A stretch of DNA of 64,000 nucleotides. It comes from Gallionellaceae bacterium (GTDB lineage: Bacteria; Pseudomonadota; Gammaproteobacteria; Burkholderiales; Gallionellaceae). How positions within the stretch are numbered: the stretch's first letter is position 1; every line of letters starts with the position of its first letter. Below the pieces are notes generated by a model. It had not been told where the DNA came from. It saw nothing but the letters and a program-made list of their open reading frames with translations, and made no database searches. The stretch is taken from contig JAUQWW010000014.1 of the NCBI GenBank assembly GCA_030834965.1, positions 1 through 64,000 of the forward strand, given 5' to 3'. Of this stretch, positions 1-64,000 are shown piece by piece. Both the position numbers and the translations under genes were made by a program.

Positions 1-137
1 CAGGATTGGCACCGAAGGCGGTGGTGGGAGCGGTGATGCGCAAAATGGCGCATCTTATTTACGGTGTGATCAAATCCGGGCAGCCGTTTGATGCAAATTT
101 CCCAGGGCTCAAGATTGACTTGCAAGACGGTATCTGA
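1..137 (+). mobile_element. IS110-family transposase, C-terminal end (cut by window edge)
   Basis: The first 44 codons are open in frame 3 and end in TGA at 135-137. The reading includes GAVMRKMAHLIYGVIKSG followed by QPFDAN, the usual tail of IS110/IS116/IS902 transposases (DEDD-type recombinases that insert through a circular intermediate). Only the 3' end is in the window. The element matters because the next open frame starts immediately after its stop with no start codon or ribosome site of its own, so the insertion appears to have cut an older gene. IS110 elements usually lack long terminal inverted repeats, so the exact right end cannot be read; it should lie within a few bases of 138. 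Confidence 0.8.
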
Positions 138-446
138 CCCCCTTCGTTTCAAGACATTGTTGACGCGCGCCTGAGTTATCCTGATCATGTGCTGAAAACA
201 TCTCTAGGATTTGGTCCAGGTATGGTCGATCAGGTGTCGTTTAACCCTGATGCGATTAGAGGTCGAGAGCAGTTACTGATAGACTCAAATGGGGGTGCTC
301 GAAGTCAAGGTGGGACAAGTGCAAATATACTTCAGTCGATCGGAAATCTAAATATCTTTGGGCAAGACTATATAAATGCCGCCAGAAGGGAATTTCCATA
401 CCAGCTACCTGATAATTCTCCAGCCCGATTTAAGATGTGGCAATAG
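138..446 (+). pseudogene. Beheaded polymorphic-toxin-like C-terminal domain
   Basis: An open frame runs from directly after the IS110 stop to TAG at 444-446, about 102 codons. The only candidate start is a GTG at 189, which has no ribosome site. The residues upstream of that GTG read smoothly (SFQDIVDARLSYPDH), so this is the 3' part of a longer gene. It contains GREQLLIDSNGGARSQGG, then TSAN and a C-terminal REF...NSPARFKMW. From memory this GGxRSxGGTS arrangement resembles variable C-terminal domains of Rhs/contact-dependent toxins; I cannot verify it. An intact small gene follows 8 bases later, in the position of an immunity gene. Likely non-functional, since the N-terminal delivery portion is missing here. 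Confidence 0.55.
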
Positions 447-454
447 GATTCAGA

Positions 455-901
455 ATGAAAAAAGAATTGATTGATAAGGAATACGACGCATTTAAGCGTT
501 TCGTGTCATGGGCTTGCGAAAATGGTGCTCGTCCTATTGATGCTCTTCCAGAAAGTCATCCGATTCGCATCCTTGAACAAGCGGAGGGCATTGCTCCTCA
601 TTCTGCTTTAAAAAAGGGCTTGCGAGAGGCTATCAATGACATCATAGAAAAGTTCTCTGCTTGGCCTGAAGAAAGAGTTAAGGCTGCAGATGAAGATTTG
701 AAGCAGCTCGGTGGTCCTACACTGACTGAAATGAGAATGCTATTTGCTCTCGACCTAAAGCGCATTGAGAATCGCGGGAAAATCGAAACTGAAGAGGAGT
801 GTTTCCTTGTACGAAATGCATTGGAAATGCCAATGATTCAAGCGAGCCATAAGCGCGTAGAAAAATTTCGTGAAATGCTTTATGAATATGAGTTTGGCTA
901 A
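455..901 (+). CDS. Hypothetical protein, candidate immunity protein
   Basis: 148 residues, no signal peptide or membrane segment, charged and predicted largely helical, so cytoplasmic. I chose the ATG at 455 over the in-frame GTG at 437 because AGGA at 446-449 sits at good spacing before it and the GTG lies inside the previous frame. No family recognised. The case for immunity is positional: it starts 8 bases after the stop of a toxin-like C-terminal domain, in the same orientation, as immunity genes of polymorphic toxins do. A lone immunity gene beside a decapitated toxin is a common orphan arrangement. Its G+C content looks lower than that of the core genes further on, consistent with acquisition by transfer. 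Confidence 0.6.
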   Translation: MKKELIDKEYDAFKRFVSWACENGARPIDALPESHPIRILEQAEGIAPHSALKKGLREAINDIIEKFSAWPEERVKAADEDLKQLGGPTLTEMRMLFALDLKRIENRGKIETEEECFLVRNALEMPMIQASHKRVEKFREMLYEYEFG

Positions 902-981
902 GGGAGCTATTTCGTCTAATCCGAGTTAAAGGCGAGTTAAAGTGCCATTGGTGTCGGAGTCGAATTAATTTCACCCCCACG

Positions 982-1248
982 TCAGTGGCTATGCAGCTTC
1001 TCTTTCAGCCACACCTTGATCAGCGACTGATACGGCACATCGCGCGCATTGGCGGCGGCTTTGATGGAATCCAGCATGTGCTGGGGCAGGCGCAGCGAGA
1101 TGGTCTTGGTCGTGGGCTTCAGGTTCGGCAGCACGGTTCGTTTGGCTTTCGTCCAGTCCACATGGTCGGCGGAGTCGTGCTTTTCCCAGAATGCGCGTTC
1201 TTCGGCTCCGCTGGTGAACTTGGGGATTTGTTTAAGTGGTTTGCTCAT
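982..1248 (-). CDS. BrnA/CopG-type antitoxin
   Basis: 88 residues. The middle carries FWEKHDSADHVDWTKA and the C-terminus TKTISLRLPQHMLDSIK followed by ANARDVPYQSLIKVWL, the hallmark of the CopG-like BrnA antitoxin family (ribbon-helix-helix; dimerises, binds its own promoter and neutralises the BrnT RNase). AAGGAG lies about 10 bases upstream of the ATG. The normal partner BrnT should be the gene just upstream. Here only its last 27 codons survive (1232-1315), overlapping this start, and a nucleotidyltransferase takes its place. The antitoxin itself looks complete. It may now act as an orphan repressor or pair with the nucleotidyltransferase; the latter is inference. Confidence 0.8.
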   Translation of the reverse strand: MSKPLKQIPKFTSGAEERAFWEKHDSADHVDWTKAKRTVLPNLKPTTKTISLRLPQHMLDSIKAAANARDVPYQSLIKVWLKEKLHSH

Positions 1249-1315
1249 AAATCTTTCGCTCCTTCTTGTGCATGTCTCTGGCCGAAATCACGCGTATCTT
1301 ACGAATTTTCCTCAT
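1232..1315 (-). pseudogene. brnT toxin stub, last 27 codons
   Basis: Too short for normal gene calling. Read on the minus strand from ATG at 1315 to TAA at 1232, it encodes RKIRKIRVISARDMHKKER and ends IYEQTT. The RVISAR...KKER...YE pattern is the conserved C-terminus of the BrnT toxin (RelE-like fold ribonuclease), where the Arg-rich end contributes to RNA binding. The rest of the toxin is absent: upstream sequence in this frame is the 3' end of the nucleotidyltransferase gene. It overlaps the nucleotidyltransferase end by 17 bases and the antitoxin start by 17 bases. It also contains the antitoxin's Shine-Dalgarno, which would explain its retention. Either a pseudogene or a translational-coupling bridge. 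Confidence 0.75.
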
Positions 1316-1799
1316 CTGGCTGATGTTCACTCAGTATCTTCAGCGCGCGTTCCAAAACGATCCGGTCTGCTACGTCTTTGTCCCGCATGGTCTGTTTGGT
1401 GCGCAACAAGCCTTCCAGATTGATCGTGCGAATGGGCAAGCCGTCCAAGTCAATGGTCTCTGCATATTGCTTCAGTGTTTCGTAGGTTTCGCCACAAGCA
1501 TTAAGCATGATATCCACAACGAAATCATCTGACACTCGGATATTTTCACCCTCCTCAAACCATGCTGGATCGATATCCTTGGCGGCTTGATCCGGCAGCA
1601 CCATCAGCGCGCTTTTGGTGCGTTCCCCGGCGACCCGGGTTGCAGGGACAAGCACATCGATATCCGTTGTGGCGCGATGGTAACCATGCATGAATAATGC
1701 ATAGCCGCCGATCAGAAGGTAGTCCGCACCATGCTGCTCCAGGGAGCGAATCAGGGTTTTGAGATCTTCCAGCGTCGCTGGACGGCTGAAATCTTCCAT
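1299..1799 (-). CDS. MNT-like nucleotidyltransferase (toxin-antitoxin associated)
   Basis: 166 residues. The nucleotidyltransferase signature is clear: GG at 31-32 followed after about a dozen residues by TDIDV at 45-49, then a third acidic position near FVVDIML. Such minimal nucleotidyltransferases (MNT, AbiEii and relatives) transfer nucleotides to protein or tRNA and often belong to toxin-antitoxin or phage-defence modules. The ATG at 1799 overlaps the stop of the upstream 75-codon gene (TAATG), so the two are translationally coupled. An in-frame extension upstream to 1844 lies inside that gene and is not used. The downstream end runs directly into the brnT remnant, so this gene appears to have replaced most of brnT. 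Confidence 0.75.
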   Translation of the reverse strand: MEDFSRPATLEDLKTLIRSLEQHGADYLLIGGYALFMHGYHRATTDIDVLVPATRVAGERTKSALMVLPDQAAKDIDPAWFEEGENIRVSDDFVVDIMLNACGETYETLKQYAETIDLDGLPIRTINLEGLLRTKQTMRDKDVADRIVLERALKILSEHQPDEENS

Positions 1800-2026
1800 T
1801 ACTTGCGCTCGGAAGCAATCAGAGCCATGCCCTCGGCCAAACATTGCTGCTGATGCTGGTTGGCGGCCTCATGAGTCTTGAATCGGAATACGCCTTTAGG
1901 AATGAAAGTCGTAGAGCCAGTGGGGAGGCGGTGAATTTCCTCGTTGAAGCGAGCGCCCTCCATCAGCAACTCCGCGGATGCGGAAAAAGTGATGGGACGT
2001 TCCTTGCGATGACCAACAGTACGCAT
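1799..2026 (-). CDS. Small conserved hypothetical protein, first gene of the nucleotidyltransferase operon
   Basis: 75 residues, basic, soluble, no signal peptide. It contains a GVFRFKTHEAANQHQQQCLA stretch that resembles a short C-terminal segment seen in small proteins encoded next to nucleotidyltransferases (recollection, not checked). Its stop overlaps the next start as TAATG, the tight coupling expected of partner proteins in a toxin-antitoxin pair. A promoter with 17-base spacing lies 38-67 bases upstream, so this is the promoter-proximal gene of a 75-aa / nucleotidyltransferase / brnT stub / brnA operon. Function not known; an antitoxin or adaptor for the nucleotidyltransferase is plausible. 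Confidence 0.6.
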   Translation of the reverse strand: MRTVGHRKERPITFSASAELLMEGARFNEEIHRLPTGSTTFIPKGVFRFKTHEAANQHQQQCLAEGMALIASERK

Positions 2027-2063
2027 TGTCGTTCAGGCTGTTTGCACGGGATTATGTGCTGCC

Positions 2064-2092
2064 AGTATAGCGTCTGGAGTTATCGAAGCCAA
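2064..2092 (-). promoter_or_regulatory. Predicted sigma-70 promoter of the toxin-antitoxin-like operon
   Basis: Read on the minus strand, TTGGCT (2092-2087) and TATACT (2069-2064) are separated by exactly 17 bases. The start codon at 2026 lies about 38 bases after the -10 box. BrnA-type antitoxins repress their own promoter, so an operator would be expected to overlap here; I see no obvious inverted repeat. Confidence 0.45.
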
Positions 2093-2154
2093 TCCGGGTT
2101 CCCGCGTGGCAATTTGTCGCCGGTATTTTCACATTCAATTTTCGACGCGCCGAC

Positions 2155-2460
2155 TCAGTCATCCTTTTTTAGCCCCCCATCCGGCGCAACCTGGTAGTGG
2201 CCGATTTCGGTTTTACTTCCCTGGATGTGGCGGTTGACGGTGAGCCGGGTGCCGGTCGAATCGAACAGGATTTCGTAATATTGGTAGTTCTTGAACACTT
2301 CCTCGATGTTCAGCGCCTGACCGGGGTTCCAGGGTTTCAGCGCGGGGTCGAAGCGCTCGATGTAATATGTCGCGCCGGGTTCGAAGTTACCCGCCCAAGC
2401 GTGGCTGGTAAGCATTAGCGCAGCCAGCAGCGATGCCATAAAGGTTCGCATCCAGATCAT
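2155..2460 (-). CDS. Small exported hypothetical protein
   Basis: 101 residues. Residues 1-24 form a signal peptide (MIWMRTFMASLLAALMLTSH, then AWA-G cleavage), so the mature protein of about 77 residues is periplasmic. The mature part is rich in Tyr and charged residues (ATYYIERFDP, NYQYYEILFD), with no recognisable domain and no cysteine. A second Met at codon 4 could also start it. It stands alone, running in the same direction as the upstream glycine-zipper gene with a 101-base gap. Function unknown. Confidence 0.6.
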   Translation of the reverse strand: MIWMRTFMASLLAALMLTSHAWAGNFEPGATYYIERFDPALKPWNPGQALNIEEVFKNYQYYEILFDSTGTRLTVNRHIQGSKTEIGHYQVAPDGGLKKDD

Positions 2461-2561
2461 CTACCAAAGGTATTTTGTTCGATGAGCGCAAGTGCGGCGG
2501 CACGCTAGTCCGGCCTTGGGGCAAATATCGAAGCGCTTCGCGCCAAGGCCAGCCGAAGCTA

Positions 2562-3152
2562 TCACCGCCGAACAACGCTGCCGTTATGAGCCTTGACTGC
2601 GGTGCCCTCGCTAAAGCCGGGATCTTTGCTGAAGGTAAATGTTTTTTCTTCTCCGCTGTCGAAACGCACGGCAACTTTCCATTTCTTGACGGTCTTGAGT
2701 TTTCCCTCCACCTTGTGGCCCGCATACGCGCCGCCCGCCGCGCCCGCGATGGTGGCGATGTCCTGGCCGGTACCCTTGCCGACCTGATGGCCCAGCACGG
2801 CACCCGCCACGCCGCCGGCGATCATGCCGACGGGGCCGCCCTTGCCTTCCTGCTCCATCATCCTCACCGACAGCACCTTGCCGCACTCGGGGCAGCCGCC
2901 GGCGGCTGTGGCGTTGTCTTTCTCAGTCTTGGCCTTGGCCAGCGCCTTTTCGTGTTCGGTCTTGGCGTCGCGCAGGCACTGCATGCGGGCGCTGGAGGAT
3001 GATTCGTCGGCGCAGATTTTCTTGTCGTCGGCATAGCGGGTGTCGGCGGCTTTCTTCGCCGCGTCATAGCGGGTCTTGGGGGTTTCTTCGGCGGCGATGG
3101 CAGAGGTGGTCAGGAAGGCGGCCGCGAACAGCAGGGCAAACTGGTTTTTCAT
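2562..3152 (-). CDS. Glycine-zipper (2TM) envelope protein
   Basis: 196 residues from the ATG at 3152, chosen because a signal peptide (MKNQFALLFAAAFLTTSAIA) starts there; the open frame extends further upstream but through a repeat. After the signal peptide comes a Lys/Ala-rich helical region of about 60 residues with two cysteines (KKICAD, MQCLRD), then a CPECG pair. It is followed by a Gly/Ala-rich double helix, GGPVGMIAGGVAGAVLGHQV and AGAAGGAYAGHKVEG, the glycine-zipper 2TM motif of SlyB-type proteins. It closes with a basic domain, KTVKKWKVAVRFDSGEE. Such proteins sit in or at the outer membrane and are often stress-induced. The zinc-ribbon-like CPECG in an exported protein is unusual. 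Confidence 0.7.
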   Translation of the reverse strand: MKNQFALLFAAAFLTTSAIAAEETPKTRYDAAKKAADTRYADDKKICADESSSSARMQCLRDAKTEHEKALAKAKTEKDNATAAGGCPECGKVLSVRMMEQEGKGGPVGMIAGGVAGAVLGHQVGKGTGQDIATIAGAAGGAYAGHKVEGKLKTVKKWKVAVRFDSGEEKTFTFSKDPGFSEGTAVKAHNGSVVRR

Positions 3153-3246
3153 TTTTTCTCTCATCGAATGACATACGGGAGGAAAAGTATGGACCAAATT
3201 GCGGGGAAATTCCATTGGCAATTTGCTGATTTTCCTTCTTCGCGCG

Positions 3247-3285
3247 CCCTCTCCCCAACCCTTCTCCCGCAAGCGTGAGAGGGTG
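3247..3285. repeat. GAGGG-type palindromic repeat, copy 1
   Basis: The pattern CCCTCTCCCC...CTTCTCCCGC followed by AAGCGTGAGAGGGTG forms an imperfect hairpin. It is the first of at least seven related intergenic elements in this window (29821, 44298, 48695, 50424, 51912, 55429), sharing CCCTCTCCC/GGGAGAGGG arms. It lies between two divergently transcribed genes, upstream of the ABC exporter operon. Confidence 0.65.
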
Positions 3286-3376
3286 AAACGGTTTGGTGCT
3301 TTGCACCTTTTCGCGGCGTATGATGATCAGTCAGGGGAAGCGTCATTGATCAACGCCGCACACAGGCAGGCCGCAC

Positions 3377-4110
<734 letters not shown>

Positions 4111-4114
<4 letters not shown>

Positions 4115-6474
4115 GCGCGCTCGACCGCAAGCTGTGGCGCGACCTGTGGCAGATGAAGAGCCAGGCGCTGGCCATCGCGCTGGTGGTGATGTGCGGCGTG
4201 GGCACCTACATCATGTTCCTCACCACGCTGGATGCGCTGCTTGCGACGCAGGACAGCTATTACCGCAAGTACCGCTTCGCCGATGTGTTCGTCACGCTGA
4301 AGCGCGCGCCGGAGCCGCTGCGCCAGCGCGTGCAGGCGATCGAAGGCGTGGATCAGGTGGAGACGCGAGTGATGGCGCAGGTGCGTCTCGACATACCCGA
4401 TTTTCCCGAGCCAGTGACGGCGATGATGGTGTCGTTATCCGACAGCGGCAGCCACGGACTGAATGCGCTGCATCTGCGCGAAGGGCGGCTGCCCTCGCCG
4501 GGACGGCCGGATGAAGTGGTGGTGAGCACGCCGTTTGCGCAGGCGCACAAGCTGCACACGGGCGAGCGCTTTTACGCCATCCTCAATGGCCGGCACCAGG
4601 CGCTGACCATGGTGGGGACGGCGCTGTCGCCGGAATTCATCCAGCAGATGCGCCCCGGCTCGGCCTTTCCCGATTACAAGCGTTACGGCGTGATGTGGAT
4701 GGGACGCCGTGCGCTCGGCCAGGCCTACGACTTGCAGGGCGCGTTCAACGATCTGGCGCTAAGCCTGCGCCCGGGTGCCGATGCTGAACATGTGATCGAC
4801 AGTGTCGATGAACTGCTCAGGCCGTATGGGGGACTAGGGGCCTATACGCGCGAGGACCAGCGCTCGCACCGTTTCCTGAGCCAGGAACTGCAGCAGCTCG
4901 GCACGCTGGCGAGCCTGTTCCCCGGCATGTTCATGGGCATCGCCGCGTTTCTGCTCAACGTGGTGATCGGGCGGCTGGTGGCGATGCAGCGCGAGCAGAT
5001 TGCGACGCTCAAGGCATTTGGCTATAGCAATCTCGCGGTGCTGTGGCATTACCTCAAGATGGTTTCGATGATCGTGCTGGCAGGCGTCGTCAGCGGCACC
5101 GCACTGGGAGTGTGGCTGGGCAAGGCGCTCTCCGGCATCTACACGGAGTTTTATCATTTCCCGTATCTCATCTTCAGCCTGCATGCCGACACGGTGGTGG
5201 TGGCCGCGCTGGCCAGCCTGCTGGCAGCCGGGGCGGGGACGGTGTTTGCGGTATGGCGCGCCGCCACGCTGCGCCCGGCCGAGGGGATGCGCCCCGAGCC
5301 GCCCGCGCGCTACCGCGAGACCTGGGTGGAGAAACTCGGCCTCAAGCGCTGGCTGTCGCAGCCGGCGCGCATGATCATCCGCCACATCCAGCGCCGCGCG
5401 CTGAAATCCATGCTCACGCTGCTGGGCATCGCGATGGCATGCGGCATCATCCTTACCGGCCTGTTCCAGCGCGACACGGTCAGCTACATGGTGAATATCC
5501 AGTTCGGCATGGCCCAGCGCGAGGATCTCTCGGTGACCTTCACCGACCCCACCGCCTACCGGGCCCGTTTCGACCTGCTCGGCCTGCCGGGGGTGCAACA
5601 TGTTGAGGTATTCCGCGCGGTGCCGGTGCGTCTGCGCAATGGTCATCGCAGCTATCGCACCGCGATACGCGGCGTCGAGTCGGGCGGCGACATCCAGCGC
5701 TTGCTCGATGCCGATCTGCGGCCGGTGGCGCTGCCGCCCGACGGCATTTTGCTCACCGACTATCTCGCCACGCTGCTCGGCCTGCACGTCGGCGACCGCG
5801 TGGTGGTGGAGGTGCTGGAAGGCAATCGCCCGGTGCGCGAGGCCACCGTGGCCGGAGTGGTTCGGGAGTATCTGGGGGTGTCGGGCTACATGGATCTCGC
5901 CGCGCTGAATCACTTCATGCGCGAAGGGCCGACGCTCTCCGGCGCCTATCTCAGCGTGGACAGCGCGCAGCTGCAGGACATCTACGCGCGGCTCAAGGAT
6001 ATGCCGCGCGTCGGCGGAGTGGCCGAGCGCGTGCAGGAGATCCGCAATTTCAATCGCGTGATGCAGGAGACCATGCTGTTCTTCACCTATGTCGCCACGG
6101 TGTTCGCCGTGATCATCGCATTTGGCGTGATCTATAACAGCGCGCGCATCGCGCTCACCGAACGCGGGCACGAGCTTGCCAGCCTGCGCGTGCTCGGTTT
6201 CACGCGCGCCGAGATCGCGTATATCCTGCTCGGCGAGCTGGGCATTCTCACCTTGTTTGCGATCCCGCTCGGCCTCAAGCTGGGGGAGTGGATGTGTTAT
6301 TACATTGCGCATACCATGCAGAATGATTTGTTTCGCGTGCCGGTGGTGCTGGTGCCGCAGACCTATGCCTTCGCCGCTACAGTGGTGCTGGTTTCCGCGA
6401 TACTATCGGGTCTGGCGGTGCGCCGCCGGCTGGACCAACTCGATCTCATTGGCGTGCTGAAGACAGCGGAGTAA
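4111..6474 (+). CDS. ABC exporter permease, FtsX-type, two-domain
   Basis: 787 residues from the GTG at 4111, which overlaps the ATPase stop; upstream open frame belongs to the shadow of the ATPase gene. N-terminal TM ([19 protein letters not shown]), a periplasmic domain of about 230 residues, then an FtsX core with TMs near [16 protein letters not shown] and [18 protein letters not shown]. The whole pattern recurs: TM at [19 protein letters not shown], a second periplasmic domain, and a second FtsX core ([20 protein letters not shown]). A duplicated FtsX module in one chain means one polypeptide may supply both halves of the transporter. It works with the ATPase upstream and the adaptor downstream. 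Confidence 0.88.
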
Positions 6475-6477
6475 AAG

Positions 6478-7680
6478 ATGGAGCTGAAAAGCAAAGTGCT
6501 ATGGCGTCGCCGCCTCTTCCTGGCCGTGATCGCCGCCCTTGTCGTATGGGGGCTGTTCGTGGGATTCCGTCCGCAGCCGGTCGAGGCGGACCTCGGCACC
6601 GCGAGTCGCGCGCCGCTGCGCGTCAGTGTCGAGCAGGAGGGGCGCACACGTGTGGTTGACCGCTACGTGGTCACCGCCCCGGTAGCTGGCTACGCACGGC
6701 GCATCCAACTCGATGTGGGTGATGCGGTCGAGCGTGGCGCGACCCTGGCCGAGCTTGAGCCGCAGCGCGCCGAGGTGCTGGATGTGCGCCGTCGCGCCGA
6801 GGCCGAAGCGCGCATCGCCGCTGCCGAGTCCAATGTCAGCGCCGCTGAGCAGCGCGCCAATGCCGCCACAAGTAATGCCAGCCTGGCGCAAAAGGAGCTT
6901 GAGCGCACGCGCGCACTGCGCCGCGCAGGGCATGTTTCCGCAGCTGCCGAAGATCGGGCAAGCAGCGATGCCGAACGCAGCGCAGCGGAACTGCGCTCGG
7001 CGCAATTCGCCATCGCCACCGCGCGCCACGAACTCGAAGCCGCGCGCACTGCGCTGCAATATGCCGCCAGCGGCAGCGGCGCCGAACCGGTGGCCGTGCG
7101 CTCTCCCGTGGCCGGGCGTGTGCTCAGGATTCCGCACAAGAGCGAAGGCACGGTCGCGTCCGGCCAGCCGCTGATCGAGATCGGCGATCCGCGCGCGCTG
7201 GAGGTCGAAGTGGACGTGCTGTCAGCCGATGCCGTGCGCATCCATCCCGGCACACGCGTAGTGTTCGAACGCTGGGGTGGCGAGGGCGCGCTTGAGGGTG
7301 CGGTGCGCGTGATTGAGCCTGCGGGATTCACCAAGGTTTCCGCGCTCGGCGTGGAAGAACAGCGCGTCTGGGTCATCGTCTCTTTTACCTCGCCCGCCGC
7401 GCAATGGCAGCGCCTCGGCGACGGCTACCGTGTCGAAGCGAGCTTCATCCTGTGGGAAGCGAACGATGTCTTGCAGATCCCCGCCAGCGCTTTGTTCCGC
7501 GACGGCAACGATTGGGCCGTATTCGCCGTTGCACAAGGCAAAGCCGTCAAGCGCCGCGTGGAAATCGGACAGCGCAACGGCCTCAGCGCGCAGCTTATCT
7601 CCGGAATCAATGCGGGTGAACGGGTGATCGTGCATCCGGATGATCGGGTGCATGAGGGGGTAAGAGTGGTGTCGAGGTAA
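6478..7680 (+). CDS. HlyD/RND-type periplasmic adaptor of the ABC exporter
   Basis: 400 residues. One N-terminal TM (RLFLAVIAALVVWGLFVGF) anchors it to the inner membrane. Then a lipoyl/barrel-sandwich half (RYVVTAPVAGYARRIQLDVG), a long Ala/Glu/Arg-rich coiled coil around residues 95-195 (EARIAAAESNVSAAEQRANA), the second lipoyl half (VRSPVAGRVLRIPHKSEGTV), and a beta-barrel plus membrane-proximal domain. This is the order of membrane fusion proteins that bridge inner-membrane pumps to a TolC-like channel. It begins three bases after the permease stop, so the three genes are one operon. A bidirectional terminator hairpin follows. Confidence 0.88.
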   Translation: MELKSKVLWRRRLFLAVIAALVVWGLFVGFRPQPVEADLGTASRAPLRVSVEQEGRTRVVDRYVVTAPVAGYARRIQLDVGDAVERGATLAELEPQRAEVLDVRRRAEAEARIAAAESNVSAAEQRANAATSNASLAQKELERTRALRRAGHVSAAAEDRASSDAERSAAELRSAQFAIATARHELEAARTALQYAASGSGAEPVAVRSPVAGRVLRIPHKSEGTVASGQPLIEIGDPRALEVEVDVLSADAVRIHPGTRVVFERWGGEGALEGAVRVIEPAGFTKVSALGVEEQRVWVIVSFTSPAAQWQRLGDGYRVEASFILWEANDVLQIPASALFRDGNDWAVFAVAQGKAVKRRVEIGQRNGLSAQLISGINAGERVIVHPDDRVHEGVRVVSR

Positions 7681-7683
7681 AAA

Positions 7684-7717
7684 AACGGGGAACCAGGACA
7701 TTGCCCGGCTCCCCGTT
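7684..7717. terminator. Bidirectional terminator between exporter operon and cbbP
   Basis: AACGGGGA (7684-7691) pairs with TCCCCGTT (7710-7717), with flanking A and T residues on either side. It sits between the convergent adaptor gene (+) and phosphoribulokinase gene (-), and can serve both. Confidence 0.7.
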
Positions 7718-7737
7718 ATTGCAGCTGCAAAAGCCTA

Positions 7738-8625
7738 CTACTTGTTTCTGTTTTCGATCATGTCGTGCATGATCGGTGTGAGGATCAGTTCCAGCGCCAG
7801 GTTCATCTTGCCGCCGGGCACCACGATGGTGTTCGGGCGAGACATGAAAGAATTGTGGATCATGCTGAGGTAGTAGGGGAAATCCACTCCGCGCGGATTA
7901 CGGAAGCGGACCACCACGAAACTTTCGTCCGGGGTCGGGATGTCGCGCGCGATGAACGGATTGGAAGTATCCACCGTGGACACGCGCTGAAAGTTGATGT
8001 CGGTGCGTGAAAACTGCGGCGTCAGGTAGTTGATGTAATCCGGCATGCGGCGCAGGATGGTGTCCACGGTCGCTTCGGCGGAATAGCCGCGCTCGGACTG
8101 GTCGCGGTGGATTTTCTGTATCCACTCCAGATTCACGATAGGCACCACGCCGATGCTCAGGTCAACGTGCTTGGCTGCATTCACGGTGTCGGTCTTCACC
8201 ATGCCATGCAGGCCTTCATAAAACAGCAGGTCAGATCCTGTGGGAATGTCTTCCCAGGGGGTAAATTGACCCGGGCTCAGGTTGGTGCCCAGGCGTGCAT
8301 TAAGCTCTTTCGCTTCCGCATCGCTGTGAATGTAAAAGCGGCGCTTGCACGTGCCGGTTTCACCGTAGGTCTTGAAGGTTTCTTCGATCTTGTCGAAGTG
8401 ATTGGCCTCCGGGCCGAAGTGGCTGAACGAATGGTTGCCCTTCTTGGCTGCTTCGGCCACGGCCGCACGGAATGCCATTCGATCCAGGCTATGCATGCTG
8501 TCACCCTCAACCACGGCGGCAGTGATGTGTTCACGGCGGAAAATGTTCTCAAAAGCGCGCTTGACGGTTGTAGTACCTGCGCCGGACGAACCGGTCACGG
8601 CAATGACGGGGTGTTTGCGGGACAT
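7738..8625 (-). CDS. cbbP: Phosphoribulokinase (Calvin cycle)
   Basis: 295 residues, the full length of the proteobacterial class I enzyme. It phosphorylates ribulose 5-phosphate with ATP to give ribulose 1,5-bisphosphate, the acceptor for RuBisCO, in the cytoplasm. Walker A is GSSGAGTT at 12-19. The VVEGDSMH...R motif and HFGPEANHFD region line the sugar-phosphate site, and DLLFYEGLHG carries the conserved EGLH. An exact Calvin-type enzyme indicates autotrophic carbon fixation. It stands alone: no RuBisCO, cbbR or other cbb genes lie beside it, which is common in Gallionella-like and nitrifier genomes. It is divergent from leuS with about 200 bases between. Confidence 0.95.
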   Translation of the reverse strand: MSRKHPVIAVTGSSGAGTTTVKRAFENIFRREHITAAVVEGDSMHSLDRMAFRAAVAEAAKKGNHSFSHFGPEANHFDKIEETFKTYGETGTCKRRFYIHSDAEAKELNARLGTNLSPGQFTPWEDIPTGSDLLFYEGLHGMVKTDTVNAAKHVDLSIGVVPIVNLEWIQKIHRDQSERGYSAEATVDTILRRMPDYINYLTPQFSRTDINFQRVSTVDTSNPFIARDIPTPDESFVVVRFRNPRGVDFPYYLSMIHNSFMSRPNTIVVPGGKMNLALELILTPIMHDMIENRNK

Positions 8626-8766
8626 AGTTAGACTCTCCTGAAAGGATTTAATAAAATTTTTTGGACGGCAATTCTAGCAGAATGCATTCCCGCGGGCTAA
8701 CGTTGTTTTTACTGGCTTATTCCGTGCTGCATTTATGGCAGGGGCAAACGGCGGGTTGATCTTCAA

Positions 8767-11544
<2,778 letters not shown>

Positions 11545-11563
11545 TTAAAGGCACGTCCAAAGA

Positions 11564-12070
11564 ATGAAGCCGATGCGCACCACGCTGCTGCTTATGCTTA
11601 CCTTGCTGCTGTGCGCCTGCAGTTTCCACCTGCGCGGGAAGAATACGTTGCCGGTCGATAAGCTCTACGTGCGGACGACCAACGAGTTTTCCCTGTTCAT
11701 TGTCGAACTGAAGCATGCGCTGGAGGTAAACGGTGCGCAGATCACCGACACACCCGAGGAGGCGCAGCTGACGCTGCACATCGTTTCCGAGGTATTGGAC
11801 AAGCAAATTCTTTCATTGAGCGGTGGCGGCCGCGTGCGTGAATACCGGTTGATATACCGCGTCTCGCTGCGCGCTTATGATCCGAATCAGCAGGAGTGGC
11901 TTGCCGCATCCGAAATCGTTCTGCGGCGCGATTTTTCCTACGATGACTCGCAGATTCTTTCCAAGGAACAGGAAGAAAACCTGCTGCAAAAGAACTTGCG
12001 CAGCGACGCAGTGGATCAGGTGTTGCGCCGCCTGGTCCATGCCAGGCCGCCGCAACCCTCCCCATCATGA
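11564..12070 (+). CDS. lptE: LPS assembly lipoprotein LptE
   Basis: 168 residues. Lipoprotein signal peptide with the lipobox ending LLLCACSFHLRG, the invariant start of mature LptE (SFHLRG). LptE plugs the LptD barrel in the outer membrane and helps place lipopolysaccharide on the cell surface. The LREY...RVSLRAYD and DDSQILSKEQEE segments match the family. It follows leuS by 19 bases and precedes holA by 16, the standard leuS-lptE-holA order of beta- and gammaproteobacteria, so the three are probably cotranscribed. Two ATGs (codons 1 and 4) could start it. Confidence 0.93.
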   Translation: MKPMRTTLLLMLTLLLCACSFHLRGKNTLPVDKLYVRTTNEFSLFIVELKHALEVNGAQITDTPEEAQLTLHIVSEVLDKQILSLSGGGRVREYRLIYRVSLRAYDPNQQEWLAASEIVLRRDFSYDDSQILSKEQEENLLQKNLRSDAVDQVLRRLVHARPPQPSPS

Positions 12071-12086
12071 AGCACTCCCGTTCGCC

Positions 12087-13100
12087 ATGAAACTCTCCAG
12101 CGAAGACCTGACACGCCATCTCGCCCAGGGGCTTGCACCGCTGTATGTCGTTCACGGCGAGGCTTTGCTGCTGGCCATTGAGGCGGCCGATGCCATCCGT
12201 GCCGCCGCACGCGCAGCAGAGTATGTCGAGCGCGAAGTGATGATCGTCGAGCAGGGATTCAAGTGGGCAGAGCTGCGCAACAGCGCGCAAAGCCTGTCGC
12301 TGTTCTCCACGCGCAAACTGGTGGATCTGCGCATCCCGTCCGGCAAGCCCGGCGTGGAAGGGGCGCAGGCCTTGCAGGATTATTGCCAGCAACTGAACGC
12401 CGACACGGTTACGCTGATATCGCTGCCGCGCCTGGACAAGACCGCGCAGAACAGCAAATGGTTTACCGCGCTGGCCGAGCATGGCGCGGTCATCGCAGCC
12501 GAGGAAATCGCGCTGAATGCGCTGCCGGCATGGATTTCAGGCCGATTGAAACGGCAGGGCCAATCCGCCGACCGTGACACGCTGGCTTTTCTTGCCGAGC
12601 GCGTGGAAGGCAACCTGCTGGCGGCTTTTCAGGAAATCCAGAAGCTCGCGCTGCTGTTTCCCGCAGGGCCTTTGTCCTTCGAGCAGGTGAAAGACGCGGT
12701 GATGGATGTGGCGCGCTATGACGTATTCAAGCTGTCCGAGGCCATGCTTGCTGGGGATGCCGCACGCTTCGCGCGCATTCTCGACGGCTTGCGCGCGGAA
12801 GGCACCGCCACCGTGCTGATTCTGTGGGCACTGGCCGAAGATATTCGCACACTGGGCAAGGTGTTGCGCAACATGCAGCACAATGGCAACCTGGCTTCCG
12901 CGCTGCGCGACGCGCGTGTATGGGGCGTGCGCCAGAAGCTGATGGAGCGCGCGGTGCGCCGCTTCAATCCGGCGATAGCGGAGCGCGCATTGCGCCAGGC
13001 CGCACATGTCGACAAGGTGGTGAAAGGCTTGCGCCGCGGCGATGTGTGGGACGAATTGTTGCAGCTGGGCATGCGCTGTGCGCGAGCGGGGGAGGCATGA
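12087..13100 (+). CDS. holA: DNA polymerase III delta subunit
   Basis: 337 residues from the ATG at 12087 (MKLSSEDLTRHL). The open frame extends further upstream through lptE in another frame and is not used. HolA is part of the clamp-loader complex and opens the beta sliding clamp. Family features are PLYVVHGEALLLAIEAADAI near the N-terminus (delta's degenerate P-loop region), the LSLFSTRKLVDLRIP segment that docks on the clamp, and a helical collar domain at the C-terminus (ARDARVWGVRQKLMERAVRR). The stop overlaps the cutA start as ATGA. Confidence 0.93.
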   Translation: MKLSSEDLTRHLAQGLAPLYVVHGEALLLAIEAADAIRAAARAAEYVEREVMIVEQGFKWAELRNSAQSLSLFSTRKLVDLRIPSGKPGVEGAQALQDYCQQLNADTVTLISLPRLDKTAQNSKWFTALAEHGAVIAAEEIALNALPAWISGRLKRQGQSADRDTLAFLAERVEGNLLAAFQEIQKLALLFPAGPLSFEQVKDAVMDVARYDVFKLSEAMLAGDAARFARILDGLRAEGTATVLILWALAEDIRTLGKVLRNMQHNGNLASALRDARVWGVRQKLMERAVRRFNPAIAERALRQAAHVDKVVKGLRRGDVWDELLQLGMRCARAGEA

Positions 13101-13501
13101 GCGACGAAGAGGTATTGTTGGTGCTTACCAACCTGCCGGACCGCGACAGCGCGCAGCGCATTGCGCTGGTGCTGATCGAAGACCGCGCCGCCGCATGCGT
13201 GAACATCCTGACTGAATGCAGTTCGATTTATCGCTGGAAAGGCAGAACGGAAACGGCCAGCGAAGTCCCCCTGCTGATCAAGACCACGCGCGCCGCCTAT
13301 CCACGCCTTGAAGCCACCATCCGCGCAAACCATCCTTACGAACTTCCCGAGATCATCGCTGTCTCTGTTAATGCAGGCCTTCCCGGCTATCTGCAATGGG
13401 TCGCGCAAGAAACGTCGTCAGCCCCTTCCGGCACCACCTCCCAAGAGGAAGCGCTCGGGGTAAAATCCGCCAATCATGTAGTCAACACCGGCAAGATATG
13501 A
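13097..13501 (+). CDS. cutA: Divalent-cation tolerance protein CutA
   Basis: 134 residues. The ATG at 13097 overlaps the holA TGA. Core CutA1 motifs are present: LVLTNLPDRDSAQRIA, RAAACVNIL, SIYRWKG, EVPLLIKTT and HPYELPEIIAV. CutA forms very stable trimers and is tied to copper tolerance and, in some bacteria, to cytochrome c biogenesis. The usual fold ends near LQWVAQET; about 25 extra C-terminal residues follow (SSAPSGTTSQEE and on). The stop TGA overlaps the dsbD ATG, so cutA and dsbD are coupled, a common pairing in proteobacteria. Confidence 0.92.
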   Translation: MSDEEVLLVLTNLPDRDSAQRIALVLIEDRAAACVNILTECSSIYRWKGRTETASEVPLLIKTTRAAYPRLEATIRANHPYELPEIIAVSVNAGLPGYLQWVAQETSSAPSGTTSQEEALGVKSANHVVNTGKI

Positions 13502-15378
13502 AAACCATCCGCTTCTTATTGCTGTTATTGTTGTGCCTTGCTCCGCTATCGCATGCGGAGGGATTCCTCGACAGACTGCCGCGTCTGGGCGGCGCCAAAC
13601 AACCCACGTTCCTTCCCCCGGATCAGGCATTCGGGCTGGATGTCATTGCGCGCGATGGCAATACGCTGATCGCCAGCCTCAGAATCACGCCGGGCTATTA
13701 CCTTTACCGTGACAAGACCACCTTCAGCCTTGCGGGCGATGCCGCAAAAACCACGGGCATCAAGATTTCCAATCTGGCCATGCCCAAAGGGGAGCTAAAA
13801 AAAGACCCCAATTTTGGCGACATACTGGTGTTTCACCAGTCGTTCCAGACCGAGATCACATTGGAGCGCAAAGACAGTGCGCCACAAAACATCCTGCTTG
13901 ATGCGAGCTATCAGGGTTGCAGCGACAAAGGCCTGTGCTACCCGCCCATCAACAAGCAGATCAGCATTGCGCTGCCGGCAGCCGCCGCAGCCAGCGCACT
14001 TTCCGCAACAACAGCGGAAGCAGCCACACCCGTGCCGCCTGCGGCGCAGGCGGGGCAGCCCGTTGCCGACAGCCAGAATTCCCCCAATGAAAATACGCGT
14101 ATTGCCAGATTGTTCAAGCAGGGCAGTTTCTGGCTGATCATATCGTTCTTCTTCGGCGCCGGCCTGCTGCTCGCCTTTACCCCATGCGTATTCCCGATGG
14201 TACCCATTCTTTCCGGCATCATTGTCGGCCGCGGCCACAAGATCACTCATATGCATGGCTTCATCCTGTCGCTGGCCTATGTGCTCGGCATGGCGCTGAC
14301 TTATGCCGCAGTCGGCGTGGCAGCAGGATTGTCCGGCACGCTGCTGTCAAATGCACTGCAGACGCCATGGGTGCTGGGCACCTTTGCCGGGATATTCGTG
14401 CTGCTGTCCCTGTCCATGTTCGGTTTCTACGAACTGCAACTGCCCACCGCCCTGCAAGGCCGCCTCACCGACACCAGCAACAAGCTGCATGGCGGGCATC
14501 TCAGCGGTGTGTTCGTGATGGGCGCGTTGTCCGCCATCATCGTCGGCCCCTGCGTTGCCGCTCCGCTGGCTGGCGCGTTGCTGTATATCGGGCAGACGCG
14601 CGACGCATTCCTCGGCGGCTCCGCGCTGTTCTCCATGTCGCTGGGCATGGGCGTGCCGCTGCTATTGATCGGTGCATCCGCCGGAACGCTGCTGCCTAAA
14701 GCCGGCGCTTGGATGGAGTCGGTGAAGCGATTCTTCGGCGTGCTGTTGCTGGCGGTTGCCATCTGGATGATCGCATCGCTGATCCCGGTCAGCGTGCAAA
14801 TGCTGCTGTGGGCAGCGCTGCTGATCCTGTCCTCCGTGCACCTGCATGCGCTGGACGCGCTCCCGCACAATGCCGGAGGCTGGCACAGACTATGGAAAGG
14901 CATCGGGCTCATCGCCCTGCTGCTCGGCATTGCCTATCTCATCGGCGCGCTTTCCGGTGCACGCGACATTCTCCGCCCGCTGGGGGCAGTCGGCAGCATT
15001 CAGGCGGAAGCGCCTGCGGGGCTCCAGTTTGTGCGCGTGAAGAATGTCGCGGAACTGGATGCGCGCATCGCCGATGCAAAAGGCAAGACCGTGATGCTGG
15101 ATTTCTATGCCGACTGGTGCGTGTCATGCAAGGAAATGGAGCGCTACACGTTCTCCGATGCCAAGGTCCAAGCCCGCCTGAAAAACGCCGTGCTGTTGCA
15201 GGCCGATGTCACCGCCAACAACGAAGATGATAAGGCGCTGCTGAAACGCTTTGAATTGTTCGGCCCGCCCGCCATCCTGTTTTTCGATGCCCAGGCGCGC
15301 GAGCGGGGCGACCATCGCGTGATTGGATACCAGAATGCGGAATCCTTCCTGAATACACTGAGCAGCGTGCAACTGTAA
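13498..15378 (+). CDS. dsbD: Thiol:disulfide interchange protein DsbD
   Basis: 626 residues. Signal peptide (MKTIRFLLLLLLCLAPLSHA), then the periplasmic alpha domain with the redox pair in GCSDKGLCYPP. The eight-helix beta domain carries its two catalytic cysteines in FTPCVFPMVP and VGPCVAAPLAGAL. The C-terminal gamma domain is thioredoxin-like, with CVSC in DWCVSCKEMERYTF. It carries electrons from cytoplasmic thioredoxin to periplasmic DsbC and the cytochrome c maturation system, which fits a cell with c-type cytochromes. All six catalytic cysteines are present. Coupled to cutA by an ATGA overlap. Confidence 0.95.
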   Translation: MKTIRFLLLLLLCLAPLSHAEGFLDRLPRLGGAKQPTFLPPDQAFGLDVIARDGNTLIASLRITPGYYLYRDKTTFSLAGDAAKTTGIKISNLAMPKGELKKDPNFGDILVFHQSFQTEITLERKDSAPQNILLDASYQGCSDKGLCYPPINKQISIALPAAAAASALSATTAEAATPVPPAAQAGQPVADSQNSPNENTRIARLFKQGSFWLIISFFFGAGLLLAFTPCVFPMVPILSGIIVGRGHKITHMHGFILSLAYVLGMALTYAAVGVAAGLSGTLLSNALQTPWVLGTFAGIFVLLSLSMFGFYELQLPTALQGRLTDTSNKLHGGHLSGVFVMGALSAIIVGPCVAAPLAGALLYIGQTRDAFLGGSALFSMSLGMGVPLLLIGASAGTLLPKAGAWMESVKRFFGVLLLAVAIWMIASLIPVSVQMLLWAALLILSSVHLHALDALPHNAGGWHRLWKGIGLIALLLGIAYLIGALSGARDILRPLGAVGSIQAEAPAGLQFVRVKNVAELDARIADAKGKTVMLDFYADWCVSCKEMERYTFSDAKVQARLKNAVLLQADVTANNEDDKALLKRFELFGPPAILFFDAQARERGDHRVIGYQNAESFLNTLSSVQL

Positions 15379-15436
15379 GCAGCCACCCCCTTTAATCCCG
15401 CCGGGGCATGATGCCTGCGGATTTGACGAGGAAGCC

Positions 15437-15805
15437 ATGTCAGACCTCAACGACCCAAGGGTTTTCTTTGCCGCCGAACGGACGCTCCTCGCCTGGAACC
15501 GCACCAGCCTTGCGTTGATGGCGTTCGGGTTTGTTATCGAACGCTTCGGCCTGTTCGTGTCTATCCTCCTCCCCCAACATGCACACCCGATGCAGCGCGG
15601 CATTTCATTCTGGACGGGTCTGGCTTTTGTCCTGCTGGGTGCATGGGTTGCCGCGTACTCGACCGAGCAATACCGCAAGGTGCTCAAAACACTGAAGCCG
15701 ATTGAAATCCCGGAAGGCTACAGGGTTAATCCGGGAGTGATTACCAATCTGATGGTTGCTGCTCTGGGAATCGTTTTGGCAATATATTTCTTTCAAGGCG
15801 TTTAA
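15437..15805 (+). CDS. DUF202 / YidH-family membrane protein
   Basis: 122 residues with three predicted TM helices (LALMAFGFVIERFGLFV, GISFWTGLAFVLLGAWVAA, LMVAALGIVLAIYFFQGV). The N-terminal ARERT-like motif FFAAERTLLAWNRTSLALMA defines the DUF202 family of inner-membrane proteins. The family has no assigned biochemical role; YidH of E. coli is one member and the domain also occurs in the eukaryotic VTC complex. It follows dsbD by 58 bases with its own ribosome site (GAGGAAG) and may be cotranscribed. Confidence 0.85.
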   Translation: MSDLNDPRVFFAAERTLLAWNRTSLALMAFGFVIERFGLFVSILLPQHAHPMQRGISFWTGLAFVLLGAWVAAYSTEQYRKVLKTLKPIEIPEGYRVNPGVITNLMVAALGIVLAIYFFQGV

Positions 15806-15882
15806 TCACGCCATGTACGTCCGGTTAGATAATTTCAGCGAAAATCTGGACATTTCGCCCTAATTTGCGGCAAAATGCTCGA

Positions 15883-16320
15883 ATGAAAAACATTCTGGTA
15901 TTGCATGGACCCAACCTGAACCTGCTCGGCAGCCGCGAGCCGGATGTGTATGGCCGCGTCACGTTGGACGAAATTAACCAGAAGTTGCAGCAATTAGCGC
16001 AAAAAAATGGTGCGACTCTCCAGCACTTCCAGAGCAACGCCGAATCTGCGCTGGTCGACCGCGTACAACTGGCGCGCCAGGATGGCACTGGCTTCATTAT
16101 CATCAACCCTGCTGCCTTCACACACACCAGTGTGGCGCTGCGTGACGCACTGGCAGCGGTCGCCATACCGTTTATCGAAGTTCACCTTTCAAATGTGTTT
16201 GCACGCGAGCCGTTCCGCAAGGAATCCTATTTTTCCGATCTTGCCGTCGGCGTCATCAGCGGCTTGGGTGCAACCGGTTATGAACTCGCGGTGCAATACG
16301 CGCTGCAACATTCCAGTTAG
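15883..16320 (+). CDS. aroQ: 3-dehydroquinate dehydratase, type II
   Basis: 145 residues from the ATG at 15883; a longer frame from 15865 lacks a proper start. Third step of the shikimate pathway, converting 3-dehydroquinate to 3-dehydroshikimate. Type II signature at the N-terminus is [17 protein letters not shown], whose loop holds the catalytic Arg and Tyr. Then [11 protein letters not shown], the [16 protein letters not shown] segment with the catalytic His, and [14 protein letters not shown]. In the substrate loop NPAAF replaces the more usual NPAAY. It precedes accB by 9 bases, the normal aroQ-accB-accC order. Confidence 0.95.
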
Positions 16321-16329
16321 GAGCTAACC

Positions 16330-16782
16330 ATGGATTTACGCAAACTCAAAACCCTGATCGAACTGGTGGAAAGCTCCGGCATCGCTGAGCTGGAAATCAG
16401 CGAAGGCGAAGAACGCGTACGTATCACGCGCTCCCCCGCCGCAACCGCAACGCAGCAGGTTTATGCTGCGCCGCAGCAGCAGATTGCTGTATCCGCCCCA
16501 CCGCCTGTTGCTGCACCTGCAGAAGCTGCCAAGCCCGCCGAACCGGAAGGCCATGTGGTGAAATCGCCCATGGTCGGCAGTTTTTACCGCTGCCCTTCGC
16601 CAGGCTCCAAATCCTTTGTGGAATTAGGCCAAAGCGTGAACGCAGGCGATACCCTATGCATCATCGAGGCCATGAAACTGCTCAATGAAATCGAGGCCGA
16701 CCAAAGTGGCATCATCAAGGCCATCCTGGTGGAGAACGGACAGGCTGTTGAATTTGGCCAGCCCCTCTTCATTATCGGTTAA
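16330..16782 (+). CDS. accB: Acetyl-CoA carboxylase biotin carboxyl carrier protein
   Basis: 150 residues. N-terminal helical part ([20 protein letters not shown]), an Ala/Pro/Gln-rich flexible linker at about 38-75, then the biotinyl domain with the BCCP thumb ([16 protein letters not shown]). The biotinylated lysine is K116 in EAMKLLNEI. It carries the carboxyl group between AccC and AccAD in fatty acid synthesis. RBS GGAG lies just upstream. Followed by accC, with which it forms the standard operon. Confidence 0.97.
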
Positions 16783-16889
16783 TCATGTTTGAAAAAAAGC
16801 CGCGCGCAGACCAAGGTGACAGCACACCCCAGGAGAGCTTGCTGAAGCGCGGAATCCTGCGTGTAGCATCCAAGCCGGAGCCTATTCCC

Positions 16890-18242
16890 ATGTTCGAAAA
16901 AATTCTGATCGCCAATCGCGGCGAGATCGCCCTGAGAATTCAGCGCGCCTGCCGCGAAATGGGCATCAAAACCGTAGCCGTCCATTCCGAGGCAGACGCA
17001 GACGCAAAATACGTCAAGCTTGCCGATGAGTCGGTATGCATCGGCCCTGCCCCTTCATCACAAAGCTACCTGAACATCCCGGCCATCATCAGCGCAGCGG
17101 AAGTCACCGATGCGCAGGCCATCCACCCCGGTTACGGATTTCTTTCGGAGAACGCCGATTTTGCCGAGCGCGTGGAAAAGAGCGGCTTCGTGTTCATCGG
17201 CCCGCGCCCCGAAACCATCCGCATGATGGGCGACAAGGTCACTGCCAAACTCACCATGAAAAAGGCCGGCGTGCCCTGCGTGCCTGGTGTGGACGGCGCG
17301 CTGCCGGAAAATCCGGCCGAGATCGTCAAGATCGCCCGCAGCATCGGCTATCCCGTCATCATCAAGGCTTCCGGCGGTGGCGGCGGGCGCGGCATGCGTG
17401 TGGTGCACACCGAAGCCGCGCTGCTCAATGCCGTAACCATGACGCGCAGCGAAGCGCAGGCTGCATTCAACAACCCCATGGTGTACATGGAAAAGTTTCT
17501 GGAGAATCCGCGCCACATCGAGTTTCAGGTTCTGGCCGACTCCTACGGCAATGCCGTGTACCTGGGCGAACGCGACTGCTCGATGCAGCGCCGCCACCAG
17601 AAAATCATCGAGGAGGCACCTGCGGCGCTGCTCAATCCGCGCCTGCGCAACAAGATCGGTGAGCGCTGCGCCGAAGCCTGCCGCAAGATCGGCTATCGCG
17701 GCGCGGGCACTTTCGAGTTCCTTTTTGAGAACAACGAGTTCTACTTCATCGAGATGAACACGCGCGTACAGGTGGAACATCCGGTCAGCGAAATGATCAC
17801 CGGCATCGACATCGTGCAGCAGCAGATACACATCGCGGCCGGCGAAAAACTCACCCTGCGCCAGCGCGACATCGAGTTCAAGGGCCACGCCATTGAATGC
17901 CGCATCAATGCCGAACATCCCTACAAGTTCACGCCCTCCCCCGGCCGCATCACGACCTGGCATCCGCCGGGCGGCCCCGGCATACGCGTCGATTCGCACG
18001 TGTACGCCAATTACTTCGTGCCGCCGCATTACGACTCCATGATCGGCAAGATTATCGCCTATGGCGACACGCGCGAGCAGGCCATGGCGCGCATGCGCAT
18101 CGCGCTGGCAGAGATGGCAGTGGAAGGCATAGAGACCAACATTCCGCTGCATCAGGAACTGATGGTGGATGCCGCTTTCCTGCGCGGCGGCACCAGCATC
18201 CACTACCTGGAACACAAGCTCGCCGAACGTTCCAAAGGCTAA
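16890..18242 (+). CDS. accC: Acetyl-CoA carboxylase, biotin carboxylase subunit
   Basis: 450 residues from the ATG at 16890 ([17 protein letters not shown]), the length and start of E. coli AccC. It carboxylates biotin on AccB using ATP and bicarbonate. ATP-grasp features include [15 protein letters not shown], the [17 protein letters not shown] segment, the [12 protein letters not shown] strand and the [14 protein letters not shown] motif. The same reading frame is open back to another ATG at 16785, whose first codons (MFEKK) echo the real start. That 35-residue extension (16785-16889) would be atypical for the family. GGAG about 9 bases before 16890 favours the shorter protein. Confidence 0.95.
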
Positions 18243-18254
18243 GGCGGCATTCAT

Positions 18255-19145
18255 ATGGCCTGGCTCACATTGACCGTGAACGCAGATGCGCAACACGCGG
18301 AAGCGCTGAGCGAGGCCCTGCTGGAACTCGGCGCACTGTCGGTGGACGTGCATGATGCGGATGCCGACACCGCGGATGAGCAGGCGATATTCGGCGAACC
18401 GGGCGAACCACCGCCGCATCTGTGGCCGCACAACCGCGTCACCGCGCTGTTTGCCGAAGATGCGCCAGTAGACGCGATCATGCTGGAAGCGGCGCACGCC
18501 ATCGGGCTGGGACAGCCCCCCTCCTATCGCACCGAAACCCTTGCGGACAACGACTGGGTGCGCCTGACCCAATCACAGTTCGACCCCATCCGCATTTCGC
18601 AGCGCTTGTGGATCGTGCCGACCTGGCACACCCCATCGGACCCTGCAGCCATCAACATCATTCTCGATCCGGGGCTGGCCTTCGGAACCGGCAGCCATCC
18701 CACCACCCGCCTGTGCCTGCGCTGGCTGGATGCCAACATCAAAGGCGGCGAAACCGTTCTGGACTATGGCTGTGGCTCCGGCATCCTCGCCATTGCCGCG
18801 CTCAAGCTGGGTGCAGGCGGCGCCATCGGGATCGATGTGGATGCACAGGCCGTGCAGTCCAGCCGCGACAATGCAGCCGCGAACGACGTGGCGGCGCAAT
18901 TCTATTTGCCCGATGACGCGCCAAAAATGCAGGCAGACATTGTCGTCGCCAATATCCTCACCAATCCGCTCAAGGTGCTCGCTCCGCTGCTCGCGGGCGC
19001 GACCCGGCAGGGCGGGCAGATCGTTCTGTCCGGCATACTGAGCGAACAGGCGGAAGATGTGATGAAGGTCTATGCGGAATGGTTTGAAATCGAGCCACCC
19101 GTCATGGAGGAAGGCTGGGCATGCCTGTCCGGAGTGAAACGATGA
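18255..19145 (+). CDS. prmA: Ribosomal protein L11 methyltransferase
   Basis: 296 residues. N-terminal L11-binding domain of about 90 residues (AWLTLTVNADAQHAEALSEA), a linker, and an S-adenosylmethionine-dependent methyltransferase domain. Motifs: LDPGLAFGTGSHPTTRLCL, motif I VLDYGCGSGILAIAALKLG, and the NPPF-type DIVVANILTNPL. It trimethylates lysines and the N-terminus of L11. It follows accC by 12 bases and its stop overlaps the next ATG, forming an accB-accC-prmA-zinc-ribbon operon. Confidence 0.95.
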   Translation: MAWLTLTVNADAQHAEALSEALLELGALSVDVHDADADTADEQAIFGEPGEPPPHLWPHNRVTALFAEDAPVDAIMLEAAHAIGLGQPPSYRTETLADNDWVRLTQSQFDPIRISQRLWIVPTWHTPSDPAAINIILDPGLAFGTGSHPTTRLCLRWLDANIKGGETVLDYGCGSGILAIAALKLGAGGAIGIDVDAQAVQSSRDNAAANDVAAQFYLPDDAPKMQADIVVANILTNPLKVLAPLLAGATRQGGQIVLSGILSEQAEDVMKVYAEWFEIEPPVMEEGWACLSGVKR

Positions 19146-20035
19146 GCGCCATCACCCAATGCCCCGAATGCGGCACCTGCTTCAAGGTCAGCCAGGAGCA
19201 GCTTGAAGTACGTCATGGCCTGGTGCGTTGCGGACGCTGCCAGGCTGTGTTCAACGCCACGGCGCATTTGCATGACGACCAGCCCAGCCCGCAACTGGAC
19301 TTGCCCATCATGCATGAAGAGGTTCCGACACCTTCTGCAAGCAGCAGCGATTCCGCTCCCGAAAAGCATGAGGAGCAAGTTCCCGTCGGCGAGGCAACCA
19401 TTCCCTTTGCGGCACTTACGGCTGAGCCCCAGCCTCCCGCTGAAACGGCCGCCATTGAACAAGAAGAGGCGGCTAAACCCGCCACGCTGGCGCAACCAAT
19501 CACCCTTGCCGAAGGTGCGCTTGAGCACCACCTTGCCGTCCCGAAGAAGAAGAAAAGAAAACGCCGCTGGCCGTGGTTCGTCGGTTGCCTGTTGCTACTG
19601 ATTCTGATGCTGACACAGGCCGCGTATTTTTTCCGCATCGAACTCGCCGCACGCCTGCCCGGCCTCAAGCCAGCACTCATGTCCTATTGTGCGCTGCTCA
19701 AGTGCAGCATCCCGCTGCCGCACAAGATAGACCTGATCAGCATCGAATCCTCGGAGCTGGAAGCAGACCCGGCGCACGCCAATGTCATCACCCTGAACGC
19801 CATACTGCGCAACCATGCGCCCTATGCACAAGCCTATCCCGACCTCGAACTCACATTCACAGACACACAGGACAACTTGGTGGGGCGCCGCACCTTCAAG
19901 CCGGGCAACTATCTCAAACCGTACGATAACGAAAATCAGGGCATGCCCACCAACCGTGAAGTCAGCGTCAAGCTGCACCTCGATACGACCGACCTGAAGC
20001 CGACGGGATACCGGTTGTTTTTGTATTACCCCTAG
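19142..20035 (+). CDS. Zinc-ribbon and DUF3426 membrane protein
   Basis: 297 residues from the ATG at 19142, overlapping the prmA stop; an earlier in-frame ATG at 19121 lies inside prmA. N-terminal MJ0042-type zinc ribbon with two CxxC pairs (CPECGTCFKV and VRCGRCQAVFNA). Then an acidic, Pro/Ala/Glu-rich cytoplasmic linker to about residue 135, a basic KKKKRKRRWPW stop, and one TM (FVGCLLLLILMLTQAAYFF). A periplasmic DUF3426 domain follows (YCALLKCSIPLPHKIDLISI). The family sits next to prmA across betaproteobacteria and its role is not established. The layout suggests a cytoplasmic zinc ribbon tied to a periplasmic domain. Confidence 0.85.
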   Translation: MSAITQCPECGTCFKVSQEQLEVRHGLVRCGRCQAVFNATAHLHDDQPSPQLDLPIMHEEVPTPSASSSDSAPEKHEEQVPVGEATIPFAALTAEPQPPAETAAIEQEEAAKPATLAQPITLAEGALEHHLAVPKKKKRKRRWPWFVGCLLLLILMLTQAAYFFRIELAARLPGLKPALMSYCALLKCSIPLPHKIDLISIESSELEADPAHANVITLNAILRNHAPYAQAYPDLELTFTDTQDNLVGRRTFKPGNYLKPYDNENQGMPTNREVSVKLHLDTTDLKPTGYRLFLYYP

Positions 20036-20074
20036 CAGTACATTGCGTGGATGGCGCCGTGGGACGCCACCTTT

Positions 20075-21454
20075 CTACTGCCCCGCCACCATCATGCTTT
20101 CAACCAGAATCGACCCGCACTGGCGCGATCCCTGCACCAGCACGTCATTGCCCACCGCTGCGATATGGCGGTACATGTCCTTGAGATTGCCAGCGATCGT
20201 GATCTCCTCAACCGGATATTGAATTTCGCCGTTTTCCACCCAGAAACCCGCCGCGCCGCGCGAATAATCGCCGGTGACGTGGTTCACGCCCTGGCCGAGC
20301 AACTCGGTGACCACCAGACCGCGCCCCATTTTTTTCAGCAAGCCGTTGAAGTCCAGCTTACCCGGACGCAGGATGAGGTTGTGGTTGCCGCCTGCATTGC
20401 CGGTCGTTTTCATGCCCAGCTTGCGTGCGGAATAAGTGCCGAGAAAGTAGCCCTGCAGTACTCCCGCCTGGATAATAGCGCGGCGCTGCGTCTTCACGCC
20501 CTCGTCGTCGAAGGCGCTGCTGGCCAAGCCCCGAGGAATATCCGGTATATCGTCGATATGGATATTGGATGAAAACACCGGCTGCCCCAACTGGTCTAGC
20601 AGAAAGGAAGATTTGCGGTACAGACTGCTGCCGCTCACCGCGCCGACAAAATGACCGAGCAGGCTGGCAGCAACCGGTGCTTCGTACAACACCGGCACTT
20701 GCATGGTGCCGAGCTTGCGCGCGTTGAGCCGGCGCACCGCACGTTCCGCAGCGATGCGCCCCACCTCTTCCACCTTCAGCATTTCGCTTGCCTCGCGCGC
20801 CTCGGTGTACCAGTAATCGCGCTGCATGGCGCTGCCCTTGCCGGCAATCACGGCACAGCTGACGCTGTGGCGCGACGTAGGATAGCCGCCGATGAACCCC
20901 AGGCTGTTCGCATACACAAACTGCGACTCATGCACGCTTACCGTGGCGCCTTCCGAATTCTTGATGCGCTTGTCGCGCGCGAATGCGGCCTGCTCACACT
21001 CCCTGGCCAGGCCGATGGCCTGCTCCACATTCAGCAGCCAAGGGTGGTACAGATCCAGGTCCGTGAAGCCGGTTGCGAGCAATTCCGGCTCGGGCAAGCC
21101 GGCACAGTCATCGCTGGCAGTGTGGCGTGCAATGGAAAGCGCGGCATCCACCGTGTCGCGCAATGCCTGCCGCGAAAAATCCGAGGTGTGCGCATTGCCG
21201 CGTTGCTGGCCGAGGTACACGCTTATACCGATGCCCTTGTCGCGGTTGTATTCGATGGTCTCGACCTCGCCCTGACGCACGGTGACAGCCTGCCCGAAAC
21301 CGTCGGACACTTCCGCCGCACAGGCTGTCGCCCCCTGCTGCGTGGCATATTGAAGCATGTCGCGCGCAAGCTGGCGCAGCGTATCGGCGGAATGAGAAAA
21401 CCTGCCCTGGGTATGTTCGAGGGGATGGTGTCTGGATGGCGTCATCGGGTTCAT
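20075..21454 (-). CDS. pmbA: Metalloprotease PmbA/TldE
   Basis: 459 residues from the ATG at 21454 (MNPMTPSRHHPLEH). TldD/TldE-family heterodimeric zinc peptidase that trims microcin precursors and degrades unstructured peptides. Typical segments are GIGISVYLGQQRGNAHTSD, the GLPEPELLATGF loop, the YWYTEAREA region, and the C-terminal GFWVENGEIQYPVEEITIAGNL. PmbA lacks the HExxH of its partner TldD, which is expected; no tldD lies in this window. It is divergent from darP with 74 bases between starts, the usual betaproteobacterial pairing. Confidence 0.92.
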   Translation of the reverse strand: MNPMTPSRHHPLEHTQGRFSHSADTLRQLARDMLQYATQQGATACAAEVSDGFGQAVTVRQGEVETIEYNRDKGIGISVYLGQQRGNAHTSDFSRQALRDTVDAALSIARHTASDDCAGLPEPELLATGFTDLDLYHPWLLNVEQAIGLARECEQAAFARDKRIKNSEGATVSVHESQFVYANSLGFIGGYPTSRHSVSCAVIAGKGSAMQRDYWYTEAREASEMLKVEEVGRIAAERAVRRLNARKLGTMQVPVLYEAPVAASLLGHFVGAVSGSSLYRKSSFLLDQLGQPVFSSNIHIDDIPDIPRGLASSAFDDEGVKTQRRAIIQAGVLQGYFLGTYSARKLGMKTTGNAGGNHNLILRPGKLDFNGLLKKMGRGLVVTELLGQGVNHVTGDYSRGAAGFWVENGEIQYPVEEITIAGNLKDMYRHIAAVGNDVLVQGSRQCGSILVESMMVAGQ

Positions 21455-21528
21455 ATTCTGGAAATTCAGCAAAACAGTTTTATGGAAGGCGCTATCATAA
21501 CAACATCCCATTATTATTTCGCATACCT

Positions 21529-22062
21529 ATGCATCGCCACGACGACCATTCAGAAGAAGAACTGGACCTGCCACCCAGCAAGACCAAAATCAAGAAACAG
21601 ATGCTGGACCTGCAGGACATCGGTGAACAACTGGTGGGCCTCAGCACCGACAAACTGAAGGAGCTCGACTTGCCGGAGCGCCTGTTTGATGCCGTGCAGG
21701 AGATGAAGCGGATCAACAAATTTGGTGCGCAACGCCGGCAGATGCAGTACATCGGCAGGCTGATGCGCGACGTGGAGCCCGCTCCCATCGTCGCCAAACT
21801 GGAAGCCTGGAGCGGCAAATCACACCAGCACATCGCCTGGCTGCACCAGATCGAACGCTGGCGCGACCGCCTTCTGGAAAACGAAGGCGCACTGACCGAG
21901 TTGCTCGCCGACCATCCGGCCGCAGACGCACAAAGGCTGCGTACGCTGATCCGTAACGCGCAGAAGGAAAAGGAATTGCTGAAACCGCCGAAGAGTTACC
22001 GCGAAATCTTTCAGGTGCTGCGCGACATCATGCCGGAGCAGGCCGGGCACGCGCCAGAATAG
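21529..22062 (+). CDS. darP: Ribosome-associated protein DarP/YjgA (DUF615)
   Basis: 177 residues from the ATG at 21529. Entirely helical and very rich in charged residues: HDDHSEEELDLPPSKTKIKK, then the family core ELVGLS-like QLVGLSTDKLKELDLPE, RRQMQYIGRLMRDVEP and a basic C-terminus. The family promotes late 50S subunit maturation. Divergent from pmbA. The esterase gene follows 17 bases downstream in the same direction, probably cotranscribed. Confidence 0.9.
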   Translation: MHRHDDHSEEELDLPPSKTKIKKQMLDLQDIGEQLVGLSTDKLKELDLPERLFDAVQEMKRINKFGAQRRQMQYIGRLMRDVEPAPIVAKLEAWSGKSHQHIAWLHQIERWRDRLLENEGALTELLADHPAADAQRLRTLIRNAQKEKELLKPPKSYREIFQVLRDIMPEQAGHAPE

Positions 22063-22079
22063 CAAACCGCTGTCAAACC

Positions 22080-22769
22080 ATGCACGACATACTGCCCCAC
22101 ATCACTCTCGAAACCGGAAAATCCCCGCAACACAGCATCATCTGGCTGCATGGGCTGGGAGCCGACGGTGAAGATTTTGTCCCGATCGCGGAAGAGATGG
22201 ATTTGCCGGTGGCGGTGCGCTACCTGTTTCCGCATGCACCGAAGCGCCCGGTCACCATCAATGGCGGTTTCATCATGCGCGCATGGTATGACATTGCCGA
22301 CGCCACAATCGATGCACAGCAGGACGCTTCGGGCATACGCGCTGCACAGGCCGCCATCGAAACATTGATCGCACAGGAAATGCAGCGCGGCAATGCGCCA
22401 GAAAATATTTATCTCGCGGGATTTTCCCAGGGAGGCGCCATCGCGCTGCATACCGGCCTGCGCCACACCCAGCAGCTGGGCGGCATCATTGCGCTCTCCA
22501 CTTATTTGCTCCTGGCAGAAACGCTGGAGCAAGAAGCCAGCACAGCTGCGCAGAATATCCCCATTTTCATGGCGCACGGACGCAGTGACCCGGTCGTGCC
22601 TTACGCACTGGGAAAAGCCTCGGCGGAAAAATTAAGGGGTCTGGGTTACCAGCCGGAATGGCATGAGTACGCGATGCCGCATTCGGTATGCATGGAAGAG
22701 GTGCGCGATGTTGCGGCCTGGCTCGCACACCGATTGAAAATGGCCCAAGATGCGGGAGTGCGTTCCTGA
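22080..22769 (+). CDS. Phospholipase/carboxylesterase (alpha/beta hydrolase)
   Basis: 229 residues. Carboxylesterase type II family (EstB/acyl-protein thioesterase-like). Oxyanion segment IIWLHGLGADGEDFVPI, nucleophile elbow AGFSQGGAIAL, acid DPVVPY and His in MPHSV complete the Ser-Asp-His triad. Cytoplasmic, no signal peptide. Acts on short-chain or aryl esters or protein thioesters; natural substrate unknown. Shares direction with darP and faces the EamA transporter gene tail to tail. Confidence 0.9.
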   Translation: MHDILPHITLETGKSPQHSIIWLHGLGADGEDFVPIAEEMDLPVAVRYLFPHAPKRPVTINGGFIMRAWYDIADATIDAQQDASGIRAAQAAIETLIAQEMQRGNAPENIYLAGFSQGGAIALHTGLRHTQQLGGIIALSTYLLLAETLEQEASTAAQNIPIFMAHGRSDPVVPYALGKASAEKLRGLGYQPEWHEYAMPHSVCMEEVRDVAAWLAHRLKMAQDAGVRS

Positions 22770-22788
22770 TCTTGGATGCTGCAGCGCA

Positions 22789-23628
22789 TCACACCTTGCC
22801 GTAGCGCAACACCAGCCATATTCCTCCCAGGATCAGCAAGGAGGCGACCAGCAGATCGCGCGTGAGTGATTCGCCCAGCAAGGCGATGCCGGCCAGCATC
22901 GCGAGTACCGGGGCGCTGAGTTGTATTGTCGATGCTGTCATGACGCGTATGTGTTGCAACACCCGATACCACATGACATAACCCAGCCCCGAAGTCAGCG
23001 CGCCGGAGAGCACGGCATACAATATACCTCGTGCATCCAGCCGCAACCACGGTAACGCGAGCAGGGAGAGGATGATGGTCAGCGGCACGGTGCGCAGAAA
23101 ATTCCCCGCAGTTGCGGCAGATGGATTCGACAGTCCGCGTCCGAACAGCGAATACACGCCCCAGGCGATACCGCTTGCCAGCATCAAAATCGAATCCAGC
23201 ACGGACGGCGCCTCCACGCCGGGCGACACCAGGAGTACCAGCCCGACCATCGCCGCTGCGATGCCCATGCTTTGCAGTGCACCCATGCGTTCACCTGCGA
23301 TGAGTCCGGCTAAGATCATGGTCAGCTGCACCGCGCCGAACAACATCAATGCCCCCGCGCCGGTGTCGATGGTGCGGTAGGCGAAAGACAGCGCAGCTGC
23401 ATAGATGAACAATGCCAGCGCACTGCGCCAAGTGCCATGCTTGAGCGGTGCCTGCTGCTGCCAGCGCATCAGCAGCCAGAGCATGGCCGCCGCCGAAAGC
23501 AGGCGCACCGTGGTGAAGCTTGCAGCATCGATGCCGGTTTCCTTGAGCGCCATACGGCACAACAAGGAGTTGGCAGCAAATGCGACCATGGTCAGCGTCG
23601 TATAAAGGACCAGTCTTAGCGGGCTCAT
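22789..23628 (-). CDS. EamA/DMT-family transporter
   Basis: 279 residues, ten predicted TM helices in two five-helix EamA repeats. The first begins LVLYTTLTMVAFAANSLLC and the second near LDSILMLASGIAWGVYSLFG. Drug/metabolite transporter superfamily members export amino acids, metabolites or drugs across the inner membrane; the substrate cannot be read from sequence. Starts with an ATG at 23628. The 206 bases upstream (23629-23834), before the PilZ-like gene, show no gene and no clear promoter. Confidence 0.85.
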   Translation of the reverse strand: MSPLRLVLYTTLTMVAFAANSLLCRMALKETGIDAASFTTVRLLSAAAMLWLLMRWQQQAPLKHGTWRSALALFIYAAALSFAYRTIDTGAGALMLFGAVQLTMILAGLIAGERMGALQSMGIAAAMVGLVLLVSPGVEAPSVLDSILMLASGIAWGVYSLFGRGLSNPSAATAGNFLRTVPLTIILSLLALPWLRLDARGILYAVLSGALTSGLGYVMWYRVLQHIRVMTASTIQLSAPVLAMLAGIALLGESLTRDLLVASLLILGGIWLVLRYGKV

Positions 23629-23834
23629 CGAAGGTTTACGCGATCAGTGCCTTCCGTGGAAAATGGCGCGTCTCGGCGGCATGCAGACTGAGGTAAGAGT
23701 GCATCCAGGATTTTGTGCTGTTCGTGAACGACTGCTTCGGCTCTATTGTGCTGGAAGCGGAGGCTCGTCAGTATCTAGCTGGCATCGCAAACGTAAGGTC
23801 ACTCTGACACGCTCTGCCAGTTGAATCTCTACAT

Positions 23835-25355
23835 TCAATGAGTCTCTTCCGCACCCACATCCTCTTCGATCATGCGATAGCGTGCCAGGTCATAATCCAC
23901 ACCCTTCTCCAGCAGTGCCAGCGGCATCAGCAAGTAGTTCTTGTCGGACAATTTCACATGCAGGCTGCTGTTCTCCGAGAAAGCGGCGGCATTCATCAGC
24001 AGGGTGACTTCACCCGAATCATCATTTGCATTGTTCAGCAACACGGCGCGCTGTTCGCCGCTCACGCCATGCTCGCGCACACTCACGCCGATGACATGGT
24101 TGCCAAGCAACTGTATTCCGACATGCAGGTTGTTCTGTTTATCCCGGCTCAGGCGGCGCACGATACCAGCGCCCCAGTGCTCCCCTCTTTCCGGCCGTGT
24201 GCCAATCAGCGAGCCTATCGCCGCGTCTGATACGCGCGCTGAAGGCAGGACGCAGCGCATGCCGCTGATGCTGATATCCTCGACCGTCCAGTGCTCACTG
24301 GTGTCAGTGGCGTGATCCAGATCGGCGCCGGCCTTCTCCAGCACGCCGGAAAATCCAATTGCCACATGCAATTTGACCAGAACCTTGTGCCGCGCAGCAC
24401 GTCGCGTCGGCAAGTCTGATCCCCAAAACACGGAGAGATGACGCACCACCTCACGTACCGCATCGGCATCGAACACACCGCCGAGATTGATCGTCTCTGG
24501 CACAACGCCTTTCTTCACTATGCCGAGCAACGCCTGGACGTGCGGCTGGACTGCGCCTGCACCGAGGAAACGCATACCAGGCTGCAGCTGGAGGTCCGCA
24601 TTTAACCGCATGGGTGGCGCAGGATGTTCGAGGTCAAAACAGAACACGCTGCCCGGTTCCTTCTGTGCGCTGATCGCAAAGCTCCGGCAGAAATGCGACG
24701 TCAGCCGTTCGGCAAGATGTACCTGCAGCGGTTTGAGCGTGCTGGCGCCGGAGGCATACCACATCAGCAGGCTGCCAAACTCGTATCGCACCGATGTGCT
24801 CACGCCCAGGCCCGCGTAGAGCGTAACGGGTTGATCCAGATACTTTTGCACCTCTGCATACGAATAGAGTTCGGCCAGGCTTCCCCATATCGTCTGATCA
24901 GGCAATGCATAGCGCGCTGCCGCGCATTTCAGCCTGCCGGTCAACGCGGAGATGCAACGCGCTGCAACGAGCGGCAGCGATGATTGGATCGCGACACTTC
25001 CCTTGTCGCCCTTGCTGTAACGCATTTGCACATTCAAGTAAGCCTGAGCGACCTGCAGAAAGAAATCATTCAGCGCCACCCACAAGCGATTCTCATGGAA
25101 TCTGGTCAGGGACTTGTCCGCAAAATAGTCCCGTGTCAGTTTGCGCTCATAGGGGCGCGCTGTTTCGTCGAGCAGACGCAACACCTCAAGCTGTTGATCG
25201 AGACGAAAATCCTGGTGCTCGCGCACCGACTCGATCCATGTGGTCAATTCATGCAATGCTTTCAGCGCATCATTCTTGGGCAGATCATGCAAAAACAGCT
25301 GCGCCGACTTGATATCTGCCATCGGATGATCAGATTTCTTGTCAAAGAATCCCAA
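23835..25355 (-). CDS. Conserved hypothetical protein with possible PilZ-like C-terminal domain
   Basis: About 506 residues from a TTG at 25355 (reading LGFFDKKSDHPMADIKSAQ), chosen because GGAAGG lies 10 bases upstream. ATG at 25322 is the alternative, and the open frame upstream of both covers the start of divergent aat. Soluble, mostly helical in the first 300 residues (NDALKALHELTTWIESVREH). The last 150 residues look beta-rich: WTVEDISISGMRCVLPSARV then IGTRPERGEHWGAGIVRRLS, the layout of a PilZ c-di-GMP domain. The expected RxxxR and DxSxxG motifs are only partly there (DISISGMR). I recall similar proteins in many betaproteobacteria but no assigned role. Confidence 0.65.
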   Translation of the reverse strand: MGFFDKKSDHPMADIKSAQLFLHDLPKNDALKALHELTTWIESVREHQDFRLDQQLEVLRLLDETARPYERKLTRDYFADKSLTRFHENRLWVALNDFFLQVAQAYLNVQMRYSKGDKGSVAIQSSLPLVAARCISALTGRLKCAAARYALPDQTIWGSLAELYSYAEVQKYLDQPVTLYAGLGVSTSVRYEFGSLLMWYASGASTLKPLQVHLAERLTSHFCRSFAISAQKEPGSVFCFDLEHPAPPMRLNADLQLQPGMRFLGAGAVQPHVQALLGIVKKGVVPETINLGGVFDADAVREVVRHLSVFWGSDLPTRRAARHKVLVKLHVAIGFSGVLEKAGADLDHATDTSEHWTVEDISISGMRCVLPSARVSDAAIGSLIGTRPERGEHWGAGIVRRLSRDKQNNLHVGIQLLGNHVIGVSVREHGVSGEQRAVLLNNANDDSGEVTLLMNAAAFSENSSLHVKLSDKNYLLMPLALLEKGVDYDLARYRMIEEDVGAEETH

Positions 25356-25465
25356 CTTGAGCCACCCTTCCAGGTTAAAGCGCCATGCTGCGCTAATGTG
25401 GCAATATAATCGCAAACTTGCCTGCTTGGCTACAGAGCCATCCGCCAACCGCTTAACATTGTCCA

Positions 25466-26158
25466 ATGATTGCACTGCTGCACGACGATACTCCCTTCCC
25501 GCCCGTGGAACAGGCATTGCGCACGCCCAACGGCCTGCTGGCAGCGGGTGGCAGCCTGACGCCGGCGCGCCTGCTGGATGCATACCGCCACGGCATTTTT
25601 CCGTGGTTCAATCCGGGCGATCCCATACTGTGGTGGAGTCCCGACCCGCGCACGGTGCTGTTCCCGGAGGAATTCAAGATTTCCCGTTCGCTGCGCAAAA
25701 CCTTGCGCAGCGGGGTATATGAAGTCCGCACCGACACCGCCTTTGAGCGCGTGATACGCGCCTGTGCCGCTCCGCGCGAGGCACAGGGCGGAACGTGGAT
25801 CACGGAAGACATGATCACAGCCTACGTCCGTCTGCACTGGATGGGGGTGGCGCACTCGGTGGAAACCTGGCGGCATGGTGAACTCGTGGGCGGTCTGTAT
25901 GGCGTCAGCATCGGGCGCATGTTTTACGGTGAATCGATGTTCAGCCGCAGCACCGATGCGTCCAAGGTCGCGCTCGCCCATCTCGCCGCACAGCTACAGC
26001 GCTGGGGCTATGACATGATCGATTGCCAGATGCACACTGCGCATCTGGCCTCGCTCGGCGCGCGCGAAATTCCGCGCGCGGAATTCGTCCAGCGCGTGCA
26101 GGAACTGACACGCGGCCCGGACAATTTCACCCAATGGCAATTCGATCAGATTATTTAA
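25466..26158 (+). CDS. aat: Leucyl/phenylalanyl-tRNA-protein transferase
   Basis: 230 residues. Adds Leu or Phe from charged tRNA to proteins with N-terminal Arg or Lys, marking them for ClpAP (N-end rule). Family motifs: [69 protein letters not shown], and [19 protein letters not shown], with the catalytic-site Glu and Gln residues in the last. Bpt, the other bacterial aminoacyl-tRNA-protein transferase, is encoded 1 kb downstream. Confidence 0.95.
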
Positions 26159-26186
26159 TGAACTGTGCGCCGAATCAAAGCTGTTT

Positions 26187-26843
26187 TTATTTGGCCAGCA
26201 ATGTCTGCTCGGCCATCGCGCCAACCGTGGCGCCAATTGTGGCTTTGACCGTTGCATGATCCGCGGCGGCCATTGTGGTTTCTGACGTGGATGACCAGAT
26301 CATGTTCTTGTGCGCTGCGTCATACACGTTTGCCTCCAGCAGCGCTTGTTCGTCATCGGCAATCGCATCGTGCATGAATAATGCCTGATAGCCGTAGCCA
26401 AAATAATCTACCCAGGTATCGTAATAAATGTGCGGCTGAAAGATGGTTCCAGGAACATAAATCTGCGCGTGCTCTTTGCCCACCAGCCTCGTAACGAGCA
26501 CCGCATCCGATCCCTGCTCGCCTATTTTTTCTGCGATGGCCACCGGATCGTTCTGTTTCTCATCCGGAAGCACCGTATGGCTTGCAATTGCATCTACGCC
26601 CCGGGCCTTGAATTCCCGCACAAATGCATCCTCGAAAACTTTTCTGTTTTCCGGATCTTTGGCGACGCCGAGCACCATGATTTTCTGGGGATGCCCCTCA
26701 TGCGTCGAATTCTTCCAGGCTGATTTAATCTCGGCCGATTGTGCCGATGCTGCCATTTCCCCCGTTGGTGACGTTGCACAGGCCGTCAACAATGCCGCAA
26801 CCAACAACCCAAAACCGAGCGAACTTTTCAGCGTCTGTATCAT
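26187..26843 (-). CDS. Putative outer-membrane lipoprotein
   Basis: 218 residues from the ATG at 26843, which follows a strong GGGGGAAAA ribosome site; an upstream in-frame ATG at 26897 would add 18 residues without one. Signal peptide with lipobox LLTACATS at about residues 19-24. The mature part has an alpha/beta pattern (KIMVLGVAKDPENRKVFEDA, VDAIASHTVLPDEKQN, GSDAVLVTRLVGKEH) reminiscent of DUF799/CsgG-like periplasmic domains that bind other envelope proteins. The end (TTMAAADHATVKATIGATVG) is Ala-rich. It intervenes between aat and bpt on the opposite strand. Function unknown. Confidence 0.75.
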   Translation of the reverse strand: MIQTLKSSLGFGLLVAALLTACATSPTGEMAASAQSAEIKSAWKNSTHEGHPQKIMVLGVAKDPENRKVFEDAFVREFKARGVDAIASHTVLPDEKQNDPVAIAEKIGEQGSDAVLVTRLVGKEHAQIYVPGTIFQPHIYYDTWVDYFGYGYQALFMHDAIADDEQALLEANVYDAAHKNMIWSSTSETTMAAADHATVKATIGATVGAMAEQTLLAK

Positions 26844-27169
26844 TATTTTTCCCCCTTCAAGCAAAGAAGTCATTTTTTCCAGCAACGCGCCAGCCACAGC
26901 AACGTGCTGCCTCCATTGCCTACGTTAGCATATTTGCGCAGGAATAAAATCTGTTTTCTTCTGTAAAAACTCCATGATAAACAGCGACGCCCCTGGCTCG
27001 GAATGAATTCCCGGCAATATTGTCTACTGCAAAGGATGCTCCCGGATTTCGTGGAAACACAGCCGTCTGCCTCTCAACCGTGGAGTCTCGCGCATGGAAT
27101 TTATCCCACACCGGCAGGAATTGATACACTACTGACCTGGCATCGCCTTACCCTGGCGTTACGACAAAT
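26844..27169. other. Intergenic region between lipoprotein gene and bpt
   Basis: No coding frame of substance. The left edge carries the lipoprotein's ribosome site. Near the right edge a weak promoter candidate for bpt, TTATCC with 18 bases to TACACT, ends about 40 bases before the bpt ATG. Nothing else recognised. Confidence 0.4.
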
Positions 27170-27910
27170 ATGAACCTGTTGCATGACATCCCGCTATCGG
27201 CGCTGCAGTTCTATCTCACCGCGCCCTATCCCTGCAGCTACCTGCCGGATAGGCTGGCGCGCTCGCAGGTTGCCACACCGAGCTTCATGATCACCACGCC
27301 TGTCTATTCCGAGCTGGTGCGGCGCGGCTTCCGGCGCAGCGGAACGTTTACCTACCGGCCGCGCTGCGACGATTGCCGAGCCTGCGTGCCGGTACGCGTC
27401 GAGGTAAAGTCATTTGCGCCCAAACGCACGCAACGCCGTGCCTGGCAGCACCACAGCGGAATGATTGCGTCCCTGCATGAGCTGACCGACAACGAGGAAT
27501 ACTTCACGCTGTACCAGCGCTATCAGAAAGCGCGCCACCGCGACGGCGGCATGGAGAATGACAGCCGCGAGCAGTACCGCAACTTTCTGCTGCAAAGCCA
27601 TGTCGATTCCATATTGGTGGAGTTCCGCGAACAGGACGTGCTGCGCATGGTGAGCCTCATTGACATTCTCGAGGATGGGCTTTCTTCGGTGTATACGTTT
27701 TTCGACCCGGATGTGGCGCATTCCAGTTTCGGCACCTACAACGTTCTGTGGCAGATCGAGCTGTGCCGCGAGCTGCAGCTGGATTACCTGTACCTGGGCT
27801 ACTGGATCAAGGAGAGCGCAAAAATGGCGTACAAAGCCAACTTCCGTCCCCTGCAGGGTCTGATAAACGGGGAATGGCAACCCCTGTCAGGTCAAGACAA
27901 CACACCATGA
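27170..27910 (+). CDS. bpt: Aspartate/glutamate leucyltransferase (Bpt, arginyltransferase family)
   Basis: 246 residues. Bacterial protein transferase that adds Leu to N-terminal Asp or Glu, feeding the N-end rule degradation route; related to eukaryotic ATE1. N-terminal ATE domain with the paired cysteines PYPCSYL and [14 protein letters not shown], then [10 protein letters not shown]. The C-terminal ATE domain has the GNAT-like fold, with [26 protein letters not shown] and [23 protein letters not shown] at 27170; the stop overlaps the next ATG as ATGA. Confidence 0.93.
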
Positions 27911-28791
27911 AAACCCGCCTTGCCCTGTTCTCGCTTGCACTGGTGGTGCTGCCCGTACTGTCCGCCTGGCTGTCCGGCATGGGCTTGCCGGAACACTCGG
28001 CCATTGAGGGGAATGCAATGCTTCCGGCACTCATCGCCGGCCTGGTCGTGGCCGTAGCCATCCTGCTGCTCGACGCTCGCACATACCGTCGCACCGGCTC
28101 CAGCCTGCTGCACAAACAACGGCGCTATATCGCCTGGCTGAGCGTCGCGGGCGCTGCTCTGGGTGCGCTGCTGGCCTATCTCAACTATTACGCGGAAAGC
28201 TGGATGACCGCCGCCGGCAGTCTGATGCAATCCCTGCTGCTCGCCGCGTTGCTGGGTGCCGTGCTGCTGCCCGGAGTGCTGGTCACGCGCCTGTGGCTTG
28301 CGGGCTTTCCCGGCCTGCTGCGCAGCCTCACGCGGATGCCGGCACTGCCCGAGCCCGGGCGCGAGCCCGCCGCTTCGTTGCTGCTGCTTGCTGCCTTGAG
28401 CGGCCTGCTCGGCGGCGCAGTATGGCCCGCGCAACTCTTCTGGCTGCTGTGGCTGTCGCCCTTGCTGCTGCTGGCCGCGCTGCAGGTGCTGTGGCACGAA
28501 AGCACGATTTTCTCCGGGCTGAATCAGGGCGACTGGAGCCGCATCGTGCTGGCCAGCCTGTCCGGCCTGCTGACCGGAGGCATGGCACTGGCCACCTATA
28601 CACTGGCGGGCGGCGCTGTGTATTTCTCGCTGCCCATGCCGCCGCTCAGCATCACGCTCGGCCTGTGCCTGTTCGGGCTGCTGTGCCTGCAGCTCGGCGA
28701 CATCATGGCGGAGCCATGGCGCGGCAAGAAACGCTCGGAAATATTCAAGAGAAAGCCCTTCCCTATTCAAGTCGTCGTCAAGAAAGATTGA
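27907..28791 (+). CDS. Integral membrane protein, unknown
   Basis: 294 residues, starting at the ATG that overlaps the bpt stop. About eight predicted TM helices, for example [57 protein letters not shown] and [15 protein letters not shown]-like segments. A basic C-terminal tail ([20 protein letters not shown]) faces the cytoplasm. Very rich in Leu, Ala and Gly. It sits between bpt and pyrD in one run of genes. No conserved catalytic motif or family recognised. Confidence 0.75.
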
Positions 28792-28794
28792 TTG

Positions 28795-29847
28795 ATGTAC
28801 CCACTGATACGCCCGCTGCTTTTTTCTCTCGATGCGGAAACCGCGCACCACATGACGCTCGATGCGCTGCAGAAGGCGCACAGGTGCGGCGTGCTGCCGC
28901 TGTTTGCCAGACGCCCCCCCGACGATCCGCGCACGGTCATGGGCCTGACCTTTCCCAACCCGGTTGGGCTGGCCGCCGGCATGGACAAGAACGGCGCTTA
29001 CATTGATGCGCTGGCCGAACTCGGTTTTGGTTTCATCGAGATCGGCACCGTCACGCCGCGCCCGCAGCCGGGCAACCCCAAGCCGCGCATGTTCCGCCTG
29101 CCCGAGGCGCAGGCCATTATCAACCGCATGGGCTTCAACAATCTCGGCGCGGATGCGCTTGTCGAAAACGTAAAGCGCGCAAAATATTCCGGCATAGTGG
29201 GCATCAACATCGGCAAGAATTTCGATACGCCGATTGAGAAGGCCGCCGACGATTACATCATCTGCCTGCGCAAGGTGTATGCACTTGCCAGTTATGTCAC
29301 GATCAACATCTCCTCGCCCAACACCAAGAATCTGCGCCAGTTGCAGGGCAGCGATGAACTGGACGCGCTGCTTGCACAACTCAAGGCGGAACAGGAAAAG
29401 CTGGCCGAGCTGCATGGCAAATATGTGCCGATGGCACTGAAGATTGCGCCCGACCTGGACCAGGAACAGATTCAGCAGATCGCCGCACTGCTCATGCGCC
29501 ACCGCATCGATTGCGTGATCGCCACCAACACCACGCTGTCGCGCGAGGGCGTGGAACGCCTGCCGCAGCACAGCGAGGCGGGCGGGCTAAGCGGTGCGCC
29601 GGTGCGCGAAAAGTCCACAGCCGTCATCCGCCAGCTTGCTGCTGCGCTGCAAGGATCACTGCCCATCATCGGCGTGGGCGGCATACTGAGCGGAGCGGAT
29701 GCAGCAGAAAAAATCAGCGCCGGCGCGGCTCTGGTGCAGGTCTACAGCGGCCTGGTTTATCGCGGCGCGGATTTGATTGGCGAATGCGCGGAAGCGATAC
29801 GGCGTGCACCGAAACACGTCCCCTCCCCCTTGCAGGGGGAGGGCTAG
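28795..29847 (+). CDS. pyrD: Dihydroorotate dehydrogenase (quinone), class 2
   Basis: 350 residues. Oxidises dihydroorotate to orotate with FMN and passes electrons to the quinone pool at the inner membrane. The N-terminal membrane-associating helices ([20 protein letters not shown]) mark class 2. FMN and substrate motifs: [59 protein letters not shown] with catalytic Ser, VIATNTTL, and [15 protein letters not shown]. The last residues before the stop ([10 protein letters not shown]) are encoded by a GAGGG-type repeat whose sequence also supplies the TAG. The native C-terminus would be expected near EAIRRA. Confidence 0.95.
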
Positions 29848-29856
29848 GGAGAGGGT
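29821..29856. repeat. GAGGG-type palindromic repeat, copy 2, inside the pyrD 3' end
   Basis: CCCTCCCCCTTGCAGGGGGA then GGGCTAGGGAGAGGGT. The first 27 bases are translated as the end of pyrD, and the TAG stop lies within the element. It sits between two convergent genes and may serve as their terminator. Confidence 0.65.
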
Positions 29857-29881
29857 AGAAACGCGTTTTCTCTGCGCTTCC

Positions 29882-31354
29882 TTACCCCAGGTTCACCGGC
29901 ACAAACATCTTGTTATCCCCGCGCAGGATCAGCAACGCAACGCGCTTGTCGCGCTTGGCGATCGACGAACTCAGCTGTTCGATGCTGGCGATTCTTTCGC
30001 CATTCACGGCCAGGATGACGTCACCCCGCCTGATCCCGGCCTTTGCTGCGGGCCCATCCTCGACGTTTTCCACCAGCAGGCCCTCATCAACATCGACCTT
30101 CCTGCGCTCCTCCGGCGTGAGGGGGCGAACCGCAAGGCCCAGCCGGCCGCTGTCTTCTTCGTCCACTTTCCCGCTGAAGCCGGCGCTCTTCATTTCGCCG
30201 ACGCTCATGGTTATTTCCTTGCTCTTGCCTTTGTGCCAAAGCTCCAGTTTGGCAACTGCTCCCGGTGTCTGTTCGCTCACCAGCGGAGGCAAGTCGGATG
30301 AACGCTCGATATTCTTGCCATTGAATTTCAGGATCACGTCACCCGGCTCGATGCCAGCTTTTTCTGCCGGACTGCCTTTTTCCACCGAGCTCACCAGCGC
30401 ACCGACAGGCTTGTCCAGACCGAAGGTGTCGGCCAATTGCTGATTCACTTCCTGGATCATCACGCCGAGGCGCCCGCGGCTCACCTTGCCGTGATCGAGC
30501 AGCTGCCGCTCCACCTTCATCGCCACATCAATCGGAATGGCAAACGACAGGCCCTGATAACCGCCGCTACGGCTGTAGATCTGCGAATTGATGCCGATCA
30601 CCTCGCCGTTCGCGTTGAACAGTGGCCCGCCGGAATTGCCGGGATTAACGGCAACGTCGGTTTGCAGGAAAGGGACATAGCCCTCATCGGGCAGCGAGCG
30701 TGATTTCGCGGAGATGATCCCCGCCGTCACCGTGTTCTCGAAGCCGAAAGGTGATCCGATTGCGATTACCCAGTCACCCACGCGTGCACTCTGCGGATCG
30801 CCGATCTTCACCGTCGGCAGATCTTTTGCATCGATCTTCAGCACGGCAACATCGGACAGCTTGTCCAGTCCCGCCACCTTGGCCTTGAACTCCCGTTTGT
30901 CGGTGAGTTTGACCGTCACCTCATCCGCATCCGCCACCACATGTGCATTGGTCAGGATGACCCCATCAGAACTGACGATGAAACCGGAGCCCAGCTCCCT
31001 GGCGGGAACAGCGCCATGAGGAGCAGGCGGCTGGAAGCGGCGAAAAAATTCGTAAAATGGATCGTTCGGGTCCACCTGCGGAAATCTGGAAAAACCGGTT
31101 TTGACCTTTGACGACACGCTGATATTGACCACGGCCTTGCCCTGCTGTGCGGCGATCTCGGCGAAGTCAGGCAGCGTGATGGTTGCCCTGCGGGATGGCT
31201 CAGCCACGACTGCTACTTCATTGGGGACCGCCTGCGCCTCTGAAAAAGGCGAGTAGCCAAATTGGGCGTGTGCGCCATAACCGGCCGCCATGGCCGCGGC
31301 TACCATGAGCCCCAGCGTGGCCCGCTGGCGCAGTCTGGATTGATTACCGAACAT
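29882..31354 (-). CDS. Periplasmic Deg/HtrA-type serine protease
   Basis: 490 residues. Signal peptide ending near YGAHA at residue 30, then the trypsin-like domain with triad H138 (LTNAHVV), D168 (LSDVAVLKI) and S241 (NPGNSGGPLF). Two PDZ domains follow: VSRGRLGVMIQEVNQQLADT to about 380, and a second from SGRLGLAVRPLTPEERRKVD with VLAVNGERI. This is the DegP/DegQ/MucD group of quality-control proteases that refold or degrade misfolded envelope proteins. The short LA loop and Q-rich linker cannot separate DegP from DegQ by eye. A good promoter lies 71-99 bases upstream. Confidence 0.95.
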   Translation of the reverse strand: MFGNQSRLRQRATLGLMVAAAMAAGYGAHAQFGYSPFSEAQAVPNEVAVVAEPSRRATITLPDFAEIAAQQGKAVVNISVSSKVKTGFSRFPQVDPNDPFYEFFRRFQPPAPHGAVPARELGSGFIVSSDGVILTNAHVVADADEVTVKLTDKREFKAKVAGLDKLSDVAVLKIDAKDLPTVKIGDPQSARVGDWVIAIGSPFGFENTVTAGIISAKSRSLPDEGYVPFLQTDVAVNPGNSGGPLFNANGEVIGINSQIYSRSGGYQGLSFAIPIDVAMKVERQLLDHGKVSRGRLGVMIQEVNQQLADTFGLDKPVGALVSSVEKGSPAEKAGIEPGDVILKFNGKNIERSSDLPPLVSEQTPGAVAKLELWHKGKSKEITMSVGEMKSAGFSGKVDEEDSGRLGLAVRPLTPEERRKVDVDEGLLVENVEDGPAAKAGIRRGDVILAVNGERIASIEQLSSSIAKRDKRVALLILRGDNKMFVPVNLG

Positions 31355-31424
31355 GGAAATATCCTCCTTCGAGATAACGAAATTGAATCAGCGGCCATCC
31401 GGAGAATTGGCCTTAGCAGTGCAA

Positions 31425-31453
31425 AATATATTAACTGGCCGGTGAAATTTCAA
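31425..31453 (-). promoter_or_regulatory. Predicted promoter of the Deg protease gene
   Basis: On the minus strand TTGAAA (31453-31448) and TATATT (31430-31425) have 17 bases between them, a near-consensus sigma-70 promoter. I looked for the sigma-E form (GGAACTT...TCTGA) usual for this family and did not see it. Confidence 0.55.
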
Positions 31454-31565
31454 CCCCCTCCAAAAATACCCCCTGCAAAGAGGAAGGCACCGGTATGGCT
31501 CTAATAATGAATCCTGCGAAAGGCTAATAGAATGCCCGGGCAAACAAACTTTGCGACAGCATCAT

Positions 31566-31599
31566 AAAAAAAGCCTTGCTGGTTCGCAGCAAGGCTTTT
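31566..31599 (-). terminator. Rho-independent terminator of psiF-like gene 1
   Basis: Stem AAAAGCCTTGCT / AGCAAGGCTTTT around a 7-base loop; on the minus strand it is followed by a run of seven T. The stem sequence is nearly the same as in the terminator of psiF-like gene 2 at 32267. Confidence 0.85.
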
Positions 31600-31630
31600 C
31601 TTTCATGTGATAAACCAAACCGGAAATGAC

Positions 31631-32023
31631 TTATTTAGTCCCCGCAGCAGGCGGCGCTTCCTGTAATGCCTTGTCATAATCCTTCCGGGCAGTATCGGTA
31701 CCTGCCGGCGCCATTCCTCGATTAATCACCGCATACTGCACTTCAGCCTCGTTATGGTTCATGCAGACAGCGAGATACTTTTCTTTCTCGTCACCCTTCA
31801 AGGCTTTGTTTTTCACATTTTTGTCGCAATACGCTTTCTTTTGCTGTAATGCGACCGCCTTAACATTGGCCGGCGAACTGGCTTCTGCCAGACACGACTT
31901 CATATGAGCAGCGTATTCAGCGGGCGGCAAATGAGCGCCCCTGGATTCACAATTTCCGGCAAGAACCGGGGTGGCCAGCAGTGCGAATACGCTGAGCGCA
32001 ATAGCAGTAATAATATGTCTCAC
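31631..32023 (-). CDS. PsiF-like secreted protein 1
   Basis: 130 residues. Signal peptide (MRHIITAIALSVFALLATPVLA), then CESRGAHLPPAEYAAHMKSC and the PsiF repeat core: CLAEASSPANVKAVALQQ, KAYCDKNVKNKALKGDEK, YLAVCMNHN. PsiF proteins are small periplasmic proteins named from phosphate-starvation induction in E. coli, with no known activity. The conserved cysteines could form disulfides. It is the first of three homologues within 5 kb. Its promoter region carries the 29-bp element shared with copy 3, and its terminator resembles that of copy 2. Confidence 0.8.
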   Translation of the reverse strand: MRHIITAIALSVFALLATPVLAGNCESRGAHLPPAEYAAHMKSCLAEASSPANVKAVALQQKKAYCDKNVKNKALKGDEKEKYLAVCMNHNEAEVQYAVINRGMAPAGTDTARKDYDKALQEAPPAAGTK

Positions 32024-32147
32024 AAAAATTCTCCTTTAGCGTGAAGGTCAAAAGAGCAACCGTACTCAAGACCAAGATCATCAAAACGCAGCAAGTTACA
32101 CCTACCCAAAAAAACCAATGCCGCATGAGTTGGTGCTTGACGCCATG

Positions 32148-32176
32148 CTGCCAAATGATTCTTAAGCGGCGCTTAA
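32148..32176 (-). promoter_or_regulatory. Shared 29-bp upstream element with TTAAG direct repeat (psiF-like gene 1)
   Basis: On the minus strand this begins TTAAGCGCCGCTTAAGAATC and runs into ATTTGGCAG. It matches the element at 36564-36592 in 27 of 29 bases. TTAAG repeats at an 11-base interval, the half-site spacing of OmpR-family regulators, and the form (Y)TTAAG-N5-CTTAAG matches the PmrA/QseB box. It lies about 125 bases before the start codon at 32023. Confidence 0.6.
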
Positions 32177-32266
32177 CTCCGTTATGAAGTGCGTATACTG
32201 AGATTCATGGGCACAAAAGTCAAAGGTAAATGAACTTCCCGGGTGAATAGTATTTGCGACGGCATC

Positions 32267-32307
32267 AAGAGAAAAGCCTTGCTGGAAACCAGCAAGGCTT
32301 TTCTCTT
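32267..32307 (-). terminator. Terminator of psiF-like gene 2
   Basis: A perfect 19-bp stem (AAGAGAAAAGCCTTGCTGG pairing with its complement at 32289-32307) around the loop AAA. Shares AAAAGCCTTGCTGG and about 30 bases of flanking sequence (CCCGGG...TTTGCGAC.GCATCA) with the terminator at 31566, evidence of tandem duplication. Confidence 0.8.
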
Positions 32308-32334
32308 GAGACGGGAATGCTAAACCTGCAATGC

Positions 32335-32754
32335 TTACTTAGGCCCTGCAGCAGTCGGCGTTTCCTCCAGCATCTTGTTGTAATCCGTGCCGGCAGTATC
32401 GGTATTCGCCGGAGCGATTCGCCGATTGATCGACGCATACTGCACTTGAGCCTGATTATCGTTCATGCACGATGTGACATAATGCTTTTGCTCGCTACAA
32501 CCGACATAGGTACTGCAATTTAAGCCTTCATTTTTTGAGTTACTGACGCAATAGGCGAGTTTTTGTTGAAGGGCAACGGCTTCAACATTGGCCGGGGAAC
32601 TGGCCTGGTCCAGGCACAACTTCATATGAGAAACGTATTCCGCAGGTGGCAAATGAGCACCTTTGGATTCACAGCTTTCTTCGTTCCCGGCAAAAACGGA
32701 TGGGGCCAGCAGTGTGGATATGCTAAGAGCAACAGCGGCAATAATACGCTTCAT
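32335..32754 (-). CDS. PsiF-like secreted protein 2
   Basis: 139 residues, signal peptide MKRIIAAVALSISTLLAPSV then FAGNEE. Clearly a paralogue of copy 1 (KGAHLPPAEYVSHMKLCLDQ, ASSPANVEAVALQQKLAYC) and shares the C-terminal APANTDTAGTDYNKMLEE form. It differs in the centre: the Lys-rich KNVKNKALKGDEKEK of copies 1 and 3 is replaced by NSKNEGLNCSTYVGCSEQKH, adding two cysteines. It lacks the TTAAG element upstream. Likely a duplicate diverging in both regulation and disulfide pattern. Function unknown. Confidence 0.75.
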   Translation of the reverse strand: MKRIIAAVALSISTLLAPSVFAGNEESCESKGAHLPPAEYVSHMKLCLDQASSPANVEAVALQQKLAYCVSNSKNEGLNCSTYVGCSEQKHYVTSCMNDNQAQVQYASINRRIAPANTDTAGTDYNKMLEETPTAAGPK

Positions 32755-32946
32755 AAGAGATTCTCCTTAAAATCGGTAGCCATTTTCGAATTCCATGTAC
32801 AACATGCCAGCGGGTTGAGTTTCCATCATACTAACTTGGCCAACATGCGCAATTGGACTTTAGTACACCGTGCCTCTTTGCCATGAACGCCACTGTAGCC
32901 ACCAAAGTAAATATTCCATAAATACAAATAGATATAACTTACGGCG

Positions 32947-33990
32947 TTAGCGCTCCAGACTCAAATCCATCTCGGTGCTATCCCCCTTACGCACTGACAC
33001 CTTCTCGTCCACCGTCTTGTAGCCTTCCATCTTCACACTCAGCGCATGCACGCCTGGCTCCATTTCCAGGCGCAACGGCGACAGACCGTAATACACGCCG
33101 TCCAGATAGACCTTGGCGCGTGTGGGCTTGGTATTAATCAGAAACAGGCCGCTCGTTGCGGTGGCACGCGGCTCTTGAGTTTGCGGCAGAACAACCGCAC
33201 TCGCAGCCGGCATCGGCGCGGCTTGCTGCACCGGGAGTGTTGGCGCAGGCGCAATGGGCGCATGCACGGCACTTGGCGCAACCAGCACGGACACTCCGGG
33301 AATCGGTCTCGTGCCGGGCGTCAGGTTGAACAGCTCGGGACTCGCAGCCATCAGGCTGTCACTGATCGCTTTGGTAGTTTTATCGGTGACAACACCCAAT
33401 TCCTTGCGCAGGTAATTGGCGACGTCTTTCTTGTTATTTCCCGACACGCCCGCAAAGCGGTCGTTTTTTTCCACCACGATGCCGGACCACACCACCTTGC
33501 CCGTCTTTATTTCTTTCAGCGACGTCTCGATGGCGATGGAGACCTCGTCGCGCCCTTTGACATCGTAGGTCAGCTCTTTCACCGTACCGCTCAAATCAAA
33601 CAGCGCGGTGCCATCCTGCGCCTCTCTCACCTGAAAACCGGCATCATCCAGGCTGGTCTTCATCGCATTGGTCACAACCGTTGCCACATCCTGATCCAGC
33701 ACGAGGTCCTTGCCGCGCATCCCGGATACAAATTCCGCACCTGTTCCGATCTTGCGCGGGTTGCCTATGCTGCGTACATCCGCGTAACGGTTGATACGAA
33801 TACTGGCTGCATACTTCATCGAAGGCGCATTGGGACTGGCTTTCTTGCTTTCGGCAACATGGATGGCATTGCCATCCTCGTCGCCAAACATGCCGCCCAA
33901 CGTGGGCATGCCCGCATTGGAGCAGCCAGCCGCAGATATCACCACCAGACTCAAGAGGATTCGTCGCAGGAATTGCTTCATCATGCCCAT
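32947..33990 (-). CDS. PEGA-domain lipoprotein
   Basis: 347 residues. Lipobox VISAAGC at about residue 23 makes it an envelope lipoprotein. The central region (residues 55-220) resembles assembly-type lipoproteins that bind envelope partners (VTNAMKTSLDDAGFQVREAQ, TALFDLSGTVKELTYDVKG, TGKVVWSGIVVEKNDRFAG). A Pro/Ala-rich linker follows, and the end is a PEGA domain (TKPTRAKVYLDGVYYGLSPL, then LSVKMEGYKTVDEKVSV), a surface-layer-like beta fold. Two ATGs (codons 1 and 3 or 4) are possible starts. Same strand as the psiF genes and the cytochrome-porin but separated from both by terminators or gaps. Confidence 0.75.
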   Translation of the reverse strand: MGMMKQFLRRILLSLVVISAAGCSNAGMPTLGGMFGDEDGNAIHVAESKKASPNAPSMKYAASIRINRYADVRSIGNPRKIGTGAEFVSGMRGKDLVLDQDVATVVTNAMKTSLDDAGFQVREAQDGTALFDLSGTVKELTYDVKGRDEVSIAIETSLKEIKTGKVVWSGIVVEKNDRFAGVSGNNKKDVANYLRKELGVVTDKTTKAISDSLMAASPELFNLTPGTRPIPGVSVLVAPSAVHAPIAPAPTLPVQQAAPMPAASAVVLPQTQEPRATATSGLFLINTKPTRAKVYLDGVYYGLSPLRLEMEPGVHALSVKMEGYKTVDEKVSVRKGDSTEMDLSLER

Positions 33991-34125
33991 CCGTTAATAT
34001 CCAAGGTCGCGAGTATAACAAGGACTAAACCAGCCCGAAATGTATTCGGCACGACACGTGTCGTGCCAGTTGGCGAGCGGAACAATCATGGTGCAATTAT
34101 CTGCTGTTAACTATTTCACACGCGC

Positions 34126-34152
34126 AAAAAGCAGGGGGCCGAAGCCCCCTGT
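34126..34152 (-). terminator. Terminator of the cytochrome-porin gene
   Basis: CAGGGGGC / GCCCCCTG stem at 34132-34151 with a short loop; on the minus strand it is followed by five T. It lies 64 bases past the stop at 34216. Confidence 0.85.
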
Positions 34153-34215
34153 TGATAATGCAATTGCTGTTGTTTGATGGGCTACGTGCCCCATCCTACG
34201 CAAGCTTAACCTAGC

Positions 34216-35637
34216 TTACCATGCACCTTCCAGCATCAGCAGGAGCAAGTTCTTTTGTGCGCCGGGCGTATTGCGCGAAGACCCGCTGTACGAGCTGTAG
34301 TTCAAATGGAAACCAATGTTCTGATACAGGTCGTACACGGCAGTAACGGTCCATGCATCGTCACCATTGACGCCAGCTGCGGTACCATTCTCTGCCTTGC
34401 GGCGAGACGCGCCGATACTCAGGGCATGCGGAATCACCGAGTAGTCAACACCGATGGTAGTTGCCTTGCGGTCTGGGTTGCCGACCACCCCAGAGGCATT
34501 GTACGCATTACCGACGACGGTGTTAGGAGCTTTAGCATGCTGTGCGTATATAGCTATTTCCTTGCCGGCCAGCTGGCCCTGCGCCTGGAAGTCATAGAAC
34601 GTTTGATTCGTATCAACCTGCTGGCCAGCACCCACATTGGAGAACGATGACCCGCTCATCTTGCCTCCGCCTAGCATCAGCGCCCAGTTAGCTACGGTAG
34701 GCGTGAAAGCGATACGGGCATAGTCGTTGTTGAATTTTGTGGATGATATGGCTTGGCCATTGCCGCCCGGCATGAATGAAGGCGACCACTTGGTCAGGTT
34801 GATGAAGCCCATCTCGTTTTGCGCAACGAAAGCGATACCGGTTGCCGCGCCAGCGTCAGCACCCTGGTCGGCATTGTACTGAACAGCCGAAGTGTCACGC
34901 CGCAGTTCCGCCCAGCGATTAGCACGCATGACGCCGCCGCTGGACAACTCATACCCATATTGCACGCCCAGCGCATCGGTAGTAAAGGGAATCACGCTCA
35001 CCCTACCATCGGTGCCAACACCGTAACTGAAAGGCAGCTTGATACCTGCCAGGAATCCTCCACTTCCGCCAGCATTATTGGCTACGTTGGGTGGCGCCAG
35101 ACACTGAGCGGTACCACCTGCACCGATAGTTACGCTACCGGCTGCTATCTCTGCTGCCGTACAAGCAACGCCCATCGCACCGGCCGCCCCTTGCGTTGAT
35201 GCGACACCGCCAGTATGGTTAACCAGATTGCCTTCGAATATAAAGCCTACGTTTTCTGCCACACGCCCACCAAAGAACAGGCTGGTTTCGTCACCGAAAT
35301 CCCATCGACCGTTGCCCAAGCTTGTAGGAGCAGTCGTGCCGCCGCCAACTGCACCGGCGGTGTTGTCCTTTTGGTGGCGAACCTTGATGAAAAGCGCTCC
35401 ATTCAAGGTATCAGGAAGGGACAAGCCCTCACCCTCAACCTTGGCCTGTGCGCCCATCAATGTATATCCGGATGCCTTGAAAGCGCGGCCGAAACTGTTC
35501 AGCACGGGAAAGTGTTGTGCGTGGCAGGCATTACATGCCATACCGACCTGACGCGCAAAAGCGGGAAGTGCTGACGCTTGTGGGATAAACCCTACTGCTG
35601 CCAGCAAACCTGCCAAATAAAGTGCTATTTTTTTCAT
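34216..35637 (-). CDS. Outer-membrane monoheme cytochrome-porin (Cyc2-like architecture)
   Basis: 473 residues. Signal peptide to about residue 24 (...QASA), then one c-type heme site CNACH at 35-39. It continues AQHFPVLNSFGRAFKASGYT, the CxxCH-N-P-x-LN-x-FGR-F-x-GY pattern of fused cytochrome-porins. The rest, about 400 residues, is Gly/Asn/Thr-rich with alternating beta strands (WDFGDETSLFFGGRVAENVG, YARIAFTPTVANWALMLGGG) and ends in LLLLMLEGAW. The terminal aromatic is the signal for insertion by Bam. Cyc2 of iron oxidisers has the same plan and takes electrons from Fe(II) at the cell surface. This protein may belong to a sister family; donor unknown. It stands alone, with its own FNR-type promoter and terminator. 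Confidence 0.75.
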   Translation of the reverse strand: MKKIALYLAGLLAAVGFIPQASALPAFARQVGMACNACHAQHFPVLNSFGRAFKASGYTLMGAQAKVEGEGLSLPDTLNGALFIKVRHQKDNTAGAVGGGTTAPTSLGNGRWDFGDETSLFFGGRVAENVGFIFEGNLVNHTGGVASTQGAAGAMGVACTAAEIAAGSVTIGAGGTAQCLAPPNVANNAGGSGGFLAGIKLPFSYGVGTDGRVSVIPFTTDALGVQYGYELSSGGVMRANRWAELRRDTSAVQYNADQGADAGAATGIAFVAQNEMGFINLTKWSPSFMPGGNGQAISSTKFNNDYARIAFTPTVANWALMLGGGKMSGSSFSNVGAGQQVDTNQTFYDFQAQGQLAGKEIAIYAQHAKAPNTVVGNAYNASGVVGNPDRKATTIGVDYSVIPHALSIGASRRKAENGTAAGVNGDDAWTVTAVYDLYQNIGFHLNYSSYSGSSRNTPGAQKNLLLLMLEGAW

Positions 35638-35793
35638 ATATAAAATCTCCTTATCCCCTGTTCAGATTTTGCGGCCCCATCATAACAGCGACGTGCGAAC
35701 CAACTTGCACGGATGGGTATTACCCGGCGAAACCATATCACTTCTTGTGCGCATGCGCTAAGGATTTTGCCTATTTTTCAGGCCTGCCAAGGA

Positions 35794-35834
35794 GTTTTAC
35801 CTGCGGAAATTGAGATTTTTTTGATCTACATCAA
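35794..35834 (-). promoter_or_regulatory. FNR/ANR-type class II promoter of the cytochrome-porin
   Basis: TTGATCTACATCAA at 35821-35834 is a perfect FNR/ANR/Dnr half-site palindrome (TTGAT-N4-ATCAA). On the minus strand a -10-like TAAAAC lies at 35799-35794. That puts the box centre about 40-41 bases before the inferred transcript start, the class II activator position. The leader would be about 150 bases to the ATG at 35637. Suggests induction when oxygen is low. Confidence 0.65.
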
Positions 35835-35902
35835 AAAGGCAATGAGAAATTTACAACGAAAAACCCAAATTTCGATTAGTGCGACAAATTCTCCACACAA
35901 AA

Positions 35903-35965
35903 CAAAATGCGCCATCGGCGCATTTTGTTTGAAGAATACCGGCACCGATTAAACGGCGCCGGCAG
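35903..35965 (-). terminator. Tandem hairpins after psiF-like gene 3
   Basis: A CAAAATGCGCC / GGCGCATTTTG hairpin at 35903-35927, with T-rich sequence after it on the minus strand, is preceded by a CCGGC.CCG / CGG.GCCGG hairpin near 35939-35963. They isolate psiF-like gene 3 from the FNR-type promoter just beyond. Confidence 0.65.
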
Positions 35966-35989
35966 ATCAAGCCGCGTCAATAATGGAGT

Positions 35990-36448
35990 CTATTGGCTGC
36001 CAGCAGGGCTCGTCTTTAACAGGGCAGTGACAAAGCCGGTGAATTTCTGCAGTGCCTTATCGAAATCCATCGAAGTAATATCGGAATCCGATGCCGCCCT
36101 ATCGCGATTAAGCTGTGCGAATTGCGCTTGAGCCTCATTATCGTTTATGCAGGCCGTGAGATAGCTTTCTTTTTCGCTACCCTGCAATGCTTTGTTTTTC
36201 ACGTTTTTATCGCAATACGCTTTCTTTTGCTGCAATGCGACTGCCTTGACATTTTCCGGTGAACTGGCTTCGGCCAAACACGACTTCATAAAAACACTCT
36301 GTTCGGCCAGTGGCAATGCCACGGCTTTGGATTCGCACTGTCTGGGGTTCAGCGGCTGATTGCCAGCCATTTCTGTATGCCCGGCAAGCGCCTGGGTAGT
36401 CAACAGGGTGGATACACTGACAGCAATAGCAGTAATAGTGCGTTTCAT
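35990..36448 (-). CDS. PsiF-like secreted protein 3
   Basis: 152 residues from the ATG at 36448 (MKRTITAIAVSVSTLLTTQA signal peptide); an in-frame ATG five codons upstream is less likely. Core as in copy 1: CLAEASSPENVKAVALQQKK, AYCDKNVKNKALQGSEKE, SYLTACINDNEAQAQFAQLN. The N-terminal insertion HTEMAGNQPLNPRQ and the C-terminal extension FTGFVTALLKTSPAGSQ are unique to this copy. The Lys-rich centre is nearly identical to copy 1, and both share the TTAAG element upstream, so copies 1 and 3 are probably co-regulated. Function unknown. Confidence 0.78.
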   Translation of the reverse strand: MKRTITAIAVSVSTLLTTQALAGHTEMAGNQPLNPRQCESKAVALPLAEQSVFMKSCLAEASSPENVKAVALQQKKAYCDKNVKNKALQGSEKESYLTACINDNEAQAQFAQLNRDRAASDSDITSMDFDKALQKFTGFVTALLKTSPAGSQ

Positions 36449-36563
36449 AATAAATTCTCCCATGAATTAGAGGTTACTAACTTACGACCAATACCATCAG
36501 ATGCGACACCATTTACCCCTACCCGAAAAATCCTTGTCCCTTGAATGATTGCCTGGCATCAGC

Positions 36564-36592
36564 CTGCCAAATGATTCTTAATCGACGCTTAA
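36564..36592 (-). promoter_or_regulatory. Shared 29-bp upstream element with TTAAG direct repeat (psiF-like gene 3)
   Basis: Minus strand TTAAGCGTCGATTAAGAATC followed by ATTTGGCAG, differing from the copy at 32148 only at two positions between and beside the half-sites. The differences spare both TTAAG half-sites and the AATCATTTGGCAG tail, as expected of a protein-binding site. It lies about 116 bases before the start codon. Confidence 0.6.
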
Positions 36593-36777
36593 ATCTGTGA
36601 CGATACAGCCGATTGTGCGTTACTCAATTTGCAGACACTCCAAATATTGTTTTGTTTTCAACAGGGATATTGCCGCTTATCCCTTGCTTCATCTTTGAGC
36701 CTCGGCTCCCAAACACAGTGTTTGCGATGAAGTGGCTGCATATTGGAATTTAGTCCCGCAAAGGTCAAAGCCTATGG

Positions 36778-36861
36778 GGACGAATGGTTAAGCTCCCGGA
36801 TGACTGGCAAATTTTCGGGATGCTCGGCGGGATGAACGGTTGAGTTTTTCGGATGAACGGT
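36778..36861. repeat. Cluster of five degenerate GGATGAACGGT 11-mers
   Basis: Copies begin at 36778 (GGACGAATGGT), 36799 (GGATGACTGGC), 36818 (GGATGCTCGGC), 36830 (GGATGAACGGT) and 36851 (GGATGAACGGT). Several spacings are 21 or 31 bases, close to whole helical turns. It occupies the otherwise featureless stretch 36600-36926 between the psiF-like gene 3 promoter and the antiporter 3' end. Could be operator sites or decayed repeat DNA. Confidence 0.4.
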
Positions 36862-36926
36862 AATCTGGCAGTCTCGAAGAAAAAAATACCGAACAGGCTG
36901 ACTTTGAAAAGGAAGTGTTTCTTAAT

Positions 36927-38900
36927 TCACAACCCCTCGCGCAAGCGCTTTTCCGCTTCGCTCAAGTGCACCGGCTGACCAAGCAGCACCAGCACATCGC
37001 CGGCCTGCATCACCATATTCCCTGCAGGCTGGCTGCCGCGCACGTTGTGGCGGCGCACCGCATTGACTTCGACCTGCAGTTCGGCCAGGTTGATCTCATC
37101 CAGCGTCTTGCCCACCGCTTCATCCGCTTCTCCGAGCAGCACGCTGCGAAAGCGCGGCTGCAAATTTTCAGTGACTTCGGCTGATGCATCGGCAGCGGTA
37201 CGGAAAAAACCGCTGAACATGCTGTAGCGGCGCGCACGGTTTTCCTGGATGCGGAGGATGACGCGGTTAAGCGGCACGCCGGCCATCAGCAGTGCCTGCG
37301 AGGCGAGCATCACGCTGCCTTCCAGCACTTCCGCCACCACCTCGGCCGCACCGGCCTGTTTGAGCGCCTCGATGTGCGTATCGTCGGCCGTACGCACCAC
37401 CACAGGCAGGTCGGGGCGCAGCTCGTTTACAATTTGCAGAATCTTGAGCGCGGAGTGTTTGTCGTTGTAAGTGACTACCAGGGTTTTGGCGCGCAACAGT
37501 CCGGCCGCCAGCAGCACTTCACGCTTGGCGGCATCGCCATACACCACGCTTTCTCCGGCTGCGGCAGCCTCGCGCACCCGGCGTGAATCGAGATCGAGCG
37601 CGATGAAGCGAATGTGCTCGAGTTTCATGAAGCGTGCCAGCGCCTGCCCGCTGCGCCCATAACCGCAGATGATGATGTGCGCATCGGTGGCCATGCTTTG
37701 CACCGCAATCTGGTGCAACTGCATGGCACGGTTCATCCATTCGGCGGGAGAAATGCGCCGCACAATGGCTTCGGCATGCTGAATCAGGAATGGTGCGATG
37801 AGCATGGAAAGCAGCATGGCCGCCAGTACATTCTGCATGACTTCCGCAGGCAGCAAATGCACGTCGCCGGTCAGGGTCAGCAGCACAAAGCCGAACTCCC
37901 CGCCTTGCGCCAGACCAAGGCCGCTGCGAATCGCCGTACCCCAATCCGCATCGAACCAGCGTGCCAGAAGTGCAACCACCACCGCCTTGAACAGCAACAG
38001 GATGAGCAACACCAGCAAGATCCAGCCGAAACCTGCAATCACGTTGCTTATATCGAGCATCATGCCGATGGTCACAAAGAACAGGCCCAGCAGTACATCG
38101 CGGAACGGTTTGATGTCTTCTTCCACCTGATAGCGGTATTCGGTTTCGGAAATCAGCATGCCGGCAACAAATGCGCCCAATGCTAAAGACAGCCCGGCCA
38201 GCTCGGTAAAATAAGCCAGCCCCAAGGTAAACAGCAATACGTTGAGCATGAACAGCTCGGAAGATTTTTGTCTTGCCACCAAGTGGAACCACGGGCGCAG
38301 CAGGCGCTGCCCAAAGATCAGCAGGGCGGCCAATACCACGGCCGCCTTCAGCACAGCAAAGCCGAGGGTGATATGAATGGCCTGCCCGGTGCTGGTCAGC
38401 GCCGGTATGATGATGATGAGCGGCACTACCGCCAGATCCTGGAACAGCAGCACACCCATGATCTTCTGGCCATGCGGTGTATTCAGCTCGGCGCGCTCGG
38501 CCAGCATCTTGCTGACGATCGCGGTTGAGGACATTGCCAGCACCCCGCCCAGCGCCAAACCCGCGCGCCAATCGAGCCCGAAAAACAGCGAGCCGGCGAT
38601 GACCAGCAGCATGGTGAACACGACCTGCGCGGTGCCCAGCCCGAATACCACGCGCTGCATGGCACGCAGCCGTGCGAGACTGAATTCCAGCCCGATGCTG
38701 AACATCAGGAATACCACGCCGAACTCACCCAAGTGACGTGTTTCCGGTGCATCGGGTATCCAGCCGAGTGCATGCGGCCCGATCAAAATGCCGACCATGA
38801 GATAGCCCAGCATCGCCGGCAGGCGCAGAATGCGGCACAGCACGACCACGCCCACCGCGACGGCAAGCAGGATCAACAGGAGTTGTAGCGAATTGGACAT
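36927..38900 (-). CDS. KefB-type monovalent cation/proton antiporter (CPA2) with RCK domains
   Basis: 657 residues. About 12-13 TM helices at the N-terminus (LLLILLAVAVGVVVLCRILR, with the GxLIGPHALG entry motif) form the Na/H exchanger fold. The GGEFGFVLL segment and the ALGAFVAGMLISET region match KefB/YbaL. Then a cytoplasmic RCK-N domain (HIIICGYGRSGQALARFM, Rossmann GYGRSG; VVYGDAAKREVLLAAG) and an RCK-C domain at the end. It exports K+ in exchange for H+, gated by ligands or glutathione adducts in the Kef group. The ATG at 38900 leaves 115 bases to the divergent kdsD. Confidence 0.9.
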   Translation of the reverse strand: MSNSLQLLLILLAVAVGVVVLCRILRLPAMLGYLMVGILIGPHALGWIPDAPETRHLGEFGVVFLMFSIGLEFSLARLRAMQRVVFGLGTAQVVFTMLLVIAGSLFFGLDWRAGLALGGVLAMSSTAIVSKMLAERAELNTPHGQKIMGVLLFQDLAVVPLIIIIPALTSTGQAIHITLGFAVLKAAVVLAALLIFGQRLLRPWFHLVARQKSSELFMLNVLLFTLGLAYFTELAGLSLALGAFVAGMLISETEYRYQVEEDIKPFRDVLLGLFFVTIGMMLDISNVIAGFGWILLVLLILLLFKAVVVALLARWFDADWGTAIRSGLGLAQGGEFGFVLLTLTGDVHLLPAEVMQNVLAAMLLSMLIAPFLIQHAEAIVRRISPAEWMNRAMQLHQIAVQSMATDAHIIICGYGRSGQALARFMKLEHIRFIALDLDSRRVREAAAAGESVVYGDAAKREVLLAAGLLRAKTLVVTYNDKHSALKILQIVNELRPDLPVVVRTADDTHIEALKQAGAAEVVAEVLEGSVMLASQALLMAGVPLNRVILRIQENRARRYSMFSGFFRTAADASAEVTENLQPRFRSVLLGEADEAVGKTLDEINLAELQVEVNAVRRHNVRGSQPAGNMVMQAGDVLVLLGQPVHLSEAEKRLREGL

Positions 38901-39002
38901 GCGCGCGCTTCAGGTCTGGAATGAATTCAATATGAATGGATAATGCCTCAAGTAGCGTATCGTTTCAAAAATTTCACCGCACATGCGCGTTAAGCGCACT
39001 GC

Positions 39003-39008
39003 TATAAT
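39003..39008 (+). promoter_or_regulatory. Perfect -10 box close to the kdsD start
   Basis: TATAAT at 39003-39008 ends only 7 bases before the kdsD ATG at 39016, with no good -35 hexamer at 17 bases. If used, the transcript would be leaderless or nearly so, and no Shine-Dalgarno fits in the space. Confidence 0.4.
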
Positions 39009-39015
39009 TCCCGCC

Positions 39016-40002
39016 ATGAATAAAGCTTTCTCCGCCGCCCCGCGCGCACTTGACCTGGCGCGCGAGGTACTAAGCATCGAAGCCGAAGCTGTCCGTGCGC
39101 TGATACCGCGCATCGACGAGACCTTCCTGCGCGCGCTCAATATCATCCTGTCCTGCGAGGGGCGCGTGATCGTGAGCGGCATGGGCAAGTCCGGCCACAT
39201 TGCGCGCAAAATCGCCGCTACCATGGCCAGCACCGGTACGCCGGCGTATTTCGTGCATCCCGCAGAAGCCAGCCATGGCGACCTGGGCATGATCACGTCC
39301 AAGGATGTGTTTATCGCGCTGTCGTATTCCGGGGAAAGCCAGGAGCTGCTCACCATCGTGCCCGTCATCAAACGCCAGGGGGCGAAACTCATCAGCATCA
39401 CCGGCAACGCACAATCCAGCCTGGCACAGTCCTCTGACGCACACCTCAATGGCGCGGTAGCGAAGGAAGCCTGCCCGATGGGTCTTGCGCCCACTGCCAG
39501 CACGACGGCAGCGCTGGCGCTGGGCGATGCGCTGGCGGTTGCGCTCCTTGACGCCAAGGGGTTTGGCGAGGAAGACTTTGCGCGCTCTCATCCCGGCGGC
39601 AACCTGGGTCGCCGCCTGCTCACCCATGTGCGCGACATCATGCATACCGGTGATGGCATTCCCTCAGTCCGTCTCGATGCTTCGCTTTCCGATGCCGTGC
39701 TGGAAATCACGCGCAAGCGGCTGGGCATGACCGCCATCGTGGACGATGTGCAGCGCGTGCTGGGCATCTATACGGACGGCGACTTGCGCCGCACGCTGGA
39801 GAAGCACCTAAATTTTGCCACGACGCGTGTCAGCGACGTGATGTCGCGCAACCCGCGCAGCATCGCGCCGGACGCGCTGGCAGCCGAGGCAGTGCAACTG
39901 ATGGAGCAGCACAACATCAACCAGATGCTGGTCGTGGATGCCGACAACAAACTGGTTGGGGCACTCAACATGCATGATCTGCTGCGTGCAAAGGTAATCT
40001 GA
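39016..40002 (+). CDS. kdsD: Arabinose-5-phosphate isomerase KdsD
   Basis: 328 residues from the ATG at 39016; a longer frame from 38983 starts before the -10 box. Converts ribulose 5-phosphate to arabinose 5-phosphate for Kdo synthesis. SIS domain with GRVIVSGMGKSGHIARKIA, HPAEASHGDLGMI and IALSYSGESQELL, then two CBS domains (VSDVMSRNPRSIAPDALAAE in the second). Full-length with both CBS repeats. Its last base is shared with the first of kdsC's start codon, and it leads the kdsD-kdsC-lptC-lptA-lptB operon. Confidence 0.95.
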   Translation: MNKAFSAAPRALDLAREVLSIEAEAVRALIPRIDETFLRALNIILSCEGRVIVSGMGKSGHIARKIAATMASTGTPAYFVHPAEASHGDLGMITSKDVFIALSYSGESQELLTIVPVIKRQGAKLISITGNAQSSLAQSSDAHLNGAVAKEACPMGLAPTASTTAALALGDALAVALLDAKGFGEEDFARSHPGGNLGRRLLTHVRDIMHTGDGIPSVRLDASLSDAVLEITRKRLGMTAIVDDVQRVLGIYTDGDLRRTLEKHLNFATTRVSDVMSRNPRSIAPDALAAEAVQLMEQHNINQMLVVDADNKLVGALNMHDLLRAKVI

Positions 40003-40520
40003 TGCTGACTCAACGAGCCCAGGCCATTCACCTCATCGCCTTCGACGTGGATGGCGTTCTGACCGATGGAGGCCTGTATCTCTCCGACTCGGGCGAGGAA
40101 TTCAAGCGCTTCAATTCGCTGGACGGGCACGGCCTGAAAATGCTCAAGGCATCCGGCGTGGAACTCGCCATCATCACCGGTCGCATCTCGCGCTGTGTCG
40201 AACTGCGCGCGCAAAACCTGGGCATCACGCATCTACACCAGGGTGTGAGCGACAAGCTGGGCGTCATGCAGGCACTGCTTGCCCAGCTCCGCCTGCCTGC
40301 TTCCGCCGCCGCCTTCATGGGCGACGATGTAGTGGATCTGCCGGTGATGCGTTATGCAGGGCTGGCATTGAGCGTTCCGGATGCGCCCCAGGTGGTGCGC
40401 GACCGTGCCCATTACGTCACCCGCCGCGGCGGCGGATGCGGCGCAGTGCGGGAAGCGTGCGAGCTGCTGATGTCGGCGCAGGGCACGCTTGATTCACAAT
40501 TGGCGCCCTATTTGACATGA
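40002..40520 (+). CDS. kdsC: Kdo-8-phosphate phosphatase KdsC
   Basis: 172 residues. HAD-family C0-type phosphatase without a cap domain. Nucleophile motif FDVDGVLTDGGLYL (DxD), motif II ITGR, and the GDDVVDLPVM acidic loop of motif IV. It releases Kdo from Kdo-8-phosphate for lipid A glycosylation. Start ATG at 40002 overlaps the kdsD stop; its own stop overlaps lptC (ATGA). Confidence 0.95.
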   Translation: MLTQRAQAIHLIAFDVDGVLTDGGLYLSDSGEEFKRFNSLDGHGLKMLKASGVELAIITGRISRCVELRAQNLGITHLHQGVSDKLGVMQALLAQLRLPASAAAFMGDDVVDLPVMRYAGLALSVPDAPQVVRDRAHYVTRRGGGCGAVREACELLMSAQGTLDSQLAPYLT

Positions 40521-41101
40521 CGGGCCGTCTGCAACAGCTGCGCGAGTGGTACCCGGTATTGCCCCTGCTGTTTCTGCTGGCGGCGACCTATTGGCTGAAT
40601 CAACAGGTGCAGCCGCTCACCCCCAAATCCTCCGGCGCCAGACCCCAAGACCCTGATTTTGTCATCAGCGAGATTGCTGCTATCACTTACAATGAGCGTG
40701 GCATGCCGCGCTTCGTGCTGGCCGCAGACAAGGTATCCCATTATCCCGTCAATGACAGCACCATTCTGGATGAGCCGCGGCTGACCAGCCTGTATGCAGA
40801 CCGTCCCCCGGTTTATACTTCCGCCAGGGAGGGGGAAGTATCGAGCAATGGAGACGAAATATTTCTGCGCGGCGACGTGAAGCTTGTGCGCTTCTCCGGT
40901 GCGGCGCAAAGCGAGATGTCGTTCAGCACCAATTACCTGCACGTCATTCCCGACCGCGATGTGGCGGACACGAATTCTCCTGTCACCATCATGGACACAC
41001 ACAACATTGTGCATGCGGTGGGGATGCAACTCGACAACAATTCCCGCGTGATAAAACTACTGTCGCAAGTCAGAAGCCAACATGAAACCGCAAAAAAATA
41101 G
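40517..41101 (+). CDS. lptC: LPS export protein LptC
   Basis: 194 residues. One N-terminal TM (LPLLFLLAATYWLNQQV), then a periplasmic beta-jellyroll (DPDFVISEIAAITYNERGMP, FVLAADKVSHYPVNDSTIL). LptC receives lipopolysaccharide from the LptB2FG extractor and hands it to LptA. Overlaps kdsC by four bases and lptA by 20, so translation of the three is coupled. Confidence 0.92.
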   Translation: MTGRLQQLREWYPVLPLLFLLAATYWLNQQVQPLTPKSSGARPQDPDFVISEIAAITYNERGMPRFVLAADKVSHYPVNDSTILDEPRLTSLYADRPPVYTSAREGEVSSNGDEIFLRGDVKLVRFSGAAQSEMSFSTNYLHVIPDRDVADTNSPVTIMDTHNIVHAVGMQLDNNSRVIKLLSQVRSQHETAKK

Positions 41102-41690
41102 ATTTGTTGCACACTTGCGGAACACCGCCGCCGTGCTCTGCCTGGCACTGGTCTGCCACGCCCCGGCCAGCTACGCAGAGCAGGCCGACCGCAACAAGCC
41201 GGTACATCTGGAAGCAGACCAGCTCAGCATTGATGACGCCAGGCAAATCAGTACCTTCGAGGGCAATGTGCAACTCAGCCAGGGCACGATGATGATCCGG
41301 GGCGACAAGGTCATCGTTACACAGGACAAAGACGGCGTCAGGCACGGCACGGCAATCGGGCAGCCCGCGAGTTTCCGCCAGAAACGCGAAGGCTCGGACG
41401 ACTATATTGAAGGCATCGCCGAACGCATCGAATACGACGCCCAGAACGAGACCGTGGATCTCTTCGGCGCGGCGCGCATGAAGCGCAACCAGGATGAAGT
41501 GCGCGGCGACCATATCAGCTACAGCGCGAAGACGGAGATCTTCCAGGCGAGCAGCGCGCAAGGCAAGCGCGAAGGCACATCGAGCAAGGACCGTGTGCGT
41601 GTCGTCATCCAGCCCAAGGAAGTGAACGCTACGGACAAGCCTGCGACAAGCCCATTGCCGCTCAGGCCGGAAGACACACTTGCGCCCTGA
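41082..41690 (+). CDS. lptA: LPS transport periplasmic protein LptA
   Basis: 202 residues. Signal peptide ending near ASYAEQA, then the OstA-like jellyroll: PVHLEADQLSIDDARQISTF, EGNVQLSQGTMMIRGDKV, and repeated strands ending with the ARMKRNQDEVRGDHISY region. LptA forms the bridge across the periplasm from LptC to LptD. The C-terminal 30 residues after RVRVVIQPK are Thr/Pro-rich and probably disordered. Starts inside the end of lptC. Confidence 0.93.
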   Translation: MKPQKNRFVAHLRNTAAVLCLALVCHAPASYAEQADRNKPVHLEADQLSIDDARQISTFEGNVQLSQGTMMIRGDKVIVTQDKDGVRHGTAIGQPASFRQKREGSDDYIEGIAERIEYDAQNETVDLFGAARMKRNQDEVRGDHISYSAKTEIFQASSAQGKREGTSSKDRVRVVIQPKEVNATDKPATSPLPLRPEDTLAP

Positions 41691-41699
41691 GATGACCCC

Positions 41700-42422
41700 A
41701 TGAGCGAGCTGCGTGCCGTCACCCTGAACAAACGCTACCGTTCCCGCACCGTAGTGCATGACGTTTCGCTGTCGCTACAAAGCGGCGAAGTGGTCGGGTT
41801 GCTGGGCCCCAACGGCGCGGGAAAGACCACATGTTTCTACATGATTGTCGGGTTGGTGGCAGCAGATGGCGGCGATATCTTCATCGACGACCAGAATATC
41901 ACCCACATGCCCATTCACCGCCGCGCCCAGCTGGGGCTGGGCTATCTGCCGCAGGAGGCTTCGATCTTTCGCCGCCTCACCGTGGCGCAAAACATCCTCG
42001 CTGTACTGGAACTGCAAAACTACCCGGAAGTAGAAATCGAGGCACGCATGGAGGAATTGCTGCAAGACCTGCATATCACCCATATCCGCGACAATCCGGC
42101 CATCAGCTTGTCCGGGGGCGAGCGGCGGCGCGTTGAAATCGCGCGTGCACTTGCCACCAATCCGCGCTTCATCCTGCTGGATGAACCCTTTGCCGGTGTG
42201 GATCCGATTGCCGTGCTGGACATCCAGAAAATCATCCGTTTCCTCAAGGAACGCAACATCGGCGTGCTGATTACCGACCATAACGTGCGCGAAACCCTCG
42301 GCATCTGCGACCGTGCCTATATCATCAATGCCGGTTCGGTCATGGCGGAAGGCAAACCGGATGAAATCATCTATAATGAAGGCGTGAGAAAAGTTTATCT
42401 CGGCGAGCACTTCAAGCTATAG
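41700..42422 (+). CDS. lptB: LPS export ATPase LptB
   Basis: 240 residues. Walker [11 protein letters not shown]-loop [14 protein letters not shown] (the LptB-typical PQEAS), signature [15 protein letters not shown], Walker [18 protein letters not shown] and switch His in [10 protein letters not shown]. It powers extraction of lipopolysaccharide from the inner membrane by LptFG. ATG at 41700, ten bases after lptA. Confidence 0.96.
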
Positions 42423-42460
42423 GTATCACCTATGCGCCGCCACAGTACGCGAACCAAACA

Positions 42461-43897
42461 ATGAAACAGTCATTGCAACTCAGGCAGTCTCAGCAGCTGA
42501 CGCTTACCCCCCAGTTGCAGCAAGCCATTCGCCTGTTGCAACTTTCCACCCTGGAAATGAACCAGGAAGTGGCGCGCCTGCTTGACGAAAATCCCATGCT
42601 CGAACGCGAGGACGACCACGCACAGTCCTATGCGCATGGCGATGCAGCGGCCAGCTCCCCCACGGAAAACTCCTCAGATGCATCGGCGGACAATGAGGCG
42701 CCGCAGCACCACGAAGAAGAATGGCGGCAGCAGGAAGAATGGAATGAGCCTTCGTTCTCTGCCTCGGGCGCGTCGGATGACGAAGAGGAAAGCCGCACCG
42801 AGGTCGTGGCAGACAACCCCAGCCTGCGCGAGCATCTCATCTGGCAGCTCAACATGAGCCAGCTTGATGCGCGCGACAAGAACATCATCGGCTTGCTGAT
42901 TGACGCGCTGGATGATAACGGCTATCTGGCGCAACCCCTGGAAGAGATCGCCGAACTGCTGCCGGAACAACTCGATATTACCCTGGACGACCTGGAAACC
43001 GCACTGACCCAGCTGCAACACCTGGATGAACCGGGCATCGGTGCGCGGACCTTGAGCGAATGTCTGGCCCTGCAACTCAAGGCGCTGCCTGATGACACTC
43101 ACTGCCGCGACCTGGCATTGCGCATCGTGACGGAGCACCTGAATTTGCTGGCTGCACGTGACTTCACCAAGCTGAAGAAAATCCTGTCCTGCGATGACGC
43201 TGCGCTGCGCGCTGCGCAAGAACTCATTGTCCAGCTGAAGCCCAAGCCCGGCGCAGAATTCGAACAGCGCGCCGCCGACTATGTCGTGCCGGATGTGATC
43301 GTCGAGCGCCACCAGGGAGAATGGCGCGCGCGCCTGAACCAGGATGCCATGCCGCGCCTGCGCGTCAATCAGATGTACGCCAACATCCTGCAACAGCGCG
43401 GTGAAAAAAATGCACAGCAGCTTTCCGGCCAATTGAATGAAGCGCGCTGGTTCATCAAAAACCTGCAACAGCGCTTCGACACCATCCTGCGCGTTTCGCA
43501 GGCCATTGTCGAACGCCAGCGCCATTTCTTTGAGCACGGCGAAATCGCCATGCGCCCCCTGGTGCTGCGAGAAATTGCGGAACAGCTCGACCTGCATGAA
43601 TCCACCATCTCGCGCGTGACCACGCAAAAATTCATGCTGACCCCGCGCGGTATTTATGAACTCAAATATTTCTTCGGCAGCGGTATTGAGACAAAAACGG
43701 GCGGCACGTGCTCTTCCACGGCCATCCGCGCGCTCATCAGGCAATTTGTCAGCGAGGAGGATACGCGCCATCCCCTCACCGATAGCCGCATGTCGGAAAT
43801 CCTGGCACAACAGGGCATACTGGTTGCACGGCGTACCGTAGCAAAATACCGGGAAGGCATGAATATTCTTCCGGTCAATCTTCGTAAATCACTCTAA
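42461..43897 (+). CDS. rpoN: RNA polymerase sigma-54 factor
   Basis: 478 residues. Gln-rich activator-interacting region I (MKQSLQLRQSQQLTLTPQLQ), an acidic region II around residues 45-120 (EEEW..QEEWNEPS, DDEEESRTE), then the core-binding and DNA-binding region III. A helix-turn-helix lies near EIAEQLDLHESTISRVTTQK, and the RpoN box ARRTVAKYREG reads the -24 element. It directs transcription of nitrogen and other activator-dependent genes. Normal position between lptB and hpf. Confidence 0.97.
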   Translation: MKQSLQLRQSQQLTLTPQLQQAIRLLQLSTLEMNQEVARLLDENPMLEREDDHAQSYAHGDAAASSPTENSSDASADNEAPQHHEEEWRQQEEWNEPSFSASGASDDEEESRTEVVADNPSLREHLIWQLNMSQLDARDKNIIGLLIDALDDNGYLAQPLEEIAELLPEQLDITLDDLETALTQLQHLDEPGIGARTLSECLALQLKALPDDTHCRDLALRIVTEHLNLLAARDFTKLKKILSCDDAALRAAQELIVQLKPKPGAEFEQRAADYVVPDVIVERHQGEWRARLNQDAMPRLRVNQMYANILQQRGEKNAQQLSGQLNEARWFIKNLQQRFDTILRVSQAIVERQRHFFEHGEIAMRPLVLREIAEQLDLHESTISRVTTQKFMLTPRGIYELKYFFGSGIETKTGGTCSSTAIRALIRQFVSEEDTRHPLTDSRMSEILAQQGILVARRTVAKYREGMNILPVNLRKSL

Positions 43898-43913
43898 CCA
43901 TAAGGAGCAAGCC

Positions 43914-44237
43914 ATGAACCTCAATCTCAGCGGACACCATCTGGAAATCACCCCCGCCATCCGTGAGCATGTGCTAAGCAAAATCGACAAGGTCAAACGC
44001 CACTTTGAGAATGTCATTGATGTGAACGTAATTCTTTCCGTAGAGAAGCTGAAGCAGAAAGCCGAGGCCAACGTCCACCTGAGCGGAAAGACGATTTTTG
44101 TTGAATGCGACGATGAGAACCTGTATGTCGCCATCGACAATCTGGTCGAGAAGCTCGACCGCCAGATACTCAAGCACAAGGAAAAACACGCTGCCCGCCG
44201 CCACGATGAAACCGGCAAGCTGGTTGCAGCAGAATAA
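43914..44237 (+). CDS. hpf: Ribosome hibernation promoting factor, short form
   Basis: 107 residues, the short HPF type. MNLNLSGHHLEITPAIREHV at the start, followed by KIDKVKRHFENVIDVNVILS and the basic C-terminus KHKEKHAARRHDETGK. It binds the 30S decoding site in stationary phase and promotes 100S dimers. Starts 16 bases after rpoN with a strong AAGGAG, as is usual in proteobacteria. Confidence 0.95.
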   Translation: MNLNLSGHHLEITPAIREHVLSKIDKVKRHFENVIDVNVILSVEKLKQKAEANVHLSGKTIFVECDDENLYVAIDNLVEKLDRQILKHKEKHAARRHDETGKLVAAE

Positions 44238-44297
44238 TAATAAGATAGGCAACAGTGCAGCGTGGAGATCAAGGTGCCGTCTCCTTCATCTCCTCAA

Positions 44298-44320
44298 CCC
44301 TCTCCCAAAGGGAGAGGGGG
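44298..44320. repeat. GAGGG-type palindromic repeat, copy 3
   Basis: The shortest copy: CCCTCTCCCAAAGGGAGAGG plus GGG, a near-perfect 9-bp stem with a 3-base loop. It lies between hpf and ptsN just upstream of the TATAAT at 44351 and can act as a terminator for the lpt-rpoN-hpf operon. Confidence 0.7.
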
Positions 44321-44350
44321 CAATCGCCCCTCCCTGTGTAAGGGAACATA

Positions 44351-44356
44351 TATAAT
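44351..44356 (+). promoter_or_regulatory. Perfect -10 box upstream of ptsN
   Basis: TATAAT at 44351-44356, about 39 bases before the ptsN start; no convincing -35 hexamer. With the repeat hairpin just upstream, ptsN-hprK-rapZ probably form a separate transcript. Confidence 0.4.
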
Positions 44357-44394
44357 GGCCGCCGCTCTTTCCCTTACCGGACCTGGTTGAAGTT

Positions 44395-44850
44395 ATGAAT
44401 CTGATCAGCAAAATCCTTCCCCCCGAAAACGTCATACTGGATACCGATTCCACCAGTAAAAAACGGATTTTCGAACGGGTCGGAATATTATTTGAAAATA
44501 CCCAGCAAATTGCGCGCAGCCAGGTATTCGACAGTCTTTTTGCACGCGAGAAGCTCGGCTCGACCGGCCTCGGGCAAGGCGTCGCCATCCCGCACGGCCG
44601 CATCAAGAACATGCGCGATGCAGTTGCCGCCTTTGTCAAATCACAAGCACCCATTCCGTTTGACGCACCGGACGGGCAGCCGGTCAACCTCATTTTCGTG
44701 CTTCTGGTGCCGGAACGCGCCACCGACATGCACCTGCAACTGCTAGGCGAACTGGCGCAAATGTTCAGCGACAAATCCTTCCGCGAAAAACTGCAGGCCA
44801 GCAACGACCCGGCAGTCATCCATCAGCTGTTTGCCAACTGGAAGGCATGA
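44395..44850 (+). CDS. ptsN: Nitrogen-PTS enzyme IIA (EIIA-Ntr)
   Basis: 151 residues. Mannitol-type EIIA fold with the phosphorylated histidine in GVAIPHGRIKNMRDAV. Other family segments are SKILPPENVILDTDSTSKKR, REKLGSTGLGQG and LIFVLLVPERATDMHLQLL. The protein relays phosphate-dependent signals linking nitrogen, carbon and potassium status, including to K+ transporters. It is followed by hprK and rapZ, the standard betaproteobacterial regulatory trio. Confidence 0.95.
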   Translation: MNLISKILPPENVILDTDSTSKKRIFERVGILFENTQQIARSQVFDSLFAREKLGSTGLGQGVAIPHGRIKNMRDAVAAFVKSQAPIPFDAPDGQPVNLIFVLLVPERATDMHLQLLGELAQMFSDKSFREKLQASNDPAVIHQLFANWKA

Positions 44851-44904
44851 GGCACTCCCGATGCCTGCAATAATTCAACAGCCCGGCCAGACAAGGTGCC
44901 TGTA

Positions 44905-45843
44905 ATGGCGCAGGTCAATATCCAGCAACTGTTCGAAGACAAGCAGGAACGGCTGGCCTTGAGCTGGGTCGCGGGTGCGGATGGCGCCGACAAGATACTC
45001 GACAGCGAACGGGTCAATGCATCCAATATGGGATTGATTGGCCATCTCAACCTGATCCACCCAAATTGGGTGCAGGTGTTGAGCAACACCGAACTCGATT
45101 ACCTGCACACCCTGTCGCCCGCCTCCCTGAGCGATGCACTGACACAGCTCGAACACAGCGGTGCTCTGTGCCTGATCGTGGCGGGTGCGATTGAAGTCCC
45201 TCAATACCTGATCGACTACGCAAATCGTACGCGTACCCCACTGTTCCGCTCCCCGTTCTCCAGCGTGCACCTGATGTGGCTGATGCGCCATTACATCGTC
45301 AAGGCGCTGGCGGAATTCACCACGCGCCACGGCGTGTTCCTCGACGTACTGGGGGTCGGCGTGCTCGTCACGGGAGAGAGCGGCGTGGGCAAGAGTGAGC
45401 TGGGGCTGGAGCTGATCACGCGCGGCAATGGCCTGGTGGCGGACGACATCACCGAACTGTATCGCGTGTCTCCGGAGACCCTGGAAGGGCGCTGCCCCGA
45501 GCTGTTGCGCGACTTCCTCGAAGTGCGCGGACTGGGCGTGCTGAATATCCGCACCATGTTCGGCGAAACAGCGGTGCGGCGCAAGAAGAGCCTGAAGCTT
45601 ATCGTGCACCTGTACCGTCCGCCCGGCGGAGACGTGTCGCAGCTGGAACGTCTGCAGCTCAATGCCAGCCATCAGGAAATCATCGGCGTGAAAATCAACA
45701 CGGTCACGATCCCCGTGGTCACCGGCCGCAACCTTGCAGTACTGGTGGAGGCAGCCGCACGCAATTTCGTTCTGCAGCAGCGCGGCATCGACACCATGCA
45801 GGAATTCATCAGCCGCCACGAGCAGCACATGCAGGAACAGTAA
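44905..45843 (+). CDS. hprK: HPr kinase/phosphorylase
   Basis: 312 residues from the ATG at 44905; an in-frame GTG at 44896 would add three. Phosphorylates and dephosphorylates HPr on serine. Walker A GESGVGKS at 157-164, the family motif VEVRGLGVLNIRTMFGE-like EVRGLGVLNIRTMFGETAVR, and GVKINTVTIPVVTGRNLAVL near the end. N-terminal domain of about 130 residues. Betaproteobacteria often keep hprK although they lack a full sugar PTS; here ptsN is the neighbour that supports a regulatory role. Confidence 0.95.
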   Translation: MAQVNIQQLFEDKQERLALSWVAGADGADKILDSERVNASNMGLIGHLNLIHPNWVQVLSNTELDYLHTLSPASLSDALTQLEHSGALCLIVAGAIEVPQYLIDYANRTRTPLFRSPFSSVHLMWLMRHYIVKALAEFTTRHGVFLDVLGVGVLVTGESGVGKSELGLELITRGNGLVADDITELYRVSPETLEGRCPELLRDFLEVRGLGVLNIRTMFGETAVRRKKSLKLIVHLYRPPGGDVSQLERLQLNASHQEIIGVKINTVTIPVVTGRNLAVLVEAAARNFVLQQRGIDTMQEFISRHEQHMQEQ

Positions 45844-45858
45844 GTTTTGGGTAACCAC

Positions 45859-46698
45859 ATGCAGCTATTTCTGATCAGCGGCCTATCCGGCTCCGGCAAG
45901 AGCGTCGCGCTCAAGGCCCTGGAAGACACCGGCTATTATTGTGTGGACAACCTGCCCGCCGAACTGCTGCCTGCCCTGATGAACAGCCTGCAGCAGGCCG
46001 GGAATACACGCGTCGCCGTCAGCATCGATGTACGCAGCGGCGGCAGCGTGCAACAGCTGCCGCATTTCATCGAGCAACTCAAACAGCGCAACGTGGATAT
46101 CCATCTGCTGTTCCTCGATGCGCAGACCGACACCCTGGTGAAACGCTTTTCCGAAACGCGCCGCCGCCACCCGTTGAGCAATGATCAGAGCACGCTGCCG
46201 GAATGCATACAGCGTGAGCGCGAACTTCTCACCGAGATCAGCAACATCGGCCACCGCATAGACACCAGCGAGCTCGGCGCGAATGCGCTGCGCGCCTGGG
46301 TCAAGGGTTTCATCCAGGTAGACCGCGCACGCCTGACCCTGCTGTTCCAGTCATTCGGCTTCAAGAACGGCATTCCGCTCGATGCCGATTTCGTATTCGA
46401 TGTGCGCTGTCTGCCCAACCCGCATTACGATCCCATCCTGCGACCCCTGAGCGGACGCGATACGGCCGTGATCGATTTTCTCGAGCGTGTCCCAAACGTG
46501 CAGAGAATGTACGATGACATCCGCAGCTTCGTCGAGGACTGGCTGCCCTGCTTCATCAACGACAATCGCAGCTACCTCACCGTTGCCATCGGCTGCACCG
46601 GCGGGCAACACCGCTCGGTTTATCTGGCGGAAAAACTGGCGCATTATTTTGAAGCGCAACAGCAGGTGCTGCTGCGCCACCGCGAGCTAGCCATCTAA
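45859..46698 (+). CDS. rapZ: RNase adapter / nucleotide-binding protein RapZ
   Basis: 279 residues from the ATG at 45859; a TTG at 45847 is less likely. Walker A GLSGSGKS at 8-15, [18 protein letters not shown], Walker B-like [10 protein letters not shown], then TRRRHPLS. The C-terminal domain shows [20 protein letters not shown] and [18 protein letters not shown]. In E. coli RapZ guides RNase E to the small RNA GlmZ and senses glucosamine 6-phosphate. Position after hprK is normal. Confidence 0.95.
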
Positions 46699-46771
46699 AA
46701 CGCTTCAATTCGAGCCACAGGGTGTCAGAAAACGGTCCAGGTGCAACCATGAGCGCCATATCACCATTTGC

Positions 46772-46806
46772 TTTTCTCTGTGCTCTCTGTGGTGTACTCT
46801 GTGGCT
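46772..46806. repeat. CTCTGTG-type tandem repeat, upstream copy
   Basis: TTTTCTCTGTGCTCTCTGTG then GTGTACTCTGTGGCT. A related sequence in reverse orientation lies at 47819-47845 (RC begins TTTCTCTGTGCCTCTGTATC). The two bracket the NusG-II and Gx-transporter genes in opposite orientations. Confidence 0.5.
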
Positions 46807-46832
46807 CAGTAGTTTTCCACAACTCAGCAACC

Positions 46833-47207
46833 ATGCTATCCATCGCACACATCAAACCCGGCGACTGGCTCACCCTGCTCCTCGGCGCGCTGCTTACAGC
46901 ATTCCTCGGTGTCACACTGTGGCAGGGCGGTGCGGCTGACAAGGCCATCATCCGCAGCGGCGGCAAGATATTCAGCGTCGTGCCGCTGTCGCGCAATCAA
47001 CTTATTTCTGTACCTGGCCCGCTCGGCATCAGCCAGATCGCGATCCACAACCTGCAGGCACGCATCGCCTCCGATCCCAGCCCGCGCCAATACTGTGTGC
47101 GCCAGGGGTGGCTGAAGCAAGCAGGCGAAGTCGCCGTCTGCCTGCCCAATCAGGTCAGCGTCGAATTGAGCGGCAAGCAGAAAAATTATGACAGCCTCAA
47201 TTATTGA
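46833..47207 (+). CDS. NusG domain II protein
   Basis: 124 residues from the ATG at 46833 (MLSIAHIKPGDWLTLLLGAL), chosen because upstream open frame runs through the CTCTGTG repeat. One N-terminal TM (LTLLLGALLTAFLGVTLW), then a periplasmic NusG-II (PF07009-type) domain with KIFSVVPLSRNQLISVPGPL and CVRQGWLKQAGEVAVCLPNQ; two cysteines may pair. Partner of the Gx transporter in many bacteria, often together with ApbE and quinone or flavin metabolism genes. The end overlaps the next gene by 20 bases. Confidence 0.8.
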   Translation: MLSIAHIKPGDWLTLLLGALLTAFLGVTLWQGGAADKAIIRSGGKIFSVVPLSRNQLISVPGPLGISQIAIHNLQARIASDPSPRQYCVRQGWLKQAGEVAVCLPNQVSVELSGKQKNYDSLNY

Positions 47208-47865
47208 AGATCGCGGTGAAGGGAGCCCCCGCAATGGGGAGGCCGACGGGTTCCCAACGGCTACGCCGTTACCCGTTCGCACAAGTGAGAAGGGAGAAGA
47301 GGAAAATCCTTCTTCAATCCTGCTCGGTACGTCCGCTGAAGATCACCACATCGCGCGCATGGCGGCGCTGGCGCTCGGCCTGTCGGTGCTGGAAGCAGCC
47401 ATCCCCTCGCCGCTGCCGGGCGTCAAGCCGGGGCTGGCAAACATCGTCACGCTCATCGTGCTGGCGCGCTACGGCTGGCGCACCGCAGCCTGGGTGACGC
47501 TGCTGCGCGTGCTGGCAGGCAGCCTGCTGATGGGCAGCTTTCTCACTCCGGGATTTTTCCTCAGCCTCAGCGGCGCGCTATGCAGCCTTGCGGTGCTGGC
47601 AGCGAGCCAGCACTTACCTTCACGCTGGTTTGGCCCGGTAACGCACAGCATTTTCGGCGCTTTTGCACACATCGCAGGACAACTGCTGCTGGTCTATTTC
47701 TGGCTCATTCCGCATACCGGCCTGGCTTACCTCGTTCCCATCTTCGCTGCTGCGGCGTTGCTGTTCGGTACGGTGAACGGGCTGGTTGCCGCGCACTATC
47801 TGGATAAAAACCCGATTAACCACAAGATACAGAGGCACAGAGAAATGCGGCCGGATTGTCTTTAA
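47188..47865 (+). CDS. Gx-transporter family protein (heptaprenyl diphosphate synthase component I family)
   Basis: 225 residues. The core begins near residue 50 (EDHHIARMAALALGLSVLEA) and continues with AIPSPLPGVKPGLANIVTLI and five or six TM helices. This is the Gx transporter/Hpre-diP-synt-I family, ECF-like S components. The first 48 residues are unlike the family: hydrophilic and encoded by sequence with a stem-loop (47247-47275). The C-terminal NHKIQRHREMRPDCL is encoded by a CTCTGTG-type repeat. Both ends therefore seem to be repeat-derived additions. Substrate unknown. Confidence 0.75.
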   Translation: MTASIIEDRGEGSPRNGEADGFPTATPLPVRTSEKGEEENPSSILLGTSAEDHHIARMAALALGLSVLEAAIPSPLPGVKPGLANIVTLIVLARYGWRTAAWVTLLRVLAGSLLMGSFLTPGFFLSLSGALCSLAVLAASQHLPSRWFGPVTHSIFGAFAHIAGQLLLVYFWLIPHTGLAYLVPIFAAAALLFGTVNGLVAAHYLDKNPINHKIQRHREMRPDCL

Positions 47866-47884
47866 ATAGGCGGTGAAGCAACTC

Positions 47885-48493
47885 ATGAAAACCATCGTCC
47901 TCGCCCTGACCGGCGCATCCGGCCTGCCCTACGCCATGCGCCTGCTCGAATGTTTGCTGCAAAGCGGACAGCGCGTGCATCTGGTGTATTCGCAGGCGGC
48001 GCAAATCGTCGCCAAGCAGGAACTGGATTTTGTGCTGCCCAACCGCCCGCAGGATGCGGAAAAAATGCTGGCGGAGCGGCTGGGACAATTCAGTGGCGAG
48101 CTGCGCGTGTTCGGGCGCGACGACTGGTATGCGCCCATGGCTTCCGGCTCCAACCCGGGCGATGCGATGGTGATATGCCCTTGCACCATGGGCACCTTGG
48201 CGGCCGTGGCCGCAGGCCTGAGCGACGACCTCATCACCCGCGCGGCCGATGTGATGCTCAAGGAAAAACGCCCGTTGATTCTGGTACCGCGCGAAACGCC
48301 ATTTTCCGCGATTCATCTGGAGAACATGCTCAAGCTGAGTCATGCCGGCGCAGTCATTCTGCCGCCCAACCCCGGCTTCTATCACCACCCGCAGAACGTG
48401 CAGGACCTGGTGGATTTTGTGGTGGCACGGATACTGGACCATCTGGGTGTGGAACATGCACTGATGCAGAGATGGGGAGAATCTTCGAAGTGA
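47885..48493 (+). CDS. ubiX: Flavin prenyltransferase UbiX
   Basis: 202 residues from the ATG at 47885; an in-frame GTG at 47873 adds four. It makes prenylated FMN, the cofactor of UbiD decarboxylase in ubiquinone synthesis. ALTGASGLPYAMRLLECL at the N-terminus, MASGSNPGDAMVICPCTMGT, GLSDDLITRAADVMLKEKRP, and LVPRETPFSAIHLENMLKLS follow the family closely. A glycine riboswitch leader for the next operon begins about 50 bases downstream. Confidence 0.94.
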   Translation: MKTIVLALTGASGLPYAMRLLECLLQSGQRVHLVYSQAAQIVAKQELDFVLPNRPQDAEKMLAERLGQFSGELRVFGRDDWYAPMASGSNPGDAMVICPCTMGTLAAVAAGLSDDLITRAADVMLKEKRPLILVPRETPFSAIHLENMLKLSHAGAVILPPNPGFYHHPQNVQDLVDFVVARILDHLGVEHALMQRWGESSK

Positions 48494-48544
48494 GCGCAAG
48501 CAAACATTGCCCCCCAACCGTCTCTTCCGGTATAGTTCACTCCG

Positions 48545-48795
48545 CCGTTTAAACCAATTGGGAGAGCGTGCTGCCCATCAGCAAGGGCGCACCGCCGAAG
48601 GCGCAACACCCGTAACCGCTCAGGCTCATGAACCATTGATGCAGGCAAATCTGGAGAGCGTCAATCACACAAGGCTCGCGTAGCGAGTCTCTGTCCCCCT
48701 CGCCCATTTATGGGAGAGGGATGGGGAGAGGGTAGTTGACCACCGAAGGGGCACGCGACAGCTGTCGTAATCTCTCAGGTATCAAGGACAGATGG
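48545..48795 (+). ncRNA. Tandem glycine riboswitch with a repeat inserted in aptamer 2
   Basis: Aptamer 1 runs from GGGAGAGCG (48560) through CACCGCCGAAGGCGCAA to CGCTCAGGCTCATGAACC near 48640. Aptamer 2 starts TCTGGAGAGCG (about 48653) and resumes at CACCGAAGGGGCACGC and TCTCTCAGGTATCAAGGACA. These are the conserved parts of gcvT-type glycine aptamers. Between the two halves of aptamer 2 lie about 70 extra bases: a small CTCGC/GCGAG hairpin and a GAGGG-type repeat (48695-48732). The variable stem of this aptamer tolerates length, so ligand binding may survive. A terminator follows at 48796, so glycine presumably controls read-through into gcvT. Confidence 0.85.
48695..48732. repeat. GAGGG-type palindromic repeat, copy 4, inside the riboswitch
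   Basis: CCCCCTCGCCCATTTATGGG then AGAGGGATGGGGAGAGGG. Preceded at 48673-48689 by GGCTCGCGTAGCGAGTC, a 17-mer palindrome that recurs, inverted and with one change, beside copy 6 (51955-51971). The two parts form a composite element. Confidence 0.6.
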
Positions 48796-48827
48796 GGCGA
48801 GGCAGAATGATTCTGCCTCGCCTTTTT
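48796..48827 (+). terminator. Riboswitch-controlled terminator
   Basis: GGCGAGGCAGAA / TTCTGCCTCGCC, a 12-bp stem around TGA-type loop bases, then five T. It ends 20 bases before the gcvT ATG, so the operon is expressed only when this stem does not form or is read through. Confidence 0.8.
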
Positions 48828-48846
48828 ACTTTCTGAAAGAATAAAA

Positions 48847-49935
48847 ATGACGCTCCGGCAAACTCCTCTCAATGCAGCACACCGCGCCATGGGCGCAAAA
48901 ATGGTCGATTTCGGCGGCTGGGACATGCCGGTGAATTACGGCTCGCAAATAGACGAACACCATCAGGTGCGCCGCGATTGCGGCATGTTCGACGTATCGC
49001 ACATGCGCGGCGTGGATATGCGTGGTGAGGGCGTGCGCGCCTTCCTGCGCCACCTGCTGGCCAACAATGTGGACAAGCTGACGCTGCCCGGCAAGGCGCT
49101 GTATTCCTGCATGCTGCTGCCCAGCGGCGGCGTGCTCGACGACCTCATCGCGTACTTCATGAACGAGCAATGGTTCCGCATCGTGGTGAATGCGGGTACG
49201 GCGGACAAGGACATCGCATGGATGCGCGAGCAAGCCGCAAAGCTCGCGCCGCAACTCGAAATCATTTCGCGCGACGACCTGGCGATGATCGCGGTACAGG
49301 GCCCGAACGCACGCACCAAGGTTTGGGAGGCGCTGCCCGGCAGCAAGGCATTGACTGAGCAGCTTGTCCCATTCAGCGCTGCCGTGATGGGAGAAATGTT
49401 TATTGCGCGCACCGGCTATACCGGCGAAGACGGCTTTGAGGTCATGATACCGGCCCAGGCCGCGCCATTTTTATGGGATACGCTGGCACAAAAAGGGGCC
49501 AAGCCCATCGGCCTCGGCGCACGCGACACGCTGCGTCTGGAAGCAGGCATGAATTTGTATGGCCAGGACATGGACGAGACCATCAGCCCGCTGGAGGCCG
49601 GACTGGCATGGACGGTGGACCTGAAGAGCGAACGCGACTTCATCGGCAAGGCTGCGCTCCTCGCCAGCCCGCCCGCGCGCAAGCTGGTCGGCATGGTGCT
49701 GCTGGATCGCGGCGTACTGCGCGGCCACCAGAAGGTAAATACCGCGCACGGCGAAGGCGAGATCACCAGCGGCACCTTCTCACCCACGCTGGAAAAATCC
49801 ATCGCGCTGGCGCGCGTGCCGAAAAATGTGCAGATCGGCGACACGGTGCAAGTGGCGATACGCGACAAGATGCTCGCGGCAAAAGTGGTCAAGTATCCGT
49901 TCGCGCGCAATGGAAAGGCCGTCGTTAGCCTGTAG
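48847..49935 (+). CDS. gcvT: Glycine cleavage system T protein (aminomethyltransferase)
   Basis: 362 residues. Transfers the aminomethyl carbon to tetrahydrofolate, releasing ammonia. Folate-binding motifs [36 protein letters not shown], the [12 protein letters not shown] segment with its catalytic Asp earlier in the fold, and [21 protein letters not shown]-terminal barrel with [18 protein letters not shown]. First gene of the gcvT-H-PA-tpx-PB operon, under the glycine riboswitch. Confidence 0.96.
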
Positions 49936-50005
49936 TCGTTAGCGGTTAGTTAACAACTAACAACCGCACAGCGACAAAGCCAACTAACGACTAGCGACTA
50001 ACGAC
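49934..50005. repeat. GTTAGT/ACTAAC intergenic repeat between gcvT and gcvH
   Basis: The 90-base gap holds AGTCGTTAGCGGTTAGTTAA then ACTAACAACCGC and, later, ACTAACGACTAGCGACTAAC. The first part can fold (GCGGTTAGTT with AACTAAC..CCGC); the second is its complement-like copy. Unrelated to the GAGGG family. Confidence 0.5.
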
Positions 50006-50025
50006 TCAATCAAGGAGAAAAAAAC

Positions 50026-50415
50026 ATGAGCAACCCCAGCAACCTCAAATACACCGCCTCCCACGAGTGGGTCAAAACCGAAGCCGATGGCACGATCACC
50101 ATTGGCATCACCCAGCACGCGCAGGAACTGCTGGGCGACATGGTATTCGTCGAATCGCCCGCAGTTGGCCGCAAGCTGAAGGCCGGTGAGGAATGTGCAG
50201 TGGTGGAATCGGTGAAGGCCGCCGCCGACGTGTACGCACCAGTTGGCGGTGAAGTGGTAGCCGCCAACGGCGAGCTCGACGGCGCCCCCGAGAAAATCAA
50301 TGCCGACCCGTACGGCGCATGGATATTCAGGCTGAAGCCGGACAATGCCGCCGACCTGAACGGCCTGATGGATGCTGCGGCATACGAGGCACATGCGGCT
50401 AGCGAAGCACACTGA
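50026..50415 (+). CDS. gcvH: Glycine cleavage system H protein
   Basis: 129 residues. Lipoyl carrier that shuttles the aminomethyl arm between P, T and L proteins. Lipoylated lysine is K64 in [20 protein letters not shown]. Starts YTASHEWVK and carries [23 protein letters not shown] eight bases before the ATG is the strongest ribosome site in this operon, fitting the high H-protein demand. Confidence 0.97.
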
Positions 50416-50423
50416 ACAACATA

Positions 50424-50480
50424 CCCTCTCCCCATCCCTCTCCCGCCAGCGGGGGGGTGCCCGGCAGGGCGGGAGAGGGA
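50424..50480. repeat. GAGGG-type palindromic repeat, copy 5
   Basis: CCCTCTCCCCATCCCTCTCC, then CGCCAGCGGGGGGGTGCCC and GGCAGGGCGGGAGAGGGA. An extended, double-hairpin form like copy 7. It separates gcvH from gcvPA inside the operon, where it may tune mRNA stability. Confidence 0.65.
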
Positions 50481-50509
50481 ACGGCTCATAGCATCTCCAA
50501 GGAATAGAA

Positions 50510-51862
50510 ATGCCTTTTATCCCCCACACCGAACCCGACATCCAGGCCATGCTGGCCAGCGTTGGCGCGCCCAGCATAGACGCGCTGTTTGATGAAATTC
50601 CCGCCGCACTCAGAACCGGCAAGCTGAATGCCGTGCCCGAAGGCATGAACGAGATGCAGGTGACGCGCCTGATGACGGAGCGCGCTGCACAGGATGTGAC
50701 GCTGCTCAACTTTATCGGTGCGGGCGCTTACGAGCACCATATCCCGTCTGCTGTCTGGCAGATCGTCACGCGCGGCGAGTTCTACACCGCCTACACGCCG
50801 TACCAGGCCGAGGCCAGTCAGGGCACACTGCAGGTGCTGTATGAATACCAGACCATGATGGCCTCGCTCACCGGCCTGGATGTGTCCAACGCCAGCCTGT
50901 ATGACGGCGCGTCCGGCCTCGCCGAAGCCATGCTGATGGCGGTGCGCGCACACAAGGGTGCGCGCCGCATCCTGATTCCCGCCTCGGTCAGCCCGATCTA
51001 CCGCAGCGTGGCGCACAGCATCGTCAGGCTGCAAGACATCGAGCTGGTCGAAATTCCTTTCGACGCAAGCACAGGCACCACTGATCTCACGGCACTGCAA
51101 CAACAGGCAGGCAGCGACTTCGCCGCGCTGGTCATCCCACAACCAAATTTCTTCGGTGCGCTGGAAGACGTGGATGCACTGACGCAATGGGCGCATGCCC
51201 AGGGTGCGCTGGTGATTGCGCTGGTCAATCCGCTGTCGCTGGCCTTGCTCAAAGCGCCGGGTCAATGGGGTGCAAACGGGGCCGACATCGCGGTGGGAGA
51301 AGGCCAGCCGCTGGGCATTCCGCTATCCAGCGGCGGCCCTTACTTCGGCTTCATGTGCTGCAAGCAGGCGCTGGTGCGCCAGATGCCGGGGCGCATCATC
51401 GGCCGCACGGTTGACCTCGATGGCAAGCAAGGCTACACGCTGACGCTGCAAGCGCGCGAACAGCACATCCGCCGCGCCAAGGCCACCTCCAACATCTGCT
51501 CCAACCAGGGCCTGATGGTCACCGCTGCGACGATCTACATGGCGCTGACCGGTGCGGATGGCCTGCGCCGCACGGCATCTGCGTCCCATGCCAACACGCA
51601 GGCACTGGTGGAAAAAGCCTGTACCTTTCCTGGCGTGAAACTCGCATTCAAGTCTGCACGTTTCCATGAGACCGTGTTGCAACTGCCCAAACCTGCCGCC
51701 GATGTACTGGCAAAAATGGCAGCGCAAGGTGTGCTGGGTGGATTGGACATCGGAGCGCATTATCCGCAATTGGGCAGCGCGATTCTGGTGTGTGCCACCG
51801 AAACCAAGACTGCAGAAGATTTGCAACGCTACATTACTGCGTTGCAACACGCGCTCACCTGA
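50510..51862 (+). CDS. gcvPA: Glycine dehydrogenase (decarboxylating) subunit 1
   Basis: 450 residues, the N-terminal half of the P protein in its two-subunit form. [20 protein letters not shown] at the start, [40 protein letters not shown], and [20 protein letters not shown] are all characteristic. It lacks the PLP lysine, which is in subunit 2. The intact frame and separate ribosome sites for each half show a true split P-protein, not a frameshifted gcvP. Confidence 0.95.
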
Positions 51863-51911
51863 CGGGCATGGCAAAGAGCCGACCATGATAATGAACCCCC
51901 CATGCCCGTTT

Positions 51912-51950
51912 CCCTCTCTCCAGCTCTCTCCCGCAGGCGGGAGAGAGGGA
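51912..51950. repeat. GAGGG-type palindromic repeat, copy 6
   Basis: CCCTCTCTCCAGCTCTCTCC then CGCAGGCGGGAGAGAGGGA, with a stem extended by GAGA/TCTC. Followed at 51955 by GACTCGCTACGCGAACC, the same companion palindrome as at copy 4. It lies between gcvPA and tpx. Confidence 0.65.
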
Positions 51951-51991
51951 TAAAGACTCGCTACGCGAACCTTACATTAAAGGAAACAATC

Positions 51992-52513
51992 ATGAGCAAA
52001 CCAACTTCAAATAAAACTGCCGTTACCCTGCAAGGTGTGCCTATTACCCTGTTCGGCACCTTCCCCGCGGTTGGCCAAACCGCGCCTGCCTTCACGCTGG
52101 TGGACAAGGATCTGAAGGACATATCGCTAAAAGACTTTGCCGGCAAGCGCAAGGTGCTGAACATTGTGCCCAGCCTGGATACGGCGGTGTGCGCCACATC
52201 CACGCGCAAATTCAACGAGGCGGCAAGCAAGCTGGACAACACCGTGGTGCTGGTAATTTCCGCCGATCTGCCGTTTGCGATGAACCGCTTCTGCGTGGCC
52301 GAGGGATTGAACAATGTCACTACGCTGTCTCTGATGCGCGGCCGCGATTTTATGCGCAACTACGGTGTGAAGATTGCCGATTCGGCATTGGCCGGGCTGA
52401 CCGCGCGCGCCGTGCTGGTGCTGGACGAGCACGACCGCTTGCTGCACGCCGAGCTGGTGGACGACATTACTCATGAGCCCAATTACGACGCCGCGCTCGC
52501 GGTGCTGAAATAA
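51992..52513 (+). CDS. tpx: Thiol peroxidase Tpx
   Basis: 173 residues from the ATG at 51992. Peroxiredoxin that reduces hydrogen and alkyl peroxides using thioredoxin. Peroxidatic C67 in [15 protein letters not shown] and resolving C101 in [10 protein letters not shown], 34 residues apart as in E. coli Tpx. Preceded by TVALKGxP-like [12 protein letters not shown]. Its place between gcvPA and gcvPB is unusual: the glycine operon's riboswitch would then also govern a peroxidase. It has its own AAAGGAAA ribosome site and a repeat upstream. Confidence 0.95.
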
Positions 52514-52531
52514 GAAATCGAGGAACAAAGC

Positions 52532-53983
52532 ATGCTGATTTTTGAACGCTCCCATCCCGGCCGCCGCAATGCGGCGCAGGCTCCGCTGCTTGATGCACAG
52601 CCCAGCGGCATTCCGGCTGCCTTGCTGCGCACAGACAAGCCGCTGTTGCCGGAAACCTCGGAGATGGACACGGTGCGCCATTACACGCGCCTGTCGCAGA
52701 AAAACTTTTCCATCGACACAAATTTCTATCCGCTCGGCTCGTGCACGATGAAGTACAACCCGCGTGCATGCAACTCGCTGGCGATGCTGCCGCAGTTTCT
52801 GGCGCGCCATCCGCTCGCGCCGGACAGAACGGGGCAGGGTTTCCTCGCCTGCATGCATGACCTGCAGGAAATTTTGAAAGATGTGACCGGCATGGCCGGC
52901 GTGAGCCTGACCCCGATGGCGGGCGCACAGGGCGAATTCGCAGGCATCGCGATGATCCGCGCCTACCACGACGCGCGCGGCGATACGGCGCGCACGGAGA
53001 TCATTGTGCCGGATGCGGCGCATGGCACCAACCCGGCAACCGCGGTGATGTGCGGCTACACGGTCAAGGAGATTCCCACCGACCGCGAGGGCGATGTGGA
53101 CCTCGACGCGTTGCGCGCTGCTGTCGGCCCGCAAACGGCAGGGCTGATGCTGACCAATCCTTCCACGCTGGGCGTCTTTGAAAAACAGATTCAGGACATC
53201 CAGAAAATTGTGCACGATGCCGGCGGTCTGCTGTATTACGACGGCGCAAACCTGAACGCGATCCTGGGCAAGGTGAAGCCGGGCGACATGGGCTTCGACG
53301 TGATTCACATGAATCTGCACAAGACCTTCTCCACGCCGCACGGCGGCGGCGGGCCCGGCGCGGGTGCGGTGGGCGTTGGCAAGCGCCTGTTGCCGTTCAT
53401 GCCGATTCCGCTGGCAGGCAAAGAAGGCAATGCATACCGCTGGCTGACAGAAAAAGATTTGCCGCAGTCCATCGGCCGCTTGTCCGCATGGATGGGCAAT
53501 GCCGGCGTGCTGCTGCGTGCCTACGTGTACGCACGCATGCTGGGAGCGGAAGGCATGCACCGCGTGGCCGACTTCGCGACACTCAACGCCAACTACCTGA
53601 TGGCCGAACTCGCCAAGGTCGGCTATACCATCGCCTTCCCGCAGCGCCGCGCCAGCCACGAATTCATCGTGTCGGCCAAAGCATTGAAGGACGCGACCGG
53701 CATATCCGCAATGGATGTCGCCAAGCGCCTGCTGGACAAGGGCTTCCATGCGCCCACCACGTATTTCCCGATGCTGGTGGCCGAATGCCTGCTGATCGAG
53801 CCGACCGAAACGGAATCAAAGGAAACGATGGATGCCTTCGTCGCCGCGATGAAAGAAATATGGGATGAGGCGCATGCCACGCCCGACCTGGTGAAGGGTG
53901 CACCTTATACACTGCCGGTGCGGCGTCTGGATGATGTAAAGGCAGCACGCGAACTGGATCTGGCGTGGAAGCCCAATGCATGA
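52532..53983 (+). CDS. gcvPB: Glycine dehydrogenase (decarboxylating) subunit 2
   Basis: 483 residues, the C-terminal half of the P protein. PLP-binding lysine in [17 protein letters not shown]. Other conserved parts: [77 protein letters not shown]. With gcvPA it decarboxylates glycine and loads the H protein. The L protein (lipoamide dehydrogenase) is not in this operon, as usual. Confidence 0.96.
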
Positions 53984-54067
53984 TTTTCAGGGCAGGAAGC
54001 GCATGCTGAGCTGAATGCAACGCTGCAATTTTTGTCAGACTGATAATTTTACAGGACAGGTTCCATC

Positions 54068-54361
54068 ATGAAAAAATCACCCAAGCTGGTACTCTGCAGC
54101 CTCGCACTCTGTGCCGCATTTGCATCGTCTGCGGCTCACGCGGATGAGATAAGCCCGAAAGGTCTTCCCGGACAAGACGGCAAGATGAGCACGCAGGGAC
54201 TTAAACGGGCACAGAAGGCAGAGGCCAACAAGAAGCTGCTGGAAAAGCAACGTGCCGAGAACCGAGCAAGAGAAGAGGCGCGTGCCAGGAGCAAGGGCAA
54301 ATGCAAGGGCAAGGACTGCCCGAACCCCGTATACGACCAGAGCTTTCTGTACAACAAATAG
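54068..54361 (+). CDS. Small secreted basic protein, unknown
   Basis: 97 residues. Signal peptide (MKKSPKLVLCSLALCAAFAS, cleavage after AHA), then a very basic, Lys/Arg/Glu-rich helix-forming stretch (LKRAQKAEANKKLLEKQRAE, NRAREEARARSKGKCKGKDC) ending PNPVYDQSFLYNK. Two cysteines lie close together in KCKGKDC. Its own ribosome site (GACAGG) and start support it. No family recognised; exported charged helices of this kind can bind polyanions or the cell wall, which is speculation here. Confidence 0.65.
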   Translation: MKKSPKLVLCSLALCAAFASSAAHADEISPKGLPGQDGKMSTQGLKRAQKAEANKKLLEKQRAENRAREEARARSKGKCKGKDCPNPVYDQSFLYNK

Positions 54362-54470
54362 CCTGCGCCCGTGACCAGACTGCGAGTGAGCATTCCCGCC
54401 GCACTCTGCTCCCTGCCCTCGCAGGGTACGATATAATTCCTGCCCCAATAGCCAGTTCAGTCAATAAATA

Positions 54471-55409
54471 ATGCACACGCTAATCTGCGGTTCCATGGCC
54501 TACGACACCATCATGGTGTTTCCGGACCAATTCAAGAGACACATTCTGCCCGAGCAGATTCACATCCTGAACGTTGCCTTTCTGGTGCCGGAGATGCGCC
54601 GCGAATTCGGTGGCTGCGCGGGGAATATTGCCTACAACCTGCAATTGCTCGGCGGCAGCCCGCTGATCATGGCAACGGTAGGCGACGACTTCGTCCCTTA
54701 TGCCGCGCGCCTGGAAAAGCTTGGCTTGGCGCAGCAACATATCCGCCATGTGCCGGAGACTTTTACCGGCCAGGCGTTCATCACCACCGACCTGGACGAC
54801 AACCAGATTACCGCTTTCCACCCCGGTGCAATGAGCTTCTCGGAACAGAACCATGTGGCCGAGGCAAACGGCGTGACGCTTGGCATCGTCTCACCGGACG
54901 GACGCAACGGTATGTTGCAGCATGCGCGTGAATTTCACGAGGCAGGCATCCCGTTCGTATTTGACCCGGGCCAGGGCATGCCGATGTTTGGCGGCGCGGA
55001 CCTGCTCAATTTTGTCGAGCAGGCCGATTACGTCACGCTGAACGATTACGAAGCCAAGATGCTGCAGGACAAGACCGGCAAAACCATTACAGAACTTGCC
55101 GAACGCACGCGCGCGCTCATCGTCACGCTGGGCGCCAAGGGCTCGGTCATTCATACCGACGGCAAGGAAATCAACATACCGACTCCCACGCCTGAAAAAA
55201 TTCTTGACCCTACGGGCTGCGGCGATGCCTACCGCGCCGGCCTGCTGCACGGCATACAGCTTGGCTGGGACTGGGAAACCACGGGCCGCCTCGCTTCGCT
55301 GATGGGCGCGCTCAAGATCGCCAGCCGCGGCGGCCAGAATCACCAGCCGACGCGCGATGAGCTGCGCGATCTGTTCCAGAAACATTTCGGTTATTCCATC
55401 AGCCTGTAA
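54471..55409 (+). CDS. PfkB-family kinase, adenosine kinase type
   Basis: 312 residues. PfkB family: GSMAYDTIMVFPDQFKRHIL at the start, GGCAGNIAYNLQLLGG (family motif 1), and the catalytic region PTGCGDAYRAGLLHGIQLGW with the anion-hole GCGDA. TLGAKGSVI precedes it. The proteobacterial members are annotated as carbohydrate or adenosine kinases; the substrate cannot be fixed by eye. A TATAAT lies at 54432-54437, 33 bases upstream. A GAGGG repeat separates it from the next gene. Confidence 0.88.
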   Translation: MHTLICGSMAYDTIMVFPDQFKRHILPEQIHILNVAFLVPEMRREFGGCAGNIAYNLQLLGGSPLIMATVGDDFVPYAARLEKLGLAQQHIRHVPETFTGQAFITTDLDDNQITAFHPGAMSFSEQNHVAEANGVTLGIVSPDGRNGMLQHAREFHEAGIPFVFDPGQGMPMFGGADLLNFVEQADYVTLNDYEAKMLQDKTGKTITELAERTRALIVTLGAKGSVIHTDGKEINIPTPTPEKILDPTGCGDAYRAGLLHGIQLGWDWETTGRLASLMGALKIASRGGQNHQPTRDELRDLFQKHFGYSISL

Positions 55410-55428
55410 TTTCAAGCGGACATGAGCT

Positions 55429-55488
55429 CCCTCTCCCCCAGCCCCTCTCCCGCGAGCGGGAGAGGGGTGCGCGAAGCGCGGGAGAGGG
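55429..55488. repeat. GAGGG-type palindromic repeat, copy 7
   Basis: CCCTCTCCCCCAGCCCCTCT then CCCGCGAGCGGGAGAGGGG and TGCGCGAAGCGCGGGAGAGGG. The clearest copy: a CCCCTCTCCCGC / GCGGGAGAGGGG hairpin flanked by a second pair of arms. It lies 22 bases before the following GTG start. Confidence 0.75.
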
Positions 55489-55509
55489 CAGCGCTATGAA
55501 CGGAAAACC

Positions 55510-56382
55510 GTGATCGATTGGAAGCACATCACTGCCGCCATCGGCCATACTACCCAGAGCCGCTTCGAACTTGCCGATGCCACGCCGATCAGCGGCGGCT
55601 GCATCAATCAAGCCTGGCGCATTGAAGGTCGCGGCGGCGCACGCTATTTCGTCAAGCTCAACGATGCCAACAAGCTAACCATGTTCGAAGCGGAGCACGC
55701 CGGATTAAATGCCATTGCCGCAACCCGCACTGTGCGCGTGCCGCAACCCATCGCTCACGGCACGGCAAGCGAGCACGCTTTCCTCGTGCTGGAATATCTC
55801 GACTTGCAGAGCAGCGGCGATGCACGCTTGCTCGGTGAGCAGCTTGCCGCATTGCATCGCACACAAGCTCTACAATTTGGCTTCCCGCAGGACAACACCA
55901 TCGGCGAAACGCCGCAACGCAACACCTGGGCATCCGACTGGATTTCGTTCTGGCGCGAACATCGCCTCGGCTTCCAGCTCGATCTCGCGGCGCGCAACGG
56001 TCACGGCGGAAACTTGCAGGAACTGGGCCACAAGCTGATGGAACGGCTGCCGGAATTCTTTGATGGCTGCCAGCCGCAGCCATCGCTGCTGCATGGCGAT
56101 CTGTGGGGCGGCAACCATGCTTTTACGCCCGATGGCACACCCGTCCTGTTCGACCCAGCGCCCTATTACGGCGACCGCGAAGCCGATCTCGCCATGACGG
56201 AGTTGTTTGGCGGCTTCGACCAGAATTTCTACGCAGCCTATCGTGCCGCATGGCCGCTACACGAAGGCTATGCCACGCGCAAGATTCTGTACAACCTGTA
56301 TCACACCCTCAACCACGCCAACATGTTTGGCGGCGGCTATGCAAGACAGGCGGAAGGGATGATGCGGCGGCTGCTGGGTTAA
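55510..56382 (+). CDS. Fructosamine kinase family protein
   Basis: 290 residues from the GTG at 55510. Fructosamine-3-kinase/ketosamine kinase fold (protein-kinase-like, YniA group), which phosphorylates ketoamine adducts on proteins to start deglycation. ATP site RYFVKLNDANKLTMFEAEHA, hinge LVLEYLDLQSSGDARLLG, catalytic HGDLWGGNHAFTPDG and the DPAPYYGDREADLAMTEL metal-binding loop. All key residues look present. Confidence 0.93.
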   Translation: MIDWKHITAAIGHTTQSRFELADATPISGGCINQAWRIEGRGGARYFVKLNDANKLTMFEAEHAGLNAIAATRTVRVPQPIAHGTASEHAFLVLEYLDLQSSGDARLLGEQLAALHRTQALQFGFPQDNTIGETPQRNTWASDWISFWREHRLGFQLDLAARNGHGGNLQELGHKLMERLPEFFDGCQPQPSLLHGDLWGGNHAFTPDGTPVLFDPAPYYGDREADLAMTELFGGFDQNFYAAYRAAWPLHEGYATRKILYNLYHTLNHANMFGGGYARQAEGMMRRLLG

Positions 56383-56706
56383 CAGTTGGGAAGGTCCAAG
56401 AACGGAACGTCAGGATCAATCAGGGGAAGGTCTGCTCCTCCGATGGGTCCGAGCATTTTCAATATAGAGACAGGCATATTATTTCTTGACGTGAAGTAGG
56501 GGTGGTACGTCGGCCACTTCTAGGCATAAAGCAGCTATGATCTTTGAACTTTGGAAAACCCGCTCAGGCCGGCAACCGGACGTTACCCAGGTGATTAGTG
56601 ACCTTCTCTTCCGTGTCGAAAGCGTGGTCGATTTCATATGAAACCTTCTTGCAAGGGACTGTTTGCATCAGTACCTGGCAACCCGAGCAATTCCCGTCAC
56701 CTCTAA
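56383..56706. other. Intergenic region between fructosamine kinase and apaH
   Basis: About 320 bases between two convergent genes with no supported coding frame. I see no clear terminator, repeat of the GAGGG family, or RNA gene. Composition is less GC-rich than the genes on either side. Confidence 0.4.
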
Positions 56707-57528
56707 TCACCAATTCTTCGCCACCGGCTTATCGCAGCTCACCTGAAACACCTGCCGATCTTCCAGGCGAATCGCCGATAGCGGCCCGCCCCACAGGCAA
56801 CCCGTATCCAGTGCAATGATTTGAGGGGTGACCTTCAGCCCCAGCGCCGACCAGTGTCCGCACACCACGGTGGCATCGGCGCTGGCGCGGCCCGGCACTT
56901 CGAACCACGGCATGAAGCCCGCAGGAATATTCTGCACTTCGCTCTTGAACTTGAATTCCATCTCGCCCTGCGCCGTGCAGATGCGCATGCGCGTGAAGGC
57001 ATTGGTGATGACGCGCAGGCGCTTGTAACCTTCGAGCGCATCGTCCCAATGGTCGGGGTGGTTGCCGTACATGCGCGTGAGATATTCATGGTAGTGCCTG
57101 CCATGCAACGCGGTTTCGGCTTCCTGTGCAAGCTGCTGCGCTTGCGCCACGGTCCAGCTCGGCAACAGGCCGGCATGAACCAGCACGAAATCATTCTCCA
57201 CATGCAGCAGGCGCTGCGCGCGCAACCAGCCCAGCAATTCGTCGCGATCCGGCGCATCGAGAATTTCCTGTAACGTGTCGCTCGGGTGCAGTTCGGCTAC
57301 GCCTTCGGCCACCGCGAGCAGGTGCAAATCGTGATTGCCCAGCACGGTGATGGCGGCATTCCCCAGCGACTTCACCAGACGCAACACGCCCAACGAATCC
57401 GGCCCGCGGTTGACCAGATCGCCGACCAGCCACAGATTGTCCTTTTCCGGATCGAAGCGCATCAGCGCCAGCAGCTTGCGAAGCTCGGTGCAGCAGCCTT
57501 GTATATCACCAACCGCATAGATCGCCAT
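56707..57528 (-). CDS. apaH: Diadenosine tetraphosphatase ApaH
   Basis: 273 residues from the ATG at 57528 ([20 protein letters not shown]); the longer open frame upstream lies within the glycosyltransferase gene. Calcineurin-like phosphoesterase: [32 protein letters not shown] and HAGLLPSW supply the metal ligands. Symmetrically hydrolyses Ap4A to ADP and may decap Np4-capped RNA. The start overlaps the upstream stop as TAATG. Confidence 0.95.
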
Positions 57529-58610
57529 TATTTTAGGCCCGCCAATTGTTGTATTTCCGCAATAACGCTTGCCACCGGAAGATTCTGCAGGCAATCGCTC
57601 AGGCTGGCGATGTGTCGCTCGCAACCTTCGTGCATGCACGGCACGCAGTCGCCGCCGCCTTGCAGCAGCACGACGTTGTTTACGCGCTGCGTGCCCTTCA
57701 TAGCCCAAGGATTGTGATCTTCAGTATATCCCTTGGGCCAAGGTCCCCATTTGACCGGGTTAGAAGGGCCGAACAGCGCAACGGTGGGCGTGCCTGTTGC
57801 CGCCGCGACGTGGGTGAGCATCGTGTCCGGCCCCACATAAACCCTGGCACGGCTGACGAGAAAGGCGCTTTCGGCAATGCTGAACTTGCCTGCCATGTTT
57901 ACTGCGCCATCCGGCAACATGCGAAATATATTGTCCACATATTCCATCTCATCCGGGAAATTTCCGCCGGTGAGGACGACGCGCGTTCCCCGCCCTTTCA
58001 GCCAGCACGCAAGCGCAGCCCAGTTTTCCTGGCGCCACATCTTGTAGGCGAATTTCGGATACACATGCAGCACCGCAAAAGCTTCCGTGCGGACATCAAA
58101 CGGCACGTTGCTGGCAACATGCGCTTCGTCGGATGCATTCCATGACGCCACGACCTCATGGCTGCGCTCGATACCCAGCAATCCGGCCAGCTTGAGGTTC
58201 ATCAGCACGGTATGGGTATTCAGGTTATCGAATGTCACCCAGTGAGACAGCAAATGTTGTTTCCAACCTTGCTTGCTGTCGTCTTCCACCAGCCCCACTC
58301 GCTTCTTGCCGGCAAGCCATGCGTAAATCGTGGGCCGGTCTCCCGTCAGCGTGGAGAGGGCAAGATCGTAGCGACGGAACAGCCGCGCAACGAAGCTCAG
58401 ATGCTGCCAGAATCCCAGGCGCGCGGGCACGGTGATGATGCGGCTAATGTCGGGATTGTGAGATAGCACGCCTTCGGTATGCTCAAATACCAGCACGTCT
58501 ATCTCGGCCTGTGGCCATGCCTGGCGCAAGGAACGAAGCAGCGGCGTGGTCAGCAGCACATCGCCGATGCGCCGGGTGGCGATCACCAGCATACGTTGCG
58601 GCACGTTCAT
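57528..58610 (-). CDS. Glycosyltransferase family 9 (heptosyltransferase-like)
   Basis: 360 residues from the ATG at 58610, with GGAGCGG upstream; the longer frame lacks support. GT9 hallmarks: [20 protein letters not shown] at the N-terminus, an [12 protein letters not shown] strand, and the C-terminal donor site [20 protein letters not shown] with [14 protein letters not shown]. Transfers a sugar (heptose in known members) from a nucleotide donor to the LPS core. [11 protein letters not shown] motif near the C-terminus resembles the Cys cluster of LPS heptosyltransferases. Coupled to apaH, divergent from the next gene. Confidence 0.88.
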
Positions 58611-58686
58611 GGCCGCTCCGCTTTGTTCGAAATGCTTACAATTTTCATATACACTGCCGGGCTGAAGTCGTTTCATTTTACCCACT

Positions 58687-59616
58687 ATGCCCAAACTTTA
58701 CATTGACGAGTTTGTCGGAATTACCAATCGTCTTGAAACCCTGCCGCTCGCTTTTGCCATCCGTCATGCCTACGGCCACGACATTATTCTGGACTGGCAT
58801 GAACTGGATTCTTTCAGCGTCGACGACACCCGCCGCGGCAAGGTGCGGCTGTTGGCAAGGCTGGGCGCGATGCGCATCCGGGATTGCGACGCGGCAACAT
58901 TTGCGGGCCTGAAGAACAAGAAGATCATCCTGCGCTCGCTCGACGGGCCGTCTGACAAGCTTGACCCGATCTATCTGCAGGTGGCCTCCAAGATTCACCT
59001 GAATCCCGCACTGGCGAGCGCCATACGCGCAATGTTTGCGCCGGTGCAGGGCAGGCCATTGGTTGGCGTGCATATCCGCCATGGAGACTATGTGGTCACC
59101 GATGAAAACGTGTACGACATCAGAGACGTGGAATGGCCTGCTGTGCCCGTCTGGTGGTACGAGAAGACCATGGCGGCAATTGCCGCGAAGCAGAAGGATG
59201 TCTGTTTTTTTCTCTCCAGCACGGGCGATCCGGCTGCCTACACCGCGCTGCATCGCAACTTCGACGTGCTGACGCTGGACACGCATTCCCCCTACACCTA
59301 CAAGGGGCCGGATCACGAGTCACGTGTGAATCCGGTGGCTGACTTGTTCGCGCTGGCATGCTGCCCGGTCATGCTGGCGACACCTATTTCCGGATATTCA
59401 CATTGGGCCGCCAACGTGCTGGGCAGACCGACCACCTGCATCGTTCCATTGCCCGGCGCGACGCCCGAGCATCCGCTGAAGGGCATGGTCAAGCTATATG
59501 GCAGCCGCCTCCCACGCTGGCGTGCTGCTGGAAGGGAAGGCACCGACACTGTGAAAATTTCTGATGATTTCGAGGGTGTGGATCTGACCGGAAGCGCAAA
59601 CACCGACTGGCTTTAG
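58687..59616 (+). CDS. Fucosyltransferase-like glycosyltransferase
   Basis: 309 residues, no signal peptide. VGVHIRHGDY at 126-135 is motif I (HxRxGDY) of alpha-1,2/alpha-1,6 fucosyltransferases (GT11/GT23) and related O-fucosyl enzymes that use GDP-fucose. Later PVADLFALACCPVMLATPIS and GYSHWAANVLGRPT resemble motif II/III positions. It opens with LYIDEFVGITNRLETLPLAF, in place of the usual GNQLFQY-like GxGNQxFQ. Donor and acceptor cannot be fixed. It is the only gene of this locus on the plus strand; its end overlaps the GT2 gene end by four bases. Confidence 0.7.
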   Translation: MPKLYIDEFVGITNRLETLPLAFAIRHAYGHDIILDWHELDSFSVDDTRRGKVRLLARLGAMRIRDCDAATFAGLKNKKIILRSLDGPSDKLDPIYLQVASKIHLNPALASAIRAMFAPVQGRPLVGVHIRHGDYVVTDENVYDIRDVEWPAVPVWWYEKTMAAIAAKQKDVCFFLSSTGDPAAYTALHRNFDVLTLDTHSPYTYKGPDHESRVNPVADLFALACCPVMLATPISGYSHWAANVLGRPTTCIVPLPGATPEHPLKGMVKLYGSRLPRWRAAGREGTDTVKISDDFEGVDLTGSANTDWL

Positions 59617-60362
59617 CTGCTCTTTCTATTGAGCAGCATCAGCTTGATGTAGCGGTAATACGTGGCTTCTGCATTGGATACCGCCAGCATGAATCCCTCG
59701 CGTCCGTCGAGAAACCCTCTGCGCAGAAAATAGGTGCGCATGAACGCCCATAGTCCATGAAGAATGGCCGTCGATAGCCCGGCCTTTCGCTGCTTCTGGT
59801 CGAGCATGCGCGCGCCTGTCGTCGAGTAGCTGTTGACCTTGTCCAGCACTTCTTCCAGGTCGCGGTAGGTATCGTGCAGCAAGGGGGATTTGAGCGTGCC
59901 CGTGGCCCCGTCGACGAGCAAGCGTTCGTGCACCAGGTCATCGCTGAAGCGGGCGGAGCCGCGCCTAAACAGGCGCGTCACATAATCCGGCCACCAGCCG
60001 GAATGGCGCATGAATCGCCCGCAGAAGCTGGACAGGCGCGGCATCCTGAATGCTGAACAGTTGCCGGGTATGGCCATTGCGGCCTGTATTTCGTCACGCA
60101 ACTCCGGAGAGATGCGCTCGTCCGCATCCAGCGACAAGACCCATTCCTTGCTGGCGTAGCTCAAGGTACGGTTCTTCTGGATGCCAAAGCCGGGCCAGTC
60201 ATGGCTGTAAACATGTGGAGTAAATTCGCGGCATATGGCAACCGTATTATCCGTGCTGCCGGAATCTACCACTATGATTTCGTCTGCCCACGTCACCGAC
60301 TCAAGGCACGTGCGGATCGCATGTGCTTCATTGTGAGCGATGACGATGATTGACAGGCTCAA
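59613..60362 (-). CDS. Glycosyltransferase family 2 (WaaE/KdtX type)
   Basis: 249 residues from a TTG at 60362, whose first bases overlap the upstream stop (TTGA). GT-A fold: SIIVIAHNEAHAIRTCLESV, DEIIVVDSGSTDNTVAICRE, and the LSLDADERIS DxD motif that binds the metal-nucleotide. FPGYAIG-like WPGFGIQKNRTLSYASKEWV and RLSSFCGRFMRHSGWWPDYV fit the LPS core beta-1,4-glucosyltransferases. A C-terminal hydrophobic/basic part (LWAFMRTYFLRRGFL) suggests membrane contact. Confidence 0.88.
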   Translation of the reverse strand: MSLSIIVIAHNEAHAIRTCLESVTWADEIIVVDSGSTDNTVAICREFTPHVYSHDWPGFGIQKNRTLSYASKEWVLSLDADERISPELRDEIQAAMAIPGNCSAFRMPRLSSFCGRFMRHSGWWPDYVTRLFRRGSARFSDDLVHERLLVDGATGTLKSPLLHDTYRDLEEVLDKVNSYSTTGARMLDQKQRKAGLSTAILHGLWAFMRTYFLRRGFLDGREGFMLAVSNAEATYYRYIKLMLLNRKSS

Positions 60363-61645
60363 TTTCTATCCTCGGTGCGCTTCTGCGCCGTGCTCAATCC
60401 GGCAAACAGCACGCCGCTCATCCACGCAAAAAACAAGCCCTCGGAATGATCCAGCAGCAGCGAATTGAACAGGCTGCCTGAAGCAATGGTCAGCAACATT
60501 CCTCGGGCCAGATTTTGCTCCAGCGCAGTCGGCAATAAGCCTGCCATACGCCACTGTGTGAAGAATAGATATAGCAGCAATCCCAGCCCCAGCACACCCA
60601 ACTGTACCGTGATCAGCAAATACTGGTTATGCGGGTTGTTGGATGACGCCACGGCAGTATTCCTGATTTTTTCGCCATATGCTTTTTCAAATCCGCCGGT
60701 TCCGACACCGAACAACGGATGGTCGCGGATGATTGCCAGGCTGTTTGTATAATAGTCCATGCGCAATCCTGCGGAAGTCACGGCACCTTGCCCGGGTTGC
60801 CATGCAGCTATCTCCGTGGCTGCCAAATTAATCCTCTTTCGCATCGTGTCGGCGCCATAATACCCTGCAACTCCCACGACCAGGAGCACCCCCAGCGCAA
60901 CAGCAAAACCTTTCCGGCCCAGCCAGTCGAAACAGAAATAAACCATCAAAGCCGCGAGCACCACATAGCCGGTTCTGCCTTGCACCATGAACAGTATATT
61001 GCAGGCTGCCAGCGCCGACGCAAGTGCAAACGCCAAGCGCAGACGCGGCGACTCGGCATAGCGCGCCTTCATCGCCAGCAGGTAAGCAAAGAACGCCATG
61101 AAAATATTTTGCGTGATATGCATCCTGAAGACGTAGGGGTTATCTGCGGTGCCTTGGATAAGCCAACTATGGGAGAGTAACCCGATCTTGGTGGCATAGG
61201 ACAAAATCAAGGTCAGCGCCATGGCCAGCATGAAGCCTAGAATGCCGAAGCGGCGGGCTTTTTCTTCCTTGAACAGGAAAATCAGTATGGGAATAAATAG
61301 GACATCGAGATACTTCCCGAGATAGTTCAGCGCGTCAGTTGAGGTGCCTTGCCCATAAGAACAGCCCACTATTAGCAATCCAAAAAGTGCCAGCGCAGCG
61401 AGTGCGACCGGATTTGTTCTGATCGTGGCCAATTTCTGCATGAAGCCCGCACTAACCAGCCAGAACACCAAGATCACAAATAGCAAAATATTATCCAGCG
61501 CAGTGGAGATGGGGACAGAAAAACCGATCGCAATCGCCGACCATTTGGCGAGTGCTTCTGCGCCTTTACGTATGTTTAATCCTTGCACTGTATTTAAATT
61601 TGGTTCAAAGCAAAGCGCGAAATATTCTGTTCCGACGCGGTTCAA
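60359..61645 (-). CDS. O-antigen ligase/polymerase-type membrane protein
   Basis: 428 residues, about 11 TM helices (LDNILLFVILVFWLVSAGFM, LTLILSYATKIGLLSHSW and others). The long periplasmic loop contains the WaaL/Wzy pattern RMDYYTNSLAIIRDHPLFGV, GTGGFEKAYGEKI and NNPHNQYLLITVQLGVLGLG; H and R residues of this loop are essential in WaaL. Probably attaches O-antigen to the lipid A core. A TTG at 61645 overlaps the upstream stop (TTGA); a GTG about 20 codons later is a possible alternative. Confidence 0.85.
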   Translation of the reverse strand: MNRVGTEYFALCFEPNLNTVQGLNIRKGAEALAKWSAIAIGFSVPISTALDNILLFVILVFWLVSAGFMQKLATIRTNPVALAALALFGLLIVGCSYGQGTSTDALNYLGKYLDVLFIPILIFLFKEEKARRFGILGFMLAMALTLILSYATKIGLLSHSWLIQGTADNPYVFRMHITQNIFMAFFAYLLAMKARYAESPRLRLAFALASALAACNILFMVQGRTGYVVLAALMVYFCFDWLGRKGFAVALGVLLVVGVAGYYGADTMRKRINLAATEIAAWQPGQGAVTSAGLRMDYYTNSLAIIRDHPLFGVGTGGFEKAYGEKIRNTAVASSNNPHNQYLLITVQLGVLGLGLLLYLFFTQWRMAGLLPTALEQNLARGMLLTIASGSLFNSLLLDHSEGLFFAWMSGVLFAGLSTAQKRTEDRN

Positions 61646-62733
61646 TTATTGATCAACTTCAGCAGGCGCTCGATGTTGGCATCGAGTGAAAACTTTTCCA
61701 TTACGTCCACCTTGCCAGCCGCCGCCATTTGTTGCATTTGCTGCGGATGATTGAGCGCCCATGCAATTGCATCCTGCCAGGCCTGCAAGTTACCAGGCTC
61801 GACCAACAACCCGGTTTGCTGATGGGTGATGGTTTCGGGTATTCCTCCCACATTGCTGGCGACAACGGGAACGCCCAAACTAAGTGCTTCGATTTGCGCC
61901 ATGCCCAAAGGCTCGATGAGCGACGGCATTATGACGATGTCGGCACGCATTAACAAGGCGGGAACCTGCTGCAGCATGCCGGTAAGCAGTACGTGCTCCT
62001 CAATTTTCAGTGTGCGCACACGCTCCTGTATCGGCTTGCGCATTTCCCCCTCACCGGCGATCACATAGCGCAGATCCGGAAAATCAGGCAGCAAGTGTGC
62101 CAGTACATCGAGCATGAACAAGTGTCCCTTTTCTGGCCTGAGCATCGCAGCATGCACCAGCAATCTTCCTGCATGGTTGGCAAGCCAGCCCTCGACTGTT
62201 TCTGGCAGCGGCTGCTGTGCCTTCGTTGCGATTTCATCGAATGCCAACCCTGGGTAGAGAATATGAATCCGTTCTGGGTTAACGCGGGGATTTTGCAGAA
62301 TTCTTTCACGCATTTCTCGGCTGGGCACCAACGTCATATCCGCCAGCCAGTTATAGGTCCATGAATGTGGAATATCGTGCTGATACGTTCTGGAGCGCAC
62401 AAGGTGCGGCCTGTAACCGGCAAGGCGTGCCGCCAGCCCGCAGACATTCGCATCATGACCGCTATGACTGATGATGGCTGCAGGTTGCCAGCGACGCAAC
62501 AACTTTGTCACTTGGTAAATACTGGGTATATGCAGGCTGTTCCTGAATGGCACCAATTCCACATCCAGGCTCCGCTCCAGTGCTGCATGGTGAATACCGC
62601 TTAGGGGCCGGCATGCAAGCCTGACTGAAATGCCGCGTGATCGCAAGGCAGTCATTTGCTGCAATAATTGAAGCTCCTGCCCGCCCAGGTTGGGTGAACT
62701 CTCCGAAAACAGGATTTTCTCGATCACGCTCAA
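61642..62733 (-). CDS. Glycosyltransferase family 4
   Basis: 363 residues. GT-B fold: acceptor-side KILFSESSPNLGGQELQLLQ at the N-terminus; donor-side LLVHAAMLRPEKGHLFMLDV, YVIAGEGEMRKPIQERV, MPSLIEPLGMAQIEALSLGV with the EX7E motif, then PVVASNVGGIPETI. Longest start is TTG at 62733; a GTG two codons on gives MIEKILFSE and may be the real one. Seven bases from the epimerase gene stop, so part of the same operon. Confidence 0.9.
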   Translation of the reverse strand: MSVIEKILFSESSPNLGGQELQLLQQMTALRSRGISVRLACRPLSGIHHAALERSLDVELVPFRNSLHIPSIYQVTKLLRRWQPAAIISHSGHDANVCGLAARLAGYRPHLVRSRTYQHDIPHSWTYNWLADMTLVPSREMRERILQNPRVNPERIHILYPGLAFDEIATKAQQPLPETVEGWLANHAGRLLVHAAMLRPEKGHLFMLDVLAHLLPDFPDLRYVIAGEGEMRKPIQERVRTLKIEEHVLLTGMLQQVPALLMRADIVIMPSLIEPLGMAQIEALSLGVPVVASNVGGIPETITHQQTGLLVEPGNLQAWQDAIAWALNHPQQMQQMAAAGKVDVMEKFSLDANIERLLKLINN

Positions 62734-62740
62734 TACCGCA

Positions 62741-64000
62741 TTAGTCCTGGACCGGATCGCGAGGCTCCTTGCACCGATCTTCGCTCAGATATTCCGGCAC
62801 CCATTGCTTCAAGGCACGCTTCACTTCGGCGTCACCCAGCGTAGCGTGTGATCCGACCCATGCCAGCAACTCTTCCAGCCAAGCCGCATTCACTTCACGT
62901 GCCTGCGCGATACGCAGCTTCGGATGGGGTGTGGGCAGGGTATGTTCATTGTCGGCGAGCAATTCCTCATACAACTTTTCGCCGGGACGCAGGCCGGAAA
63001 ACTCGATCCGGATATCGTCCTCGGTCAGGCCTGAAAGGCGAATGAGGTCTTTCGCCAGATCCACGATCTTCACCGGCTCACCCATGTCCAGCACAAAAAT
63101 TTCTCCGCCTTTGCCCATCAGGCCCGCCTGCAACACCAGCTGCGCCGCTTCCGGAATGGACATGAAATAGCGCGTGATGTCCGGGTGGGTGACGGTGATC
63201 GGCCCGCCCTTGGCAATCTGCTCGCGGAATTTTGGAATGACGCTGCCGGTGCTGCCCAGCACATTGCCGAAGCGCACCATCACAAAGCGCGTACCCTCAG
63301 GCTGCTGCAAACCCTGGCATACCATTTCGGCCAGGCGCTTGCTCGCACCCATCACATTGGTCGGGTTTACCGCCTTGTCGGTAGAGATCAGTACAAACTT
63401 GCCTACCCCGGCGCGCTGTGCGGCAGCAGCCACCGTCCATGTACCGAGCACATTGTTGCGGATCGCCTGCCAGGCGTTACGCTGCTCCATCAGCGGCACA
63501 TGCTTGTAGGCTGCCGCATGAAATACCACGGCCGGACGATATTGCGCCATCACTTCGTCCAGCCGCGCTGCATCGCGCACATCGCCAATCAGAAATTCAC
63601 ATACAAGATCGGGCCGGGCCGTGCGCAACTCCTGTTCGATGGTATACAGGGCAAATTCGCTTTGCTCGAACAGCATGAGCGTGGCCGGACCAAAATGCGC
63701 AATCTGGCGGCATAATTCGGAACCGATGGACCCTCCAGCACCGGTCACCAGCACCGTCTTGCCGGTAAGTAATGCGTTCAGTCCGGCTGCATCCAGCGTT
63801 ACCGGGTCGCGCCCCAAAAGATCGTCCAGCTCGACCGCGCGAAGTTGTGAGATGGCGACGCGCCCGCTCAGCAGGTCATCGAACGACGGCACGGTCAGCA
63901 CCTTGACTCCAGCCTGGTTGCACAGATCAATCGCCCGTTTGCGCACCTGATGCGAAGCAGACGGCATGGCAATAATGACCTGGGCAACGTTTAACCGCTC
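62741..64000 (-). CDS. FlaA1/WbpM-type nucleotide-sugar dehydratase/epimerase (5' end outside window)
   Basis: The last 419 codons are visible and continue beyond the window. Residues just inside (VAQVIIAMPSAS) belong to the N-terminal Rossmann domain that follows the TM part in WbpM-like proteins. The SDR domain starts TGKTVLVTGAGGSIGSELCR (GxxGxxG), then ISTDKAVNPTNVMGASKRLA with Met in place of the SDR catalytic Tyr (MxxxK), the hallmark of this group. GEPVKIVDLAKDLIRLSGL and LRPGEKLYEELL complete it. It converts UDP-GlcNAc to 4-keto-6-deoxy sugars for O-antigen. Confidence 0.9.
   Translation of the reverse strand, partial: ERLNVAQVIIAMPSASHQVRKRAIDLCNQAGVKVLTVPSFDDLLSGRVAISQLRAVELDDLLGRDPVTLDAAGLNALLTGKTVLVTGAGGSIGSELCRQIAHFGPATLMLFEQSEFALYTIEQELRTARPDLVCEFLIGDVRDAARLDEVMAQYRPAVVFHAAAYKHVPLMEQRNAWQAIRNNVLGTWTVAAAAQRAGVGKFVLISTDKAVNPTNVMGASKRLAEMVCQGLQQPEGTRFVMVRFGNVLGSTGSVIPKFREQIAKGGPITVTHPDITRYFMSIPEAAQLVLQAGLMGKGGEIFVLDMGEPVKIVDLAKDLIRLSGLTEDDIRIEFSGLRPGEKLYEELLADNEHTLPTPHPKLRIAQAREVNAAWLEELLAWVGSHATLGDAEVKRALKQWVPEYLSEDRCKEPRDPVQD

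Follow-up and report, generated by a model that had tools for sequence, protein, structure and literature searches.

A cyc2 gene preceded by a perfect FNR-type box in a Gallionellaceae bacterium suggests oxygen-linked control of a cytochrome-porin

The stretch of DNA analysed here (the window, 64,000 nucleotides of a Gallionellaceae bacterium) carries on its minus strand a gene for a fused cytochrome-porin, followed by a hairpin and by a gene encoding a PEGA-domain protein:

34216..35637, minus strand: cyc2, encoding a fused monohaem cytochrome-porin of 473 aa (open reading frame and translation, trees, AlphaFold2 barrel, Z of about 23 with OprB, OprP and OprO)
35500..35571, minus strand: the haem segment, residues 23-46, ALPAFARQV-GMA-CNACH-AQHF-PVL (motif as given in passages of PMC8406198, and 132 homologs)
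34132..34151, minus strand: strong intrinsic-terminator-like hairpin (8-bp stem and T run) 3' of cyc2 (hairpin scan)
32947..33990, minus strand: PEGA-domain gene, next 3' of cyc2, encoding a lipoprotein as judged by eye (Pfam PEGA, 9.7e-16)

Pfam and NCBIfam returned no family for the cyc2 product at E values up to 1, and the protein was therefore identified by the features that Keffer et al. 2021 (passages of PMC8406198) list for Cyc2: AXPXFAR[Q/K][T/Y], CXXCH, PXL four residues on and an OprO/OprP-like barrel, in a chain that mostly totals 400 residues or more. A sequence search of the PDB yielded a single match, with an E value of 1.8. The N-terminus resembles a signal peptide when judged by eye, ALPAFARQ precedes the haem site and PVL follows it after four residues, while the total length (473 residues) exceeds the median of 429.5 among 132 distinct homologs (150 extracted minus 18 duplicates). 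As an earlier reading of the sequence alone had claimed, CNACH (residues 35-39) is the only CXXCH of the protein and its last residue is Trp. The same sequence-only reading had seen an extra residue before the Pro and had taken FGR as a distinguishing mark, and neither point held: the four-residue gap is the spacing published in the parts of PMC8406198 on this motif and recurs in 119/132 homologs, and FGR is conserved in 20 aligned sequences (G in all, F and R in at least 90% of them).

One letter of the published motif is different, as V31 occupies the T/Y position. This position is T in 114 and V in 12 of the 132 homologs (the window included), with one Q and one Y, four further homologs having failed to match the motif expression used for the count. 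Within the 14-row clade described below it is V in three rows (the window, L002 and L003) and T in 11, so that the position drifts. Because this one position departs from the motif, we call the window protein a Cyc2-lineage variant by descent; a screen with the motif ending in T/Y, as worded in the passages of PMC8406198, would drop V-bearing sequences, the window Cyc2 among them.

A structure prediction of the barrel, which had been suggested as a check, gave a barrel indeed. AlphaFold2, run on 66 aligned sequences, reached a mean pLDDT of 81.2 and a pTM of 0.81, with the barrel mostly above pLDDT 85 and two poorly predicted stretches, at about residues 19-44 (the end of the signal and the haem segment) and 142-192 (a long insert). 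In a realigned list of 1000 chains the model was closest to OprB (4gey, Z 23.0 over 309 residues, 3.4 A), OprP (2o4v, Z 23.0) and OprO (4rjx and 4rjw, Z 22.9 and 22.7), a small lead of about 1 Z or less, since the remaining porins stood at Z 20-22; in Foldseek's own order a Campylobacter MOMP came first and OprP ranked 21. For Cyc2 of M. ferrooxydans, too, passages of PMC8406198 name OprO and OprP. A predicted porin barrel is thus well supported, whereas the exact type of porin is not, the model resembling OprB, OprP and OprO by a small margin.

The sequence-only reading had also considered a sister family of Cyc2 that uses another electron donor, to be checked by phylogeny. In the trees the window Cyc2 grouped with Cyc2 of Gallionellaceae, i.e. 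the Cluster 1 lineage, and not as a sister family. With FastTree (178 rows) it fell in a 16-row set (support 99), itself part of a Gallionellaceae clade of 46 rows (support 100) that includes both Ca. Ferrigenium sequences, and with IQ-TREE (65 rows) in a 14-row set (99) inside a 27-row clade (100). Chlorobium sp. N1 belongs to the adjoining clade, joined by a branch with a support of 91 in both trees, below the 95 mark. Gallionellaceae and iron-oxidizing Chlorobium are assigned to Cyc2 Cluster 1 in passages of PMC8406198, from which our cluster labels are taken, the trees having been built without Cyc2 of M. ferrooxydans, Acidithiobacillus and Leptospirillum and without Cluster 2 or 3 references; the placement is matched by Gallionellaceae, Ca. 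Ferrigenium and, farther off, Chlorobium sp. N1 as neighbours. The Val in the motif and the poorly predicted long insert could speak for another donor, but the nesting within Gallionellaceae Cyc2 in both trees, the normal CXXCH-PxL spacing and FGR, and the other Val-bearing homologs make such a sister family very improbable.

The iron oxidases of Cluster 1 (from Gallionellaceae, Zetaproteobacteria such as M. ferrooxydans PV-1, and Fe-oxidizing Chlorobium; passages of PMC8406198) likewise have one CXXCH, AXPXFARQ and PxL after four residues, and share the OprP/OprO-type barrel and, for the Gallionellaceae and Chlorobium sp. N1, a large clade with the window Cyc2, from which they differ at the T/Y position. 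For M. ferrooxydans Cyc2 the haem was reported near +208 mV. Homologs were found in 51 of the 100 genomes searched, the own genome counted, and in none of the ten searched from one genus of the Gallionellaceae (g8). Named relatives, among the best 80 of at least 574, are mainly MAGs of Gallionella, Sideroxydans and Ca. Ferrigenium, and the nearest relative, L083, shares 70% identity with the window Cyc2. The gene is the only match in its own draft genome (3.07 Mb, 104 contigs). The claim of a single-chain cytochrome-porin on the plan of Fe(II) oxidases is supported, in an organism with Calvin-cycle genes: the protein is recognisable as the outer-membrane Cyc2 of a Gallionella-type bacterium, unremarkable as a protein, and judged on descent and fold it is very probably an iron oxidase of the Cyc2 lineage.

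Since the strong terminator-like hairpin lies directly downstream, cyc2 is probably monocistronic. In 12 of the 14 deltaproteobacterial loci among the best 80 of at least 574 relatives (L125, L126, L127, L130, L132, L134, L135, L140, L150, L158, L161 and L162), cyc2 is likewise followed by a PEGA homolog on its own strand, the gap being 31-215 nt with rule-based starts; as to the two exceptions, the sequence of L131 ends 302 nt past cyc2 and L139 has no PEGA gene. The remaining 66 named loci of those best 80 lacked a PEGA homolog beside cyc2 at E values up to 1e-4. Within the family the two genes adjoin in the window and in G018, and when both occur in a genome they mostly lie at unlinked sites; in 36 family genomes we counted both genes in 22, cyc2 alone in two, the PEGA gene alone in four and neither in eight, uncorrected for kinship. 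The PEGA lipoprotein is a possible, hitherto unrecognised partner of Cyc2 to judge by this gene order, and the term PEGA was absent from the Cyc2-related papers searched for it. A gene for a Kef-type antiporter 5' of cyc2 is common to 6 of the 143 loci searched. Three small secreted PsiF-like paralogs, 46-59% identical, flank the cyc2-PEGA pair on the minus strand (31631-32023, 32335-32754 and 35990-36463), and a GC-rich hairpin with A/T flanks at 35906-35927, which separates the PsiF-like gene 5' of cyc2 from the box described next, is probably the terminator of that gene, as judged by eye; the hairpin scan did not list it.

The upstream region of cyc2 contains the following elements:

35821..35834, minus strand: perfect FNR/ANR-type box TTGATGTAGATCAA (TTGAT-N4-ATCAA), 184 nt 5' of the start codon (pattern search; the same 14-mer stands before ccoN)
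35794..35799, minus strand: candidate -10 TAAAAC (4 of 6), class II, with the box centre at -40.5 (hexamer fit)
35732..35740, minus strand: candidate extended -10 TGATATGGT, class I, with the box centre at -102.5; the element lies 100 nt 5' of the start codon (hexamer fit)

The perfect box had been claimed before and is present as described. Box centres near -41 and near -102 both work for Fnr-type activators, and the -10 fits relative to the box are mediocre (AAAACT, with 3 of 6, would set the box centre at -41.5). Of the proposed class II promoter of the FNR/ANR type the box stood, as did the Fnr regulators of the genome (see below), whereas the class II spacing is loose and class I fits equally. 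Two perfect boxes occur in the window, against 0.03 expected from shuffles; the second (34603-34616) lies within the coding sequence of cyc2 and may be a matter of chance, and since one box sits there, perfect boxes need not be functional. In the 3.07-Mb genome the perfect box is found at 11 places and a control pattern at none. We rejected the possibility that the upstream box serves another gene, as the gene at 35990-36463, 5' of the box and on the same strand, ends before it, and the next plus-strand gene of the greedy ORF list starts at 38983.

An ordinary promoter is hard to recognise in front of the window cyc2: exact TTGACA is absent from the last 200 nt, no pair of hexamers reaches the threshold of the promoter scan and the best fit (TTGGCA/AATCCT) matches in 8 of 12 positions. 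We compared this region with a set of 77 cyc2 upstream regions, made up of the family loci and the nearest named loci from the best 80 of at least 574 relatives, a few of which are titled only Nitrosomonadales, Betaproteobacteria or Gammaproteobacteria (L047, with only 27 nt upstream, was left out). Among the loci extracted for the comparisons, L118 and L143 had no ORF passing the motif filter and L142 contributed its second gene only. Exact TTGACA was found within the last 200 nt in 54/77 of these family or near-family regions, the window being counted and lacking it, against a mean of 5.23 and a maximum of 13 in 200 shuffles of the 77 regions. Of the 77, the upstream region of the window cyc2 alone had the perfect box. 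The window cyc2 differs from most cyc2 genes of the family in having an FNR-type box and no TTGACA. The 23 regions without TTGACA include those of the near relatives L002, L003 and L008, which lack TTGACA and yet have gained no perfect box, so that the loss is not diagnostic. Similarly, 19 of the 77 regions have a two-hexamer score of 8 or less; a weak score alone is therefore not rare and, with a best fit of 8 of 12, a weak ordinary promoter is possible for the window cyc2.

Within 400 nt (370 nt for L083), no perfect box precedes cyc2 in any of the 13 rows that share the 14-row clade with the window Cyc2, although L007 has a box with one mismatch; ten of the 13, including L083, have TTGACA, and the remaining three are those named above, with neither element. 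The box consequently lacks footprint conservation and looks like a local gain, as far as the compared upstream regions tell. The -10 of the relatives lies at a median of 90 nt from the start codon, and because TGATATGGT sits in about the same place, the earlier promoter may have been left without its -35 and become dependent on an activator, the FNR-type box standing in for the TTGACA-type promoter that most relatives would use.

Alternatively, since the 13 nearest relatives have no perfect box and the extended -10 stands roughly as far from the start codon as is usual, the box could be a relict or have arisen by chance, with cyc2 transcribed, like its constitutive relatives, from a promoter without regulation such as TTGGCA/AATCCT or the extended -10 (35732-35740). 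One cyc2 copy of S. lithotrophicus ES-1 is high under all conditions, and two of the three copies of Sideroxydans CL21 are high on lactate, according to passages of PMC8788666 and PMC12442390, with which the prevalence of TTGACA fits. The other two copies of ES-1, however, respond to iron (passages of the same papers), so that regulation of cyc2 as such exists. The low number of boxes expected by chance, the identity in letters with a box before ccoN and the missing TTGACA with a best fit of only 8 of 12 also argue against it, and we regard a non-functional box as quite unlikely. In our judgement the box of the window cyc2 probably works, as its match to the consensus and to the ccoN region suggests.

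The same genome encodes the proteins that such a box would call for. Two regulators score above the NCBIfam cut-off for Fnr (L080 and L081) and have the C-x2-C-x5-C spacing, and a third regulator of the Crp family (L082) has no N-terminal cysteine cluster. One of the Fnr regulators adjoins a hemN-like gene (hemN by eye), and a box with one mismatch lies between the two. We also found ccoN (encoding a subunit of cbb3 oxidase), nirS (encoding cytochrome cd1 nitrite reductase), two matches to the large subunit of RuBisCO and, in the window itself at 7741-8625, the phosphoribulokinase gene, i.e. the Calvin-cycle kinase that the sequence-only reading had noticed. MtoA (TIGR03508) gave five weak matches in the genome, none above the cut-off. 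The promoter region of ccoN has two perfect boxes with TTGAC-N4-GTCAA between them, where cyc2 has one upstream box, and one of the two is the cyc2 14-mer TTGATGTAGATCAA letter for letter.

The consensus bound by Dnr-type proteins is the same as that of Fnr, and Ca. Ferrigenium comes from nitrate-reducing Fe-oxidizing cultures. The signal could be nitrogen oxides instead of oxygen, sensed by a Crp-family activator like Dnr or NnrR, with cyc2 serving nitrate-dependent Fe(II) oxidation. The cytochrome cd1 nitrite reductase, the regulator without the cysteine cluster and the related Cyc2 of Ca. Ferrigenium (among the best 80 of at least 574 relatives) would suit such a signal, but oxygen is favoured by the presence of two Fnr proteins and by the identical box before ccoN, and we think nitrogen oxides an unlikely signal. 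Control of the window cyc2 by a regulator of the Fnr/Anr type is likely on the present comparison of promoters and regulators, oxygen being ranked above NO as its signal.

The reading that we favour, with somewhat better than even confidence, is that the sole Cyc2 detected in the genome oxidizes Fe(II) and is expressed at low oxygen through an Fnr/Anr-type regulator together with the cbb3 oxidase. The porin barrel with its short N-terminal monohaem c-type cytochrome would draw electrons from dissolved Fe(II) and hand them inward, as descent and fold suggest, and the high-affinity cbb3 oxidase, switched on alongside cyc2, would probably take them. An Fnr/Anr-type regulator would presumably bind the box and turn on cyc2 when oxygen is low.

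Another finding was that an FNR-type box before Cyc2-family genes recurs. TTGA-N6-TCAA occurs within 300 nt in 8 of the 132 upstream regions of the Cyc2 family (mean 1.44 and maximum 6 in 100 shuffles), and TTGA and TCAA at other spacings, from 2 to 10, in 0-3 genes each. Outside the family the perfect box precedes 7 of 57 divergent Cyc2-family genes (mean 0.04 and maximum 1 in 200 shuffles), all seven in other families of the order (L058, L059, L063, L177, L185, L187 and L194). The set of 57 derives from 70 loci outside the family, 13 of which have no separate row (duplicates or no passing ORF), and ten of its rows (L057-L066) also belong to the set of 132, and L058, L059 and L063 accordingly enter both tallies. 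Because a rule was used to choose the starts of the homologous genes, upstream distances can shift (for L058, 131 nt or 92 nt). These divergent homologs, which have the perfect box in common with the window cyc2, form a separate deep clade and share 18-23% identity with the window Cyc2 (six aligned). Three of the eight regions with TTGA-N6-TCAA (L102, L111 and L116) have the palindrome TTGAC-N4-GTCAA, each time 61 nt 5' of the cyc2 start and just downstream of a TTGACA promoter; this repressor-like place suggests an operator bound by a different protein of the Crp family. That cytochrome-porins of the Cyc2 lineage repeatedly came under control of the Fnr/Anr/Dnr type, in the window copy, where the constitutive promoter would have been swapped for the wiring of the cbb3 regulator, and independently of it in the divergent homologs from other families of the order, is a tentative proposal to which we give slightly less than even odds.

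We found no report of FNR control of cyc2 in the open-licence literature searched, where Fnr was met only in the reference list of one paper, nor of Gallionella iron oxidation under FNR-type oxygen regulation. As cyc2 can be highly expressed with or without iron oxidation (passages of PMC12442390), it is a poor activity marker on its own. If the control proposed here is true, iron oxidation in this bacterium would be an oxygen-gated respiratory module and not an always-ready one, cyc2 transcripts might report iron oxidation at low oxygen, and a sole cyc2 that shares its box with a terminal oxidase would offer a natural test of Cyc2 as a regulated step. The recurrent FNR-type boxes before the divergent Cyc2-family genes hint at a respiratory role of those homologs as well.
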